Origin: Luteimonas chenhongjianii
GTDB taxonomy: Bacteria > Pseudomonadota > Gammaproteobacteria > Xanthomonadales > Xanthomonadaceae
Direction of reading: 5' to 3'
DNA: 64,000 bases
Assembly: GCF_002327105.1 (NCBI RefSeq)
Contig: NZ_CP023406.1
Span: forward strand, 806,001 to 870,000
Made by a program: the position numbers and the translations under genes. This document shows, piece by piece, positions 1 through 64,000 of the stretch. Position 1 is the stretch's first letter; the number at the start of each line of letters is the position of its first letter. The notes under the pieces are model-generated. The model did no database searches. It was not told the DNA's origin and saw only the letters and a program-made list of their open reading frames with translations.

Positions 1-2420
1 GCGCGTCCTCGATCTACGGGTCCGACGCGATCGCCGGCGTGGTCAACATCATCACCAGGCGCGACGCCGAGGGCGGCACGCTCGACCTGCACTACGGCGA
101 GTACGACGGTCTCGGGGGCGCCACCTGGGGCGCGGACCTGGGCTGGGGTGGCACCAACGAGCGTGCGCAGTGGTTCCTCGGCGCTTCGTACTACAAGCAG
201 CGGGAAATCGCTTCGTCGAAATTCGCCAATGCCAGCGTGCCGGTGCCCGGCACCGGGCTGTCGAATGGCAGTTCGGCGACGCCGGGCGGGCGGTTCCTCT
301 TTGCGCCTGCGGACGGCAACAATACCTATGGCGGTCTGTGCCCGCTCGGAACCGACGACAGCGGCGCGCCGATTCCCGGTTCGGCCACCTGCGACATCAC
401 GTTGCCCAACGACGCGAGCTTCCCGGGCGGCACGACCATCGATGACTACATCCGGTTCGGGACCGCGAACCGCTACAACTTCGCGCCCAACAACCTGCTG
501 CTGACGCCGTCGGAGCGCAAGTCGGTGTTCGGCCAGGTGCGCTTCGAGTTCACGCCGCAGGTCTCGGGCCATGTCCGCGTGCTCTACAACGAGCGCACTT
601 CGGCCAACCAGGCCGCGCCCGAGCCGATCTTCCTCGGCACCGACGCCGGTGTGTACAACGCCTACGCCGAAAGCACGCTCACGATCTCGGCGCTCAATCC
701 GTTCAACCCGTTCGGCTTCGACCTCACCACCGAGGGCGACAATCCGAACCTGTTCCTGCTCGGGCGCCGTCCGGTCGAAGGCGGCCCGCGTCGCTACCGG
801 CAGGACGTCAAGACCTGGTATGCCGCCGGTGGCCTCGAAGGCACCTTCGCGGTGGGCGTGCGCACCTGGAACTGGGACGTGAACCTGGTGCGCAGCCAGA
901 GTCGCGCCGAGCAGACCAATACCGGCAGTTACAACATCCGGCGGATCAACCAAGCGCTGGGCGACCCGGCCGCATGTGCGGGGATCGCCGGATGCACGCC
1001 GCTCAATCTGTTCGGTGGCCCGGGCACGATCACGCCGCAGATGCTCGCCTTCATCCAGCCGATCGTCCGCGACGAGAGCAGCAATGCGCTGACACTGGCC
1101 TCGGCCAACGTCACCGGCGACCTGTTCGAGATGTGGGCAGGTCCACTGGCCTTCGCCGCGGGCCTCGAATACCGCAAGTACGACGGCAGCTACACGCCTG
1201 ATCCGATCACCGTCGCCGGCGAATACAACGGCGTGCCCTCGGGCATCACCCGCGGCGACTACGACGTCAACGAGGCCTATGCCGAGTTCAGCGTGCCGCT
1301 GATGCGCGACACCGCGTTCGGCGAGACGCTCGACCTCAGCATCGCCGGTCGCTATTCCGACTATTCGACCTTCGGCGGCGAGACCACCGGCAAGGTCGGC
1401 CTGCGCTGGCAGCCGGTCGACGAACTGCTGTGGCGCATGAGCTATGCCGAAGGCTTCCGCGCACCGTCGATCGGCGAGCTCTACGGCACGCTGAGCCGCT
1501 TCGACGCCACGCTCGTCGATCCGTGTTCCGGCGCCGCCCTGCCGTCGCCGGCCTGCGCCGCGGACGGGGTCCCGCCGGGCTACGAGCAGACCAATTCGCA
1601 GATCTCGGTCGTGACCTCGGGCAATGCCGCGCTCGAACCCGAGCGCAGCCGCAGCCTGATGATCGGCTCGGTCTGGAGCCCGTCGTTCGCCGACGAAGTG
1701 TGGTGGTCGGACCGTCTCGACCTCGGCGTGACCTTCTATCGCCACCACATCGACGATGCGATCCAGGCCCCCGATGCGCAGGCGATCCTCGATCGCTGCA
1801 TCGCCACGCGCGATCCGCTCGCCTGCGCGTCCTACGACCGCAGCGAGCGCGGCCAGATCATCCGCTTCGACGACATCCTGGCCAACCTCGGCACGATCAA
1901 GACCGATGGCTGGGACTTCTCCGCCGCATGGACGCTGCCCGAGCGCGACTGGGGCCGCTTGCGCTTCGATGCCAAGACCACGTGGGTCACGCGCTACGAG
2001 CTGGCCAACGAGACCGGGGAGCTGGAGCCGCGTCGTCCGGGCGTCGAGGTCAACAACAGCGCGATTCCCGAATGGAGCGGCACCCTGACCACCGACTGGA
2101 CCCGCGGCCCCTGGTCACTGGCGTGGACGATGCGCTACATCGACCGGCTGGTCGAATCCTGCGGCGGCGCCAATGGCTTTCCGATCTGCGACGACAGCGC
2201 GCTTGATATCAACGGCCTCGGCTCGACCACGTACCACGACCTGCAGCTGGCCTGGCACAACACCGCCTGGCTCAAGGGCACGCGTCTGGCGCTGGGCGTC
2301 AACAACCTCACCGGCAAGGAGCCGCCGGTGTGCCTGAGCTGCAGCCTCAACGGCTACGACGCCTCGACCTACGACCTGCCCGGCCGCTTCGTGTACGCAC
2401 GCGTGGGCATCGATTTCTGA
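1..2420 (+). CDS. TonB-dependent receptor, 5'-truncated by window edge
   Basis: Outer-membrane receptor that would import a siderophore, sugar or other ligand using energy from TonB-ExbBD; the ligand cannot be read from this sequence. The frame is already open at base 3 and enters at the end of the plug domain (GSDAIAGVVNIIT), so the signal peptide, TonB box and most of the plug lie outside the window. The rest is a long beta-barrel with alternating aromatic and polar residues and a typical C-terminal strand ending in FVYARVGIDF, with terminal phenylalanine. Several cysteine pairs (GLCPLG, CAGIAGC, CLSCS) suggest disulphide-stabilised surface loops, as in the large Xanthomonadaceae/Sphingomonas receptors. 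The frame ends at TGA 2418-2420 and no linked gene follows. Confidence 0.93.
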   Translation, partial: ASSIYGSDAIAGVVNIITRRDAEGGTLDLHYGEYDGLGGATWGADLGWGGTNERAQWFLGASYYKQREIASSKFANASVPVPGTGLSNGSSATPGGRFLFAPADGNNTYGGLCPLGTDDSGAPIPGSATCDITLPNDASFPGGTTIDDYIRFGTANRYNFAPNNLLLTPSERKSVFGQVRFEFTPQVSGHVRVLYNERTSANQAAPEPIFLGTDAGVYNAYAESTLTISALNPFNPFGFDLTTEGDNPNLFLLGRRPVEGGPRRYRQDVKTWYAAGGLEGTFAVGVRTWNWDVNLVRSQSRAEQTNTGSYNIRRINQALGDPAACAGIAGCTPLNLFGGPGTITPQMLAFIQPIVRDESSNALTLASANVTGDLFEMWAGPLAFAAGLEYRKYDGSYTPDPITVAGEYNGVPSGITRGDYDVNEAYAEFSVPLMRDTAFGETLDLSIAGRYSDYSTFGGETTGKVGLRWQPVDELLWRMSYAEGFRAPSIGELYGTLSRFDATLVDPCSGAALPSPACAADGVPPGYEQTNSQISVVTSGNAALEPERSRSLMIGSVWSPSFADEVWWSDRLDLGVTFYRHHIDDAIQAPDAQAILDRCIATRDPLACASYDRSERGQIIRFDDILANLGTIKTDGWDFSAAWTLPERDWGRLRFDAKTTWVTRYELANETGELEPRRPGVEVNNSAIPEWSGTLTTDWTRGPWSLAWTMRYIDRLVESCGGANGFPICDDSALDINGLGSTTYHDLQLAWHNTAWLKGTRLALGVNNLTGKEPPVCLSCSLNGYDASTYDLPGRFVYARVGIDF

Positions 2421-2597
2421 GTCGGCAGGCGCGCCTGCCCCGGCGCGCGAAGCGCACGCGATCTACGGGTTTGCCCGGCCCTCCCCGAGTGGCGGGGAGG
2501 ACTGCAGTCGCAGGGCTCCCCCTCGATCGGCGAGCCGTCGTCATTGCAAAACGCAAACGCACAATACGATCTGTGAGCCGTGAGCCGCGAAAGGAAG

Positions 2598-2632
2598 CCC
2601 CTCTCCCTCCGGGAGAGGGGTTGGGGTGAGGG
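2598..2632. repeat. Single copy of the 35-bp palindromic repeat
   Basis: A CCCCTCTCCC arm, a 2-nt centre and a GGGAGAGGGG arm are followed by the tail TTGGGGTGAGGG. It is the same element that forms arrays at 30.1 and 34.4 kb. It lies in the 292-bp space between the convergent receptor gene and EEP hydrolase gene, where I see no gene. It could act as a bidirectional transcript-end hairpin. Confidence 0.9.
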
Positions 2633-2712
2633 CGGCAGGTCGGCATCCGCGAGTCGGCCGCATGGGCACGACGAGGACGCTGCGCTCCGCCGTCTACAGA
2701 CTGTTCGAACCC

Positions 2713-3498
2713 TCAGCGCCGCAACGCGGCGTCTGGCACATGCAGTTCGGTGGACAGGGCCAGATGGTCCGAGAACGCGGCCGGCAGCGCCTTCATGCCG
2801 GCGGCCTTGAGGTTGCTGGTGACCAGGATGTGGTCGATCGCCTTCTGCGGACGCCAGCTCGGGAACGTGTGCACCGCGCACGACGGCGGCTGGAGCGAGG
2901 TGCCGCGATAGAGCGCGGACATCTCCGGACGGTCGGAGGTGCAGTTGAAATCGCCCATCAGCACCGCGTTCGGATGGTCGGCCAGCAGCTCGGCAATGAA
3001 CGACAGCTGCGAATGCCGCGATTGCGCGCCCAGCGAAAGATGCGCCACCGCGACCACCAGGCCCTCGTTGCCTTCGCCGAAGCGGCTCAGCAGCACGCCG
3101 CGGCCGCCGATGCGGCCGGGCAGGGCATGGTTGGTGACCTCGATGGGCTCGAGCCGGCTCAGCAGCCCGTTGGCGCTCGATGCCACCGCGCCGACGCGCC
3201 GGTTGGGCTGGTGGGTCCAGTACTCGAATCCACCACGTTCGGCGAGGTAATGGGTCTGGTTGGTGAAGCCCGACCGCCAGCTGCCCGGATCAGCCTCCTG
3301 CAGGCCCACGATGTCGTGGGTGCCCGCCAGCGTGGCGATCGCGTCGAGCGCGTTGCGCTTGCCGGCCGGGAGCACGTGCGACCAGCTGCGCGTCGCGTAG
3401 TCGCTGTAGCGACGCGTGCTGGAGCCGGCCTGGATGTTCGCGCTCAGCAGCTTGAGCCGGCGCGAAAACTCATCGGAGGGGGCGTCGGGAACGTTCAC
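2713..3498 (-). CDS. Endonuclease/exonuclease/phosphatase (EEP) family protein
   Basis: A 261-residue member of the EEP fold shared by exonuclease III, DNase I and phospholipid phosphodiesterases. Visible family motifs in order are LLSANIQ (N-terminal Asn), GLQEAD (metal-binding Glu), GDFNC (Asp/Asn), IDHILVT and the C-terminal catalytic FSDHLALS. No signal peptide is obvious, so it is probably cytoplasmic. The start is GTG at 3496-3498, nine bases after the TAA of the DsbA gene, so it is likely the last gene of a dsbA-dsbA-EEP transcript. The substrate is unknown: phosphodiester bonds in DNA, RNA or a lipid headgroup are all possible. Confidence 0.85.
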   Translation of the reverse strand: MNVPDAPSDEFSRRLKLLSANIQAGSSTRRYSDYATRSWSHVLPAGKRNALDAIATLAGTHDIVGLQEADPGSWRSGFTNQTHYLAERGGFEYWTHQPNRRVGAVASSANGLLSRLEPIEVTNHALPGRIGGRGVLLSRFGEGNEGLVVAVAHLSLGAQSRHSQLSFIAELLADHPNAVLMGDFNCTSDRPEMSALYRGTSLQPPSCAVHTFPSWRPQKAIDHILVTSNLKAAGMKALPAAFSDHLALSTELHVPDAALRR

Positions 3499-3507
3499 GA
3501 CAAGCGC

Positions 3508-4296
3508 TTACTGCGCCGCGCGCTCCATCGCGACCAGGTGATCGGTGATGCGCAGGATGTCCTCGAGCGAGGTACCGCCGATCACCCGGTACTTGCCGTT
3601 GACGATCATCGACGGCGTGCCCTCGACGCCGCTGCGCGAGGCGAACTGGCGCGCGCGGCCGAGATTGGCGTTGACCGCGAAGCTCTGCATCGTGCTGGCG
3701 AAGCGGGCCTGGTCGATCCCGAGGGTGCCGTAGAACGCGGCGATCGCGGCCGGATCGGCATTGGGCCGCAGCTTCCCGTCGATGTGGATCGCGTTGAAGG
3801 TCGGCGTGTGGGTCTGGTCCAGGGTGCCCATCGTCTCGGATGCGTAGAACGCGCGCGGGAAGTGGTCCTGATCGTTGAACACCGCCGGCACCGCGACGAA
3901 GTTCACGTCAGCCGGCAGGCGCGCCTTCCAGGCGTTGACCAGCGGATCGAACGCGGCGCAATGGCCGCACCAGTAGGCGAACACCTCGGCCACTTCGATG
4001 CCGGGGGCGCTGGCGAAGGGCTGGCCGCCCGCAATCTCCACGTAGTCCTTGCCGGCAACCGGGGCCGGGCCCTGCGGCGCGGTCACCGGGTTGTTGTTGG
4101 GCGCGGCCTCCTGGGCCTCGGCGCGGTCATCGGCGCGGACCGGTGCACTGGCGACCGGCGGGGACATGGTGTCGGCGGGCGCGGTTTCCGCGCTCGGCGC
4201 CGTCGGCGTGGGCGATGCGGCCGGGTCGGGCTGCTGGCCGCAGGCGGCGAGAAGGATGGGGGCAAGCATCACGAGCAGGGTGTGGCGGATCTTCAT
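3508..4296 (-). CDS. dsbA: DsbA-like thiol:disulphide oxidoreductase, lipoprotein form
   Basis: Periplasmic oxidase that donates disulphides to secreted proteins. The N-terminus is a lipoprotein signal (hydrophobic segment ending LLAACG, lipobox Cys at residue 19), followed by about 65 Pro/Ala/Thr-rich linker residues. The thioredoxin-fold domain then has the CGHC active site (YWCGHCAAF) and a cis-Pro loop (VEGTPSMIVNGKYRV). At 262 residues it is longer than the roughly 210 of standard DsbA because of the linker. It is tandem with a second DsbA; both are transcribed away from cytochrome c4. The linker and lipid anchor suggest it is tethered to a membrane, while the upstream paralogue would be soluble. 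Confidence 0.9.
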   Translation of the reverse strand: MKIRHTLLVMLAPILLAACGQQPDPAASPTPTAPSAETAPADTMSPPVASAPVRADDRAEAQEAAPNNNPVTAPQGPAPVAGKDYVEIAGGQPFASAPGIEVAEVFAYWCGHCAAFDPLVNAWKARLPADVNFVAVPAVFNDQDHFPRAFYASETMGTLDQTHTPTFNAIHIDGKLRPNADPAAIAAFYGTLGIDQARFASTMQSFAVNANLGRARQFASRSGVEGTPSMIVNGKYRVIGGTSLEDILRITDHLVAMERAAQ

Positions 4297-4333
4297 GGAG
4301 ACTCTCTTGAAGGAAATCGTTCGACGGGTGGCG

Positions 4334-4987
4334 TCAGCGCGCGGCGCGTTCGCGTGCGATCAGCTGGTCGGTCACCGTGAGGAGCTCCTCCAGCGACCGT
4401 CCCATCACCCGGTAGCGGCCATTGATGATGAGTGTCGGCGTGCCCTCTACGCCACTGCGTGTGGCAAAGGCACGCGCGGCGTTCAGTTTTTCGTCGGTCG
4501 CGGGGCTGGCCATCGCGGCGGCGAATCGCGCCTGAGAGCGCGCACCCTGGCTGACGTAGAACGCGGCGATCGCCTCGGGACTGGCGCCGCTGCGCGGGAG
4601 GGCGCCGGTGTCGTGGACCGCCGAGAACAGGGCGTGGTGGCTGCGCGCGTCCAGGCCCTGGTCCTGCGCGACGAAGAAACCGCGCGCGAAGTTGTCGCCG
4701 GCCGAGAACGCGGCGGGCACGTAGGTCAGGCGCACGTCGGCCGGGGCTTTCGCGCGCCAGGCATCGAGGAGCTTCTGGAAACGGAAGCAGTGCACGCAGC
4801 CATAGGAGAACACCTCGACGACCTCGATCCTGCCGTCCAGGGGCTGCCAGGGCTGGCCGTCGGAGATCAACGCGTAGTCGCGTCCTTCGACCGGTGCATG
4901 GGGCTGGGCGGTGGCCGGCAGCCATGCGCCGAGGAGCAGCGCAAGCAGCACCAGCGGACGCCAATTGAAGGTGGGGAATGCGCTCAT
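4334..4987 (-). CDS. dsbA: DsbA-like thiol:disulphide oxidoreductase, soluble form
   Basis: A second DsbA paralogue of 217 residues. A Sec signal peptide (LVLLALLLGAWLPATAQ) is followed by the thioredoxin fold with active site CVHC (SYGCVHCFRF) and the cis-Pro loop VEGTPTLIINGRYRV. I place the start at ATG 4985-4987, which gives a normal-length signal peptide; the frame is open 14 codons further upstream. CVHC differs from the CPHC of E. coli DsbA and from the CGHC of its neighbour. The dipeptide between the cysteines sets redox potential, so the two proteins may have different client sets (inference). Spacing to the next dsbA is 37 bases, consistent with one transcript. Confidence 0.9.
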   Translation of the reverse strand: MSAFPTFNWRPLVLLALLLGAWLPATAQPHAPVEGRDYALISDGQPWQPLDGRIEVVEVFSYGCVHCFRFQKLLDAWRAKAPADVRLTYVPAAFSAGDNFARGFFVAQDQGLDARSHHALFSAVHDTGALPRSGASPEAIAAFYVSQGARSQARFAAAMASPATDEKLNAARAFATRSGVEGTPTLIINGRYRVMGRSLEELLTVTDQLIARERAAR

Positions 4988-5105
4988 CGTGGATGTTCCA
5001 ACAGGCGGAGGATGGCTGGCCCGGCGCACATGCGGTGCGGGATCGCGGCGGTGCGGCGCGGCTCTGACGAGGGCACGCCTGCCAGGCCGATCGGCCGCTG
5101 CCCCA

Positions 5106-6005
5106 TCACTGGGCCTGCGGCGCCGGCTCCGCGTCCTGCGCCTGCTGCGCGGACGGGTCGGTTGCCGGCACCGGCTGGTTCTCGGGCATCGTCGCAGGCG
5201 CCGGCGTGGCCGCGGCCTGGGCCTCGATCGCCGCCAGCATGGCCGGGTCCGGGCGATGGTGCAGGCCCTGCATGTAGCTGGCCAGGGCCTCGATTTCCTC
5301 GTCGCTCAGCTGCCTGGCCACCGAGGCCATGACATCGAACAGATGGCGGTTGTCCTCGAGGGTCTGGCCTTCGCGATAGGTGTAGAGCCGGGCCGCGCTG
5401 TACCAGGCCTGCTGGCCACCGACATGCGGGTAGGCCGGGCCCGGATTGCCACTGCCGGCTGGGCCGTGACAGGCCATGCACGCCGGGATGCCGCGTTCGG
5501 TATTGCCGCTGCGGAACAGCGTCTGTCCGATCTCGTAGAACTTCATGCCCGCGTAGGGGCCACTCTCGACCACGGCATCGTCGGCGATGCCGGCGCCGCT
5601 GGACTGCTGGGCGTAATGCGCGCCCAGGTCGCGCATGTCCTGCGCACTGAGCGGCATCGCATACGGCTGCATGATCGGGCTCTGCCGCTGGCCGCTCTTG
5701 AACAGCGCCAGCTGGTGGGCGACATAGCGCTCGTTCTGCCCGGCGATGCGCGGATACAGCGAGGGGTCGGCGTCGGCATTGCCGTCCAGTCCGTGGCAGG
5801 CCGCGCAGGTGCCGGCGAGCTGGGCGCCGCGCTGGGCATCGCCATAGGTCGCCTCGGCCAGCTCGGCCACGGCATTGTCGTTGAGATCCCGGGTTTCGAC
5901 CGGGGGCGCGTCGGGCAACGGTTGAACCGTGGACTGCGCGAACGCGACAGCGCCCACGGCCAGAACCACAAGACCGGCGATACCAAAAGCACGAGCGTGG
6001 CGCAT
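5106..6005 (-). CDS. Cytochrome c4, di-haem
   Basis: Periplasmic electron carrier of 299 residues with an N-terminal signal peptide (IAGLVVLAVGAVAFAQS) and two class I cytochrome c domains. Each has a haem attachment site, CAACH in the first and CMACH in the second, with later Met ligands probable in MPLSAQDM and DVMASV. It passes electrons to terminal oxidases, most often the cbb3 type. The C-terminus after the second domain is a low-complexity Ala/Pro/Gln-rich tail of about 50 residues that is not part of the usual c4 fold. It is transcribed with the two dsbA genes and diverges from engB, an arrangement I associate with Xanthomonadaceae. Confidence 0.92.
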   Translation of the reverse strand: MRHARAFGIAGLVVLAVGAVAFAQSTVQPLPDAPPVETRDLNDNAVAELAEATYGDAQRGAQLAGTCAACHGLDGNADADPSLYPRIAGQNERYVAHQLALFKSGQRQSPIMQPYAMPLSAQDMRDLGAHYAQQSSGAGIADDAVVESGPYAGMKFYEIGQTLFRSGNTERGIPACMACHGPAGSGNPGPAYPHVGGQQAWYSAARLYTYREGQTLEDNRHLFDVMASVARQLSDEEIEALASYMQGLHHRPDPAMLAAIEAQAAATPAPATMPENQPVPATDPSAQQAQDAEPAPQAQ

Positions 6006-6138
6006 TGCTGGGCTCCGAGAGCTTCGATGCCGCGTCCAGCCGATGCCGGGCGCAAGTCCCCCGGATTATGTTGGCCTGCACCGGGCGGGTCAAACCGCGC
6101 GGCGGGCAGTCCGGCGCCGGTCGTGCCAAGCTATCGCC

Positions 6139-6759
6139 ATGTCGAATCCATTTGCACGCGCCAAATATCTGTTGGCCGCCCACACCCCGCAGCAGCTTCC
6201 GCCCGACGGGGGCTTCGAGGTCGCGTTCGCCGGCCGCTCCAACGCCGGCAAGTCCAGCGCACTCAACGCCCTGTGCCAGCAGAACGCGCTCGCGCGGGTG
6301 TCCAAGACCCCCGGTCGCACCCAACAGCTGGTGTTCTTCGATCTTCCGTCGCATGCGAACCGCTATCTGGTCGACCTGCCCGGTTACGGCTATGCCAAGG
6401 TGCCCCGTGACCTGCAGGCGCACTGGCAGGCGTTCCTGGCCCGCTACTTCCGCGAGCGCGAGGCGCTCAAGGGCCTCGTTGTGGTGATGGACATCCGTCA
6501 TCCGCTCAAGGATTACGACCGCCAGATGATCGCCTTCGCGGTCGAAAACGGAATGCCCGCCCATGCGCTGCTGACCAAGGCCGACAAGCTCGGCCGTGGC
6601 GCGGCGGGCAACACGCTGCAGGCGGTGCGCAAGGAGCTGCAGGCCGAACACGGCGACAAGGTCAGCGTGCAGACCTTCTCGGGTGAATCCAAGATCGGCG
6701 TCGACGAGGCGCGCGGCGTGATCGCACGCTGGCTGGAAATCGGCGGCCCGCGCTCCTGA
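6139..6759 (+). CDS. engB: Ribosome biogenesis GTPase EngB (YihA/YsxC)
   Basis: A 206-residue TrmE-Era-EngA-EngB-Septin family GTPase needed for 50S subunit assembly. The P-loop GRSNAGKSS is at residues 32-40, followed by a switch I region (SKTPGRTQ), G3 DLPGYGYA and G4 TKADKLGRG. The ATG at 6139 is chosen because the product then begins MSNPFARAKYLL, the usual start for this family; the longer open frame upstream crosses the cytochrome c4 promoter region. The gene diverges from cytochrome c4. It is a single-copy housekeeping gene with no sign of damage. Confidence 0.95.
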   Translation: MSNPFARAKYLLAAHTPQQLPPDGGFEVAFAGRSNAGKSSALNALCQQNALARVSKTPGRTQQLVFFDLPSHANRYLVDLPGYGYAKVPRDLQAHWQAFLARYFREREALKGLVVVMDIRHPLKDYDRQMIAFAVENGMPAHALLTKADKLGRGAAGNTLQAVRKELQAEHGDKVSVQTFSGESKIGVDEARGVIARWLEIGGPRS

Positions 6760-6786
6760 GGCGCCGGCCCGGCATCAGGTGCCGCC

Positions 6787-7500
6787 TCAGACCGCAACGT
6801 TGAACAGCCGTCCGATCACACTGGCGGCAGCCATCGCAAGTACGCCCCAGAACGCGACCCGCAGCGCGCCACGCAGGATCGGCGCGCCGCCGGCCCATGC
6901 GGCGAGCGCGCCGGAGATGAACAACGCGATCAATGTCGTGGAGATGATCGCCGGTTCCGCATAGGCGGGAGGCGCGATCAGGGCGGCGACCATCGGCAGC
7001 GCCGCACCGGCGCAGAACGCGGCCGCCGACGCCCCTGCGGCCTGCAGTGGGCGCGCGGCCAGCGTGGGGGTGAAGCCGAGCTCATCGCGTGCGTGCGCGG
7101 CCAGCGCGTCGTGCGCGGTCAACTGTTCCGCGACCTGTCGCGCCAGCGCCGCATCGAGGCCGCGGGCCTGGTAGATGCCGGCCAGCTCCTCGAGCTCCTC
7201 TTCCGGGGCATCGCGCAGTTCGCTGCGCTCGATCTTCAGATCCGCCTGCTCGGTGTCGGCCTGCGAGCGCACCGACACGTATTCGCCTGCGGCCATCGAC
7301 ATGGCGCCGGCCACGATGCCGGCGACGCCGGTCAGCAGCACCGTCGTATGCGGGCTGCCCGCGGCAGCCACGCCGACGACCAGGCCCGCGATGGACACGA
7401 TGCCGTCGTTGGCGCCGAGCACCGCCGCGCGCAGCCAGCCCACCCGTTCGCCGCGGTGGCGCTCGGGAGACGGACGGTGCGGAATCTGGGTGGCGGCCAT
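6787..7500 (-). CDS. VIT1/CCC1-family metal transporter
   Basis: A membrane protein of about 237 residues. The N-terminal signature [20 protein letters not shown], the [14 protein letters not shown] helix and a charged cytoplasmic stretch rich in Glu ([17 protein letters not shown] region) precede three further hydrophobic segments. This matches the vacuolar iron transporter/CCC1 family, which moves Fe(II) or Mn(II) across membranes; the Glu-rich loop is the metal-binding domain in characterised members. The start at 7500 ([22 protein letters not shown]) is preferred over a start 13 codons upstream. It converges with engB with only 27 bases between the stops. The metal is not determined. Confidence 0.88.
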
Positions 7501-7554
7501 CGCCGCAGCACATATGTGGCGGCGTGACGCGGGCGTCACGACACGTCGGCAGGG

Positions 7555-7583
7555 CCGACATCCACCGGCCGGACGCTTATAGT
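7555..7583 (+). promoter_or_regulatory. Probable gshA promoter
   Basis: CCGACA at 7555-7560 and TATAGT at 7578-7583 are separated by exactly 17 bases, a good sigma-70 fit. Transcription would begin near 7590, which favours the TTG at 7623 as start codon over the in-frame GTG at 7590. Confidence 0.5.
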
Positions 7584-7622
7584 GCCGGCGTGCGGGCTTG
7601 GCCCGATTGCGAGTCCGTCACC

Positions 7623-8987
7623 TTGTCCAGCCCCAGCCATACCGCCGACACCCCGATCACCGACCGCGCGACGCTCGTCGAGGTGCTTGCCTCAGGCGAG
7701 AAGCCGCGCGCCGACTGGCGCATCGGCACCGAGCACGAGAAGTTCGGCTTCCGCTTCGACGACCTGCGCGCGCCCACTTTCGATGGCGAGCGTGGCATCG
7801 AGGCGTTGTTGCGTGGGCTCACCCGCTTCGGCTGGGAACCCGTGAACGAGAACGGCCGCACGATCGCCCTGCTCAAGGACGCGGCCTCGGTGACCCTGGA
7901 GCCGGCCGGCCAGCTGGAACTCTCCGGCGCGCCACTGAAGACGATCCACGAGACCTGCGGCGAGGTCGGCGCGCACCTCTTCGAGGTCAAGAGCGTCGCC
8001 GACGAACTGCGCCTGGGATTCCTCGGCATGGGCTTCCAGCCCAAGTGGCGCCGCGACGAGATGCCGTGGATGCCCAAGGGCCGCTACAAAATCATGCGTG
8101 ACTACATGCCGAAGGTCGGCGACCTCGGCCTGGACATGATGACCCGCACCTGCACGGTCCAGGTCAACCTCGACTACGCGTCCGAAGCGGACATGGTCAG
8201 GAAGTTCCGGGTGTCGCTGGCGCTGCAGCCGGTGGCCACCGCGCTGTTCGCCGATTCGCCGTTCACCGAAGGCCGGCCGAACGGATACCTGAGCTACCGC
8301 TCGCAGATCTGGACCGACACCGATCCCGACCGCACCGGCATGCTGGATTTCGTGTTCGAGGACGGTTTCGGCTACGAGCGCTATGTCGACTACCTGCTCG
8401 ATGTGCCCATGTACTTCTCGTATCGCGACGGCGTCTACCACGACGCCGCCGGCCAGAGCTTCCGCGATTTCCTGCGCGGCGAACTGCCGGCGCTGCCGGG
8501 CCAGCTGCCGACGCTGCGCGACTGGTCGGACCACATGACCACCGCGTTCCCCGAGGTGCGGCTGAAGAAGTACCTGGAGATGCGCGGCGCCGACGGCGGC
8601 CCGTGGAACCGGTTGTGCGCGTTGCCTGCGTTCTGGGTGGGCCTGCTCTACGACGACACGGCGCTCGATGCGGCCTGGGATCTGGTGCGCGACTTCACGA
8701 TGGCCGAGCGCAACGCCCTGCGCGACGACGTGCCCAGGCTCGCGCTGAAGACGCCGTTCCGCGGCGGCACGCTGCGCGACCTCGCGATCGAGGCGCTGAA
8801 GATCTCCGCCGGTGGCCTGCAGCGCCGCGCCCAGCTCAATTCGAGCGGCCAGGACGAGCGTGTGTTCCTCGACACCCTGATCGAGATCGCCGAGTCGGGG
8901 CAGACGCCGGCCGAGCGCAAGCTCGAACTGTTCCACGGTCCCTGGCAAGGCGACATCGACCACGTGTTCCGCGAGTTCGCCTACTGA
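7623..8987 (+). CDS. gshA: Glutamate-cysteine ligase, plant/proteobacterial (GCS2) type
   Basis: First enzyme of glutathione synthesis: ATP-dependent joining of L-glutamate to L-cysteine. The product is 454 residues and intact, with the family segments [54 protein letters not shown] and [25 protein letters not shown]. This is the plant-like family also found in alpha- and some gammaproteobacteria, not the E. coli type. The start is taken as TTG 7623 ([11 protein letters not shown]), which lies downstream of the predicted promoter; an in-frame GTG at 7590 is the alternative. It fits a glutathione-using cell: a glutathione transferase and the formaldehyde/glutathione operon follow within 10 kb. 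Confidence 0.93.
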
Positions 8988-9017
8988 TCCGCTTGCGCGA
9001 CAGTCACGTGGGGCTTG

Positions 9018-9023
9018 TATAAC
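9018..9023 (+). promoter_or_regulatory. Possible -10 box of ppc
   Basis: TATAAC ends only eight bases before the ATG at 9032. A TTGCGC that could serve as -35 lies at 8993-8998 (19-base spacer). If used, the transcript would start at or next to the start codon, giving a leaderless or near-leaderless mRNA. Confidence 0.35.
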
Positions 9024-9031
9024 GTGACCGG

Positions 9032-11752
9032 ATGAGTGCCCAAGACGATCTGCCGCCGCTGCGCGATATCGGATTCGCCCAGACCGACCGCCTGCTTCGC
9101 GACGATGTGCGCCGGCTCGGCGCGATGGTCGGGAACATGCTCTCGGAACAGGTCTCGCCAGCCCTGCTCGAGCAGGTGGAAGGTGTGCGCCGGGCGGCGA
9201 TCGCGCGGCGCGAGATGGGCGCGCCGGTGGACGCGCTCGCAGAGAGCCTGGCCGGGGTTTCGCTCGACGATGCAGACGCGCTGGTGCGGGCATTCGCCGC
9301 CTATTTCGGCGCGATCAACCTGGCCGAACGTGTCCATCGCATCCGCCGCCGCCGCGACTACCAGCGCGCCGGCGATGGCCCGCAGCCTGGCGGGCTGGAA
9401 GCGGCATTGCGTTCGCTGCGGGACGCCGGCGTCGATCTGCCACAGCTCGAGGCCGTGCTGGCACGCCTGAGCATCGAGCCGGTGTTCACCGCCCACCCCA
9501 CCGAGGCCGTGCGCCGCGTGCTGCTGGAGAAGGAGCGGACGATCGTCGAGCGCCTGATTGCCGACATCGACCGCGAGCGCACGCCGATCGAGCGCCGCGC
9601 CGACGACGCGCGCATCGTGCTGGCGCTGACCTCGGCCTGGCAGACCTCGGAATCGCCCGCACGCAAGCCGACCGTCGCCGACGAGGTCGAGCATGTCGGC
9701 TACTACCTGTCCAACGTGCTCTATCGCGTGCTGCCGGTGTTCTACGAGGCGCTCGGCGAGGCCATCGAGTCCGTGTACGGCACGCGCCCCGCTTTGCCGC
9801 AGGTGTTGCGCTTCGGCACCTGGGTCGGCGGCGACATGGACGGCAACCCCAACGTCAACGCCGACACCATGCGCGCGGCGCTGGGCGCGCAGCGCAGCCA
9901 GGCACTGGCGCAGTACCGCCGCGACCTGCGCGCGCTGGGCAACGTGCTGACCCAGACCTCCGACCGGGTGTCGGTCGACGAAGCGGTCATCGCGCGCGTC
10001 GACGACTACCGGCGCCGGCTGCCGGATGCGGAGTCCGTGCTCAATCCGCGCCATGCCGACATGCCCTACCGGCGCCTGCTCGACCTGATGCAGCTGCGTT
10101 TGCGCCTGACCGATGCCGACCACCGCGCCGGCTACCCGGACGCCACCGCATTCCTCGACGACCTGGCACTGATGGAGGCGAGCCTGCGCGAGCACCGCGG
10201 CGCGCACGCCGGCCTGTTCGCGCTCGAGCGTCTGCTGTGGCGCGCGCGGACCTTCGGCTTCCATCTCGCTGCGCTCGACCTGCGCCAGGATTCGGCGGTG
10301 CACGACGAGGTGCTCGGCCACATCGACGGCAGCGACTGGAGCGCGCTCGATGTCGAAACGCGCGTGTCGCGACTGCACGCGATGCTCGACGCGCCGCCGG
10401 GGGCCGGGGGCGCGATGTCGAACGAGAGCGTTGCCTCGACGCTCGGCGTGTTCGATGCGGTCACCGATCTGCGCCGCAGCCATGGCGCTGCGGCGACCGG
10501 CCTGTACATCATCTCGATGGCGCGCAACGCGGCCGATGCGCTGGCGGTGCTGGCGCTCGCGCGCATTGCCGGTTGCGTCGAGGCCGGCCAGGTGCCGCTG
10601 GACGTGTCGCCACTGTTCGAGACCGTCGACGATCTGCAGGCCGCGCCCACGGTGATGCGCGCGCTGTTCGACGACCCGCGCTATCGCGCGCACCTGGCCG
10701 CGCGGGGCGACCGGCAGGTGGTGATGCTGGGCTATTCCGACAGCGCGAAGGACGGCGGCCTGCTGGCCTCGCGCTGGGCGCTGCAGCGCACCCAGGTCGA
10801 GCTGACCGCGCTCGCCCGCGAGGCCGGCCTGCGCATCGTGTTCTTCCACGGCCGTGGCGGCTCGGTGAGCCGCGGTGGCGGCAAGACCGGCCGCGCGATC
10901 GATGCGGCGCCGCGTGGTTCGGTGGACGGCAGCCTGCGGGTGACCGAACAGGGCGAGGTGATCCACCGCAAGTACGGCATCCGTGCGCTCGCGCTGCGCA
11001 ACCTCGAACAGTCGACCGCGGCGGTGCTGCAGGCGACCTTGCGCCCGCGCGCGCCCGACTCGCGCGAAGACAGCTGGCGCGCGATCGCCGCCGAGCTGGC
11101 CGAGGTGTCGCGCGCGCACTACCGCGCGCTGGTGCACGAGCGCAGCGATTTTCCCGACTACTTCCGCACCGCGACGCCGATCGACGTGATCGAACGGCTG
11201 CAGATCGGCTCGCGTCCATCGCGCAGGCGCGAAGGCGGCATCGGCAACCTGCGGGCGATTCCCTGGGTGTTCGCCTGGTCGCAGAATCGTTCCGGACTCA
11301 CCGGCTGGTACGGGCTGGGCACCGCGCTCCAGCACGGCATCGTCGTGCATGGCCAGCAGGCGATGACCGAGATGACCCGCGACTGGCCGTTCTTCCGCGC
11401 AGCGCTCGACGATGTCGAGATGCTTCTGGCCAAGAGCGACATCGCGATCTTCGAACGCTATTCGCAGCTGGCCGGCGACGCGCACGATGCCTTCTTCCCG
11501 GGCATCCTCGACGAATTCCTGCGCACGCGCGATGCCATCCTGCTGCTCAAGTCACAGGAGGTGCTGCTGGCCGACGACTATCGACTGCAGCTGTCGATCC
11601 GTCTGCGCAATCCCTATGTCGATCCGATCAGCCTGCTGCAGGTGGAACTGCTGCGGCGCTGGCGCGAGTCCGGTCGCGAGGACGAGGCGTTGCTGCGGGC
11701 CCTGGTCTCGACCGTCAACGGGATCGCGGCCGGGATCCAGAACACCGGTTGA
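9032..11752 (+). CDS. ppc: Phosphoenolpyruvate carboxylase
   Basis: Anaplerotic enzyme that carboxylates PEP with bicarbonate to oxaloacetate, refilling the TCA cycle. The product is 906 residues, the normal length. Signature 1 (FTAHPTEAVRR) carries the catalytic His, here H155. Signature 2 (MLGYSDSAKDGG) has K573, and the mobile glycine-rich loop FFHGRGGSVSRGGG has the catalytic Arg near 608. The C-terminus RNPYVDPISLLQVELLRRWR is also conserved and the protein ends NTG, the expected terminus. There is no clear Shine-Dalgarno sequence before the ATG, consistent with the very close -10 box. With maeB and aceE in the same window, several enzymes of the PEP-pyruvate-oxaloacetate node are present. 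Confidence 0.96.
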   Translation: MSAQDDLPPLRDIGFAQTDRLLRDDVRRLGAMVGNMLSEQVSPALLEQVEGVRRAAIARREMGAPVDALAESLAGVSLDDADALVRAFAAYFGAINLAERVHRIRRRRDYQRAGDGPQPGGLEAALRSLRDAGVDLPQLEAVLARLSIEPVFTAHPTEAVRRVLLEKERTIVERLIADIDRERTPIERRADDARIVLALTSAWQTSESPARKPTVADEVEHVGYYLSNVLYRVLPVFYEALGEAIESVYGTRPALPQVLRFGTWVGGDMDGNPNVNADTMRAALGAQRSQALAQYRRDLRALGNVLTQTSDRVSVDEAVIARVDDYRRRLPDAESVLNPRHADMPYRRLLDLMQLRLRLTDADHRAGYPDATAFLDDLALMEASLREHRGAHAGLFALERLLWRARTFGFHLAALDLRQDSAVHDEVLGHIDGSDWSALDVETRVSRLHAMLDAPPGAGGAMSNESVASTLGVFDAVTDLRRSHGAAATGLYIISMARNAADALAVLALARIAGCVEAGQVPLDVSPLFETVDDLQAAPTVMRALFDDPRYRAHLAARGDRQVVMLGYSDSAKDGGLLASRWALQRTQVELTALAREAGLRIVFFHGRGGSVSRGGGKTGRAIDAAPRGSVDGSLRVTEQGEVIHRKYGIRALALRNLEQSTAAVLQATLRPRAPDSREDSWRAIAAELAEVSRAHYRALVHERSDFPDYFRTATPIDVIERLQIGSRPSRRREGGIGNLRAIPWVFAWSQNRSGLTGWYGLGTALQHGIVVHGQQAMTEMTRDWPFFRAALDDVEMLLAKSDIAIFERYSQLAGDAHDAFFPGILDEFLRTRDAILLLKSQEVLLADDYRLQLSIRLRNPYVDPISLLQVELLRRWRESGREDEALLRALVSTVNGIAAGIQNTG

Positions 11753-11846
11753 GCGCGGCGCTGCGAAACGCTCAGCGGTCGCCGCGATTGCCGCCTGCGG
11801 CGCGTCCGGCGCACACTCGGCCGCTCTCCGAACGCGAGCACCGGCC

Positions 11847-12482
11847 GTGGCCAACGAAGCGCTTGTCCTCTATACCAACCCGATGTCGCGCGGCCGCATC
11901 GCGCGCTGGATGCTCGAGGAAGTCGGCCAGCCCTATCGTGTCGAGCTGACCGGTTACGACGGTGCCATGCGCGCCCCGGAGTTTCTCGCGCTCAACCCGA
12001 TGGGGAAGGTGCCGGTGCTGGTGCATGAAGGGGTCGTGGTCACCGAGACCGCGGCCATCTGCGCCTATCTCGCCGAGACCTTTCCGCAGGCCGGCCTGCT
12101 GCCCGCGCCGACCCCGGCCGCGCGCGCTGCCTACTACCGCTGGATGTTCTTCGCCGCCGGCCCGCTCGAGGCCGCGGTCTCGGCGAAAGCGCTCGACCTG
12201 CTGGCGCCGCCGGAGCGTGCGGGCACGGTCGGCTATGGCAGCTTCGAGCGTACCGTCGATACGCTTGAGCACGCGGCCGCATCCGCAGCGCCCTGGCTCA
12301 CCGGCGAGCGCTTCACCGCGGTGGACGTCTATGCCGGCGCGCAGGTCATCTGGGGGCAGCTGTTCAAGTCGCTGCCGCCGCGGCCCGCGTTCGTCGAATA
12401 CGCCGCCCGGCTGCAGGCGCGTCCTGCCTGGCAGCGCGCGACCGCGCTCGACGATGCGGCGATGCCCACGCCCGCGGATTGA
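11847..12482 (+). CDS. Glutathione S-transferase family protein
   Basis: A 211-residue protein with an N-terminal thioredoxin-like domain (LVLYTNPMSRGRIARWMLEE) containing the glutathione-binding cis-Pro strand KVPVLVHEG and the E-T pair (VVTETAAICAYLAE), then an all-helical C-terminal domain. Such enzymes conjugate or reduce with glutathione; the substrate cannot be deduced. The start is GTG 11847 (VANEALVLYTN); no ATG fits without running through the ppc 3' region. It begins 94 bases after ppc in the same direction. The Ser-Arg after the first strand (PMSRGR) is a plausible catalytic serine position. Confidence 0.88.
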   Translation: MANEALVLYTNPMSRGRIARWMLEEVGQPYRVELTGYDGAMRAPEFLALNPMGKVPVLVHEGVVVTETAAICAYLAETFPQAGLLPAPTPAARAAYYRWMFFAAGPLEAAVSAKALDLLAPPERAGTVGYGSFERTVDTLEHAAASAAPWLTGERFTAVDVYAGAQVIWGQLFKSLPPRPAFVEYAARLQARPAWQRATALDDAAMPTPAD

Positions 12483-12779
12483 TTGCAGCTCAGCGTCGCA
12501 GCATCGCTTGTTCGACACTGACGCCGACGTCGCCGCCCACAAGCACGACGATAGCTGGCGCGAGCGTGGCGGGCTCGAGGTCGGGTGGCGCCAGCGGGCT
12601 TCTGCCGCCTCGGTGGGCCACCCGGGCCATCGGCGAGCGGGGGCGCCTGCCGTTGCCGCAGGCGTCGAACAGCAGCATGGCGGCGCGGTATCGGCGTGCA
12701 GTGCCTGGCCCCCGAGTTCGCGCTCTGCTTTCACGGCGCGCCTGAGAGCATGCGGGTCTTCCCGGTACCGGAGACTCCC

Positions 12780-13013
12780 ATGGCACGCGACCTCCAACGC
12801 ACGACCGACCCGTCCGACACCTCGCCCGTGCATACCGCAAGCCTGCGCATCCGCGTCGGCAATGCCTCGGTCGACGGCGCGGTCTCGATCTCCACCCGCG
12901 GCCTGCTGGCCGTCGGCGGCCTGGTCTCGGGCATCCTGCTGTCGAGCGCGGTGATCGTGCTGGTGGCGACGCGCAAGGTGCCCAGGCACCGCTGGCTGCC
13001 CTGGGACCGCTGA
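12780..13013 (+). CDS. Small single-pass membrane protein, unknown
   Basis: A 77-residue protein with a soluble N-terminal half containing SLRIRVGNASVDGAVSIS, one hydrophobic helix (GLLAVGGLVSGILLSSAVIVLVA) and a short basic C-terminus. ATG 12780 is preceded by GGAGA eight bases upstream; an in-frame ATG at 12750 is possible. I do not recognise the family. The 297 bases before it, back to the glutathione transferase, hold no convincing gene. It lies 81 bases before xthA in the same direction. Confidence 0.6.
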   Translation: MARDLQRTTDPSDTSPVHTASLRIRVGNASVDGAVSISTRGLLAVGGLVSGILLSSAVIVLVATRKVPRHRWLPWDR

Positions 13014-13094
13014 GCGTTCCCGTCTGCTCCTGGCATTGCCGGGCACGCGGAAGCGACCGCCGAGGAACACGTCACCCGATCGGAGCCCGACCGC

Positions 13095-13910
13095 ATGGCC
13101 CCCCGAAAGCGCCACCTGAAGCTCGCCACCTTCAACGTCAACGGCATCGCCTCGCGGTTGCCGCACCTGCTCGAATGGCTGGCGCACGAGGCGCCGGACA
13201 TCGTCGCGTTGCAGGAGCTCAAGGCAACCGACGCCGCGTTCCCGGCTGCGGCCATCGAGGCGGCGGGCTATGGCGCGATCTGGCACGGCCAGTCGTCATG
13301 GAATGGCGTGGCGATCCTGGCCCGCGACGCGATACCGGTCGAGAACCGGCGCGGTCTGCCGGGCGACCCCACGGACACGCAGAGCCGCTACCTCGAGGCG
13401 GCGGCGCACGGCATTGTCGTCGGCGCGCTGTATCTGCCCAACGGCAATCCGCAGCCCGGTCCGAAGTTCGACTACAAGTTGCGCTGGATGGCGCGGCTGG
13501 CGAAACACGCGCGCACGCTGGTGGACCTGCCGCATCCGGTGGTGCTGCTCGGCGATTTCAACGTCATCCCGGACGACATCGACGTCTACGACCCCAAGGC
13601 ATGGCGCAAGGACGCGCTGATCCAGCCGGAGGTGCGCGAGGCCTATGCGGCGCTGCTCGCGCAGGGGTGGACCGACGCGCTGCGCGAGGTGTTCGGTGAC
13701 GAGGTGGTCTACACGTTCTGGGACTACTTCCGCCAGCATGCCGAGCGCGACCGCGGCCTGCGCATCGACCACATACTGCTCAATCCGGTGCTGGCCGGCG
13801 GGCTCCAGGAAGTGGGCGTCGATCGCTGGGTGCGGCTCCAGGACAAGGCCAGCGACCATGCGCCTACCTGGGCGCGGGTGGCGGTGCCGGTGGCCGGCAA
13901 GTCGCGCTGA
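13095..13910 (+). CDS. xthA: Exodeoxyribonuclease III
   Basis: Base-excision-repair AP endonuclease and 3'-5' exonuclease of 271 residues. Motifs visible in order are FNVNGIASRL (Asn), LQELKATD (metal Glu), the YLPNGNPQPGPKFDYKLRW region with the catalytic Tyr, LLGDFNVIPDDID, RIDHILLNP and KASDHAPTW with the catalytic His. Length and motif order are those of XthA/ExoA enzymes. Compared with the EEP-family gene at 2713-3498, this one keeps the full DNA-repair signature. Confidence 0.94.
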   Translation: MAPRKRHLKLATFNVNGIASRLPHLLEWLAHEAPDIVALQELKATDAAFPAAAIEAAGYGAIWHGQSSWNGVAILARDAIPVENRRGLPGDPTDTQSRYLEAAAHGIVVGALYLPNGNPQPGPKFDYKLRWMARLAKHARTLVDLPHPVVLLGDFNVIPDDIDVYDPKAWRKDALIQPEVREAYAALLAQGWTDALREVFGDEVVYTFWDYFRQHAERDRGLRIDHILLNPVLAGGLQEVGVDRWVRLQDKASDHAPTWARVAVPVAGKSR

Positions 13911-13948
13911 GCGGTCCGTATGCCGGCTGCGCATCGACACCTGCATGA

Positions 13949-15657
<1,709 letters not shown>

Positions 15658-15658
<1 letters not shown>

Positions 15659-15993
15659 TGGCCGGGCCTGTGGAGAAGTCCGCCCTGGCGGCGATGCTCG
15701 ACAGTGTCGAAGTCGGCCAGGAAGCGCGCGACGCGATCGAACGCCTGGACGAGCGGGACCTGCAGTTGATCGACGGGGCGATCCTCACCGCCCTCGACCG
15801 CGAATGGAAGCAGGCGGGCCTGATCACGGCCGGCGTGATGATCGCCGCGCCCGACGAATACGAAGAGCTTCCCGAAGCGTTCTACGCACTGCGTATCCGC
15901 GCGCTTGCCGAGGCGGCGCGCATCGAAACCCGCGGCGATCCGGCGGTGCTCAAGACCCTCCAGATCCGCCTTGCCGCACATGGCGAGCGCTGA
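15658..15993 (+). CDS. Small operon-coupled protein between frmA and fghA, unknown
   Basis: A 111-residue acidic, mostly helical protein (MAGPVEKSALAAMLDSVEV at the start) with no signal peptide, membrane segment or cysteine that I can see. Its ATG overlaps the frmA stop by one base and its own stop is one base before the fghA start, so it is made in step with both formaldehyde enzymes. I do not recognise a domain. The tight coupling suggests a role in formaldehyde detoxification, for example as an accessory or adaptor, but this is inference from position only. Confidence 0.8.
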
Positions 15994-15994
15994 C

Positions 15995-16837
15995 ATGGCG
16001 ATCGAACGCATCGAACATCGCGCCTGTTTCGGTGGCTGGCAGGATGTCTACGAACACGCCTCCGACACGCTCGACTGCACGATGCGTTTCGCGGTGTACC
16101 TGCCGCCACAGGCGGAGCGGGCGCGACTTCCGGTGCTGTACTGGCTGTCGGGCCTGACCTGCAACGAGCAGAACTTCATCACCAAGGCCGGCGCGCAGCG
16201 CTATGCCGCCGAGCACGGCGTGATCCTGGTCGCGCCCGATACCAGTCCGCGCGGCGACGACGTACCCGATGCCGATGGTTACGACCTCGGCAAGGGTGCC
16301 GGCTTCTATGTCGATGCCACGCAGCAGCCCTGGGCGACGCATTACCGCATGTACGACTACGTGGTGCGCGAGCTGCCGGCGCTGATCGAGGCCAACTTCC
16401 CGGTGACGGATGGGCGCGGCATCAGCGGGCATTCGATGGGCGGGCACGGGGCGCTGCTGATCGCCTTGCGCAATCCCGGGCGCTATCGCAGCGTGTCGGC
16501 GTTCTCGCCGATCGTCGCGCCCAGCCAGGTGCCGTGGGGCGAAAAGGCGCTGGGTGCCTACCTCGGCGACGACCGCAGCGCATGGGCCCAGTACGACGCC
16601 ACCGCGCTGATCGCCGATGCGCCCGAGCGGCTCGCGCTGCTGGTCGAGCAGGGCGAGGCCGACGAGTTCCTCGAAGGCCAGCTCAAGCCACAACTGCTGC
16701 GCGCCGCCTGCGAAGCGGCCGGCCATCCGCTCGAGCTGCGCATGCGGCCCGGCTACGATCACAGCTACTACTTCATCGCCAGCTTTATCGGCGAGCACAT
16801 CGAACATCACGCCCGGGCGCTGCGCGACGGGGGCTGA
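15995..16837 (+). CDS. fghA: S-formylglutathione hydrolase
   Basis: Second enzyme of glutathione-dependent formaldehyde oxidation; it cleaves S-formylglutathione to formate and glutathione. The 280-residue alpha/beta-hydrolase has the esterase-D signature: oxyanion region WLSGLTCNEQNFITKAG, nucleophile elbow GHSMGGHGAL with the catalytic Ser, Asp in EQGEADEF, and His in PGYDHSYYFI. The ATG at 15995 is one base after the stop of the small upstream gene. This completes a frmR-frmA-orf-fghA operon; formate dehydrogenase is not in the window. Confidence 0.96.
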   Translation: MAIERIEHRACFGGWQDVYEHASDTLDCTMRFAVYLPPQAERARLPVLYWLSGLTCNEQNFITKAGAQRYAAEHGVILVAPDTSPRGDDVPDADGYDLGKGAGFYVDATQQPWATHYRMYDYVVRELPALIEANFPVTDGRGISGHSMGGHGALLIALRNPGRYRSVSAFSPIVAPSQVPWGEKALGAYLGDDRSAWAQYDATALIADAPERLALLVEQGEADEFLEGQLKPQLLRAACEAAGHPLELRMRPGYDHSYYFIASFIGEHIEHHARALRDGG

Positions 16838-16870
16838 CTCCTCTCCCGCGTCAACGCGCGAGCACGGGGC

Positions 16871-17560
16871 TCAGGTGCGCGCGAGGAAGTCGGTGCAGGC
16901 GAAGCGCCCCTCGCGCAGGACGGTCGGGCCGCGCGCCAGCATCAATGGCGCGGCGAACATCGGCCCGTCGAGGACGCAGGTGTGGAACTCGCCGCGTTCG
17001 CCGCAGGGATCGACCTGCACCGGCAGCGCGGCCAGCAGGTCGGCATCGAAGTCGCTTCCGGCGAAGCTGGCGTCGAGCTGCGTGGTGTCGACGCAGCACA
17101 GCGCCGCACGCAGCCCGCCGGCCTGCATCTCGCGCGCCAGCGCCGCGGTATCCCGCCCGAACAGGGGGAACGCCGCCTCCCATCCCAGGCGCGCGCACTG
17201 CTGCATGCGCCAGTGGCGGATATCGTCCAGAAACAGGTCGCCGAACGCGAGCGTGCGCAGCGATGGCCAACGACTACGTGCGACCTGCAGCGCCTCGGCC
17301 AAGCGCGCGCCGTAGACGGCGTTGTCGGGCTGCCGCGGCACGCGCATCTCGATCAGCGGCAGGCCAGCGGACGCGGCCTGCGCATGGACGACCTCGACGC
17401 GGATGTCCTGCATCGACACACGATCGGCGCCTTCGACGATCGTCGTCAGCAGCCCGACCACATCGACATCGCCGCGCTGGCGCAGCACGTGCAGGGCCCA
17501 GGCTGCGTCCTTGCCGCCGCTCCACGACAGCAGCACCTGGTTCGGCGGAGGCGCGGTCAC
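16871..17560 (-). CDS. ATP-PPase, diphthine-ammonia ligase-like (Dph6/DUF71)
   Basis: A 229-residue adenine-nucleotide alpha-hydrolase-fold protein. The PP-loop LLSWSGGKDAAWALHVL gives the S-G-G-K-D signature of enzymes that adenylate a carbonyl before amide formation. Later conserved features are EMRVP and the stretch FGDLFLDDIRHWRM. In eukaryotes and archaea the family makes diphthamide; bacteria lack diphthamide, so the substrate is unknown. The start is GTG 17558-17560, immediately before the TGA of the upstream small gene, so both are read from one transcript. It converges with fghA. Confidence 0.82.
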   Translation of the reverse strand: MTAPPPNQVLLSWSGGKDAAWALHVLRQRGDVDVVGLLTTIVEGADRVSMQDIRVEVVHAQAASAGLPLIEMRVPRQPDNAVYGARLAEALQVARSRWPSLRTLAFGDLFLDDIRHWRMQQCARLGWEAAFPLFGRDTAALAREMQAGGLRAALCCVDTTQLDASFAGSDFDADLLAALPVQVDPCGERGEFHTCVLDGPMFAAPLMLARGPTVLREGRFACTDFLART

Positions 17561-17902
17561 TCAGCCGGCGCGGACGTCACGCAGCTCCCAGGCGCTGCCG
17601 GCAAGCAGGCGCAGGCGATGCTTGAGCACGGTGCTGGAGATGGACGTGTTCACGACCAGATCGACGCCGAGATCCCGATCCTCGCCGGTGACCCGGGCGG
17701 ACGGGTCGGTGACCCCGAGGGCCTCGTCGACGTCGTCGGGGTCGGGCTGCTCCGAGCGCCAGCGCGTGAACAGCGCATTGCCGCGCAGCGCGTCTTCCAC
17801 TTCGGCGGCGATGCCGGCGGCACCCTGCGCGCGGATCGCATGGACGCCGGAGGCGCGCGCCTGTTCGGGTTCGGGCAGTCGGATCAGATAGCGTGTACTC
17901 AT
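17561..17902 (-). CDS. Conserved hypothetical protein
   Basis: A 113-residue protein beginning MSTRYLIRLPEPEQARASG, with a middle acidic segment (DPDDVDEALGVTDPSA) and a C-terminal LKHRLRLLAGSAWELRDVRAG. No signal or membrane segment is evident. The stop directly abuts the GTG start of the ATP-PPase. I do not recognise the family. The compact arrangement and even codon use support a real gene. Confidence 0.7.
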   Translation of the reverse strand: MSTRYLIRLPEPEQARASGVHAIRAQGAAGIAAEVEDALRGNALFTRWRSEQPDPDDVDEALGVTDPSARVTGEDRDLGVDLVVNTSISSTVLKHRLRLLAGSAWELRDVRAG

Positions 17903-18149
17903 GCGGCGTCCATCGCGTTGCGAAGGCGCAAGCCTAGCAACCGGACGCGTTAGAAATCCGTCATTCCGCGCTGCGAATCCGCGCGATCACGCTGCGCAAC
18001 CGGGCATCGGTGATCAGCGTTGCTACCGCGCCTGGCGTTCACGGCAGCGGCGCGTTCGACATGGGGCACTTTCCAGGCGGCGAACGGCGCGGCGGCACCG
18101 GGCAGGGTCGATCGGCGCGCGCCTGTGCGTCCGCGCGCCGCTGCGGCGC

Positions 18150-21100
18150 TCAGGCCGTGCGCGCGCTCCGCGCGCTGGCGGCCATGCGCTGGGCACCGAG
18201 GAAGGCGCGCATCGAGGCCGGTTTGACCGGCTTGGTGAGCACCGTGTAGCCACGGATGCGCGCGGTCTGCTTGAGCGTGTCGCTGCCGTCGGCGGTCAGC
18301 AGGGCGCCGGGCACGTCGGGTGCGATGCCGCGCAGCGTATCGAGGGTATCCAGGCCGTCGAGACGGTCGTGCAGGTGGTAGTCGACCAGCAGCACGTCAG
18401 GCCCCTGTTCCATGCACGCGATCGCTTCGTCGATGGTCTTGGCGCACAGCGGCTCGACGCCCCAGCGCCGCAGCAGGGCGCGCATGCCGGCTAGGATGTC
18501 GTCGTCGTTGTCGACGCACAGCACGCGCAGGCCGTGCAGCGATTCGTCCTGCAGCGGCGTCGGCGGCACGATGGGCGGCAACACCGCGAGTGTGCTGCGC
18601 GGCACGGTGATGGAGAACATGCTGCCGTGGCCGACGGTCGAACGTGCATCGAGCGTGTGGCCGAGCAGGCGCGAGATGCGCTGGCAGATCGACAGGCCCA
18701 GGCCCAGGCCGCGCCCGTCCCAGTCGAAGTTCTGTTCGTAGCGGTGGAATTCGTCGTAGATCTGGCTCATGTGGTGTTCGGGAATGCCGGGACCCGAATC
18801 CCAGACCTGCAGCGCTACCTGGTCGCCCCGGCGGCGCGCCGCCAGCACGATGCGACCGCTGCGGGTGTAGCGCAGCGCATTGGCAAGAAAGTTCTGCAGC
18901 ACCCTGCGCAATAGCCGGGCGTCACTGCGCACCGGCATGGGCGGTGCATGCAGGCGGATATCGAGCGCGCGCGCCTTCGCCATCGGCGCGTACTGCCCGG
19001 CAAGCTGGCGCAGCAGTTCGGACACGTCGAAGTCGACGATCTCGGGCCTCAGCGCGCCCGCGTCGAGGCGCGAGACATCGAGCAAACCGTCGAGCAGTTC
19101 CTCGGCGGCGCGCAGCGAGGTGTCGACGCGTTCGGCGAGATGCTTCTGTTCCGCGCCATCCTGGGTTTCGCGCAGCGCGGAGGTGAACAAGCGCGCGGCA
19201 TTGAGCGGCTGCAGCACGTCATGGCTCACCGCGGTGAGGAAGCGCGAGCGCGACTCCTGCGCAGCCTCGGCTTCGCGGGTGCGCTCGGCGACGCGATGCT
19301 CCAGGGTCTCGTTGATGTCGCGCAGCTCGCGCTCGACGCGCTTGTAGTCGGTCACATCGCTGTAGCTGGTCGCATAGCCGCCGCCGGGGAGCGGCTGGCC
19401 GCGCAGCTCGATGACCTTGCCGTTGCCGAGCACGCGCTCGGACACGTGTGGCGAGCCGGCGCGCATGTAGGCAATGCGCTTGTCGATCTCGGTGTCGATG
19501 TCGATGGCGTCGCGTGGGCCCAGCTCCCCGCGCTCGGCGTTGTAGCGGATCAGGTCGGCGACCGGCCGGCCCACGTAGAGCATGTTGTCGGGATAGCCGA
19601 ACAGACGCTGGTAGCTGCGGTTCCACGCGACCAGCCGCATCGTGGGGTCGACCACGCTGACCGCATGGTCGATGTTCTCCAGCGTCGACGACAGCACCTC
19701 GCGATTGAAACGCAGTTCCTGACCGGCTTCGTCGAGCATCGCGACGACTTCGTCGACCTCCATGCCCGAGCCCTTCAGCGCGCTGGTCATCAGCAGGCGC
19801 GCCGACGAGGCGCCGACTGCGGCTGCGAGCTGGCGCTCGGTGAACTGCAGCCAGGTGCGGTCGGCCGGCGTGTTGTGCACAAGCGGCTTGCCTTGCGCCT
19901 GCGCCTGCGCGTGCTCGTCGAACGCCGCGCGCGCGGTGCGCTCGCCGACGATGCGTCCGGTCAGGGTCAGCAGGTCGCCGATGTCGACATTGCCGCTCCA
20001 TTCCTCGGAGGCGAAGGTTCGTCGTTCGGCGTAGGGGTCCAGGAACGGCGCCGCGCGCAGGCGCTCGTCGAGCGTCGGGCGCCAGCGCGCGGACACGAGC
20101 AGCAGGGCGCCCACGTTGAGCAGCAGCGACCAGAACGTGCCGTGGGTCAGTGGATCCCAGCCGGCGAGCCCGAACAGCGCGTGCGGACGCAGCCAGTGGA
20201 TGCCGAAGGGCCCGCTGGCGAGCCACTGCGGATCGAGCCAGCCCGACTGCGTGAGCGTGGGCAGCAGCAGCGTGTAGATCCACACGCCGAAGCCGATCAG
20301 CAGGCCCACCTCCACGCCACGCCGGCTCGCGCCGCGCCAGTACAGCCCACCGATCAGCGCCGGCGCGAACTGGGCCACCGCGACGAAGGCCATCAGGCCG
20401 AACGCGGCCAGCGTGGTCTCGTTGCCGCTGGCGCGGTAGTAGCCGTAGGCCAGCGCGGCGAGACCGATGATCGCGACACGGCGGATCCACAGCACCGTGC
20501 GCGCCACGTTGCCGCCGTGGCGCTCGGCATAGCCGCGGCGCAACAGCAGGGGCATCACCAGGTCGTTGCTGACCATCGTCGCGAGTGCCACCGACGAGAC
20601 GATCACCATGCCGGTCGCCGCGGAGAAGCCGCCGATGTAGGCGAACAGCGCCAGCGAATCGGCATTCATCGCCATCGGCAGCGCCAGCACGAAGCTGTCG
20701 GGCGCCACCGGCCCGTCGCGCCCGAACAGCGCGACGCCGGCGCTCGCGATCGGCAGCACCATCAGGCAGATGACCACGAGGTAGCCGCCGAACAGCCAGC
20801 GCGCACGGCGGATGTCGCGCACGTCTCCGCATTCCACGATCGCAACGTGGAACTGGCGCGGCAGACAGATCAGTGCGGCGAATGCCAGCAGGCACTGCGC
20901 GAGGAAGCTGGTCGGCGGCGCGTTGCCGACCAGTGCGCGGGTGGCCTCGAGCAGGTGCAGCTCGCGCGCGTCCAGCCACATGATCGCGAAGATGCCCACC
21001 GCGACCAGCGCCACGAGCTTGATCAGCGATTCCAGAGCGACCGCCAGCATCATGCCGGGCCGATGCTCGGTGGCATCCACTTGCCGCGTGCCGAACAGGA

Positions 21101-21614
21101 TCGCGAACAGCGCCATCAGGGCGGCGACGTAGAACGCCGGATCGCCGAACGGGGTGACCGGGTCGTCCGGTCCGCCGAGCACGCCCAGGCTGATCGCCAC
21201 CGCCTTGTACTGCAGGGCCAGGTACGGCACCGCCGCCATCAGCGCGATCAGCGCGACCAGCGCGGCCAGCCGCTGCGAGCGGCCATAGCGCGAGCCGATG
21301 AAGTCGGCGATCGACACCGTGTTCTGCGACTGCGCGATCAACGCCAGTCGTTCGAGGATCCGCCAGCCGAACACCAGCAAGAGCAGCGGGCCGATGTAGA
21401 TCGGCAGATAGCCCAGGCCCTGCCGCGCCGCGGTCCCGACCGCGCCGTAGAACGTCCACGACGAGCAGTACACCGCCAGCGCGAGGCAGTAGACAGCCGT
21501 GCGCAACCAGGGGCGCTGCGGATACAGGGGACGGCGGTCGCCGTACCAGGCCGCCCCGAACAGCAGCGCCGCGTAGCCCAGTGACACCAGCAGCAGTACC
21601 CAGCCCGGCAGCAT
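18150..21614 (-). CDS. Sodium/solute symporter-histidine kinase-receiver hybrid (CrbS/MxtR-like)
   Basis: A 1154-residue protein fusing a transport domain to a two-component system. Roughly residues 1-480 form 12-13 membrane helices of the SSS (PutP-like) family. A PAS domain follows (LENIDHAVSVVDPTMRLVAWN, about 640-740). The HisKA H-box is SHDVLQPLNAARLFTSAL, and the ATPase has NALRYTRSG and GLGLGLSICQRI. The C-terminal receiver (about 1028-1145) has acidic DNDDD and phospho-acceptor LLVDYH. Related SSS-kinases (CrbS, MxtR, CbrA) sense carbon sources and often control acetate use through a LuxR-type regulator. No such regulator lies next to it here. The internal receiver implies a phosphorelay. 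Confidence 0.9.
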   Translation of the reverse strand: MLPGWVLLLVSLGYAALLFGAAWYGDRRPLYPQRPWLRTAVYCLALAVYCSSWTFYGAVGTAARQGLGYLPIYIGPLLLLVFGWRILERLALIAQSQNTVSIADFIGSRYGRSQRLAALVALIALMAAVPYLALQYKAVAISLGVLGGPDDPVTPFGDPAFYVAALMALFAILFGTRQVDATEHRPGMMLAVALESLIKLVALVAVGIFAIMWLDARELHLLEATRALVGNAPPTSFLAQCLLAFAALICLPRQFHVAIVECGDVRDIRRARWLFGGYLVVICLMVLPIASAGVALFGRDGPVAPDSFVLALPMAMNADSLALFAYIGGFSAATGMVIVSSVALATMVSNDLVMPLLLRRGYAERHGGNVARTVLWIRRVAIIGLAALAYGYYRASGNETTLAAFGLMAFVAVAQFAPALIGGLYWRGASRRGVEVGLLIGFGVWIYTLLLPTLTQSGWLDPQWLASGPFGIHWLRPHALFGLAGWDPLTHGTFWSLLLNVGALLLVSARWRPTLDERLRAAPFLDPYAERRTFASEEWSGNVDIGDLLTLTGRIVGERTARAAFDEHAQAQAQGKPLVHNTPADRTWLQFTERQLAAAVGASSARLLMTSALKGSGMEVDEVVAMLDEAGQELRFNREVLSSTLENIDHAVSVVDPTMRLVAWNRSYQRLFGYPDNMLYVGRPVADLIRYNAERGELGPRDAIDIDTEIDKRIAYMRAGSPHVSERVLGNGKVIELRGQPLPGGGYATSYSDVTDYKRVERELRDINETLEHRVAERTREAEAAQESRSRFLTAVSHDVLQPLNAARLFTSALRETQDGAEQKHLAERVDTSLRAAEELLDGLLDVSRLDAGALRPEIVDFDVSELLRQLAGQYAPMAKARALDIRLHAPPMPVRSDARLLRRVLQNFLANALRYTRSGRIVLAARRRGDQVALQVWDSGPGIPEHHMSQIYDEFHRYEQNFDWDGRGLGLGLSICQRISRLLGHTLDARSTVGHGSMFSITVPRSTLAVLPPIVPPTPLQDESLHGLRVLCVDNDDDILAGMRALLRRWGVEPLCAKTIDEAIACMEQGPDVLLVDYHLHDRLDGLDTLDTLRGIAPDVPGALLTADGSDTLKQTARIRGYTVLTKPVKPASMRAFLGAQRMAASARSARTA

Positions 21615-21692
21615 GCGGTTCCCCTCGATGCGGACGCGGGAGTGTAGCGGGTCGGGCCGACCTCACGATCCGGCCGAGGCCGGGGTGGCCCC

Positions 21693-23195
21693 CTAGCCCG
21701 ATGCGGCCACGCTGCGGTCCTTGCCTGCGCGCTTGGCCTGGTACATGGCCTGGTCGGCGCGCTTGAGCAGCGACTCGAAGGACTCCGAAGGGCGCCGCAG
21801 GGCGATGCCGGCGCTGAAGGTCACCGGAATCCGGGCATTCTCCTGGACGAGCGGGCGCCGGGAGAGCACGGTGCGTAGCCCTGCCATCGCGGCGAGGGCG
21901 TGCGGCAGGGTCATGGCCGGCATCAGGATCACGAATTCCTCCCCGCCGAAGCGGCCGATGACATCGTGGTCACGCAGGGTGAGGCGCGCGATGTCGACGA
22001 AGTGGCGCAGCGCGGCGTCTCCGCCGAGATGGCCGTGGACTGCGTTGAGCCGGCGGAAATCGTCGAGGTCGACGAGCGCCATGCACAGCGGCCGGTCTTC
22101 CCGCGCGCGCGCTGTCTCGTGCGCGAAGGCTTCATCGAAGCCGCGGCGGTTGAGGCAACCGGTGAGTTCGTCCTCGCGGGCGAGTCCGGCGGCGTCGCTG
22201 AGCTTCTGCTCCATCTGCGCAAGGCGCCGCTCGCTCTCTTCAAGCTCGCGCCGGGCGGCCACCAGGTCGTCGCGCGCACGCACCGCGCGCGCCTGGATGT
22301 GCCCGGTGTCCTCGAGCACGGTGTCGAGCAGCCCGTTGAGTTCACCGATGCTGCGCGCCTCGCGGATCCGTACCGCGTGGCCGGTCAGGCGGTCCTGGTA
22401 CTCGCCGGTCTGCGCGGCCATGCCGTCGAGACTCTCGACGAAGGTGCCCATCATCGCGCGCATCGCGGTCCGTGATTCGTCTATGCCGGTCTTGAGCAGC
22501 GTCTGCCGGTAGAGCATCTGTCGAAGCTCGGTGCGCGCGCCCTCGATCGCCGAGCGGCTCAGGGGGCCGGAGAGCAGGCTGCGGATCTGCCCGATCTGGC
22601 CATGCAGCCAGCTCTTCTCGTCGAGCAGCTCGCCGATGTTCTCCAGCAGCAGGTCGAACAGGCCGAGCAGCAGCGAAACGTGCTCCTCTGCGTCCTGGCC
22701 ATGCACGCCGACGCGATGGCACAGGTCGGTAATGCGTCGGGACAGTGCGTCGAGGTCCTGGCCCGGTGTCCAGCCGCGCAGATCCGCAGCCAGGGCGATC
22801 GCTTCGTCGGCGAGCGCAGGCTCGCTGCGCAGCAGCCCGGCGAGTGCACTGCCGACCGCATGCCGCAGCAGGTCACGCAGCCGCAGTGCCTGCGCATCGG
22901 TCGGCGGCGGCGCATCCAGTTCGACGGTGCGGATGTACTTGTCGATGAGCTGGCGCATCGCCCGCCCGTAGGCCGGCCAGTCCTCGCTGCGCCGGGCGGA
23001 CTGCAGGTAGCCACCCAGGCTGCCGAGTTCGTCGTGCAGGCCGGCGACGCCGTCGGCGAAGGCCGAAAGCAGTTGCTGGGGATCGTCCGCACCGGCGAAC
23101 AGGGCGACCAGCGCCTGGGAATCGATTGCCCGTCCGGTGCCACCGGGCGTGTCGCGCGTGCGCGAAGTGGCATTGGGAGTGGTCGGTGCGGGCAT
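21693..23195 (-). CDS. Diguanylate cyclase (GGDEF), cytoplasmic
   Basis: About 500 residues. The N-terminal 300 are predicted helical and soluble with no membrane segment, including a coiled-coil linker (RDDLVAARRELEESERRLAQM). The C-terminal GGDEF domain has ELTGCLNRRGFDEAF, LVDLDDFRRLNAVHGH and an active-site GGEEF (FGGEEFVILMP). GGEEF is a catalytic variant, so the protein should make c-di-GMP from two GTP. No RxxD inhibitory site is obvious just before the signature. ATG 23195 is chosen; an in-frame GTG lies at 23204. A large helical N-terminal part resembles regulators that sense through protein contact, but no partner is visible. Confidence 0.88.
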   Translation of the reverse strand: MPAPTTPNATSRTRDTPGGTGRAIDSQALVALFAGADDPQQLLSAFADGVAGLHDELGSLGGYLQSARRSEDWPAYGRAMRQLIDKYIRTVELDAPPPTDAQALRLRDLLRHAVGSALAGLLRSEPALADEAIALAADLRGWTPGQDLDALSRRITDLCHRVGVHGQDAEEHVSLLLGLFDLLLENIGELLDEKSWLHGQIGQIRSLLSGPLSRSAIEGARTELRQMLYRQTLLKTGIDESRTAMRAMMGTFVESLDGMAAQTGEYQDRLTGHAVRIREARSIGELNGLLDTVLEDTGHIQARAVRARDDLVAARRELEESERRLAQMEQKLSDAAGLAREDELTGCLNRRGFDEAFAHETARAREDRPLCMALVDLDDFRRLNAVHGHLGGDAALRHFVDIARLTLRDHDVIGRFGGEEFVILMPAMTLPHALAAMAGLRTVLSRRPLVQENARIPVTFSAGIALRRPSESFESLLKRADQAMYQAKRAGKDRSVAASG

Positions 23196-23204
23196 GGGGC
23201 TCAC

Positions 23205-23520
23205 GGGAAGGACGGGCGCGCCGATGCGCTACGCACGCGCGGATGCGGATGCGGACTCTGTCCTAGCGGCAGGCCCGGCCACGACTTGAGGAACTGCGCA
23301 CGCGCCGTTGGGACCGCATTAACCGGACCGGCGGCGCTCGGCCCGGACCGGGCCTGGCGCCCCGCACATCATCCGGCCCGGCCGGGTGCGCCAGGCTTCA
23401 CGCAACGGCGCGCGGCGGGCAATCGTTCTCCAGTCGCCGGCCCCCTGCACCCGCCGCTGGCGGCCCGCGCGTCGGATGGGCCGGACGCGCGTGGCGCCGG
23501 CCCCGCAAGGCCCGAACGGC
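23205..23520. other. Intergenic region without a recognisable gene
   Basis: About 316 very G+C-rich bases between the diguanylate cyclase start and the glutaredoxin stop, both on the minus strand. Several short inverted repeats such as CGGCCCGGACCGGGCC-like stretches occur near 23335-23385. I see no convincing reading frame, RNA gene or terminator with a U-run. Confidence 0.5.
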
Positions 23521-24450
23521 TCAGTACTTCGGCACGCTGCCGTCGACGCTGTCGCTCCAGGCGTCGATGCCGCCGACGACGTTGTAGACCTGGGTGAAGC
23601 CCTGGTTGCGGAAATGCTCGGCGGCCTGCTGGCTGCGGCCGCCGCGATGGCACAGGAACGCCAGCGGCGTGTCCTTGGGCAGCTGCTGCAGGCGGGTGAT
23701 CGCGTCGCCGTCGAGGACCTCGAACGGCCGCGCGACGCTCGCCGTGGCGCGTTCTTCCGGCGGACGCACGTCCACCAGGGTCAACGTGCCGGCCGCAAGG
23801 CGGTCGTTGGCCTCGGCCGGGCTGATCTCCTGCACGGGCCTGGGCGCGTTGGGGTTCTCGATCACCAGGCCGCGGCCGCGGATGTCGTCGGCGAAATCGA
23901 TGGTCATGCCGTCGGCGCGGCGGGCACCGGCGAGGTCGAACTGCACATCGATACCGTCGGCCCGGGCAAGGATCGCCGAGGCGCTGCGCGGCGCCAGCTG
24001 CAGGCGCGTGCGGAAACTGGCGTCGATGTCGACCTGCAGCACGTAGTCGCCGCCGGCGTCGCCGACCGCCTTGGCGATCATCTCGCGCGCGGCCGGGGTG
24101 ATCGAGATCGACGGCGGCGTGCGGTCGGGCGGGGCAACGCCGAACAGGCCGTGCAGCTCGCCGCTGCCGACCATCTGCTCGATGATGTCGCTGCCACCGA
24201 CGAGTTCGCCGTCGACATACAGCTGCGGGATCGTCGGCCAGTCACCGTAGGCCTTGATGCCCTCGCGGATCTCGCCGTCCTCGAGCACGTTGACGGTCGC
24301 GTAGTCGACGCCGACCGCTTCCAGCGCGGACACGGCCTTGGCGGAGAAGCCGCATTGCGGGGTCGTCGGCGAGCCCTTCATGAACAGCACGGCCCGGTTG
24401 CCCTGCAGCAGGGTTTCGATGCGGGCGCGGACGGCGGGGTCGAGGGACAT
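23521..24450 (-). CDS. Three-domain monothiol glutaredoxin (Grx4 - degenerate A-type - rhodanese)
   Basis: A 309-residue fusion. Residues 1-105 are a Grx4/GrxD monothiol glutaredoxin with the CGFS site at C33 (TTPQCGFSAKA), the type that binds and transfers [2Fe-2S] clusters with glutathione. Residues 113-205 look like an A-type iron-sulphur carrier fold (SISITPAAREMIAKAV onward) but with no cysteine. Residues 210-309 form a rhodanese domain with active-site loop LCHRGGRSQQ and catalytic Cys. The stand-alone family is about 110 residues, so the fusion triples it. A role in iron-sulphur cluster or sulphur transfer is likely; the cysteine-free middle domain may be structural. ATG 24450 gives the normal Grx4 N-terminus. 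Confidence 0.88.
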   Translation of the reverse strand: MSLDPAVRARIETLLQGNRAVLFMKGSPTTPQCGFSAKAVSALEAVGVDYATVNVLEDGEIREGIKAYGDWPTIPQLYVDGELVGGSDIIEQMVGSGELHGLFGVAPPDRTPPSISITPAAREMIAKAVGDAGGDYVLQVDIDASFRTRLQLAPRSASAILARADGIDVQFDLAGARRADGMTIDFADDIRGRGLVIENPNAPRPVQEISPAEANDRLAAGTLTLVDVRPPEERATASVARPFEVLDGDAITRLQQLPKDTPLAFLCHRGGRSQQAAEHFRNQGFTQVYNVVGGIDAWSDSVDGSVPKY

Positions 24451-24567
24451 GGCGTAAATCCGGTGTGCGGGGGACGGCCGACATGGTACCGCGGGGCCGC
24501 CGATACAAGCCCGCGACGGGCTTTGGGCGCCTGCACCGCGGCGTTGCGCGGCGGGGTCGATGGCATC

Positions 24568-25344
24568 ATGCGCGCCATGTCCGTGCACCGCCCGCCCCGT
24601 CGCCCGCAGCTCTGGCTGCCGGTGCTGATCGCCTCGCAGCTGCTGGTCGCCCTGGTCTGGTGGCGGCTGGGGTGGACGGTGGGCCTGCCGCTGCTGCTGG
24701 CCAGTCACGCGATCTGCCTGTGGGGCGTCCTGGCACCGGCATCGCGCCTGTACGGGCCGGTGCTGACCCGGTTGCCGGGCAAGGATGTCTGGCTGACGAT
24801 CGACGACGGCCCCTCCGACGACACCCGCGCACTGCTCGACCTGCTCGATGCGCACGATGCGAAGGCCACATTCTTCCTGGTGGGCGAGCGCGCCGCCGCC
24901 CGCCCGGACCTCGTGCGCGAGATCGCCGCGCGTGGCCACGGCATCGGCAATCACAGCCAGACCCATCCCCAGGCCCGGTTCTGGGCGCTGGGGCCGGCGC
25001 GGATGCGGCGCGAGGTGCTCGACTGCCAGAACACGCTGCGCACGATCACCGGCCGTGCGCCGGCGTGGTTCCGCTCCGTCGTGGGCCATACCAATCCCTT
25101 CGTGCACGCGCCGCTGCGCGAGGCGGGGCTTGCCCGCGTCGGCTGGAGCGCGCGCGGCTTCGATGCGGTGAAGGCGGACGTGGACGCGGTGGTCGCACGC
25201 ATCGAGGCCGATCTGGCCCCCGGCGCGATCGTGCTGCTGCACGAGGGCGCGAAGCACGGCCGCAACGTCGCGATGGTCGAGCGGGTCCTCGCGCGCATGC
25301 AGGCGAAGGGCTTGCGCGCGACGCTGCCAGACGCCTCCGCCTGA
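24568..25344 (+). CDS. Polysaccharide deacetylase (NodB-fold), membrane-anchored
   Basis: A 258-residue carbohydrate esterase family 4 type protein. Two N-terminal hydrophobic helices (LWLPVLIASQLLVALVWW; LPLLLASHAICLWGVLA) precede the NodB domain with metal-binding LTIDDGPSDDT (Asp-Asp) and GNHSQTHP (His-x3-His), the RSVVGHTNP motif and a C-terminal LLHEGAKHG catalytic His. Such enzymes remove N-acetyl groups from peptidoglycan or exopolysaccharide. The start is ATG 24568 or 24577. It diverges from the glutaredoxin gene across 117 bases that must hold both promoters. Confidence 0.87.
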   Translation: MRAMSVHRPPRRPQLWLPVLIASQLLVALVWWRLGWTVGLPLLLASHAICLWGVLAPASRLYGPVLTRLPGKDVWLTIDDGPSDDTRALLDLLDAHDAKATFFLVGERAAARPDLVREIAARGHGIGNHSQTHPQARFWALGPARMRREVLDCQNTLRTITGRAPAWFRSVVGHTNPFVHAPLREAGLARVGWSARGFDAVKADVDAVVARIEADLAPGAIVLLHEGAKHGRNVAMVERVLARMQAKGLRATLPDASA

Positions 25345-25474
25345 CCGCGGTTGCCACCGATCAGCCGCGCGGTGGGCGAGCGCCCTCCGGGAGCGGGCTG
25401 TGCGGAGCAGCTGCAGTCCGCGCGTCTCTTCAATCGTCAGCCGCCCTGCGGCCCTCGGCGCCCGGCATGGCCCG

Positions 25475-25509
25475 CCCCTCTCCCCCCGGGAGAGGGGTTG
25501 GGGTGAGGG
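25475..25509. repeat. Single copy of the 35-bp palindromic repeat
   Basis: Same element as at 2598: arms CCCCTCTCCC / GGGAGAGGGG around a CC centre with tail TTGGGGTGAGGG. It lies between the convergent deacetylase gene and the 25586 gene, again at a point where two transcripts meet. Confidence 0.9.
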
Positions 25510-25585
25510 TGGCAGCAACCAGCGTGCGGACCGGAAGATGAGGCGCCCGCCATTCCGCCGTGTGCGCCGATCAGCGCATCGACCG

Positions 25586-26122
25586 CTAAGCGTCCTGCAA
25601 CCCTGCGAGTACCTCGCAGAGGTCGTCGGTTTCCAGCAGCAGTTCGGCAACTGCGTGCTGACCGGTCGCCGCCGCGGTCGCGGCCAGGGCGGCGCTGCAC
25701 ATCCGCCCGTTCCACGCCGGCGTGGCGACGAGGCCGGTGAGCAGCGGCAGCCGCGCGAGCGCGGTGACATAGCCGTCGATCAGATAGTCCGGAATCTCCG
25801 CATCCCGCGCGGCGCGGGCGAGTTCGATGCGGGCCGGCAGCGCGAAGTGGATGGGCGTGGCGCGCTCGGGCGCCTCGGCGAGGATCGCGACGATGTGCGG
25901 CACGGCGGCGAATGCGGCCGGGTACACCTCCCCGCCATCGCAGATGGCGGTCCACAGCGATTGCCAGGGCTCGCCCTGCACGCGGTCTTCGCCGGCGCCA
26001 TCGAGCTGCGCGAGCAGCGCGGGAATGCCGCGCGCCGAGCCGTGGGCGCATTGCAGACGGGACCATGACGGATCGTCGAGCGCCAGCATCGGCGCGTGCG
26101 GCAGTCCGTCGCGGGCGGTCAT
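25586..26122 (-). CDS. Conserved hypothetical protein, last gene of alaA operon
   Basis: A 178-residue soluble protein rich in Ala/Leu helices (VYPAAFAAVPHIVAILAEAPE; ALARLPLLTGLVATPAWNGRM in part), reminiscent of HEAT-like or helical-repeat folds, but I recognise no named family. Its ATG overlaps the stop of the methyltransferase by four bases (ATGA at 26119-26122), so it is translationally coupled to it. The stop is TAG at 25586-25588. Function unknown. Confidence 0.72.
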   Translation of the reverse strand: MTARDGLPHAPMLALDDPSWSRLQCAHGSARGIPALLAQLDGAGEDRVQGEPWQSLWTAICDGGEVYPAAFAAVPHIVAILAEAPERATPIHFALPARIELARAARDAEIPDYLIDGYVTALARLPLLTGLVATPAWNGRMCSAALAATAAATGQHAVAELLLETDDLCEVLAGLQDA

Positions 26123-26850
26123 GCGCGGATGCCGGTGATCAGCCAGTTGTTGAAGGGCGTGTCGCCATACAGCGGCCGCAGCGTGGTCTGCAGGCCCGCG
26201 CCCTCGAGCTGGCTGCGCAGCCCGTCGGCGGTGGGGTAGCTCTTCGCACGCTCCTGCATCCAGCCGGCGAGATTGGCCAGGCGATCGGTGATGCGGGTGG
26301 TGCGGCTGCGCGGCGTGTCGTCGGCCAGCCCGCTGCGGATCACCAGGCGCGCGCCGGGCACCAGCATCGCGATCACGTTGCCGAGCAGTTCGCGCTGACG
26401 CTCCGGCGAGAGGTACTGCAGCACGTCGAGAATGGTGACGCTGCCCTGGTGATCGGGCAGGCCGACGCCCAGATCCAGCACATCCAGGCGCACATCGGCG
26501 AGTCCCGCGCGCGCGGCGACCGCGCGTCCGCGGCGGATCTTGGCCGCGTCGATGTCGACGCCGGTGAAGGGGAGCGATTGCCCGTCCGCGCGCAGCGCGT
26601 GGGCAAGCAGGCCGAGGCCGCAGCCCAGGTCGAGCACCGGTGCAGTGGTCGGCCGCAGCGCCTGCAACACGCCCGGATACAGCGGATCGGTCCGCAGCTT
26701 CGTCAGCGTGTAGTAGTAGTCGTAGCGGTTGCCGAGGACATGGCCGGGCAGAAACGCGCGGGCGATGCCGCGTGCGTCCTCGCGCGGAAACGGTGTCGTC
26801 GAAAGCGGCGTATCGGCAAGCGAGGTGGAATCGGAAGCGTTGGAAGTCAT
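26119..26850 (-). CDS. SAM-dependent methyltransferase, class I
   Basis: A 243-residue Rossmann-fold methyltransferase. Motif I is VLDLGCGLGLLAHAL, the acidic end of strand 2 is FTGVDIDAAKIRRG, and the later motif VTILDVLQYLSPERQ ends strand 4. A short extended N-terminus (TSNASDSTSLADTP) is probably disordered. The start at 26850 overlaps the stop of the SGNH hydrolase gene by four bases. The substrate is not evident; the tyrosine cluster YDYYYTLTKLRTDP before motif I resembles small-molecule or lipid methyltransferases. It is third in a four-gene overlapping operon. Confidence 0.85.
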   Translation of the reverse strand: MTSNASDSTSLADTPLSTTPFPREDARGIARAFLPGHVLGNRYDYYYTLTKLRTDPLYPGVLQALRPTTAPVLDLGCGLGLLAHALRADGQSLPFTGVDIDAAKIRRGRAVAARAGLADVRLDVLDLGVGLPDHQGSVTILDVLQYLSPERQRELLGNVIAMLVPGARLVIRSGLADDTPRSRTTRITDRLANLAGWMQERAKSYPTADGLRSQLEGAGLQTTLRPLYGDTPFNNWLITGIRA

Positions 26851-27464
26851 GCCCGGGACAATAAGCCGCGCGCCACCGGCAATGCCAGTCGCGTCCACTC
26901 CGCGTGTAGCGCGGCGGATGGATGCAGGCCGTCGTCGGCGAGCATTTCCACCTCGCCGCCACGGGCGCGGCTGACCGGTGCGATGTCGACGAAAGCGACG
27001 CCGCGTGCAGCGCAGATCGCCTGCGCGGCAGCGTTGTAGGCATCGAGCTCGCGCGCGATCGCATCGACATCGCGGCCCGAGTGCGCGCCGAACGGGGTCA
27101 CGCCCCAGTCCGGGATCGCGAGCACGAACACGCGCGCTGGATCGTCGCCGGCGAAACCGATCGCGCGTTCGAGCAGCGCCGAGAACGCCGGCCGGTAGCT
27201 GGCCACATCGCGGCCGCGGTACTGGTCGTTGACCCCGATCAGCAGACTCACCAGGTCGAACGGACCCTGGGGCGCGGCGGCGTCGATGCCGGCGTCGAGT
27301 TCGTCGGTGGTCCAGCCGGTGGTGGCGATGATCTCGGGCTCGTCGAGGGCGATGCCTGTCGCGCGCAGCGCATCGGCGACCCGTACCGGCCAGCGATCCT
27401 CGGGCGCGATGCCCTCGCCGATCGTGTAGCTGTCGCCCAACGCCAGATAGCGCGCCGGCCTCAT
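26847..27464 (-). CDS. SGNH/GDSL-family hydrolase
   Basis: A 205-residue esterase-like protein. Block I YLALGDSYTIGEG holds the nucleophile Ser, block III is LLIGVNDQYRG (Asn), and block V is DGLHPSAALH (Asp-His); the Gly of block II is probably in TTGWTTDELDAG. No signal peptide is visible, so it should act in the cytoplasm on an ester or acyl substrate. Its ATG overlaps the alaA stop (ATGA) and its stop overlaps the methyltransferase start, so it is read as the second gene of the operon. Confidence 0.88.
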   Translation of the reverse strand: MRPARYLALGDSYTIGEGIAPEDRWPVRVADALRATGIALDEPEIIATTGWTTDELDAGIDAAAPQGPFDLVSLLIGVNDQYRGRDVASYRPAFSALLERAIGFAGDDPARVFVLAIPDWGVTPFGAHSGRDVDAIARELDAYNAAAQAICAARGVAFVDIAPVSRARGGEVEMLADDGLHPSAALHAEWTRLALPVARGLLSRA

Positions 27465-28726
27465 GCCGTGCGCGCCCGGCGCGTGGCGAGCGGTACGACC
27501 TTGCGCGCGTCGCCGATCTGGCGTTCCAGCACGCGTTCGATGCGCGCGAACACCTCGCGCAGCTGCGCGGGCTCGGGCAGCAGGGTCACGCGGAAATGGT
27601 TGCGGTAGGGCACGTTGAAGCTGTTGCCCGGCACCACGAGCACGCCTTCGGACTCCATCAGCTCGAGGGCGAACGCATGGTCGTCGAAGCCCTGCGCATC
27701 CGCCTCGGCGATGCCCGGGAACGCGTACAGCGCGCCCGCCGGCGCAACCAGCCGCAGATAGGCGCTGGCCTCGCAGGCCTCGACCACTGCGCGGCGCGCT
27801 TCGTGCAGGCGGCCGCCCGGCGCGCACAGTGCACTGATCGTGTCGGTGCCGGTCAGCGCGGCCTCGATCGCGAACTGCCCCGGCACGTTCGCGCACAGGC
27901 GCAACGCACCGAGCAGGTCCATCGCGTTGCGGAAGTCGCGGCTGCGTGCTTCGTCGCCCGACAGCACGGCCCAGCCCACGCGCCAGCCGCAGGCGCGATG
28001 CACCTTCGACAGTCCGCCGAAGGACACGCAGGGCACGTCGCCGGCAATCGGCGCGATCGGCTCGAACGCAGCGCCGTCGAAGGTGATGCCGTCGTAGATC
28101 TCGTCGCAGAGCAGCAGCAGGCCATGGCGGGCGGCGATCGCGACGATGCGCTCGAGCAGGGCGCGCGGATAGACCGCGCCGGTGGGGTTGTTGGGATTGA
28201 TCAGCACGATCGCGCGGGTACGCGGCGAGACCAGCGCCTCGAGCGCATCGGGGTCTGGCAGGAAGCCGTCGGTTTCCTTGCACTGGTAGAAGACCGGGCG
28301 GCCGTCATTGAGGATGGTCGCCGCCGACCACAGCGGATAGTCCGGCGAGGGCACGAGGACCTCGTCGCCGGGATTGAGCAACGCCCGCAGGGCGATGTCG
28401 ATCAGTTCGCTGACCCCGTTGCCGACGAACACGCGCTCGGCCGACACGTCCCGCGCGCCGCGCGCGATGTGATGCGCGGCGATGACCTCGCGCGCGGCCG
28501 GCAGGCCCTGCTGGTGGGTATAGGGATCGGTGTCGTGGATGCGCTCGGCGATCGCGCGCTGCAGGTGTTCCGGCGCACGGAACCCGAACGCGCCCGGGTT
28601 GCCGATGTTGAGCTTGATCAGCGTGCGACCCTGCGCCTCGAGTTCGCGCGCGCGCCGGGCCAGTTCACCGCGGATCTCGTAACGGACTTCGGTCAGGCGT
28701 TCGCGGGTCTTGAAGGGGGCAGACAT
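27461..28726 (-). CDS. alaA: Alanine-synthesising aminotransferase, AlaA type
   Basis: A PLP-dependent fold-type I aminotransferase of 421 residues that makes alanine from pyruvate and glutamate. Family landmarks are LKLNIGNPGAFGF (here LIKLNIGNPGAFGF), VGNGVSELI, PSPDYPLW, INPNNPTGAVYP and the Schiff-base lysine in GGLSKVHRACGWR, K241. The C-terminal Arg that binds the substrate carboxylate is in NHFRVTLLP. It matches E. coli AlaA more closely than AspC or AvtA. The start is ATG 28726 (MSAPFKTRERL); an ATG eight codons upstream is the alternative. It is the first gene of an operon with a hydrolase, a methyltransferase and an unknown protein. Confidence 0.9.
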   Translation of the reverse strand: MSAPFKTRERLTEVRYEIRGELARRARELEAQGRTLIKLNIGNPGAFGFRAPEHLQRAIAERIHDTDPYTHQQGLPAAREVIAAHHIARGARDVSAERVFVGNGVSELIDIALRALLNPGDEVLVPSPDYPLWSAATILNDGRPVFYQCKETDGFLPDPDALEALVSPRTRAIVLINPNNPTGAVYPRALLERIVAIAARHGLLLLCDEIYDGITFDGAAFEPIAPIAGDVPCVSFGGLSKVHRACGWRVGWAVLSGDEARSRDFRNAMDLLGALRLCANVPGQFAIEAALTGTDTISALCAPGGRLHEARRAVVEACEASAYLRLVAPAGALYAFPGIAEADAQGFDDHAFALELMESEGVLVVPGNSFNVPYRNHFRVTLLPEPAQLREVFARIERVLERQIGDARKVVPLATRRARTA

Positions 28727-28844
28727 CGGAGCAGGGCTCGGCGCGGGCATGTCGCCGGATGCTAGCGGAAAAGCCGCGTGGTCGCGGGCCGCGCCCCGGC
28801 TCTGGTGCCGAGGCCACGGATCGCCCGCGCGGCGCCGGCGCACG

Positions 28845-28850
28845 TAGAAT
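28845..28850 (+). promoter_or_regulatory. Probable -10 box of rsgA
   Basis: TAGAAT lies 29 bases before the GTG start. The same hexamer is found before maeB (32005-32010) and aceE (38039-38044), pointing to a shared housekeeping promoter style. The -35 region is not convincing. Confidence 0.4.
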
Positions 28851-28879
28851 CCGCCCATGCAGACTGCCCGCCCGATCCC

Positions 28880-30019
28880 GTGACTCCCGCCGACGCCGCG
28901 CTGCGCGCCATCGGCTGGCCATTCGACGGGGCGCCTTCGGGCGCATGGGCGCAGGTGATGGAAGCCCATCCGCAGGCGCTGCCGATGCGCGTGGTCGAAC
29001 AGCACCGCTCGGGGTATCTGGTCGCCGGCGCGCCGGGCGAGGCGATCCCGGTCGAGTCGCTGCCCGAGTGGCTGCGCCGGAGCGGATATCGCAAGGGCAC
29101 GATCGCGCCGGAAGACCGCGCCGCGGTCGGTGACTGGGTGCTGGTCGAGGACGGCAAGCGCATCGTCGCGATGCTGCCCCGGCGCAGTGCGATCAAGCGC
29201 GCGGCGGCCGGCGAGCACTACAAGCAGCAGCTGATCGCCGCCAACATCGACACCGTGCTCGTCGTCTGCGGACTGGACGCGGATTTCAATCCGCGGCGCA
29301 TCGAGCGCTACCTGCTGCTGGTGCAGGGCGGCGGCACCCCGGTGATCGTGCTGACCAAGGCGGACAAGCCCGAGGCCGACATCGCTGCGGCGGTCGAGGC
29401 GCTGACCGAGATCGCGGGGCTGGGTGTTGCGGTGGTGCCGGTCAACGCGCGCGATCCCCGCAGCGTCGAGGGCCTGCATCGCTGGCTCCGGCCCGGCATG
29501 ACCGCGGTGCTGGTGGGCAGTTCCGGCGCCGGCAAATCGACGTTGACCAACAGCCTGCTCGGCACCGAACGGATGAAGACCGCGGCGGTGCGCGAGACCG
29601 ACGACCGCGGTCGCCACACCACGACCTATCGCGCGCTGATCCCGCTGCCATCGGGCGCCTGCCTGATCGACACGCCCGGCATGCGCGAACTCAAGCCGAC
29701 CGGCGAGGAAGACCTTGCCGAAGGCGGGTTCGCCGATGTCGAGGCGATCGCCGCGCAATGCCGGTTCCGCGACTGCACGCATGGCAGCGAACCGGGCTGC
29801 GCGATCCATGCAGCGGTGGAAGCGGGCATCCTCGAACCGCGCCGGGTCGGCAACTACCTCAAGCTGCGCGACGAACTCGCCGGCGCCGCCGGCCAGCTGG
29901 CGACCCGCCTGGCGCAGAAGGCCGAGACCCGCCCCGCGGGCAAGCCGGCCCCCAAGAGCGGGGGGCGTCCCGGAGTGAAGCCGGCGAAGCGCGGGTCCGA
30001 CTGGACCCGGGACGAGTAA
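28880..30019 (+). CDS. rsgA: Ribosome small-subunit-dependent GTPase RsgA (YjeQ)
   Basis: A circularly permuted GTPase of 379 residues that checks late 30S subunit maturation. Domain order is an N-terminal OB-fold, then G4 VIVLTKADK, G5, P-loop GSSGAGKST (about residues 213-221), a G2 region with RGRHTTT and G3 DTPGMRE, and a C-terminal zinc knuckle (CRFRDCTHGSEPGCAI). The tail is basic and Lys/Pro/Gly-rich. The GTG at 28880 is chosen (VTPADAALRAIGWPF); an open frame to 28778 exists but passes through the promoter. It diverges from alaA. Confidence 0.94.
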   Translation: MTPADAALRAIGWPFDGAPSGAWAQVMEAHPQALPMRVVEQHRSGYLVAGAPGEAIPVESLPEWLRRSGYRKGTIAPEDRAAVGDWVLVEDGKRIVAMLPRRSAIKRAAAGEHYKQQLIAANIDTVLVVCGLDADFNPRRIERYLLLVQGGGTPVIVLTKADKPEADIAAAVEALTEIAGLGVAVVPVNARDPRSVEGLHRWLRPGMTAVLVGSSGAGKSTLTNSLLGTERMKTAAVRETDDRGRHTTTYRALIPLPSGACLIDTPGMRELKPTGEEDLAEGGFADVEAIAAQCRFRDCTHGSEPGCAIHAAVEAGILEPRRVGNYLKLRDELAGAAGQLATRLAQKAETRPAGKPAPKSGGRPGVKPAKRGSDWTRDE

Positions 30020-30065
30020 GCCGCGCGCTGGGATTGCGTGGGATCGGCCTTCGCAGCGCCGGTCG

Positions 30066-30575
30066 CCCTCACCCCAACCCCTCTCCCAGAGGGAGAGGGG
30101 CTCCGGCGCCCCGAGCCGCCGCTCCGCGCTCAAAGCCCCTCTCCCCCCGGGAGAGGGGTTGGGGTGAGGGCCGACGCTCGCGCCGACCCCAGCCCGCGCA
30201 GCCCCGACAACACAGCCGCCCGAGCCGCCGCTCCGCGCTCAAAGCCCTCTCCCCCCCGGGAGAGGGGTTGGGGTGAGGGCCGACGCTCGCGCCGACCCCA
30301 GCCCGCGCAGCCCCGACAACACAGCCACCCGAGCCGCCGCTCCGCGCTCAAAGCCCCTCCCCCCCCGGGAGAGGGGTTGGGGTGAGGGCCGACCTCGCCC
30401 CGATGCCAAGTCCGCGCAGCCTCGGCCGCGCAGCCTCGGCCGCGCAGCCCGCCCCGCGCTCAAAGCCCCTCTCCCTCCGGGAGAGGGGTTGGGGTGAGGG
30501 CCGACGCCCGCGCCAATCCCAGGTCCACGCCCAATCTGCGCTCAAAGCCCCTCTCCAACGGGCGGGGGAGTGAGA
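30066..30575. repeat. Array of 35-bp palindromic repeats, cluster 1
   Basis: Six units: one inverted at 30066-30102; direct at 30136-30170, 30244-30278, 30354-30388 and 30466-30500; and one decayed at 30548-30575. Each has CCCCTCTCCC / GGGAGAGGGG arms and the tail TTGGGGTGAGGG. The second and third units belong to a 109-bp tandem duplication (30121-30229, 30230-30338) that includes the spacer. The array fills the 650-base gap between rsgA and the QEGLA gene; no gene is seen in it. Confidence 0.9.
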
Positions 30576-30670
30576 GCAGCCCCCGAAACTGCGCCCGATG
30601 CACAACGCTGCCGACGCCCACTGGCGCTCCCGATCGGCTAGCGTGACCGCATCGTCCACCGGAGGCGCGA

Positions 30671-31897
30671 ATGCCCCACGCCATCGCCCACCACGCCGTC
30701 CTCGATGCGCGCATGGTCGCGGCCACTCGCGGGCTGCGGCTGCTGAGTCTGGCGAGCTGGCCGGCGCAGACCCAGCAGGCGTTCCTCGGTGCGCTCGCCG
30801 CCGGGCGGCGGGCGATGCCGGTGGTGCGCTACCCCGCGCTCGACTTCTCCGATGCCCGGCGCGAGCTGGACGCCATTGCCGCGGCCGCCGATCGCGACCA
30901 CCCGCTGGGCGCCTACATCGCCGAATCGGCGCAGGTCTGGACCATCACCGCGCAGCTGCTCGAATCGCTCGGTTCCGACAGGGCATGTGGCCATGCGATC
31001 GCCCTGTACGGCCGCCCGGACGTGGACCTGCCCGGGAGCACGCTGACCACCCGCGACGCGGCGGGCCACTTCATCCGGATCGCCAACGAGCTCGACCCCC
31101 GCCTGCTCGCCGCCGCCGAGCGGCCGACCCTCGATGCGTCCACCCTGCAGGCGCAGCTGCAGAACGATCTCGACGCCTATTTCGGCGGGCGCGTCATCAC
31201 GGTCGAACTCGACCCGGAAATGATCGCCAAGGCCGCGGCCGGCGCCTACCGGCTGCGGCTGCGCAGCGACGCACGCTATTCGATCCACGACCGCGAGCAG
31301 CTGCTGCAGCACGAAGCGTTCGTGCATTCGCTGACCGCGCTCAACGGCCGCGAACAGTCAGTGCTGCCGAGCATGGCGATGTCGTCGCCGCGCACCACCT
31401 GCACCCAGGAAGGCCTGGCGGTGTTCGCCGAGCAGATCACCGGCAGCATCGACATCGACCGCATGAAGCGCGTGAGCCTGCGCATCGAGGCGATCGCGCT
31501 CGCGCTGGCGGGCGCCGATTTCCTGCAGGTGTTCGATTATTTCCGCGACGAAGGCCAGGCGACGAACGAGAGCTTCGCATCCGCGCAGCGCGTGTTCCGC
31601 GGGGTGCCGCTGACCGGCGGCCATGCCTTCACCAAGGACGCGGTCTATCTGCGCGGCCTGATCGAGGTGCATACCTTCTTCCGCCAGTCGCTGGCGCGGC
31701 GGAAGTTGCCGCTGTGCCGGCAGTTGTTCGCCGGCAAGATGACCCTCGACGATGTCGTCCGGCTGTCGCCGCTGTTCGAGGCCGGCACGCTGGCGCCGCC
31801 GCGCTGGCTGCCACCGTGGCTGGAGCGCGCCGGTGGCCTGGCCGGGATGCTGGCTTTCTCGCTGTTCGCCAACCGGATCCGGCTCGACAAGCTGTAG
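30671..31897 (+). CDS. QEGLA-motif protein (DUF1704 family)
   Basis: A 408-residue cytoplasmic protein of the family described as flavohaemoglobin expression-modulating QEGLA motif proteins. The diagnostic TTCTQEGLAVFAEQITGS is present, together with EAFVHSLTALNGREQ and the C-terminal LRGLIEVHTFFRQSL. In related proteins the QEG(L/I)A motif is part of a putative metallopeptidase-like site (tyrosine carboxypeptidase fold). The biochemical activity in bacteria is unknown. Upstream is the repeat array; no operon partner is visible. Confidence 0.85.
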   Translation: MPHAIAHHAVLDARMVAATRGLRLLSLASWPAQTQQAFLGALAAGRRAMPVVRYPALDFSDARRELDAIAAAADRDHPLGAYIAESAQVWTITAQLLESLGSDRACGHAIALYGRPDVDLPGSTLTTRDAAGHFIRIANELDPRLLAAAERPTLDASTLQAQLQNDLDAYFGGRVITVELDPEMIAKAAAGAYRLRLRSDARYSIHDREQLLQHEAFVHSLTALNGREQSVLPSMAMSSPRTTCTQEGLAVFAEQITGSIDIDRMKRVSLRIEAIALALAGADFLQVFDYFRDEGQATNESFASAQRVFRGVPLTGGHAFTKDAVYLRGLIEVHTFFRQSLARRKLPLCRQLFAGKMTLDDVVRLSPLFEAGTLAPPRWLPPWLERAGGLAGMLAFSLFANRIRLDKL

Positions 31898-32048
31898 CCG
31901 GCCGCCGCGCGACTGCCTGCGAGGGCGTCGCAATACGCGCTGCGATGCACACGGTCGCCGGCCTGCATAGGACGCCGGCGGCAAGGGACCCGCGCGCGAG
32001 AAGGTTAGAATCGCCTTCGCATTCTTCTTTCCGAGCAGACCCAAGCCG

Positions 32049-34334
<2,286 letters not shown>

Positions 34335-34430
34335 GCGGCCTTGGCCGCGCCATGAGTGTTCTGGCGCGGTGACTCGCACGTTCTGGTGGCCGAGCAGCAG
34401 CCCGCGCGAGTCGGCATCGCCTCGGCGGCT

Positions 34431-35070
34431 GCCCTCACCCCCACCCCTCTCCCAAAGGGAGAGGGGCTCGGCGCGGCGCGCGGCGCGGGTGGCTCAGCGA
34501 CACGGACTTGAAGCCCATCGCCTCTCGCCCCGCGTCCGGCCCCCCCGATTCTCAAGCCCCTATCCCCCGGGAGAGGGGTGAGGGGTGAGGGCACCCGCCC
34601 ACGCAGCGTCCGGCCCCCGCAACTCTCAAGCCCCTCTCCCCCCGGGAGAGGGGTTGGGGTGAGGGCAGCCCCCGGCGCAGCGTCCGGTCCCTCGCGAATC
34701 TCAAGCCCCTCTCCCCCCGGGAGAGGGGTTGGGGTGAGGGCAGCCCCCCGGCGCAACGTCCGGCCTCGCAACTCTCAAGCCCCTCTCCCCCCGGGAGAGG
34801 GGTTGGGGTGAGGGCCGCCCCCGGCGCAGCGTCCGGCCTCGCAACTCTCAAGCCCCTCTCCCTCCGGGAGAGGGGTTGGGGTGAGGGCAGCCCCGGCGCA
34901 GCGTCCGGCCCCCCGGACTCTCAAGCCCCTCTCCCAAAGGGAGAGGGGCTCTGCGCGGCGCGGCGCGGGCGGCTCAGCGACGCGGACTTGAAGCCCATCG
35001 CCTCTCGCCCCGCGTCCGGCCCCCGCAACTCTCAAGCCCCTCTCCCCCGGGAGAGGGGTTGGGGTGAGGG
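34431..35070. repeat. Array of 35-bp palindromic repeats, cluster 2
   Basis: Eight units begin near 34431 (inverted), 34556, 34630, 34705, 34779, 34852, 34926 (arms only) and 35036. The five from 34630 to 34926 recur every 73-75 bases with spacers of about 38 that are themselves related (GGCGCAGCGTCCGGC is common to most). A longer segment of about 83 bases following the first unit (34459-34545) recurs at 34941-35022. The array occupies the gap from maeB to the response regulator at 35277, which contains no gene that I can see. Confidence 0.9.
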
Positions 35071-35276
35071 CAGCGCCCGGCGCCGCAAAGCTCACACTCC
35101 CGTGCCGCCGGAGCAGGGCCGGGAGGCCCAACCAGGCAGCACGCGCGCGGATGCGCCCCGTGGGGGATGCCAAAGACAGATGCTGCAGGCGCCATCGGCC
35201 GCAGCCGACCCGCTGCAATGCAACGAAGCATCCAGCCAACTCCGGCACGCGCACGCGCCGTTCCACGAATCTCGCG

Positions 35277-35648
35277 CTATGCGGCCATCAGCCGCCGCAC
35301 GATGTCCGGCAGCAGCGTCAGCTCGTCCTTGAACACCAGGGCGTCGCCGACCGGGAGTTCTTCACCCGGCACGCCGATCGCCGAGCCGGTGAGGAACACC
35401 ACCGGCACATCCGGCAGGGCCGTGCGCGCCATCGCCATGGCCTGGGCGCCGGAGAATCCGGGCAGGTTGACGTCCGAGAGCACCAGCTGCGGCCGGAATT
35501 CGCGCAGCAGGTCGGCCAGGCCGGCTTCGCCGTAAGCGCGCCGGCACTCCACGTCCATGCCCGCATCGTGCAGAGCGAGTTCGGTGAGCTCGGCGTCGTC
35601 GGGCGAGTCGTCGACGATCAATACCCGCAGCGGCGCCGGCCCTTGCAT
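35277..35648 (-). CDS. Receiver-only response regulator
   Basis: A 123-residue CheY-like receiver with acidic pocket VDDSPDD, phospho-acceptor LVLSDVNLPGF, LTGS (Thr) and a C-terminal KDE in place of the usual K-P pair (VFKDEL). There is no output domain, so it must act through protein contacts or a phosphorelay. Its ATG overlaps the TGA of the upstream receiver gene (TGATG; a GTG lies immediately before). It is third in a kinase-receiver-receiver operon. Confidence 0.85.
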   Translation of the reverse strand: MQGPAPLRVLIVDDSPDDAELTELALHDAGMDVECRRAYGEAGLADLLREFRPQLVLSDVNLPGFSGAQAMAMARTALPDVPVVFLTGSAIGVPGEELPVGDALVFKDELTLLPDIVRRLMAA

Positions 35649-36088
35649 CACTCTTCGACGGGCGTTTCGTTGAGCACGGCCCAGAACTTGCCAAGCGTGC
35701 GCACCGCGTCGAAGAACTGGTCCACATCCACCGGCTTGACCACGTAGGCGTTGACGCCGAGGTCCCAGCTGCGCGCCAGGTCGCTCTCTTCGCGCGACGA
35801 GGACAGGATCACCACCGGGATGTGCTGCAGCGACTCGTGTTCGCGCAGCTGCTTGAGCACTTCCAGGCCGTCCATGCGCGGCATCTTGATGTCGAGCAGC
35901 AGCACCGCGGGATCGCCATTCTTGCGGCCTTCGAACTTGCCCCGGCGCAGCAGGTAGTCCAGCGCGTCCACGCCGTCCTCGACGTGCACGATCGGATTGG
36001 CCAGATGCGCCTCGCGCAGGGCATCGATCGCCATCTCGGCATCGTGCGGGCTGTCCTCGGCGAGGAGGATGGTGCGGATTTCGCTCAT
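35648..36088 (-). CDS. Receiver-only response regulator, Rcp1-like
   Basis: A 146-residue single-domain regulator with AEDSPHDAEMAIDAL, phospho-acceptor LLLDIKMPRMDGLEVL, VILSSSREESDL and VVKPVDVDQF. The sequence type is that of Rcp1, the partner of cyanobacterial phytochrome kinases, also common next to CHASE/PAS kinases in proteobacteria. The start overlaps the kinase stop by four bases (ATGA at 36085-36088). Short C-terminal extension AVLNETPVEE. No DNA-binding domain. Confidence 0.88.
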   Translation of the reverse strand: MSEIRTILLAEDSPHDAEMAIDALREAHLANPIVHVEDGVDALDYLLRRGKFEGRKNGDPAVLLLDIKMPRMDGLEVLKQLREHESLQHIPVVILSSSREESDLARSWDLGVNAYVVKPVDVDQFFDAVRTLGKFWAVLNETPVEE

Positions 36089-37902
36089 GTCAGGATTTTT
36101 CCGGGTTTGGAAGAGACGCCGGCGTCATGCGCGGACGCAGGCAGGGTGAAGTGGAACGTGGCGCCCTGGCCCACGGCGGATTCGGCCCAGATACGGCCGC
36201 CATGGCGTCCCAGAACGCGCCGCACGCTGGCCAGGCCCACACCGGTGCCGGGGAACTCGGTGGCCGAGTGCAGGCGCTGGAACACGCCGAACAGCTTGCC
36301 GGCGTACTGCATGTCGAAGCCGGCGCCGTTGTCGCGGATCAGGAACTCGTAGCCGCCCTCATCGAGACGCTTGCACTCCACCTGGATGCGCGCCGGCTCG
36401 ACGCCGCTGCTGTACTTGACCGCATTCCCCAGCAGGTTGAGCCACACCTGGCGCAGCATGTTCTCGTCGCCGACGACGATCGGCAGCGGCGCCACCGACC
36501 ATTCGATGCGGTGCTGGGGATTCTCGGCGTGCGCGTTGCTGTCGAGCATCGCGCGGGTGTCGGCGACCATCGACTGCAGGTCCACGCTCTGCAGGCGCAT
36601 GGCGTTGCGGCCCAGGCGCGAATACACCAGAAGATCGTCGATCAGCGCGGACATGCGCTTGGCCGAGGAGCCGATGACGCCCAGGTAGTGCCGGGTCTTG
36701 TCGTCCGCCTGGTCGCCCAGGTGCCGGCCCAGCTTGTCGGCGAACCCGGCGATATGGCGCAGCGGCGCGCGCAGGTCGTGGGAGACCGAGTAGCTGAAGG
36801 CCTCCAGCTCGCGGTTCACGTCCGAAACCTGCTCCACCTTGCCTTCCAACTGGCGGTTGAGCTCGCGGATCTGGCGTTCGCTGATGGTCTGGGCGGTGAT
36901 GTCGGACGCGGTGATCAGGGCCACCGCATCGTCGCGGTCGGGCAGCGGCATGCGCCGCGCGTTGAGCAGCATGGTGCGCTCCGCACCGTCGACGGTGGGC
37001 TGGGTGAGCCGGTAGTCCCACAGCTCGCGGCCGCGTGCCAGCACGTCATGCAGTCGGCGCAGGGTGTCGGCGTCGTTCCACGCGCCATCGCCGATGTCGG
37101 CCAGCTTGCGTCCGCGGACCTGCTCGTCCACCGCGTAGAGCTCGGAGAACGCGGCGTTGTGCATCACCACGCGCTGCTCGGCATCGATCAGCACGATCGG
37201 CTCGCGCACGCTGTCGAGCACCGCCGCCGCCCGGCCACTGGCCTGGCTGGCCTGGCGTTCGGCCTCCACGCGCCCCGACTGCTGGCGCACCGCGAAATAG
37301 CCGGTTCCCAGCAGCAGCAGCAACTGCACGATCATCGCCGTCCAGCTGGCGAGAGTGGCCTGCTGCGAGGCGCGGGCGGCCGCGTTCTGGCGCTCCGCGA
37401 GCAGCGTTTCCTCCGCCTCGATGATCTCCTGCACCTGCTGCTGGATCGTATTGAGCATGATCATGTCGTCGATCTGGCGGTTGGTGGCCGCCGGACCCGC
37501 GCGCAGCACCGCGTCGATCCGCTCCAGCCGCTGCTCCAGCGCGCTGCGCAGCGCGCCCAGGCGCACCTGCTGCGCCGGATTGTCGCGAGTCAGCTCTACC
37601 ACGAGATCGAGGTTGGGCATCACCCGGTCGCGGGACTCCTCGATGCGCCGGGTGAGGATGGGGGTGTCGATCCCCCGGCTGCGGGCAACGGCTGCGCCTT
37701 CCAGGCTGCGTGCATCCGCCGCCACCCAGTGGATCAGGGTCTCGACCTCGCGGGTGTGCACCACGTCGGCCGTGGCTTGCTCGGCTTCTCGGGTGGCGGC
37801 GCGGATGATCAGGAACGGGCCGATCACGATCAACGCGACCAGCAGCCCGAGCACGGGCATGCGCCAGCGGCTGAAAGGCAGGAGCACAGCGGAGTTCGGC
37901 AT
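36085..37902 (-). CDS. CHASE3/PAS sensor histidine kinase
   Basis: A 605-residue membrane kinase. The first helix (PVLGLLVALIVIGPFLIIRAA) and second helix (SWTAMIVQLLLLLGTGYFAV) flank an extracytoplasmic helical CHASE3-type sensor of about 150 residues. A PAS domain follows (VLDSVREPIVLIDAEQRVVMHN), then the HisKA H-box SHDLRAPLRHIAGFADKLG and an HWE-free HATPase with NAVKYSSG and GTGVGLASVRR. This architecture with RLxxIxGF-type H-box is shared with phytochrome-like kinases that signal to Rcp1-type receivers, which are the next genes. The start at 37902 (MPNSAVLLPFSRW) is preferred to one 21 codons upstream. The signal is unknown. Confidence 0.88.
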   Translation of the reverse strand: MPNSAVLLPFSRWRMPVLGLLVALIVIGPFLIIRAATREAEQATADVVHTREVETLIHWVAADARSLEGAAVARSRGIDTPILTRRIEESRDRVMPNLDLVVELTRDNPAQQVRLGALRSALEQRLERIDAVLRAGPAATNRQIDDMIMLNTIQQQVQEIIEAEETLLAERQNAAARASQQATLASWTAMIVQLLLLLGTGYFAVRQQSGRVEAERQASQASGRAAAVLDSVREPIVLIDAEQRVVMHNAAFSELYAVDEQVRGRKLADIGDGAWNDADTLRRLHDVLARGRELWDYRLTQPTVDGAERTMLLNARRMPLPDRDDAVALITASDITAQTISERQIRELNRQLEGKVEQVSDVNRELEAFSYSVSHDLRAPLRHIAGFADKLGRHLGDQADDKTRHYLGVIGSSAKRMSALIDDLLVYSRLGRNAMRLQSVDLQSMVADTRAMLDSNAHAENPQHRIEWSVAPLPIVVGDENMLRQVWLNLLGNAVKYSSGVEPARIQVECKRLDEGGYEFLIRDNGAGFDMQYAGKLFGVFQRLHSATEFPGTGVGLASVRRVLGRHGGRIWAESAVGQGATFHFTLPASAHDAGVSSKPGKILT

Positions 37903-38038
37903 CGGCAGTTGGACTCGGACGCGGGCGTCAGGGCGCGCAATGATGCCGCATGTTCCCCTGAACACGGGATCATGCCGAGGCCCGGCACGCCTGGCAATCC
38001 ACCGTGCGCCCCCGTCGGGTACCCGGTGTCAGCTTTGT

Positions 38039-38044
38039 TAGAAT
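38039..38044 (+). promoter_or_regulatory. Probable -10 box of aceE
   Basis: TAGAAT, preceded by TTTGT, lies 56 bases before the aceE ATG in the divergent region shared with the histidine kinase. Same hexamer as before maeB and rsgA. Confidence 0.4.
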
Positions 38045-38100
38045 CGGGGGTCCGATCGACCCCCATACACCGCGGCCAAGCGTGCCGCGCCGGAGCGCAC

Positions 38101-40791
<2,691 letters not shown>

Positions 40792-40814
40792 CGCGGATAC
40801 GAACTTGAAGCTAA

Positions 40815-40850
40815 ACAAGAAGGCGGCCATGGGCCGCCTTCTTGTTTTTT
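40815..40850 (+). terminator. Rho-independent terminator of aceE
   Basis: A perfect 14-bp stem (ACAAGAAGGCGGCC / GGCCGCCTTCTTGT) with an ATG triloop is followed by a T-run to 40850. The strongest terminator in the window. The left edge of the A+T-rich island begins within about 100 bases of it. Confidence 0.93.
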
Positions 40851-40955
40851 GGGGCTATCAGACAAGCTCAGTAGCTCCCTGAAGTGGCGCCTGTGCTCGG
40901 CGCCCGCCACTAAAACCGTGTTACATCGGCAAGACGTGACCGAACTGGAGTAGAA

Positions 40956-42404
40956 ATGCCTACAAGGACTGAACGCGGCGGGCCATTCCCTACCACCGTA
41001 AGCGCGGCGCCAAACAAAGATTTCTTCGTTCACATGCTCGTCCGAGACATCGAATTGGGCGACGCGATCCTCGATCTCTTAGACAACTGCGTCGATGGGA
41101 TCGTCAGGAGTGTTGGCGAAAGCCTGAAGAAAGATAAGCCTTACGCTAAGTATTACGCCGAAATTACTCTTTCGCCCAAAAAGTTCGAGATCCGTGACAA
41201 CTGCGGCGGCATACCGCTGGAGTTGGCAAAAACCAAGGCATTCCACATGGGGCGGCCCCCAGAGCATCGAGAAGATGCTGCTACCGTCGGAATGTATGGA
41301 ATAGGCATGAAAAGGGCGATCTTTAAGATCGGCCAGCGATGCGAAGTAATGTCAAAGAACAAAAATGACGCCTTTGAAGTTGAGATAACTAAGAAATGGC
41401 TTTCAGAGGCAGAAAACTGGGATCTTCCCATTCGTCGCCTTGACCCGAATGAGGTGACGATCGATGGAACCACCATCAGCATCGATGATCTAAAGCCTGA
41501 AGTGGCTAGGAAGTTTGACGAGAGCAAGGATGCGTTTGTAAGCGACTTCAGGACATTTGTGTCTCAGCATTACGCCCTGATCTTGCAAAAAGGTTTTCGC
41601 GTCAAAGTGAACGGGGTCAAGGTGGATCCAGTTTCCTTCGAGCTCCTGGGTGCTCCGTCTGTGCTAACCAAGAAAAGCGGGCCAAGACTGACGCCGTATC
41701 TTTTTCAAGGTGACATAGGAGGCGTCGACGTAACTGTGGCTGTAGGCCTCTATAGAAGGCTTCCAGACGAAGATGAAGTCGAGGCTGAGAAGGAGGAGAG
41801 GGCTAGTAAGGATGATGCCGGCTGGACAATTGTTTGTAACGACAGAATCGTCATTTACAAAGATAAAAGCAGGCTAACGGGATGGGGCGAAGCGGGTGTG
41901 CCGAGCTATCACGGTCAATTTATTGCAATTACCGGGATAGTAATTCTACATTCGAAGGACCTCTGGAAGCTCCCTCTCACAACGACAAAACGTGGAATAG
42001 ATCAGTCATCAGACACATACGCGATAGTCAAGGACTATATGCGTGAGGGGACTAAATATTTCACTAAGTTCACTAACAAGTGGAAAAAATTCCCGGACGA
42101 AGTGAAGAAAATATATAAGTCTTCGGAGTTGATGCCTCTTGACTCGATAATTGAGAGCATTCCGCCTTCTGCGAGGACTGTGGTTCGCGCTACTTCCAAA
42201 GGCGTCAATTCAGCTACTCGTTACGCTCCTGATTTGCCCCAGCCTGTAGCTGGGAGTCTAGATGCGCGAGTTTCATTCGTTAGACCTAAGTCCTCTATTT
42301 CTATTCTCGGAGAAGCGTTGTTCGACGATCCCGATGCGAAGCCTGCGGACGTGGGGGCTGCCTGCTTTGATCGTGTTCTTAGAGATATCGAGGATGTGAA
42401 ATGA
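40956..42404 (+). CDS. GHKL-fold ATPase (MORC/MutL/Hsp90-like), defence island
   Basis: A 482-residue protein with the Bergerat ATP-binding fold. The N-box is ILDLLDNCVDG (metal-binding Asn44), G1 is EIRDNCGGIP (Asp81, Gly84-85), and G2 is VGMYGIGMKRA (111-121); a transducer-like second domain with a basic loop LTTTKRGIDQ follows, as in MORC and MutL. It is preceded by GGAG seven bases before the ATG and overlaps the next gene by four bases. Codon use and base composition are A+T-richer than neighbours, so transfer is likely. GHKL ATPases of this kind are known companions of restriction-modification genes, where they may drive DNA translocation or looping. Exact function unknown. Confidence 0.85.
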   Translation: MPTRTERGGPFPTTVSAAPNKDFFVHMLVRDIELGDAILDLLDNCVDGIVRSVGESLKKDKPYAKYYAEITLSPKKFEIRDNCGGIPLELAKTKAFHMGRPPEHREDAATVGMYGIGMKRAIFKIGQRCEVMSKNKNDAFEVEITKKWLSEAENWDLPIRRLDPNEVTIDGTTISIDDLKPEVARKFDESKDAFVSDFRTFVSQHYALILQKGFRVKVNGVKVDPVSFELLGAPSVLTKKSGPRLTPYLFQGDIGGVDVTVAVGLYRRLPDEDEVEAEKEERASKDDAGWTIVCNDRIVIYKDKSRLTGWGEAGVPSYHGQFIAITGIVILHSKDLWKLPLTTTKRGIDQSSDTYAIVKDYMREGTKYFTKFTNKWKKFPDEVKKIYKSSELMPLDSIIESIPPSARTVVRATSKGVNSATRYAPDLPQPVAGSLDARVSFVRPKSSISILGEALFDDPDAKPADVGAACFDRVLRDIEDVK

Positions 42405-43408
42405 CAAAGCAGGCTTTCTCGTACGCGGTACGGCCTGGGAAATTTATCGATAGAGCTTTGTTCGTCGAGCTTCTGCAGCATGTGGACCGATATGTTTCAG
42501 TTAGGAGGGCGGCTTATATCGGGTTTGGTGGGCCGTGTTTGGAGGACCACCGGGTTATTCACAGCGCGTTCGGCATCAAGAAGCTCGTGTCAATTGAGCG
42601 GGACGGAGATATCTTTAGGCAGCAGATTTTCAATAAGCCGCTTCGTGAAATAAGATGCTTGAACATGGATGCAAAGGACTTCTTGGACGAGTTCGATGCC
42701 GAGATGGCTAGAGCAAAAATCGCGCCTAGTCTTAATAAGATCGCCTGGCTTGATTACGAGGCTCCTGGTGAACTAATGCATCAACTGCAGTCTCTCCAGG
42801 CGCTTATTAAGCTACTTGACGACGGCGATGTCGTTCGAATCACATTGAATGCAAACGCGTCGTCCTTGGGCGGTCACCAAGAAGGCGAAGCTGAGGAAGA
42901 TTTTCGTGCGAGACGAATGGAGAAGCTAATGGCTAGGCTGGGAGATTTCGCGCCTGAGGGAATCTCTGCCGAATCAACGCAACATGCTGGATATTACAAA
43001 GTCCTTCTCAGCGCTGTCCGGGTTGCCGCATCTCGCGCGACTGCAAACTCAGGCAGGACTTTCCTTCCATTGCTCACTGTGCATTATTCGGATGGACAAG
43101 CAATGCTGACGGTCTCTGGTGTCGTACTGCAGGACGGCAACGTGTCTAGCTTCTTGCGCGCCTCGGATTTAAAGAGTTGGGCTCACTACGCGGGCAACTG
43201 GGCTGAAGCGGAAAAAGTCTCTGAGGCACCTAGCTTGACGCTGAGGGAGCGCTTTCATTTCGATCAAGTCATGATGCGCTCGACCGGAAAATTGCCCTCA
43301 AGACTGGCGTACCTTGAAAAAATTCAAAGCTCGACTCCTAAGAAGTTGATCGCTCGCTACAGGAGATACCAGAGATTCTTTCCGAAATTCCAAAATGTGG
43401 ATATCTAG
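42401..43408 (+). CDS. Methyltransferase-like protein coupled to the GHKL ATPase
   Basis: A 335-residue protein whose first half has features of a class I SAM-binding fold: glycine-rich YIGFGGPCLEDH (residues 39-50) as motif I, VSIERD with Glu66 at the end of strand 2, LNMDAKDF (Asp90), and AWLDYEAPG (Asp118) as motif IV. The second half is unfamiliar. The motifs do not match the DPPY of N6/N4 DNA methyltransferases nor the PC of C5 enzymes, so the target is unknown: protein, RNA, a small molecule, or no catalysis. ATGA overlap with the ATPase gene argues for a functional pair. Its TAG stop lies within a CTAG that is also the stop of the opposite-strand vsr gene. Confidence 0.72.
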   Translation: MTKQAFSYAVRPGKFIDRALFVELLQHVDRYVSVRRAAYIGFGGPCLEDHRVIHSAFGIKKLVSIERDGDIFRQQIFNKPLREIRCLNMDAKDFLDEFDAEMARAKIAPSLNKIAWLDYEAPGELMHQLQSLQALIKLLDDGDVVRITLNANASSLGGHQEGEAEEDFRARRMEKLMARLGDFAPEGISAESTQHAGYYKVLLSAVRVAASRATANSGRTFLPLLTVHYSDGQAMLTVSGVVLQDGNVSSFLRASDLKSWAHYAGNWAEAEKVSEAPSLTLRERFHFDQVMMRSTGKLPSRLAYLEKIQSSTPKKLIARYRRYQRFFPKFQNVDI

Positions 43409-43821
43409 GATTTCGGGTAAAGCATTTTTCTTAGATTATCCTCGAGTTCGATGAGGTCCTGGGTCTGGCACTGCCAGATAGTTATTACTTCCCATCCAAG
43501 GCCGGCCAAAAGCTGATTGTTTCTTAAGTCGCGCGCAATATTTTTTCTAAACTTATCTTCCCAGAAAGAATTATTAGTTGAGGGGGCGCTGGCTTTTCGA
43601 CAGTTCTGGTGCCGATGCCAGAAGCATCCGTTGACAAATATTCACAGTCGCCGAGATGGGAAAACCAGATCGGGTGTTCCCGGAAGATCCTTTCGATGAA
43701 GTCTGAAGCGCGCGCCCAACCGGTGCGCGATCCTACGAACAATCAGCTCGGGTTTAGTATCTTTCGCCCGTATGGACCGCATAAGAGCACTTCTGGCTTC
43801 TTTTGATAATCGGTCTGTCAT
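43405..43821 (-). pseudogene. vsr: Vsr-type very-short-patch-repair endonuclease with one in-frame stop
   Basis: Reading the minus strand from ATG 43821 gives 138 sense codons apart from one TGA at 43642-43644 (codon 60). Both halves are in one frame and align with Vsr: MTDRLSKEARSALMRSIRAK, DTKPELIVRR, LPGTPDLVF with catalytic Asp51, then after the stop IFVNGCFWHRHQNC with the active-site/zinc His and Cys residues, FWEDKFRKNIARD and WEVITIWQCQ. In E. coli, Vsr nicks beside T:G mismatches made by deamination at Dcm sites, and here it lies divergently next to a C5 methyltransferase. The nonsense codon removes the FVxGCFWH part, so the gene should be dead unless the base is a sequencing error or the codon is read through. 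Confidence 0.88.
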
Positions 43822-43831
43822 AGCTAATAAT

Positions 43832-43843
43832 TAGTAATTACTA
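43832..43843. promoter_or_regulatory. Perfect 12-bp palindrome in the vsr-methyltransferase promoter region
   Basis: TAGTAATTACTA is self-complementary and sits in an A+T-rich 105-base space between the divergent vsr and C5 methyltransferase genes. It could be an operator for the methyltransferase or another regulator. No promoter boxes are certain. Confidence 0.35.
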
Positions 43844-43926
43844 GAGTCCTAAGTTGGGCGGCGTCGCTGCCACCGGCGGTGTTCCGCAGCCGAATCGCGT
43901 GAGCTGCACGATCGACAAAGGTTCAG

Positions 43927-45066
43927 ATGCCCGTTAGAATATTGCGGATGAACGAACCTAGCGTGATCGACCTCTTCTCCGGCGTGGGTGGCCTAAGCCT
44001 AGGGGCCGCGCGCGCTGGTTTCCGCGTCGTGGGCAGTGTCGAGCTGGACCCTATCGCTTCGGCTTCTCATGCCTTCAACTTCCCAGGAACGACCCATCTT
44101 CGTGACGACGTCGGAACACTTAGCGGCACGCGCCTGTTGGAACTTTGCGGCGTAAAGCCCGGAACGCTCGGGGGCCTTATCGGCGGCCCCCCCTGCCAGG
44201 GTTTCAGTCTCATTGGGAAGTGCGACGGTGACGACCCGCGCAATCTGTTGTTCGGTCAATTCTTCCGGCTTGTCGCTGAGACTCTGCCTGCCTTCTTCGT
44301 CGCGGAGAACGTTCTAGGGATTCTGAGCGAGTCAAATGCTCCTGTCATCGAGGCAGCTCTATCCAGCCTGCCTGCGAGATATCGCGTACTCAAGCCTATT
44401 AAAGTTAAGGCAAGTGAGTATGGAGCGCCGACGACTCGAACCCGTGTCTTCTTCGTGGGATTTGATCCTTCTCGAGTTAATGAGCTGACCAAAGAGTCAT
44501 TTGCTCCGGATCCAAAAATCGAACAGATCAGGGTGAAGCAGGCGTTGTTTGGCCTTCCAGATGTTAGTGCTGAGTGGCAACGCGAGGAACAGAGTTGGAG
44601 GACTGTCAAAGCGCTAGGAGATGGTGCTTTTGCAGATCGTGTAAGAGGTCATATTCCTACGGGCGTCGGCGATCCCGACTCCTTAAAGCGTGCTGCTAAA
44701 CGAAAGATTTCTGGATTTCTTGGTACTCGACACAGCGCCGCCACCGTATCTCGGTTCGAGATGCTTGCGCCCGGAGAAGTGGACTCTGTGTACCGTTCTC
44801 CGCGACTCGATCCCAAGGGCTTCTGTCCCACGTTAAGAGCCGGCACGAATACAGACAAGGGAAGTTTTCAAGCAGTGAGACCGATTCACCCTAAGAAGCC
44901 TCGTGTCATCTCGCCGCGAGAAGCTGCGAGGCTCCAAGGTTTCCCGGATTGGTTCGTGTTTCACCATACAAAGTGGCACGCATTCCGCCAGATTGGAAAC
45001 AGCGTTAGCCCGATCGTAGCGGAAAGACTCCTGCGTAAAATTTGCGAATCAATGGAAGCGGGTTGA
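43927..45066 (+). CDS. C5-cytosine DNA methyltransferase
   Basis: A 379-residue type II-like modification enzyme that transfers a methyl group from SAM to cytosine C5. Motif I is VIDLFSGVGGLSLGAARAGF, motif IV GGPPCQGFS with catalytic Cys90, motif VI FFVAENVLGI, motif VIII TRTRVFFVGF, the variable target-recognition region about 180-290, motif IX RVISPREAARLQGFPDWF and motif X RQIGNSVSPIVAERLL. All are intact. AAAGG about seven bases before ATG 43927 supports that start. It is divergent from a vsr gene, the usual pairing for cytosine methyltransferases. Recognition sequence unknown. A+T-rich codon use indicates acquisition. Confidence 0.95.
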   Translation: MPVRILRMNEPSVIDLFSGVGGLSLGAARAGFRVVGSVELDPIASASHAFNFPGTTHLRDDVGTLSGTRLLELCGVKPGTLGGLIGGPPCQGFSLIGKCDGDDPRNLLFGQFFRLVAETLPAFFVAENVLGILSESNAPVIEAALSSLPARYRVLKPIKVKASEYGAPTTRTRVFFVGFDPSRVNELTKESFAPDPKIEQIRVKQALFGLPDVSAEWQREEQSWRTVKALGDGAFADRVRGHIPTGVGDPDSLKRAAKRKISGFLGTRHSAATVSRFEMLAPGEVDSVYRSPRLDPKGFCPTLRAGTNTDKGSFQAVRPIHPKKPRVISPREAARLQGFPDWFVFHHTKWHAFRQIGNSVSPIVAERLLRKICESMEAG

Positions 45067-45079
45067 ACGGTGAATAGTC

Positions 45080-45172
45080 ATGCTAAGACGGGTGGCTGAA
45101 ATCATTGGCTTGGCGCTCGGAGGTAATTCCAGCGAGCCAATGGTTCAATACTGGAGTGACAGGCGCACGTGA
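45080..45172 (+). CDS. Possible 30-residue ORF coupled to the truncated endonuclease
   Basis: MLRRVAEIIGLALGGNSSEP followed by ten more residues to TGA 45170-45172. The stop overlaps the GTG start of the next frame as GTGA, a typical coupling arrangement. It could be a short leader peptide or the tail of a lost gene. No Shine-Dalgarno sequence is clear. Confidence 0.3.
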   Translation: MLRRVAEIIGLALGGNSSEPMVQYWSDRRT

Positions 45173-45506
45173 GATCGTTTCGGGTCGGGGAAGTCTATCG
45201 TTATGCGCGTCCGGCCATGCCCGAAGCGCCGGTCATCGATGGCATATCGAACTTTCATTTCGTGGTTTGCGCGAAGGGGCGTCCATCTCTACAGCTCGAA
45301 CGCGGTATAAACGCGCCCGCTTCTACTCGAGCGGCTGATGGCCACAGAACCGCCGCAGTTCTTTTGTCAAGCAATGAGAACAAGCGTGGCTCTGTCGAAA
45401 ATCCTTGGCATGACACTATCGCTTCAGACGAAGGGTTCGCTAGGTGCTTTGGGGACAACAAGACACCAAATTTGGATCCTGGCCATGCGATCGGAAATCG
45501 CAGCGC
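45169..45506 (+). pseudogene. Truncated restriction-endonuclease-like gene, N-terminal part only
   Basis: About 113 codons from GTG 45169. The start FRVGEVYRY, the core NFHFVVCAKG, and VENPWHDTIASDEGFARCFG with GDNKTPNLDPG then GN resemble the N-terminal, base-modification-sensing domain seen in AspBHI-like and related restriction enzymes (family recalled from sequence pattern, not from a search). The similarity ends near 45505, exactly where TAACGGGGTCAGGT begins; beyond that the frame runs 33 codons into high-G+C sequence unlike a nuclease. The C-terminal catalytic domain is absent. Position behind the C5 methyltransferase fits a lost restriction partner. Confidence 0.6.
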
Positions 45507-45520
45507 TAACGGGGTCAGGT
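45507..45520. repeat. 14-bp junction motif, copy 1
   Basis: TAACGGGGTCAGGT, identical to 56323-56336. Both copies lie within a few bases of the point where a gene fragment loses homology. It resembles the GGGGTCAGGTTCACTT-type ends seen near REP/RAYT-like elements in this bacterial group (from memory; unverified). Confidence 0.5.
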
Positions 45521-45585
45521 TCACTTCGAGAAGTGGGGATGGCAGCTGGGAGAGGGCGAGGCGAAGCCGAGCGGGCCGACCAGAG

Positions 45586-47547
45586 CTAGCGAGGCGCCAG
45601 TAGCGGCGTAAGCGTGTCCGGCCTGCCCGCCACCCGAGCGAGGTGCGGGTAGCGCAGCGTTCCGCGGTAAGGGATCGTCCGCTCGACGCGTTCGCCGTCC
45701 TGCTCGACGAGCAACTGGATGGGTGATCGTTGTGCATCGCGGACCGCGGCCACGAGGCGTTCGCCGTCGAAGGGTTGGCCGTGCACGCTCACGATCCGGG
45801 TGCCCGGCGCCAGGCCGGCGGCGAAGGCCGGGCCGTTCCAGTTCACCGCCCTCACCACGCCCTTGTCGTTCACCGCCAGGCCGATGGAGTAGGACAGGTC
45901 GATGACGCCGTCCTCGTCCTGCTGTTGCTGGAACGCGGCGGTGGGGGTGTCGGTATAGGCCAGCTGCCAGCCGTGCCGCACCAGGCCCACCGTGGTGTCG
46001 AGCTCTTCGTGGCCGTCTACCCAGGCGCGCAGTTCGCCCGCCCAGTCGTGCGGGGCGATGGCGTCGAGCGCGGCGCACAGGGATTCGAACGTGTAGGTAC
46101 GCGCGGGTGCATCGGCCGATGGCACGGCGAAGAACACGCGTGCGAAGTCGTCCATGCCCTGGCGGCCATCGCTGCGCTCGCGCAGCAGCGCGTCCACCCA
46201 CAGCCACAGCAGCACGCCTTCGCGGTAGTAGTCCTTGCGGCGCTGCCAGTCGCGCCACGGCACGGCCCTTTGCAGCATGAAGGCCGGGTAGCGCACATCG
46301 TCCGACAGGCTGCGCCAGGCGCGGCCCGGTCGGTTGGCGACTTCGGCGGCATCGAGCGCGAGCTGGTCGAGGGTGTCCTGTCGGCTGCGCAGCCCGGCGC
46401 GCGCGGCCAGGATGCGGCCCCAGAATTCGGTCTGCCCTTCGTACACCCACAGCAGGCTGCCGCCCTGCGGCATGTTGGGCGTGGGGGTCCACAGATCGGC
46501 GGGCACGCGGAAGAGGCCGTTCCAGGCGTGCACCAGCTCGTGCGGGATGATGTCGCGGCCGTTGAGCTGGGCCGGCCAGTCGCGGAAATAGTTCGACGGC
46601 AGCGAAATCTCGCTGGAGCTGCGGTGCTCGGCGCCGCCGGTCGATGCATCGTCCTCCAGTCGCGCCAGGAATTCATAGCGCTCGAAGGGCGCGGGCCCGA
46701 AGACCGCGGCGACCTGTTCGAGCATGCGTCCGAGTTCCGCCTTCCGCTCGGGCGGCAGGTCGAGATCTTCGGCGCGGCTGGCCATGAGGTTGAGGGTGAT
46801 CGGCGCATCGCCCGCAGAGTCGAGCGGGATCCTGCTGAGGTGGCGGGCCGCATGGAGCGGCGAATCGAGCAGGGTGTCGAGCGGAACCGGCGCCAGCTCG
46901 ATCGTCCCGGCCTGCATGGCCTCGACATCCAGCGACGACACCGGCGCCAGCCCGGGTGGCAGCGTGGCGCTGGGCCTCACCATGAGGTTGCGGGCGTACC
47001 AGCCGGCGGGATACAGCACCAGGCGATGCCATGGCACGACCACCAAGTCAGGGTGCAGCGCGTCGGCGCCCACGATGATCTGGTAGCTCGCCTCGAGCGC
47101 TCGTGCGCCAGCGGGAATGTCCAGTTCGAAGGCGTGCGCATCGACCGGGTGGCGCCGCCAGGGCAGCGGCTGGCCATCGGCCGACAGCGACAGCCCGGCG
47201 AGATTGCTGACGCTGAGGCTGGGGCCGTGGCTGGTGGACTCCCAGCGCGGGTACAGCAGCATGGTCGGGCCGGCGGCCTGGACGGGGATGCGCAGGCGCA
47301 CATTGAAGATCCTGCGCGCGACATCGGTCGCGTCCACATGTAGCTCGACGGTGCCGGCGAACGCGCGGTCGATCGGTTCCGGAATGGGCGCGGCGACCAA
47401 CGCCTGGACAGGCCGCTCCGACGTTGCGGCGAGCACTGGATGCGTGGCGCCCAACGCGGCGGCCAGTGCCAGGGCAAGGGCGGCGCCGGGGCGGCACTTC
47501 AAGGCGGTGAAGCGGGCAACGGCGGGTCGGTCGGGGGATGGCGACAC
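45586..47547 (-). CDS. M61-family aminopeptidase with PDZ domain, secreted
   Basis: A zinc metallopeptidase of 653 residues. A signal peptide (ALALALAAALGATHPVLA) precedes an N-terminal beta-rich domain, the gluzincin domain with HELVHAWN (zinc ligands His336 and His340, catalytic Glu337) and a downstream Glu ligand in YEGQTEFW, and a C-terminal PDZ domain with the loop GLAVNDKGVVRAVNWNGPAF. Family members such as Sphingomonas glycyl aminopeptidase remove N-terminal Gly/Ala in the periplasm. The start is GTG 47547; no ATG fits. The stop is 60-80 bases from the endonuclease fragment, marking the right edge of the island. Confidence 0.88.
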   Translation of the reverse strand: MSPSPDRPAVARFTALKCRPGAALALALAAALGATHPVLAATSERPVQALVAAPIPEPIDRAFAGTVELHVDATDVARRIFNVRLRIPVQAAGPTMLLYPRWESTSHGPSLSVSNLAGLSLSADGQPLPWRRHPVDAHAFELDIPAGARALEASYQIIVGADALHPDLVVVPWHRLVLYPAGWYARNLMVRPSATLPPGLAPVSSLDVEAMQAGTIELAPVPLDTLLDSPLHAARHLSRIPLDSAGDAPITLNLMASRAEDLDLPPERKAELGRMLEQVAAVFGPAPFERYEFLARLEDDASTGGAEHRSSSEISLPSNYFRDWPAQLNGRDIIPHELVHAWNGLFRVPADLWTPTPNMPQGGSLLWVYEGQTEFWGRILAARAGLRSRQDTLDQLALDAAEVANRPGRAWRSLSDDVRYPAFMLQRAVPWRDWQRRKDYYREGVLLWLWVDALLRERSDGRQGMDDFARVFFAVPSADAPARTYTFESLCAALDAIAPHDWAGELRAWVDGHEELDTTVGLVRHGWQLAYTDTPTAAFQQQQDEDGVIDLSYSIGLAVNDKGVVRAVNWNGPAFAAGLAPGTRIVSVHGQPFDGERLVAAVRDAQRSPIQLLVEQDGERVERTIPYRGTLRYPHLARVAGRPDTLTPLLAPR

Positions 47548-47786
47548 GTGGCGGACTCGTAGTCGGGGACTGGGGCTGGAGAGGCGAAGCGTGCGCTGGG
47601 TTCCATTCCAGGCTGTGGCGCGGGACGCCGGCACGCTGCGCAGGTTGCCACTTCCCTGGCGTCGACGCTGCAACATGCGCGCGGAGCCGCAACCCGGGCG
47701 AGGGGCGGCGTCCAACTGGCGACGAGGGGAGGCTCGCTCCGTTCGACGTGGATGACACCAAGGCCGCCAGTCTTGCCTCGGCTGTC

Positions 47787-48725
47787 TCAAAGCATCACGA
47801 AGAGCGCGATGGGAATGAGCAGCCTGGAGCGGTTGGATTGGCTTGCGGCTCGGTGCGCCAGGAGCGTCGCACGAAAGCTGACCGGGTCGAGCCGCCAATG
47901 CGTGCCGACCGCACCGGGCAGCACGAACATGCGCGGCGATTGCCTGAAGTCGAACACGCGGTAGAGATGGAATTGTTCGGCGTGGGTGTCCGAGAACGCC
48001 GCCTCGTTCGGCGAGATGAAGAAAGGCGTTTCGGCGAGGTACGCCGTGGTCTTGACCTCGATGTAGCGCTCGCGGCCATCGGTCTCGAACGAGAGGATGT
48101 CGTGGCCCAGGCCATCACCGCGGGTCTGCGAGACATGCTCGACACGATCGGCCAATCCGCGCGCGCCCAGTGCGTGCAGGCGCCGCGCTTCGTACTCCAG
48201 CACGAGCGCTTCGCCCGCGAGGCCGAGCGAGCGGTTGGCCGCTTCGCGCTGCAGGTAGTCGCGCTTGATCGGCACGACGGTCGACCAGTCCTTCCGCGGC
48301 TCGCGAAGTTTGCGTGTCGCGCGCAGCGGCACATCGACGACGAATGCGTCATAGCTGTCGAGCAGCGGTGTTTCCACGGCACTTTGCACGTTTCGCAACG
48401 CCGCCTCGTCGAGGACGCGGTCTGCAGCGAGCGCGCGGCCGACCGGGATCACCAGATCGCTCTGGTAGTTGAAGCGGGGCAGATAGCCGCGCAGCTGCGG
48501 CGCGTCGTAGACCTCCATGAGCACGGCGCTGATGTTGGCGTGCTTGAACTCGATGGCGCCGCGACTGCGGGCGGGGATCCGGGACTGCAGGCGGCGATTG
48601 TGCTCCGCCTTGTTGAGCGTCTGGCCGAGCTCCTGCGTCCTCAGCATCTGGAAGTAGGTGGCGACCGTCGCCTCGATCTCGGCATCGGTCCAGGGAGATC
48701 CGGTTTCGCCGTCCACGTTATCCAA
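47787..48725 (-). CDS. DUF3883 domain protein, putative nuclease-like
   Basis: A 312-residue protein. The N-terminal part is unknown (WTDAEIEATVATYFQML onward). The C-terminal DUF3883 region carries NRSLGLAGEALVLEYEARRL and GDGLGHDILSFETDGRERY then IEVKTT; the D...ExK arrangement is compatible with a PD-(D/E)xK nuclease fold, as proposed for this domain. DUF3883 proteins are frequent in restriction and defence islands. The TTG at 48725 has GGAG six bases upstream and is preferred; GTG 48716 is an alternative. A decayed second copy of its C-terminal half lies at about 50226-50480. Confidence 0.75.
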   Translation of the reverse strand: MDNVDGETGSPWTDAEIEATVATYFQMLRTQELGQTLNKAEHNRRLQSRIPARSRGAIEFKHANISAVLMEVYDAPQLRGYLPRFNYQSDLVIPVGRALAADRVLDEAALRNVQSAVETPLLDSYDAFVVDVPLRATRKLREPRKDWSTVVPIKRDYLQREAANRSLGLAGEALVLEYEARRLHALGARGLADRVEHVSQTRGDGLGHDILSFETDGRERYIEVKTTAYLAETPFFISPNEAAFSDTHAEQFHLYRVFDFRQSPRMFVLPGAVGTHWRLDPVSFRATLLAHRAASQSNRSRLLIPIALFVML

Positions 48726-48851
48726 TGCGCGCGCTCCTGCGGGGTCGCACCAGGATAGCGGGGTCGCCCGCGTGACGCCCTGCAGGGGATGCGCGTCCCC
48801 GCTTCCCGCGGCGCACGCCACGCGGCAGAATCGCGGCGAAGGGGAGGGCAC

Positions 48852-48965
48852 ATGGACAAGCCGTATTACCTGATCGATTTCGAGAACGTGCAGCCCAGGG
48901 CGCTCGCGCGTGCCAGCGCAAGCTCGCGCAGGCCCTGCAGGTACGGGCCTAATCAACACTCGTGA
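48852..48965 (+). pseudogene. PIN/NYN-domain protein stub
   Basis: MDKPYYLIDFENVQPRAL is the exact style of N-terminus of bacterial PIN-like/NYN RNase proteins (strand 1 with the catalytic Asp in IDFEN). After 18 residues the sequence loses similarity and stops at codon 38. A strong GGGGAGGG precedes the ATG by a few bases, so the promoter-proximal end was once a functional gene. The rest has been deleted. Confidence 0.6.
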
Positions 48966-49154
48966 AGAAGCAGGGCTGGCGACCGGTGCCTCGCTGGACC
49001 ACCTGTTGAGGAATAGCCGGCAGATCGACGCGGGGGCGGCAGGCCTCAGCACGCTGGGGCGCTGGGGCGTCAGCGTTGCATCAAAGCGAAAGGCGCAACG
49101 GCAGGCGGAGCCGGTATTGTCGTTGACTTCCTGAAGCCAAATGCGGGGGGCAAC

Positions 49155-49538
49155 ATGATCGGTTTTAGGTGCGTCGTTGTATCTGCGTTTTCGCTACTCG
49201 GATGTTCATGCGCCGCAGGAGCGGTGGGGTGTGACGTGTTGCTTGTTAATGAGGCGGCGGGGCCTGCGCCTATGCAACGGCTGTCAGGCTTGGTGGAGGA
49301 TGCACTGGCTGAAGAGCCCAGAGTGAAGTTGATCAGACATGATGAGGTTGGCGATACAGTAATCAGGTTTATTGATTTGGATATGCAAAGACTTGCCGAC
49401 GGTTCTTACTCGGATAACGGGGTCTTCGAGTATTCAATAATCGAAGATGGCTATGAGCGGGCTATGGTTTGTGAGGGGTCTCCCGATCGTTGCGCCCGGG
49501 AGGTCTTGCTGGCGGCAAAGTCCGCGTGCAGTTGGTAG
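49155..49538 (+). CDS. Hypothetical exported protein
   Basis: A 127-residue protein with an N-terminal signal (VVVSAFSLLGCSCAAGAVG), possibly a lipoprotein because LLGCS resembles a lipobox. The mature part is acidic with a Cys pair near the C-terminus (MVCEGSPDRCARE; final CSW). A GGGGG run lies before the ATG. Base composition is A+T-richer than the genome core. I recognise no family. Confidence 0.6.
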   Translation: MIGFRCVVVSAFSLLGCSCAAGAVGCDVLLVNEAAGPAPMQRLSGLVEDALAEEPRVKLIRHDEVGDTVIRFIDLDMQRLADGSYSDNGVFEYSIIEDGYERAMVCEGSPDRCAREVLLAAKSACSW

Positions 49539-49747
49539 GGGCGGGGTCAGGAGATGAGGTGCGTGCGCACTTCGATGTCGGTGATGCCTTCCGGCATTTT
49601 CAGAGCCAAGCCGCCAACCGAGAACCGGCCTCTTCTGGAATTCCGCGACGTGCAGAATGGTCACGGGGACATTTGGCTCAACTCATTTAGGGCGGTGCCC
49701 GCGAGAGGTGCTGTGCCTCAGGCGTTCCAGGAGTGGAGCTGTGATTT

Positions 49748-50146
49748 ATGAAAGATTTTTTGAGAAACTTCTCCCTTACGGTTCTTGCCGCCTTTTTGGC
49801 AATTGCGATCGGAATTTTTATCATCGAATCAGTTGGGTATCCGGTTGGGGCACCGTTCGTAACCGGTAGCGATCCCGTGGTGGACCAGGTGATGGTAGGT
49901 CATCAAAAATCCTCCGCAAAGTATTTGGCGGAGCTAAATATTAGTAGAGAAGATCATCTGAGGTTTAAGCTTGAAGCTGGATCTTGGTTGATCTCAATTC
50001 TTCTGGCGCTCGCGTTTGTGATAGCGCGTTCAAGGCTGCTCGCGATCCTTGTTTGTAGTTTGTTCGCTGCAACAATTATCTATCTGGAAGGGCTGAGCCC
50101 GCTGCAGTCGGTGTCGGTTTGGCTGGTGTGGTGGCGGGGGCGATAA
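49748..50146 (+). CDS. Hypothetical membrane protein
   Basis: A 132-residue protein with one N-terminal helix (FSLTVLAAFLAIAIGIFIIE), a soluble loop of about 50 residues and two C-terminal helices (SWLISILLALAFVIA; LLAILVCSLFAATIIYL). GGAG lies 12 bases before the ATG. A+T-rich compared with neighbours, like the gene at 49155, so both may have arrived together. No family recognised. Confidence 0.6.
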   Translation: MKDFLRNFSLTVLAAFLAIAIGIFIIESVGYPVGAPFVTGSDPVVDQVMVGHQKSSAKYLAELNISREDHLRFKLEAGSWLISILLALAFVIARSRLLAILVCSLFAATIIYLEGLSPLQSVSVWLVWWRGR

Positions 50147-50225
50147 ATTGGTACTTGTTCAAGTCTGTGCGGTTAAGGGGCTTGTCCTAGCCCCTGTCAG
50201 CGGAAAGACAAGCGTTGCGTTGCGT

Positions 50226-50480
50226 CGCGTGTGCGCGACGCGTTCAAAGCAGTCGGCCGATACGCACACCCAGTGCATGCAGACGACGCGCTTCGGGTTG
50301 CCTGACCAGCTGCTCACCTGTCAGACCCCGAGCGCTCGATTGAGTGCTTCGCGTTGCAGGTAGCGCGCTTGGCCGGGGGACGACTTTCGACCACTTCTAT
50401 CGCTGCTCGCCGGGTTTGCGGGTGCCCGTCCTGGGCCGTCGACCATGAGTGCGTCGTATCGACGCACCGCGGCCTCCACA
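50226..50480 (-). pseudogene. Decayed DUF3883 gene fragment
   Basis: The minus strand aligns with the intact DUF3883 gene (47787-48725). Matching blocks are RYLQREALNRALG (intact copy RDYLQREAANRSLG) then, after a frameshift and a TGA, EARRLHALG. The nucleotide match can be followed over about 250 bases with many substitutions. No open frame remains. It is an older copy or a relative of the intact gene. Confidence 0.65.
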
Positions 50481-50601
50481 TCGCGGGCGGCGGCTTTGGG
50501 CGCGTGGTGTGCCCCGCGCGGCCGCGCTGCGTCGCGGCGACGCTTGATCCTGCCGTGGCACCCGGCTGGAAATCATCGCTAGACTTCGCGGCTTGAGACG
50601 C

Positions 50602-51633
50602 ATGAGCCTCCCCCGCCGGGTTGCCGCATTCGCGCTGGCGGCCGCCATCGTCCTGGCCGCCGCGTGGGGCGCCATGGCGCTGTGGTTCCAGCTGCCCGGG
50701 CCGGGTCCGGTGCAGGTGGTGGTGCTCGCGTGGTGCCTGCTTGGCGTGGCTGGGCTGGCGGCCTGCATCCGCCGCCGCGAAGGTCGATGGCGATGGGCCT
50801 TGCCTGCGTTCGGCTTCGCCCTGGTCGCACTCCTGGCGTGGTGGAGCACGCTCACGCCTTCGCACGAGCGCGACTGGGCGGATGATGTCGCCCGCCTGCT
50901 GGAGTCCGAGGTCGATGGCAGCAGGGTCACCCTGCGCAACGTGCGCAACTTCGACTGGCGCACGCCCGACGACTACACGCCGCGCTGGGAAACCCGCGAG
51001 TACGACCTGGACCAGCTGGTCTCGGCCGATCTGGTGATGTCGTACTGGATGGGGCCGGCGATCGCGCACACCCTGGTCTCGTTTGGTTTCGCGGACGGGC
51101 AGCGCGTGGTGTTCTCGCTCGAGATCCGCAAGGAGCGCGGGGAATCGTTCTCGGCGATCGGCGGCTTCTTCCGCGAGTTCGAGCAGGTGCTGGTCGCCGC
51201 TGACGAAAACGACATCGTGCGTACCCGCAGCAACGCCCGCGGCGAGGATGTCTACCTGTACCGTCTCAACCTGCCGCCCGAGACGCTGCGGGCGCTGTTT
51301 GTCGGCTACCTGGACGCGGCCGCCGCGCTTCGCCGCGAGCCTGCGTTCTACAACACGCTGGTCAGCAATTGCACGACGATCATCTTCGAGCTGGCGCGCC
51401 GCATCACGCCGGCGATCCCGATGGACTACCGCCTGCTTCTGTCCGGCTACTTCGCCCGCTATGCGTATGAGCTGGGCGCGCTCGTGCCGGGCTACAGCTA
51501 TGAGGAACTGAGGCAACGCGGTTACATCAACCCGCGCGCCCGCGCCCTGCCGGCGGATGCGGACTCGGCCGAGTTCTCGCGTGCCATCCGCCAGGGCGTG
51601 CCCGGTGCGGATGCAGCGGAGCGGGCGCCATGA
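50602..51633 (+). CDS. DUF4105 domain membrane protein
   Basis: A 343-residue protein with three N-terminal hydrophobic helices (FALAAAIVLAAAWGAMALW; VVVLAWCLLGVAGLAACI; FGFALVALLAWWS) and a large periplasmic domain of the DUF4105 type. Diagnostic are NTLVSNCTTIIFELAR with a conserved Cys, FFREFEQVLVAADEN, and the C-terminal YELGALVPGYSYEELRQRGY. The conserved His-Cys pair has led to proposals of a cysteine-peptidase/NlpC-like fold. Function is unknown. ATG 50602 gives the basic N-terminus MSLPRRVAA. Confidence 0.82.
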   Translation: MSLPRRVAAFALAAAIVLAAAWGAMALWFQLPGPGPVQVVVLAWCLLGVAGLAACIRRREGRWRWALPAFGFALVALLAWWSTLTPSHERDWADDVARLLESEVDGSRVTLRNVRNFDWRTPDDYTPRWETREYDLDQLVSADLVMSYWMGPAIAHTLVSFGFADGQRVVFSLEIRKERGESFSAIGGFFREFEQVLVAADENDIVRTRSNARGEDVYLYRLNLPPETLRALFVGYLDAAAALRREPAFYNTLVSNCTTIIFELARRITPAIPMDYRLLLSGYFARYAYELGALVPGYSYEELRQRGYINPRARALPADADSAEFSRAIRQGVPGADAAERAP

Positions 51634-51953
51634 GCACCGAAGGGCGGAAAAGAGAAGCCTGGTCAAGCGACGCGCGGCACTAACCAGCAGCACGAAACCC
51701 GTGGCACGCCCGGCCATTGCCACGCATCCGCGCGACGCCCTCTCTTCTTTCCAGCCGCATATGACGCATTTCGATTGCGATCGAAAAGGGCCGCGTGCCT
51801 GTGAATACGCGGCCCGCGCAGTCGCATCAGTATTCAGCGCGATCGTCTCGGCAACCTAACGTTCGCGGCCTTATGAGTGGTCCCGGCGTGCCGACAACCT
51901 GCGTCTTGATGGTCCGCCACCCCCGCCACACCCAGGCCGGCAGGAGCACACCA
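51634..51953. other. Intergenic region with one hairpin
   Basis: 320 bases without a convincing gene. A 9-bp stem (GGGCCGCGT 51788-51796 with ACGCGGCCC 51807-51815) is followed on the minus strand by TTTTC, so it looks like a minus-strand terminator although no minus-strand gene precedes it. AGGAG at 51942-51946 is the ribosome-binding site of the next gene. Confidence 0.4.
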
Positions 51954-53051
51954 ATGGCACGCATGATGAGAGCCGCCGCCTTCATCGAGAAGGGGCGCAT
52001 CGAACTGGTCGACAAGCCCATTCCCGACGTCGGTCCGAACGACGCGCTGATGCGCATCACCACCACCACGATTTGCGGCACCGACATCCATATCCTCAAG
52101 GGCGAGTATCCGGTCGCACCGGGGCTCACCATCGGACACGAGCCGGTCGGCGTGATCGAGAAGCTCGGCAGCGCGGTGCAGGGCTACCGCGAGGGGCAGC
52201 GGGTGATCGCCGGCGCGATCTGCCCCAACTTCAACAGCTACGCCGCCCAGGACGGCGTGCCCAGCCAGGACGGCAGCTATCTGATTCCCGAAGGCAAGTG
52301 CGGCGCGCATGGCTACAAGGCCACCGCGGGCTGGCGCTTCGGCAACTGGATCGACGGCACCCAGGCCGAGTACGTGCTGGTGCCCGACGCCGAGGCCAAC
52401 CTGGCGCCCATTCCCGACGGACTCACCGACACCCAGGTGCTGATGTGCCCGGACATCATGTCCACCGGCTTCAAGGGCGCGGAGAACGCCAACATCCGCA
52501 TCGGCGACACGGTGGTTGTGTTTGCGCAGGGGCCGATCGGCCTGTGCGCCACTGCCGGTGCGCGCCTGCTCGGCGCCACCACCATCATCGCCGTGGATGG
52601 CAACAACCACCGCCTGGACATCGCCCGGCAACTGGGCGCGGACGTGGCGCTGAACTTCCGCGAGGTCGACGTGGTGGAGGAGGTGATGAAGCTCACCGGG
52701 GGCAAGGGCGCCGACGGTTCCATCGAGGCGCTCGGCACCCAGGCCACGTTCGCGCAGGCGATGAAGGTGCTGCGCCCCGGCGGCACCCTGTCGAGCCTGG
52801 GCGTCTACTCCGAAGACCTGCACATCCCGTTGGAGCAGTTCGCCTCCGGACTCGGCGACCACACCATCCGTACTGCGCTGTGCCCCGGCGGCAAGGAACG
52901 CATGCGCCGGCTGATGAACGTGATCGCCGCCAACCGGCTCGATCTGGGCCTGATGGTGACGCACGAACGCGGGCTCGACGACATCGTCGAGGCCTACGAC
53001 CTGTTCGCCAACCAGCGCGACGGCGTGCTGAAGATCGCGATCATTCCCTGA
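51954..53051 (+). CDS. Zinc-dependent alcohol dehydrogenase (MDR family)
   Basis: A 365-residue medium-chain dehydrogenase/reductase. The catalytic zinc ligands are in TTICGTDIHILKGEYPVAPG (Cys, and Asp/His region) and TIGHEPVG; the Rossmann nucleotide-binding region is VVVFAQGPIGLCATAGARL, and the acidic VDGNNHRL after strand 2 suggests NAD rather than NADP. The four-Cys structural zinc lobe is replaced by a segment with single Cys residues (GAICPNFNSYAA; GKCGAHG), as in the tetrameric isopropanol/formaldehyde-like ADH subgroup. AGGAG seven bases before the ATG fixes the start. The substrate is not known. Confidence 0.88.
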   Translation: MARMMRAAAFIEKGRIELVDKPIPDVGPNDALMRITTTTICGTDIHILKGEYPVAPGLTIGHEPVGVIEKLGSAVQGYREGQRVIAGAICPNFNSYAAQDGVPSQDGSYLIPEGKCGAHGYKATAGWRFGNWIDGTQAEYVLVPDAEANLAPIPDGLTDTQVLMCPDIMSTGFKGAENANIRIGDTVVVFAQGPIGLCATAGARLLGATTIIAVDGNNHRLDIARQLGADVALNFREVDVVEEVMKLTGGKGADGSIEALGTQATFAQAMKVLRPGGTLSSLGVYSEDLHIPLEQFASGLGDHTIRTALCPGGKERMRRLMNVIAANRLDLGLMVTHERGLDDIVEAYDLFANQRDGVLKIAIIP

Positions 53052-53185
53052 CGATCCCTGGAGCGGCATAGCGGCGAGGCATCGCCTCGCCCTGCGGCCG
53101 CTGATGAGGCGCTGCATGGCAAATGGCCGAGCGCGTATGCGACGCCGTCTCGCGTCGGGGCGAATCCGCTGATGCCGCGCAGCGC

Positions 53186-54235
53186 TCAGGCCTTGCGCGA
53201 GGTGCCCGCCTCGAGGATCGAGACGATCGAGAACAGGGTGAAGCACACCGCGCCCAGGCCCACCAGCACCCGCGACGGGACGAACAGGCCTGATTGGGTC
53301 GCCACGGCCTCGGTGAGAAAGGCGGCGAAGAACAGGCAGGACAGGCAGGTGAATACCGGAATCAGCGGCACCCGGTTGGCCAGCGCGAACTCGCGCCGCC
53401 AGACTGCGGCCAGCAGGAAGACCTTGGACGAGATGCTGTAGCAGATCAGGCCCAGGCCGATCAGCACGCAGCCCGGGGCAAGCCGTTCGGGCCGGTCGGA
53501 ACCGAACAGCACGAACAGGCCCCAGACAATCACGAGGCTGCCAAGCAGCAGCACCCACGCCGTCCACAGCCAGCGCTCGCGGGTACCGAACTCGTTGCGC
53601 ACCTGGCGCGTGACCGTGGACACCAGCGAGATCAGGCAGGCGCAGATTGCCGCCAGCCCCAGCATCACGTGCCCGGCGACGTACTTGGGCGCTTGCGAGG
53701 CGTCGCCCAGCAGCACCACTGCCCACACCGCCAGCACGAGCGCCGCGGCCACGGGCACGAAGATCAGCGTCATGGCGATCTCGCGGCCATAGGCGCCCGG
53801 CGGCGGCCCGTCCTCGCGGCGCCCCGCGCTGTTGACGGGGATCAGGCTGAACACGCTGGACGCGACCGCGACCGTGGTGACGCACGCGCCGATCAGCGCT
53901 ACCCCGAACATGACGTGCCCGGCGACGAAGTCAGGCGCCGACGGCCCGCCGCGCACGACCAGGCCCCACACCGCCGTCGCCGTCGCCACGCTGTAGCCCA
54001 GGATCGGAAGCAGCACCTTCCAGCGCGGGGCGAAGGTGCCGGTGATCTGGCGGATGATCATTGCCGCGGTCGTGAACAGCGCCACGCAGATGGCGGTGAG
54101 CGACATGAGGACGTGCCCGGCGACCCGGTGATCCGCGTCGCTGCCGCCGCTGTAGACGTACCAGCCCAGGCCCAGGCAGACCAGGCCCATCAGCAGCGGG
54201 ATGGCCCGGAACAGGATGCTGATGCCAAAGTTCAT
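53186..54235 (-). CDS. Ten-helix membrane protein, DUF2776-like
   Basis: A 349-residue polytopic protein with about ten hydrophobic helices. It contains an internal repeat: the motif AGHVM (with a preceding Phe/Tyr-Val) appears three times, at about residues 40, 104 and 190, with a weaker fourth at LAPGCVLIG, each followed by a helix of similar character. This suggests descent from a two-helix hairpin duplicated several times. The pattern resembles DUF2776 proteins (recalled, not searched). No transport or enzyme motif is visible. It converges with the alcohol dehydrogenase. Confidence 0.65.
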   Translation of the reverse strand: MNFGISILFRAIPLLMGLVCLGLGWYVYSGGSDADHRVAGHVLMSLTAICVALFTTAAMIIRQITGTFAPRWKVLLPILGYSVATATAVWGLVVRGGPSAPDFVAGHVMFGVALIGACVTTVAVASSVFSLIPVNSAGRREDGPPPGAYGREIAMTLIFVPVAAALVLAVWAVVLLGDASQAPKYVAGHVMLGLAAICACLISLVSTVTRQVRNEFGTRERWLWTAWVLLLGSLVIVWGLFVLFGSDRPERLAPGCVLIGLGLICYSISSKVFLLAAVWRREFALANRVPLIPVFTCLSCLFFAAFLTEAVATQSGLFVPSRVLVGLGAVCFTLFSIVSILEAGTSRKA

Positions 54236-54957
54236 CGCGCGTTCTCCCGGGTCAGGCCACTGGAGTGCAGGGCTCCACGCTATGCCTGCATGTCCGCCGC
54301 GACAAGTGCTTTCAGACCCGGTGACGGTGGCCTGGACGAACCCGATTGCGCGGGCGGGAAGTGACCGCCAGACGGGCTCCGCGCCCCATCAAGACGAGAC
54401 ATGCCCTGGTAGGCGATGAGATCGTGGTGATCCGCCGCGCATGTTCGCGTCGCGCCTCGATACACCCACATTCTCGACGTTGGTGAGCGACACCGGCACG
54501 ATCTCGAATCGGTGCACGCGCGGCGGGCGCCGGTCTCGCTCAAGGGTGCGCCGGCAACCCATCGCCATTCTGCCGATCAAGGTAGCCCGAATGCCATCAC
54601 GGCGCTGCGATGCTTCCGGCCGACGCGTCGGCCATGCCTGGTCTCCTCAGGCGCCAATGTGGGTGCTCGAGCGCCTCGAGGGCCGAATCGCCTCAGGGCC
54701 CGGGCGCAGTGCGCACGCCTTTGCGCGGTGGTCGCCGACGTGCCTCGACGGGCGCGTGCTTCATCCGGCCATGGGGCCTCAAGTTCTCGGACTCGCCGCC
54801 GCTCTTGTGGAGGCGTCATGGCCCGCCGGTGCGACTGTGACCCGGTCGCTTGGACGGTGTACCGTTCGCCGCCGCGATTTCCCTTCCCGCCGCGGGGTCC
54901 TGCTGCAAGCGTTCGCGTGCGGGCAGGCACCTCCGCCCTGGTCCTGTCGAACATCCG
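54236..54957. other. Long intergenic region, probably degraded
   Basis: 722 bases between the divergent DUF2776-like gene and the GGDEF gene. Several frames are open because of high G+C, but none has a family pattern. A minus-strand stretch near 54440-54560 (RRPPRVHRFEIVPVSLTNVE) is the only one with protein-like character. I annotate no gene. Confidence 0.4.
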
Positions 54958-56177
54958 ATGATCGCCACCCTCCTCGTCGGCATGCTGTGCGTCTACCTGC
55001 TGAGCTTCACAGCGATGTTCCTGCTCATCAGCCGGCGCCTGGGCGCCGCGAAGATGGGGACGGACGCATTCGCGATGGGCAATCTGCTGCTCGGGTTCGC
55101 GTATGTGCTGCAGTTGCTGGAGGGCCCGGCCGGGTGGAGTTGGATGAGTGTGGTGAATCACTCGTTCACCCTGTGCGCCTTGCTCGCCTACAGCGTGGGT
55201 GGTGCGCGCTTCTTTGGTCGTCAGGTGCCGCTGTTGTGGCCACTGATCGGGGTTGCGCTGGGATATGCGCTGGTGCAGTGGATGCTGCATGCACTGTGGG
55301 GATCGGTGGCACGCTACGCGGCGTTGTCGGCGACCTGCGCTCTGAGCTTCGCGTGCATGGTGGTGGCCCTGGCGGCGGGGATGCGCAGCTTCGCCCGCGA
55401 CATGCGCGGGGAGGCCTTGCTGCTCATCGTGCTGATCGGCGGCATCTGCGTGTTGAACGTGCTCAAGCTCGAAAAGCTCCTGGCCGGGGCCTTCCGGCGT
55501 TGCGCATGGATGGCCGGTTCCAGATGGTCTTCTATGTCTACATGTGTTCGCTGGCGACGATCATTCCGCCGGCCATCGTCTGGCTCGTGCTGCGTCGCCT
55601 GACAGACACGCTCCGTGGTGTGGCCGCGCACGACCCGCTGACGCAGCTGCTCAACCGTCGTGGTCTCGGCGAGCTGTTGGACGCCAGCTTCCGGCGGCGA
55701 AACACCGGTGCGCGCCTGCTGCTGGTCGATATCGACCATTTCAAGTGCATCAACGACAACTACGGGCATCACGTGGGCGATGCCGTGCTGTGCGCCGTCG
55801 CCGGCATCCTGCGCGGTGCCGTGCGCAAGGACGACGTGGTCTGTCGGATGGGGGGCGAGGAGTTCGCCGCCATCTGCCCGGGGGGCGACGCAGAGACCGC
55901 GTTGCGCGTGGCCGAGTGCATACGCAGCAGCGTCGAGTCGGCGGCCATGCTGGAGGGGCCGGGATACGAGGACCTGCGCTGCACCGTTACCGTGGGCATT
56001 TCCGAGAGGTTCGCCGATCACGCGTCCTGGGAACGGGCAATGCGGGCCGCTGATGCCGCGCTCTACCGCGGCAAGAACGCCGGACGCAACCGCGTGGAAT
56101 GGGCATTGCCTTCTCCGGCTTCGGACCCTGTTCCGACGCTGCAGATGGGCGTGGAGCTCGTGCGCGCCGCGCCATGA
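54958..56177 (+). pseudogene. Membrane diguanylate cyclase with a -1 frameshift
   Basis: ATG 54958 begins six membrane helices (ATLLVGMLCVYLLSFTAMFL; ALLAYSVGGARFF; WPLIGVALGYALVQWML; and others) that run to KLEKLLAGAF near 55493. The coding then continues one frame lower with PALRMDGRFQMVFYVYM, a seventh helix, and a complete GGDEF domain (DPLTQLLNRRGLGEL, VDIDHFKCINDNYGHH, MGGEEFAAICPG). One missing C in the CCTTCCGG run at about 55495 explains it. With the base restored the product would be about 406 residues and active-looking (GGEEF). Either the gene is recently broken or the base is a sequencing error. Confidence 0.8.
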
Positions 56178-56180
56178 GCG

Positions 56181-56318
56181 CAGGCGCCGAACGCGCCGTC
56201 GATCGTATGCATCGCGCCGGTCACGAAGCCCGCTTCCGGGCCGGCAAGCCAGGCCACCATGCCGGCGACTTCTTCCGGGCGGCCGTGGCGCTTGATCGCC
56301 ATGAAGCTGTGCATGAGG
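56181..56318 (-). pseudogene. 3' fragment of a short-chain dehydrogenase, copy 1
   Basis: Minus-strand translation gives MHSFMAIKRHGRPEEVAGMV, then AWLAGPEAGFVTGAMHTIDG and AFGA, the typical C-terminus of an SDR-family reductase. The stop codon is lost (GCG in place of TGA). It abuts the end of the GGDEF gene on one side and TAACGGGGTCAGGT on the other. It matches copy 2 (59395-59531) except for one substitution and one indel. Confidence 0.85.
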
Positions 56319-56322
56319 GCAA

Positions 56323-56336
56323 TAACGGGGTCAGGT
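56323..56336. repeat. 14-bp junction motif, copy 2
   Basis: TAACGGGGTCAGGT, identical to 45507-45520, four bases after the truncated dehydrogenase fragment. Confidence 0.5.
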
Positions 56337-56507
56337 GACTTGTTTGCGTCAAAAGTGACGATCGGCAACAAGCAATCGCGTCGCGGGCGACCGGTGGCCT
56401 GCGCAGCTTCAGCTCGGAATCGACGGGCGGCAAGGGCCGTGTCAATCGCATCGTTCCCACCGCGATCATGCGCGCCACCGTGGCCGGGAAAGAAGGCTTT
56501 GGCCGCG

Positions 56508-56792
56508 CTAGAACACGACGATGGACACATCGCCCGGAAAGTCCACCTGGCTGGCCAGGGCGATGGCATCGTCCATGGTTTCAGGAGCCGTGTGCGATGC
56601 AGTCAGCATCTCGTAGGGATCGGTGCCGTCGCCGATGCAGAACCAGTCGATGGCTTCCACGATGTCCTCTGCGTCGAGGCCAACCACGCCAACGTACTGG
56701 ACGCCTTCGCGGATCCATTCGGCGACGAGCAAGTCCAATCCTGGTCGAAGGCCGCTCCTGGAGTGCAGAACGATTTTGCGGGTTGCCGGCAT
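56508..56792 (-). CDS. Hypothetical protein
   Basis: A 94-residue acidic protein beginning MPATRKIVLHSRSGLRPGLD, with VQYVGVVGLDAEDIVEAIDW and a C-terminal FPGDVSIVVF. The alternation of hydrophobic strands and helices looks like a real small alpha/beta domain. I recognise no family. It is surrounded by non-coding or fragmentary DNA (56337-56507 and 56793-56983), so it may be a passenger of an acquired segment. Confidence 0.5.
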   Translation of the reverse strand: MPATRKIVLHSRSGLRPGLDLLVAEWIREGVQYVGVVGLDAEDIVEAIDWFCIGDGTDPYEMLTASHTAPETMDDAIALASQVDFPGDVSIVVF

Positions 56793-56983
56793 GTGGGGCT
56801 ACACCATGAGCTGAGACGTGCCGTCGAACGGCGACGTTTTTCTGTGAATGCGAAATCCGGGCGGGCGCGTGCCCGGGATCACGGTGCTAGGTTCACTTGT
56901 TCGGGCGAAGTCAGCTCGCCCGGAATATACAGGCCAGACGACCTCGGGCCGGCCCTGTCTCTCCGCGCATCGCACTGCCACCG

Positions 56984-57877
56984 TCAGCCCTCGTAGCGCA
57001 GCGCATCGATCAGCGCCCGCAGCGCAGGCGGCGTCTGTCGCCGGCTCGGGTGGTAGAGATGGCAGCCGGCGAACGGCATGCACCACGCGTCCAGCACCTG
57101 CACCAGGCGCCCGGCCGCGATGTCGTCGGCCACGTCCTGTTCCATCTGATAGCCGAGCACCGCGCCGCCGCGCACGGCTGCCAAGGCCACCTCCACGTCG
57201 TCGACGACCAGCGGGCCGCGGGTGCGGACGCGGATCTCCTGGCTCTTGTGCGTGAACTCCCACGGCAGCAGGCCGCCGGAGGTCCGCAGGCGGTAGCCGA
57301 TGCAGGCGTGGTCTTTCAGGTCGTCGGGCGTCTGCGGCGGGGGATGGCGGGCGAAGTACTCCGGCGTGCCCACCACGACGGTGCGCAAGTCGGGGCCGAC
57401 ACGCACGGCGATCATGTCCTGCTCCACGGTGTCGCCGAAGCGGATGCCGGCGTCGAAGCCGGACGCGACGATATCGGTCAGGCCGTTCTCCACCACCACC
57501 TCGAGCTGTATGCCGGGGTGGGCGAGCAGAAAGGCAGGCAGCCTGGGCGCCAGCACCCGCTGCGCGACATAGCTGAAGGTGGTGATGCGCAACGCGCCCA
57601 GCGGCTGGTCGCGCCAGGCGTCCAGCGCGGTCAGGCCGTCCTCGATGCCGGCAAGTGCCGGGGTGAGCGACTGCAGCAGGCGTTGGCCGGCTTCGGTGGG
57701 CGCCACGCTGCGGGTGGTGCGCGCCAGCAGACGCACGCCCAGCCGCGCTTCCAGGCCGCGCATCGCGTGGCTCAGGGCAGAGGGCGAGATCCCCAGTGCG
57801 GCGGCGGCGCGGGTGAAGCTGCGCTCGCGGGCCACGGCGGCGAAGGCGAACAGATCGTTGAGCTGGCTGCGCTGCAT
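56984..57877 (-). CDS. LysR-family transcriptional regulator
   Basis: A 297-residue LTTR. The N-terminal winged helix is LNDLFAFAAVARERSFTRAA then ALGISPSALSHAMRGLEARL; the C-terminal substrate-binding domain follows (LGALRITTFSYVAQRVLAPR; VVVDDVEVALAAVRGGAVLG-like). The start at 57877 (MQRSQLNDL) is the normal one. The gene diverges from an aldo-keto reductase over 113 bases, the classic arrangement in which the LTTR controls its neighbour and itself. In Xanthomonadaceae and pseudomonads similar LysR-AKR pairs are common; the inducer is unknown. Confidence 0.92.
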   Translation of the reverse strand: MQRSQLNDLFAFAAVARERSFTRAAAALGISPSALSHAMRGLEARLGVRLLARTTRSVAPTEAGQRLLQSLTPALAGIEDGLTALDAWRDQPLGALRITTFSYVAQRVLAPRLPAFLLAHPGIQLEVVVENGLTDIVASGFDAGIRFGDTVEQDMIAVRVGPDLRTVVVGTPEYFARHPPPQTPDDLKDHACIGYRLRTSGGLLPWEFTHKSQEIRVRTRGPLVVDDVEVALAAVRGGAVLGYQMEQDVADDIAAGRLVQVLDAWCMPFAGCHLYHPSRRQTPPALRALIDALRYEG

Positions 57878-57990
57878 TGCTGCAGTGTGCTCACAGGCCC
57901 ATGCGTCCGGCAATGGCTAATCACGCGCGGCCCGGGCTTCTAGGCTGTCGGTCCAGCCCGCACCGCGGGGCGACGCCACAGGACACCGCC

Positions 57991-59100
57991 ATGGACCTCA
58001 CCCATTACCGCACCCTCGGTCGCTCCGGCCTGCTGGTGAGCCCGCTCGCACTGGGCACGATGACCGTCGGGGCGCAACGCTGGGGCACGGACGCCGCGGC
58101 GTCGCGCGCAGTGTTCGACGCCTACGTCGACGCGGGCGGCAACTTCGTCGATACCGCCGATCTCTACAGCGACGGACGCAGCGAGGCGATGCTCGGCGAC
58201 TTCATCGCGGACGCGGGCACCCGCGAGCGCCTGGTGGTGGCGACGAAGTCCGGCTTCCCACGCACGCAGGGCAATGCCCACGGCGGCGGCAACGGCGCCA
58301 AGAACATGCGCGCCGCACTCGACGGCTCGCTGGCCCGGTTGCGCACGGAGTACATCGATCTGTACTGGATGCACGTCTGGGACCGCATCACGCCGCCCGA
58401 GGAAGTGCTGCAGACGCTCGCCGACGCGGTGCGGGCCGGGCGCATCCTGCACTACGGGTTTTCCAACACGCCCGCCTGGTACGTGGCCCGGGTGGCGACA
58501 CTGGCGCAGGCGCACGGGCTGCCGGTGCCGGTCGGGCTGCAGTACCAGTACTCGCTGCTCGATCGCGGCGTGGAGCTGGAACTGCTGCCCGCGGGCGACG
58601 CGCTCGGTCTCGGCCTGGTGCCATGGAGCCCGCTTGGCGGTGGCCTGCTGACCGGCAAGTACGGCCGCGAAAAACTCGCCGATGCCGCGCGCAGTTCGCG
58701 ACTGCCGGTCGACGCGTCGGGGGATGACAGCGCGCGCGGCGACGATGACGGCAGGCTTGATGGCGACAATCCCTTCGGCGGCATGCTGTTCACCGAGCGC
58801 AACTTCGACATCGTCGACGTGGTGCGCGACGTGGCCGCCGAACAGGAACGGTCGATGGCGGAAGTGGCGCTGGCCTGGACGGTGGCGCAGCCCGGCGTGT
58901 CGTCAGTGCTGGTGGGCGCCAGCCGCGTCGGCCAGCTGCAGCAGAACATCGCCTCGCTCGACATCACCCTGACCACAGCCCAGCAGCAACGCCTGGAGGA
59001 CGCGAGCCGGCCGCCATCGCTCAATCCCTACTTCATCTTCCAATTGCCGCCGCGCATGCGTTTCGGCGTCGACCATGCAACGGGATGGGGGCAGCGGTAG
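57991..59100 (+). CDS. Aldo/keto reductase
   Basis: A 369-residue NADPH-dependent oxidoreductase with the (beta/alpha)8 fold. The catalytic tetrad is visible: Asp in NFVDTADLYSDG, Tyr of the same segment (DLYSDG), Lys in VVATKSGF, and His in DLYWMHVWD. Binding elements GFSNTPAW and the C-terminal LVGASRVGQLQQNIA for the NADP phosphate follow. It belongs to the YajO/Tas-like AKR group by the long insert about 245-275 (SGDDSARGDDDGRLDG). Regulated, by position, by the divergent LysR gene. Confidence 0.92.
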   Translation: MDLTHYRTLGRSGLLVSPLALGTMTVGAQRWGTDAAASRAVFDAYVDAGGNFVDTADLYSDGRSEAMLGDFIADAGTRERLVVATKSGFPRTQGNAHGGGNGAKNMRAALDGSLARLRTEYIDLYWMHVWDRITPPEEVLQTLADAVRAGRILHYGFSNTPAWYVARVATLAQAHGLPVPVGLQYQYSLLDRGVELELLPAGDALGLGLVPWSPLGGGLLTGKYGREKLADAARSSRLPVDASGDDSARGDDDGRLDGDNPFGGMLFTERNFDIVDVVRDVAAEQERSMAEVALAWTVAQPGVSSVLVGASRVGQLQQNIASLDITLTTAQQQRLEDASRPPSLNPYFIFQLPPRMRFGVDHATGWGQR

Positions 59101-59170
59101 CGCAGCAGAGCTGCAGTAGCGCAGCAGAGCGTGGTCGTTGCTTCGCTGTCGCTATCGCCACCCCGGGCCA

Positions 59171-59194
59171 CGTCTTGCAGCGCGCTGCAAGACG
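59171..59194. repeat. Perfect 24-bp palindrome with extended arms
   Basis: The half-site is CGTCTTGCAGCG and its exact complement follows. Flanking bases extend the pairing with one bulge and one G:U (CCCGGGCCA at 59162-59170, TGGTCCGGG at 59196-59204), giving a stem of about 20 bp. There is no U-run. It lies 71 bases after the aldo-keto reductase stop and could protect the 3' end of its mRNA. The rest of 59101-59393 holds no gene that I can see. Confidence 0.7.
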
Positions 59195-59393
59195 CTGGTC
59201 CGGGCACGGCGCATGTTCGCCTCGAACTGCTGGAACGTGCGCAGCTGCGCGACGTCACGGTGGCGTTGAGCGGCTGCAATCTGATTGTCGTCAGCTCAGC
59301 GGCGGCCCAGGCCGATACATCGCGTTCTGCGCCCGGATCGCTTCCGCGATGCGTGTCAGAGCCGGCGCGCACGCCGGCCCCGTGCATCCGGAG

Positions 59394-59659
59394 TCAGGCG
59401 CCGAACGCGCCGTCGATCGTATGCATCGCCCCGGTCACGAAGCCCGCTTCCGGGCCGCAAGCCAGGCCACCATGCCGGCGACTTCTTCCGGGCGGCCGTG
59501 GCGCTTGATCGCCATGAAGCTGTGCATGAGGTCCTTCATCGGACCGTCGGCGGGGTTGGCGTCGGTGTCGATCGGGCCGGGCTGGACCACGTTGACGGTG
59601 ATGCCGCGCGGGCCGAAGTCGCGGGCGAGGCCGCGTGCCATGCCCTGCAGCGCCGACTT
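59394..59659 (-). pseudogene. 3' fragment of a short-chain dehydrogenase, copy 2, at a deletion scar
   Basis: Minus-strand translation starts at KSALQGMARGLARDFGPRGI, continues TVNVVQPGPIDTDANPADGP and MKDLMHSFMAIKRHGRPEEV, and ends GAFGA then TGA 59394-59396. The first residue shown is the Lys of the SDR YxxxK active site; everything upstream, including Tyr and the nucleotide-binding motif, is missing. A 1-base deletion near 59457 also breaks the frame. Its 3' 137 bases are duplicated at 56181-56318. Confidence 0.85.
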
Positions 59660-60142
59660 GCGCTGGCCAAGTATTCGCGCGAGGCGGGCGTGCCCTTCGA
59701 TGAGCTGCTTGCCGACGGCCAGCCGGTGGCCGTGGCCCTCACCGCCGTGCTGCTCGAGGCCGCGCGGCGCTACACCGCCGAGCCCGAGGCACGTGGCTGC
59801 ATGGTGCTGGAAGGGCTGGGCTGCGACGATCCGGATGCGCGCTGCGCGGCGGCAGCGCACCACCAGGCGGCCGAGGGCGCGATCCGCCGCTTCGTCGCGC
59901 AACGCCATCCCGAACAGGCCGAACGCGTGACCGACCTGGTCGCCACCACATTGGCGGGACTTTCGGCCATGGCGCGCCAGGGCGTGAGCGCCGAGCGCCT
60001 CGTCGCAGTGGCCGAACTGGCGGGCGAAGCGATTGCGCAGGCCCTGCCATCGCCATCGCCATCGCCGGCGCCGAAAGCGAAAGCGAAAGCGAAAGCGGCG
60101 AGCGGCAAAACTGCCGGCCGGAAAGCCACCGCCCGCGTTTGA
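59660..60142 (+). pseudogene. TetR-family regulator lacking its DNA-binding domain
   Basis: From ALAKYSREAGVPFDELLADG the frame runs through PEARGCMVLEGLGCDDPDAR and QHPEQAERVTDLVAT-like helices to a tail PSPSPSPAPKAKAKAKA and TGA 60140-60142. This is the ligand-binding half of a TetR regulator; the HTH half is absent. It joins head-on to the headless dehydrogenase at 59659/59660. TetR-SDR divergent pairs are common, so a single deletion spanning both 5' ends and the shared promoter explains the scar. The tail is coded by hexanucleotide repeats. Confidence 0.8.
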
Positions 60143-60628
60143 ATCCGAAGGCGTGGCGTCGGCAGCGGGATATGGCGCATTGCCGCGCGGTTCCCGATGG
60201 CGATAACGGGTCGAGCTCACCTTTGCCCGGCGACCATGCGTCCGCCCGAGGAACAGGTGCACTTGGCGGTCACCATGCGCGGATCCGACGGGTCAGGTCG
60301 GGTCCTGGTCGACGACGGCCCTGCCGCGGGGACGGCTCCCGGCGCGGTGGCCGACGAGGCACCGGGACAGCGGCATGGTCTTCGGCTTTGGGCCCAGCGC
60401 ATACCGTTGGTGGCCACTCAGGCGTTCGCTCCGGATATTGGCGGAGCACCGCGGCCGAGGATGTACAAAGCCCGCGACTGCGACAAACTGTCGCGTTGCG
60501 TAGGCTGCAGAGGGGTCCACACTTCGGGTCTCTGATGGCCTGCAGAAATGCGGTCGAGGCAATCGTGTGAGGCGGTGGGCGCACCTCACGGCATGTGGTA
60601 TCGGATCATCGCCCGGAAACAAGCAGAC
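60143..60628. other. Intergenic region, nothing recognised
   Basis: 486 bases without a protein-like frame on either strand. Short runs such as GATAACGGGTCGAGCTCAC (60202-60220) weakly resemble the 14-bp junction motif. No RNA gene or terminator is evident. Confidence 0.4.
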
Positions 60629-60790
60629 ATGTACGACTGGTTCCCCATCGTCTTCATCGTGTTCAAGGTGGTCGTGCTCGGCACGGGCATGTTCTTCGCC
60701 ATCAAGTGGCACCACGATCAGGCGAAGAAAGACGCGCAAGAGAAGAAAGACGCGGACGAGCGGAAAAGGAACGAGGCCGGTGGCGGCTAG
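60629..60790 (+). CDS. Small membrane protein with charged tail
   Basis: A 53-residue protein. One membrane helix (WFPIVFIVFKVVVLGTGMFF) is followed by a highly charged, probably helical cytoplasmic tail (Lys/Asp/Glu-rich, KKDAQEKKDADERKRNE). The ATG at 60629 gives MYDWFPIV. Small proteins of this layout often dock to larger membrane complexes. No family recognised. Confidence 0.6.
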   Translation: MYDWFPIVFIVFKVVVLGTGMFFAIKWHHDQAKKDAQEKKDADERKRNEAGGG

Positions 60791-60921
60791 GAACTGCCCG
60801 AAACGCTGACAATGTTGGGCAGCCTTGACCCGCGCGCACTCGCCGCGCTCGTCCTGCGCCCGACATTCTGTCCTGCCATCGCAGCGTATCGACGCCCGCA
60901 GCGCAGGCGCGCGTGCACGGC

Positions 60922-62034
60922 TCAGGCGTCGCGCGGCAGCGCCATCACGAACGTGGTGTAGCCGTCGGCGGAGTCGCCGGTGACCTTGCCGCCATGCGCG
61001 GTGGCAATCTCGCGCACCAGAAACAGGCCCAGGCCCAGGCTCAGGTGCTCACCCGCGGAGGCGTTCTTCGCGCCCCGTCGCAGCGGGTCGAACATCGCAA
61101 GCAGGGCCTCGTCCGTCAGCGGGGCGCCGGCATTGCGCACAGATATCCGCACGCAATCCGCATCGCCGGTGACTTCAACCCATACCTCTGCGTCCGCGTC
61201 GCCGTACTTGGCAGCATTGGTGACCAGGTTGTGCAGCGCTTCGCGGACGCGCGATGCATCGAACCGGCCCTGCGTAGTGCCGGCCGCGTCGAATTGGATG
61301 GAAGTGGCAGGCAGGGCGGCCCGCAGGAGTTCCACTTCGTCGGCCACTGCCGCGCGCAGATCGCATATCTCGCGCTGCAGATCCATGCCCACGCCGAGCT
61401 TGCTCCTGCTGTAGGCGAGCAGGTCGTCGAGCAGCTGCGACATGCGCTCTCCGCCGCTCAAGATCCGTTCGACATAGGGCGCATACGGCGTGCCGCGTGT
61501 CTTCTGCATGAGCATGTCGGCGGAGAGCACGACCGCCGTGAGCGGGCCGCGCAGATCGTGGCCCAGCGCGCCGAGAAAGATCTGGCGCCAGGACTCCACC
61601 TCTGCCGAGTATTCAGCCAGGGATTCGGCCAGGGCCTGGTCGATGGCCTCGTTGAAGCGCACCAGGTCCGCGCCCGATTCCGCGAGCGCGCCGTGGTCAG
61701 CCCACAGCCGCAGCACAGCGGCGCGCAGCGCCCGGTACTCGGCCACCATCTGGTTCAGGCCGAAGCCGGCCGCGGCGCGCGTCCTGCCGTGATAACTGGC
61801 GGCCGATTCCGGCCCGCTGCTCGGCGGCGCACGACCTTCCGACTTGGCTTGCTGCGCCGCGCGGGTCTGCGTGCTTCGCAGATCGAGCACGATGGCCTTG
61901 AGGATCTGCGGAAGATGGTTGCGCAATTCCTTGGCACTGAGTTCGACGCCCGCCGGGGCCTGGGAAAGGGCGAATTCCGCCGCGCCTTCCACAATCTGCG
62001 GGGCGTGGGCCTCAATGAAGTCCGCAAGTCTCAT
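60922..62034 (-). CDS. Soluble sensor histidine kinase, RsbRD_N-like sensor
   Basis: A 370-residue kinase without membrane segments. The N-terminal 160 residues form an all-helical domain (LADFIEAHAPQIVEGAAEF; FNEAIDQALAESLAEYSAEV) that resembles the RsbRD N-terminal family. The HisKA H-box is LGALGHDLRGPLTAVVLSAD, and the HATPase has LVTNAAKYG (N-box) and LGLGLFLVREIATAHGG (G-box). GGGAG eight bases before ATG 62034 fixes the start; a frame opening at 62055 is less likely. No response regulator is adjacent, so its output is unknown. Confidence 0.85.
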   Translation of the reverse strand: MRLADFIEAHAPQIVEGAAEFALSQAPAGVELSAKELRNHLPQILKAIVLDLRSTQTRAAQQAKSEGRAPPSSGPESAASYHGRTRAAAGFGLNQMVAEYRALRAAVLRLWADHGALAESGADLVRFNEAIDQALAESLAEYSAEVESWRQIFLGALGHDLRGPLTAVVLSADMLMQKTRGTPYAPYVERILSGGERMSQLLDDLLAYSRSKLGVGMDLQREICDLRAAVADEVELLRAALPATSIQFDAAGTTQGRFDASRVREALHNLVTNAAKYGDADAEVWVEVTGDADCVRISVRNAGAPLTDEALLAMFDPLRRGAKNASAGEHLSLGLGLFLVREIATAHGGKVTGDSADGYTTFVMALPRDA

Positions 62035-62239
62035 CTGATTCGCTCCCGTACGCATTCAGGGTAAGAGCATAAGCGATGGATGTCGCGGCAATATTCATGT
62101 CCGATGGCGCCCGGACACCCTTGCGGCGCTGCACTGGACGGAAAGTCGCAGCCAACCTCGCGGTCCGCTGCGGTGATACCGGCGCGCCGTCTGCGATCCC
62201 GCGCAACAGCGTCACGTCCGCGAGAAGGCTCGGGCCGTG

Positions 62240-62899
62240 TCCGGCTGAGCCAACCGTGATCAGCCCGGGCTGGAAGACCTGCAGCCGCCGCGCGAATCCA
62301 CCGGCCTGCAGGATCGCGGCCACGTCGGCAGGTGGCAGCACGCCGACATCCCGCTCGTAGGTGTCGCGGATGCCTTGCAATGCGGCGGGCGCGACTTCGG
62401 CCATCGTCATCATCTGCAGCCAGGCGGGCAGCAGCACCCCGTAGGCGGGCGATGCAGTATCGAAGGCAAGGTCGGAACTGGCCAGCAGTCGGCCGGGCGC
62501 AGGCCCGCGGCAATGCCGCAGAAGAAGCGCGCGCGCTCTGCGCGGTCCACGATGAACTGCGAGACCAGGACGCATGTCGCGGCGTCCAAAGGCGTGTCGA
62601 CGGCCAGCGACTCCAGGAACCCGTGACAGCGTCCGTCAAAGCCGTCGGGCCAGGGCACGGCAGGCCTCGATCGTCGCGCCGGACGGATCGACCGTCACGA
62701 ACGTCCAGCGCGGAAAGGCCTTTGCCAGATGGGCAAGTTCCGGCCCCGTGCCTACGCCGACGCACAGGATGCGCGCTGCGTCGGGCAGCCCGGCCAGCAG
62801 CGGGTACATGCAGTCGCGGATCGCCGCGGTCGTCGCCCGTTGGCGGTCGTCGCCGGCGGCCTGCTGGTCGAACAGGGCAACGAGTTCGTCGGACTGCAT
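62240..62899 (-). pseudogene. SAM methyltransferase broken by two frameshifts
   Basis: Starts at ATG 62899 (MQSDELVALFDQQAAGDDRQ). Motif I is ILCVGVGTGPELAHLA and strand 2 VTVDPSGATIEACRALA. Near 62645 the frame shifts to DGFDGRCHGFLESLAVD and VLVSQFIVDRAERARFFCGI. Near 62497 it shifts again to GRLLASSDLAFDTASPAYGV; a single lost G of GLRPGGRLLASSD explains it. It ends about FARRLQVFQPGLI. The family is class I small-molecule methyltransferase. Two independent shifts make a sequencing artefact less likely than decay. 62900-63045 holds no gene. Confidence 0.75.
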
Positions 62900-63045
62900 C
62901 TCGGGGCCTTTCGCGCCGGGTGGCAGCACCTTCGATCCTATCCAGCGCGTCAAGCCGCTTCGGCTGTCGCCTGCACTGCATCGCGCCGCGCTCACGGCGG
63001 TGCGGGCGCACGAACCGCGGATGGTGGTGGGCATCGCGCGCGACG

Positions 63046-64000
63046 CTAGCGCCGCTGGTGCTGCTGCAGATGCCTGCACAGCACCTGGAACGCAGGAATG
63101 GAGGTGGGGTCGATCAGCGGATTGGAGGGCTTGGGGAACGAGGCCAGGCGCACGATCACCACCCGCGCGGTGAAGTCCACGTAGATCGTCTGGCCGTGAA
63201 CCCCGCGTGCGGCAATCACCTCGTGCTCGCCCGGGTACACCCACCACAGGCTGGTATAGCTGCCGCCGATCAGCGCCGGATAGGCGGTGCCGAACTTCGA
63301 CGGATCGCCGCCGCCACGGATGTGGCGCACCACCTCGGCCGGGAACAGCTGCTCGTCGTTGATCTCGCCCTCGTTGAGCATCAGCAGGCCGAGCCGGCCG
63401 AGATCGCGCAGTCCGGCGCTGAGGCCGCCGCCGGCGTATGGCGTGCCGATGCCGTCGACCAGCATGTAGCCCGACTGCTCGGCGCCCATCGGCCGCCACA
63501 GGCGTTCGGAGGCCAGTTCGGCCACCGACTTGCCGGACGCGCGCGCGACCAGCCAGCCGGTCATGTCGGCGTTGACGGTGCGGTAGTGGAAAGCCTCGCC
63601 ATGCCGGCCCTCGGGCCGCACCTGCTGCAGGTACTCGAAGTAGCCGTTGGGACCGGTATAGCCGGCCGGCTTGGGCAACGGACTGGCCGCCGCCGAGTAC
63701 TTCCAGATGTCGGCCTCCGGATCGCTGTAGTCCTCCGAGTAGTGCAGGCCGGTGGTCATGTCCATCACCTGGCGCACGGTCGCGTCGGCGAATGCGCTTC
63801 CGGCGACCTCGGGGACGAGGTCCACCACGAGCGCCTGTTCGTCGAGCGCGCCTTCGGCCACCAGCATCTGCGCCAACAGCCCGGTCAGCGACTTGGTCAT
63901 CGACATCACCGCATGCTGGCCGTCCTCGGCCAGGCAGCCGAGGTAGCGCTCGTACACCACCCGGTTGTCGTGGAAGACGAGCATGCCGTCGGTGTAGTTC
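63046..64000 (-). CDS. Beta-lactamase-family serine hydrolase, 5'-truncated by window edge
   Basis: The C-terminal 317 residues or so of a penicillin-binding-protein-like esterase (class C beta-lactamase fold). The nucleophile motif SMTKSLTG (SxxK) is present, then YRTVNAD (Y-x-N-like) and VHGQTIYVD in the position of the third HxG/KTG motif. The frame continues off the window (NYTDGMLVFHDN at the edge). Members act as esterases, D-aminopeptidases or 6-aminohexanoate hydrolases rather than true beta-lactamases; the substrate is unknown. The stop is TAG at 63046-63048. Confidence 0.88.
   Translation of the reverse strand, partial: NYTDGMLVFHDNRVVYERYLGCLAEDGQHAVMSMTKSLTGLLAQMLVAEGALDEQALVVDLVPEVAGSAFADATVRQVMDMTTGLHYSEDYSDPEADIWKYSAAASPLPKPAGYTGPNGYFEYLQQVRPEGRHGEAFHYRTVNADMTGWLVARASGKSVAELASERLWRPMGAEQSGYMLVDGIGTPYAGGGLSAGLRDLGRLGLLMLNEGEINDEQLFPAEVVRHIRGGGDPSKFGTAYPALIGGSYTSLWWVYPGEHEVIAARGVHGQTIYVDFTARVVIVRLASFPKPSNPLIDPTSIPAFQVLCRHLQQHQRR

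Follow-up and report, generated by a model that had tools for sequence, protein, structure and literature searches.

Three genes, encoding a GHKL ATPase of the prokaryotic MORC type, a methyltransferase-fold protein of the family PF20553 (MT35) and a C5 cytosine DNA methyltransferase, are associated beyond chance across bacterial lineages, and form a recurrent trio rather than an accident of one genome. Here we describe the trio in an island of the window, that is, the whole stretch of 64,000 nucleotides of Luteimonas chenhongjianii DNA that was analysed. We read it as a mobile system directed against phages or plasmids and built on restriction-modification (R-M) logic: the MORC ATPase and MT35 would block unmarked DNA without a nuclease of their own. 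We give this reading an even chance of being correct. The observations on which it is built are the genes and their linkage, the active-site residues, the predicted folds and the mobile or defence-spot contexts of the cassette.

Table 1. Genes and gene remnants of the island (positions in the window).
Feature	Position	Strand	Length and state	Basis
GHKL ATPase, prokaryotic MORC-type	40956..42404	+	482 aa, intact	HATPase_c_3, E 1.3e-8
MT35, PF20553 'putative O-methyltransferase'	42401..43408	+	335 aa, intact	PF20553, E 8.9e-71, profile 1-308/309
Vsr endonuclease pseudogene	43408..43821	-		PF03852 matches and frame reading
C5 cytosine DNA methyltransferase	43927..45066	+	379 aa, intact	PF00145, E 1.8e-53
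Restriction endonuclease head (RE_AspBHI_N type)	45169..45504	+	truncated	PF18062, E 1.9e-5, profile 9-67/185

The sequence-only reading had placed five gene pieces behind aceE (end at 40791), and open reading frames and profile matches confirmed all of them (Table 1). It had also set the island apart by base composition, and the GC content of 0.49-0.56 inside against about 0.62-0.70 around it bears this out (0.497, 0.490, 0.508 and 0.556 in 1-kb steps across 41-45 kb; 0.642-0.670 over 3 kb upstream; 0.618, 0.704 and 0.696 over 3 kb downstream). Likewise, the proposed translational coupling of a GHKL (MORC/Hsp90-fold) ATPase to an unusual methyltransferase was upheld: the ATPase stop and the MT35 start share 4 nt in an ATGA overlap. 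No exact direct repeats of at least 13 nt were found between 40771-40960 and 45001-48400. The Vsr gene is present as claimed, but it lies on the minus strand and is a pseudogene, split by a single in-frame TGA (43642-43644) into pieces that match PF03852 at profile positions 1-58 (E 2.2e-18) and 60-71 (E 0.0033). The head of a restriction-like enzyme is present too, but only as a remnant that matches the start of the RE_AspBHI_N profile alone (24.7 bits, cut-off 27). We consider it truncated because it aligns over 112 residues to the intact 428-aa RE_AspBHI_N and Mrr_cat enzyme of locus L105 from a related genome, where the gene order is the same (identity 73% to L105 and 65% to L104).

The linkage of the three genes was followed through 41 dereplicated MT35 lineages, gathered via one MT35 peptide pattern and therefore under-sampling the subgroups that do not carry it. 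In 39 of them the gene immediately preceding MT35 is that of the ATPase; the other two are L006, where a contig end cuts the locus, and L088, with partial matches separated by about 3 kb. A C5 methyltransferase is located within 5 kb in 36 of the 41 lineages. As for the remaining five, L059/L073 and L066 (Parabeggiatoa) have C5 matches elsewhere in their genomes, L101/L103 and L004 have divergent C5 matches only (72-113 bits), and L106 (genome G360) has no C5 match and carries an N6/N4 DNA methylase in a divergent neighbouring gene cluster. All five PF20553 genes in a 398-genome sample of the phylum, our own included, adjoin an ATPase match. The ATPase and MT35 reading frames overlap in 66 of 73 adjacent pairs (the island's own pair is entered twice), and the distances of the two proteins across 47 loci show a Spearman correlation of 0.876, with 0 of 2000 permutations as high. 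Omega is 0.02-0.07 in 11 of 18 gene comparisons, a rough range since dS is 1.2-4.2, and one that leaves out the 7 comparisons with uncomputable dS (-1).

Both the PPCQGFS and the ENV motif are found in the island C5 methyltransferase, and one subfamily, to which it belongs, covers 36 of 47 cassette C5 proteins; for this reason free exchange of the C5 gene was dropped as a rule. Between L055 and L057 the ATPases are 72% and the MT35 proteins 69% identical, the C5 proteins only 35%. The distances of the ATPase-MT35 pair correlate weakly with those of C5 (0.233 and 0.188, values reached in 23 and 89 of 2000 permutations), which is less than strict specificity matching would predict.

By its predicted fold and a published S5 motif, the island ATPase is a prokaryotic MORC, and so a relative of the MORC proteins known from animals and plants. 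In a VIA comparison the MORC3 ATPase matches residues 18-389 of its model, and it contains both the GHKL ATP-binding motifs and the S5 domain by which MORC proteins are recognised. Residues D40, N44, D81, G85, G115, G117 and K345 are invariant in all 75 rows of the ATPase alignment. The S5 motif GhXhhpXXRhl (Iyer et al., 2008) reads GWTIVCNDRIV at residue 289 and is in register in 73 of the 75 rows, as against 2 of 1500 shuffled sequences. The same motif is carried by six of six longer GHKL proteins of neighbouring loci, so it is not diagnostic of the cassette ATPase subgroup. The label 'HgiDII-like' was rejected for a second, longer GHKL protein: neither the cassette neighbours of this kind in L056 and L057 nor the L109 protein, which is more distant, match NF050001. 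No nuclease was matched in the ATPase, in which the fold search effectively covers residues to about 430. With 8000 scored for each protein, at least 3962 ATPase homologues stand against at least 740 of MT35; therefore, some ATPases may occur without MT35. Iyer et al. proposed that eukaryotic MORC ATPases derive from bacterial ones (PMC2292703), and DNA entrapment or compaction is described for animal MORC proteins (PMC8277788, PMC12216690).

The partner scores 239.2 bits against PF20553 (Methyltransf_35; gathering cut-off 27), a profile matched by 78 of 78 members of the MT35 alignment. Its AF2 model (pLDDT 91.9) shows a predicted class I SAM-methyltransferase fold, and we regard MT35 as a predicted class I SAM methyltransferase. 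Over the full length of the model the closest structure is that of the tRNA methyltransferase Trm1, in lists whose rows count as tied when Z differs by less than 1. The likely SAM-site residues are conserved in the family: G43 and D118 in all 78 members, and E66 as glutamate in 73 and aspartate in 5. No nuclease was matched in MT35, where past about residue 270 the fold search rests on Trm1 rows. The protein matches phrog_19983 (E 1.3e-64), listed in PHROGs with unknown function. Close MT35 relatives were seen in the island genome only, among this genome and 60 related ones; in the genus to which G154 belongs, 91 genomes gave three matches at 24-33% identity.

The contexts of the cassette point to defence and mobility. 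The bare trio is found in two E. coli P2-like prophages, between portal and gpA, and the gpA-gpQ region of such prophages is a published antiviral hotspot (PMC9122126). A third E. coli locus holds it in a phage-like region; all three lie between phage genes, and no restriction endonuclease is annotated in these three cassettes. The trio is also present in the Pf phage PfAC20, where it was published as an 'incomplete' system, and the pair alone sits inside one DISARM locus on a Microvirga plasmid. Other cassettes occupy chromosomal islands with R-M genes, and islands holding the trio occur in several bacterial phyla. The earlier expectation that homologues of the pair would keep to defence islands is thus consistent with the prophage defence spots, R-M islands and DISARM locus that surround the homologues whose neighbourhoods were examined. 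The defence-type company of the pair also stood, but the unit proved to be the ATPase-MT35-C5 trio, and not a pair beside a separate R-M system: genes for Vsr and a restriction enzyme are not constant members of the cassette, and in the island both are broken. Of the two components of a type II R-M system, the island has the DNA methyltransferase (PF00145) and, in place of a cognate restriction endonuclease, the truncated head alone.

The sequence-only reading could put no name to the pair, and our searches agree. PADLOC has no family for the island ATPase or MT35 at E up to 1 and no match for MT35 in the island, L087, L003 or L105; over the whole cassettes of the island and L087 it marks the C5 gene alone. 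NCBIfam gave no near-cut-off match for either protein, and PHROGs gives no function for the pair. The term PF20553 retrieved nothing from the literature, and none of the papers listed in the literature searches was seen to describe the trio, although the tables of DefensePredictor (PMC13092281) and Rousset 2022 (PMC9122126) may include it; the figure legends of the former mention 'MTase' and 'HATPase' for systems that were predicted or validated, and describe them no further. The literature searched also yielded no phage or plasmid phenotype for the cassette.

Several known systems share parts of the cassette. Prokaryotic MORC operons combine a GHKL and S5 ATPase carrying the MORC motif with adjacent C5 methylases and Vsr, and a minority of MORC neighbourhoods have methylases or restriction enzymes without a helicase (Iyer, Abhiman and Aravind 2008, PMC2292703); however, the available text of that paper has no PF20553-type partner and leaves its X1-X3 domains unnamed. 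In the paraMORC pairs of HEF_HK and Response_reg_2 (PMC8011034), too, a HATPase_c_3 ATPase has a conserved partner, and a C5 methylase and Vsr are found close by, but there the partner is receiver-like and the ATPase usually has HEF_HK and HATPase_c as well; no match to any of these was obtained in the island. The BbrUII/HgiDII enzymes (NF050001) give a weak GHKL-region match (E 0.0006 for the island, 2.7e-7 for PfAC20), and M.HgiDII and M.BbrUII are reported as 5mC methyltransferases (PMC5867850); membership was rejected because the score is 18.5 bits and the curated cut-off 550, and the island ATPase differs in its 482 aa against 659 profile positions and in having MT35 as its partner. MZA likewise is an anti-phage system with a MORC/MutL-like ATPase, MzaB, to which matches are weak (NCBIfam E 0.029 for the island; PADLOC E 0.0011 for PfAC20 and 0.0041 for L105), and membership was rejected at 12.7 bits against 850. 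In the Microvirga plasmid the pair is flanked by MmeI-like and drmA genes, whereas the annotation shows no DISARM gene next to any of the three E. coli trios and none in PfAC20; with just one such locus seen, the pair was rejected as a general DISARM part. In VcSduA, a Shedu protein with a GHKL domain, the ATPase is also hypothesised to govern an effector, which is a fused nuclease there and a separate methyltransferase-fold protein here (PMC12137116).

How might such a trio work? The C5 methyltransferase would mark resident DNA, and the MORC ATPase, presumably an ATP-gated dimer, would make up the restricting arm together with its near-constant partner MT35. This putative complex could engage incoming DNA that has no C5 mark and block it by clamping, combined with an MT35-catalysed methyl transfer to nucleic acid, with an anti-phage outcome. 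A bolder form, which we offer tentatively as possible but doubtful, is that a bacterial MORC clamp and a Trm1-like methyltransferase perform nuclease-free restriction, silencing or chemically disabling DNA without the C5 mark as a counterpart of MORC silencing of invading DNA, and that phages spread this system, their 'orphan' C5 enzymes being its self-mark. If the cassette reading is true, the trios of E. coli phage regions, whether P2-like or not, of Pf filamentous phage and of islands in multiple phyla become one system, the PfAC20 C5 enzyme, published as an incomplete R-M system, becomes part of a complete one, and bacterial MORC ATPases gain a small, tractable model in a laboratory host.

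One could argue that the cassette acts by abortive infection: MORC would sense foreign or unmodified DNA and free MT35, which would methylate tRNA or other RNA and stop translation, with C5 as the silencer. We judge this unlikely. The likeness to Trm1 is structural only in our models: the island MT35 has no match at E up to 10 to the TRM profile (PF02005, Trm1) or in a PDB sequence search, the small-molecule methyltransferases COMT, EgtD and CysG appear in the same fold lists, and a shared fold reveals no substrate. The TRM search gave partial matches in 27 of 249 genomes, two of them above the cut-off, and for other MT35 members the check covers, among the matches listed, 25 of 32 families.

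In another alternative MORC-MT35 would work like MutL and, on recognising unmodified DNA, call in a nuclease from elsewhere: Vsr, a restriction enzyme encoded in linkage or one of the host. This seems improbable to us. Intact Vsr accompanies the cassette in 16 of the 41 lineages, some cassettes have intact enzymes beside them (that of L105, NotI in L055, MvaI_BcnI in L070), and Iyer et al. 2008 suggest that MORCs act jointly with nucleases (PMC2292703). However, the three E. coli loci hold the trio alone, and the only broken genes of the island are the two for nucleases, the remaining three being open. Membership of the pair in an AspBHI-like R-M system was rejected, as the enzyme head occurs in just two of the compared loci besides the island.

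There is similarly little chance, in our estimate, that the cassette serves modification only, with C5 and MT35 decorating the DNA of the element and the ATPase as loader, for prophage protection from restriction or for regulation. Phage methyltransferases are often orphans that guard against restriction (PMC7549136), and two methyltransferase-fold proteins without a nuclease would fit; yet cassettes lie in R-M chromosomal islands, in DISARM and in a P2 hotspot with exclusion systems, and simple marking should need no ATP-driven MORC.

Finally, a decaying type II R-M island (C5, AspBHI-like enzyme and Vsr) with two hitchhiking genes would agree with the two broken genes out of five and with the intact enzyme in the same order in L105, but it is highly improbable, as the C5 proteins of L105 and the island are 80% identical against 35% for the ATPase and 27% for MT35, and the enzyme head is confined to two compared loci while a C5 gene lies near the pair in most lineages.

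MT35, the PF20553 'putative O-methyltransferase' of the island, was taken as the anchor of our comparison: loci were retrieved by an MT35 peptide pattern, independently of the ATPase or the C5 cytosine methyltransferase. The pattern yielded 44 IMG/VR and 26 GTDB loci, to which database records and family and phylum genomes were added, and profiles built in this analysis placed MT35 in 88 loci (the window is counted and a few contigs are duplicated). Clustering of MT35 at 70% identity gave 41 lineages, and for every lineage the locus with the fullest gene set was scored. The MORC-type GHKL ATPase is adjacent to MT35 in 39 of these and C5 is no more than 5 kb away in 36; 16 have an intact Vsr and 5 an additional, longer GHKL protein. 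At 90% identity (n = 58) the respective counts are 56, 50, 18 and 6. Of 398 genomes sampled across the phylum, 5 (ours among them) contain PF20553, and the ATPase matches adjoining these five genes are the five best of the sample. Three weaker ATPase matches have no PF20553; one of these is a longer GHKL protein next to C5. The longer protein (546-610 aa, with the MORC motif) stands near cassettes L049, L052, L056, L057, L058 and L064, and at L109 a relative lies beside C5 without MT35. No match to NF050001 (BbrUII/HgiDII-type restriction enzymes) was found for the longer proteins of L056, L057 and L109.

Features of the island and of the NOV_C region in the window
Feature	Position	Strand	Remarks
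ATPase ORF	40956-42404		
MT35 ORF	42401-43408		overlaps ATPase ORF via ATGA
Vsr pseudogene	43408-43821	minus	one in-frame TGA
C5 methyltransferase	43927-45066		
Restriction enzyme	3' of C5 gene		only first ~112 codons present
NOV_C/DUF3883-type gene	47787-49052	minus	PF13020, E 2.5e-21; past island, beyond M61 peptidase gene

Judged from sequence comparison, the island is a sporadic insertion behind aceE, as is indicated by the break of homology at the aceE end and by the rarity of MT35 and PF20553 among relatives. It starts about 165 nt past the aceE stop (40791), and GC content is 0.49-0.56 at 41-45 kb versus mostly 0.64-0.74 in the rest of the window; a second dip (0.546, with a positive GC skew of 0.216) is seen at 49001-50000. 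The end stretch of aceE was matched in 41 of 41 same-genus genomes searched, some matches being short and chance-like. Loci extending about 1.5 kb beyond aceE were retained from 30 genomes, and in the 29 from other genomes the reported homology stops within about 60 nt either side of the stop codon, two of these loci ending at contig ends. In the same-genus loci L128 and L132 homology picks up again at 47.9 kb of the window, inside the NOV_C gene, and the similar DNA lies there within about 0.4 kb after aceE; thus the spot behind aceE is variable. NOV_C/DUF3883 domains are frequent in restriction operons. ARAGORN found no tRNA gene in the whole window, so the insertion is not at a detected tRNA. 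A single-sequence MT35 search of 61 genomes (our own and 60 relatives) matched our own only, and any PF20553 gene is present in 10 of 395 family genomes, again with our own included.

The trio of ATPase, MT35 and C5 is also found on mobile elements. In both E. coli P2-like prophages examined (L087, L090) the portal gene lies on one side of it and the gpA-type replication endonuclease gene on the other; this interval is described in PMC9122126 as the P2 antiviral hotspot, where old and tin are found. Among 5426 E. coli genomes, the L011 cassette and the L087 pair of ATPase and MT35 are each present at 80% coverage or more in 47; any match to this pair occurs in 220, of which 173 fall below 80%, and the one short-match genome examined (L089) has a complete trio amid phage-like genes. 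The trio constitutes ORF1-3 of the Pf phage PfAC20, whose cytosine methyltransferase was termed an incomplete system in a passage by its authors (PMC11878078); PfAC20 (L003, PP058144) has a second annotated DNA cytosine methyltransferase, ORF9, at 5438-6082. On a Microvirga plasmid the pair lies inside DISARM. PADLOC, run on the window and L087 proteins, matched only C5, and in PHROGs the two partners belong to families of unknown function (phrog_20521, phrog_19983). MORC-linked restriction-modification neighbourhoods have been published since 2008 (part of PMC2292703). None of the papers listed by our literature searches describes the MORC-PF20553-C5 trio, which may have been noted before as a candidate without a name.

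We give most weight to a restriction-modification logic in which MORC-MT35 would be the restricting arm, because a DNA methyltransferase usually stands beside the pair; L106, one of the lineages lacking C5, has an N6/N4 DNA methylase in the neighbouring gene cluster and no C5 match in its genome (G360). Counted against this reading are the weak correlations of ATPase and MT35 distances with those of C5 (0.233 and 0.188, 47 loci) and the absence of C5 within 5 kb in 5 of 41 lineages. These five lineages include three Parabeggiatoa loci (two lineages) with C5 matches elsewhere in their genomes. At L106 (8780-16352) the pair is divergent from the methylase cluster, which also encodes an SNF2-type helicase and a NOV_C protein, and this is possibly a second architecture. 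A further objection is that ATPase homologues may outnumber those of MT35 (at least 3962 versus at least 740, 8000 scored each; 36 of 4341 when MT35 was searched with one sequence). Restriction by MORC-MT35 could plausibly proceed by arrest of DNA without cleavage, by analogy with animal MORC proteins, which entrap or compact DNA (parts of PMC8277788 and PMC12216690). A candidate substrate of MT35, suggested by the modeled fold, is a tRNA-like RNA.

ATPase and MT35 distance matrices correlate at 0.876 (47 dereplicated loci). Divergence within the trio is greatest for MT35 (median identity 0.335 versus 0.437 and 0.505 for the other two), and one C5 subfamily (50% single linkage) comprises 36 of 47 C5 proteins, taking in loci labelled Kiritimatiellae, Dehalococcoidia and Planctomycetes (L067, L068, L069). 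Locus L105 has the five-gene order of the window, but its enzyme is intact (RE_AspBHI_N + Mrr_cat); identity to our proteins is 80% for C5 but only 35% for the ATPase and 27% for MT35. By these identities, the pair and the C5/enzyme block have separate histories inside one architecture. The Rhodoferax locus L053 (8616-15709) harbors two MORC-MT35 pairs on opposite strands, face to face, with MT35 scores of 410 and 142.
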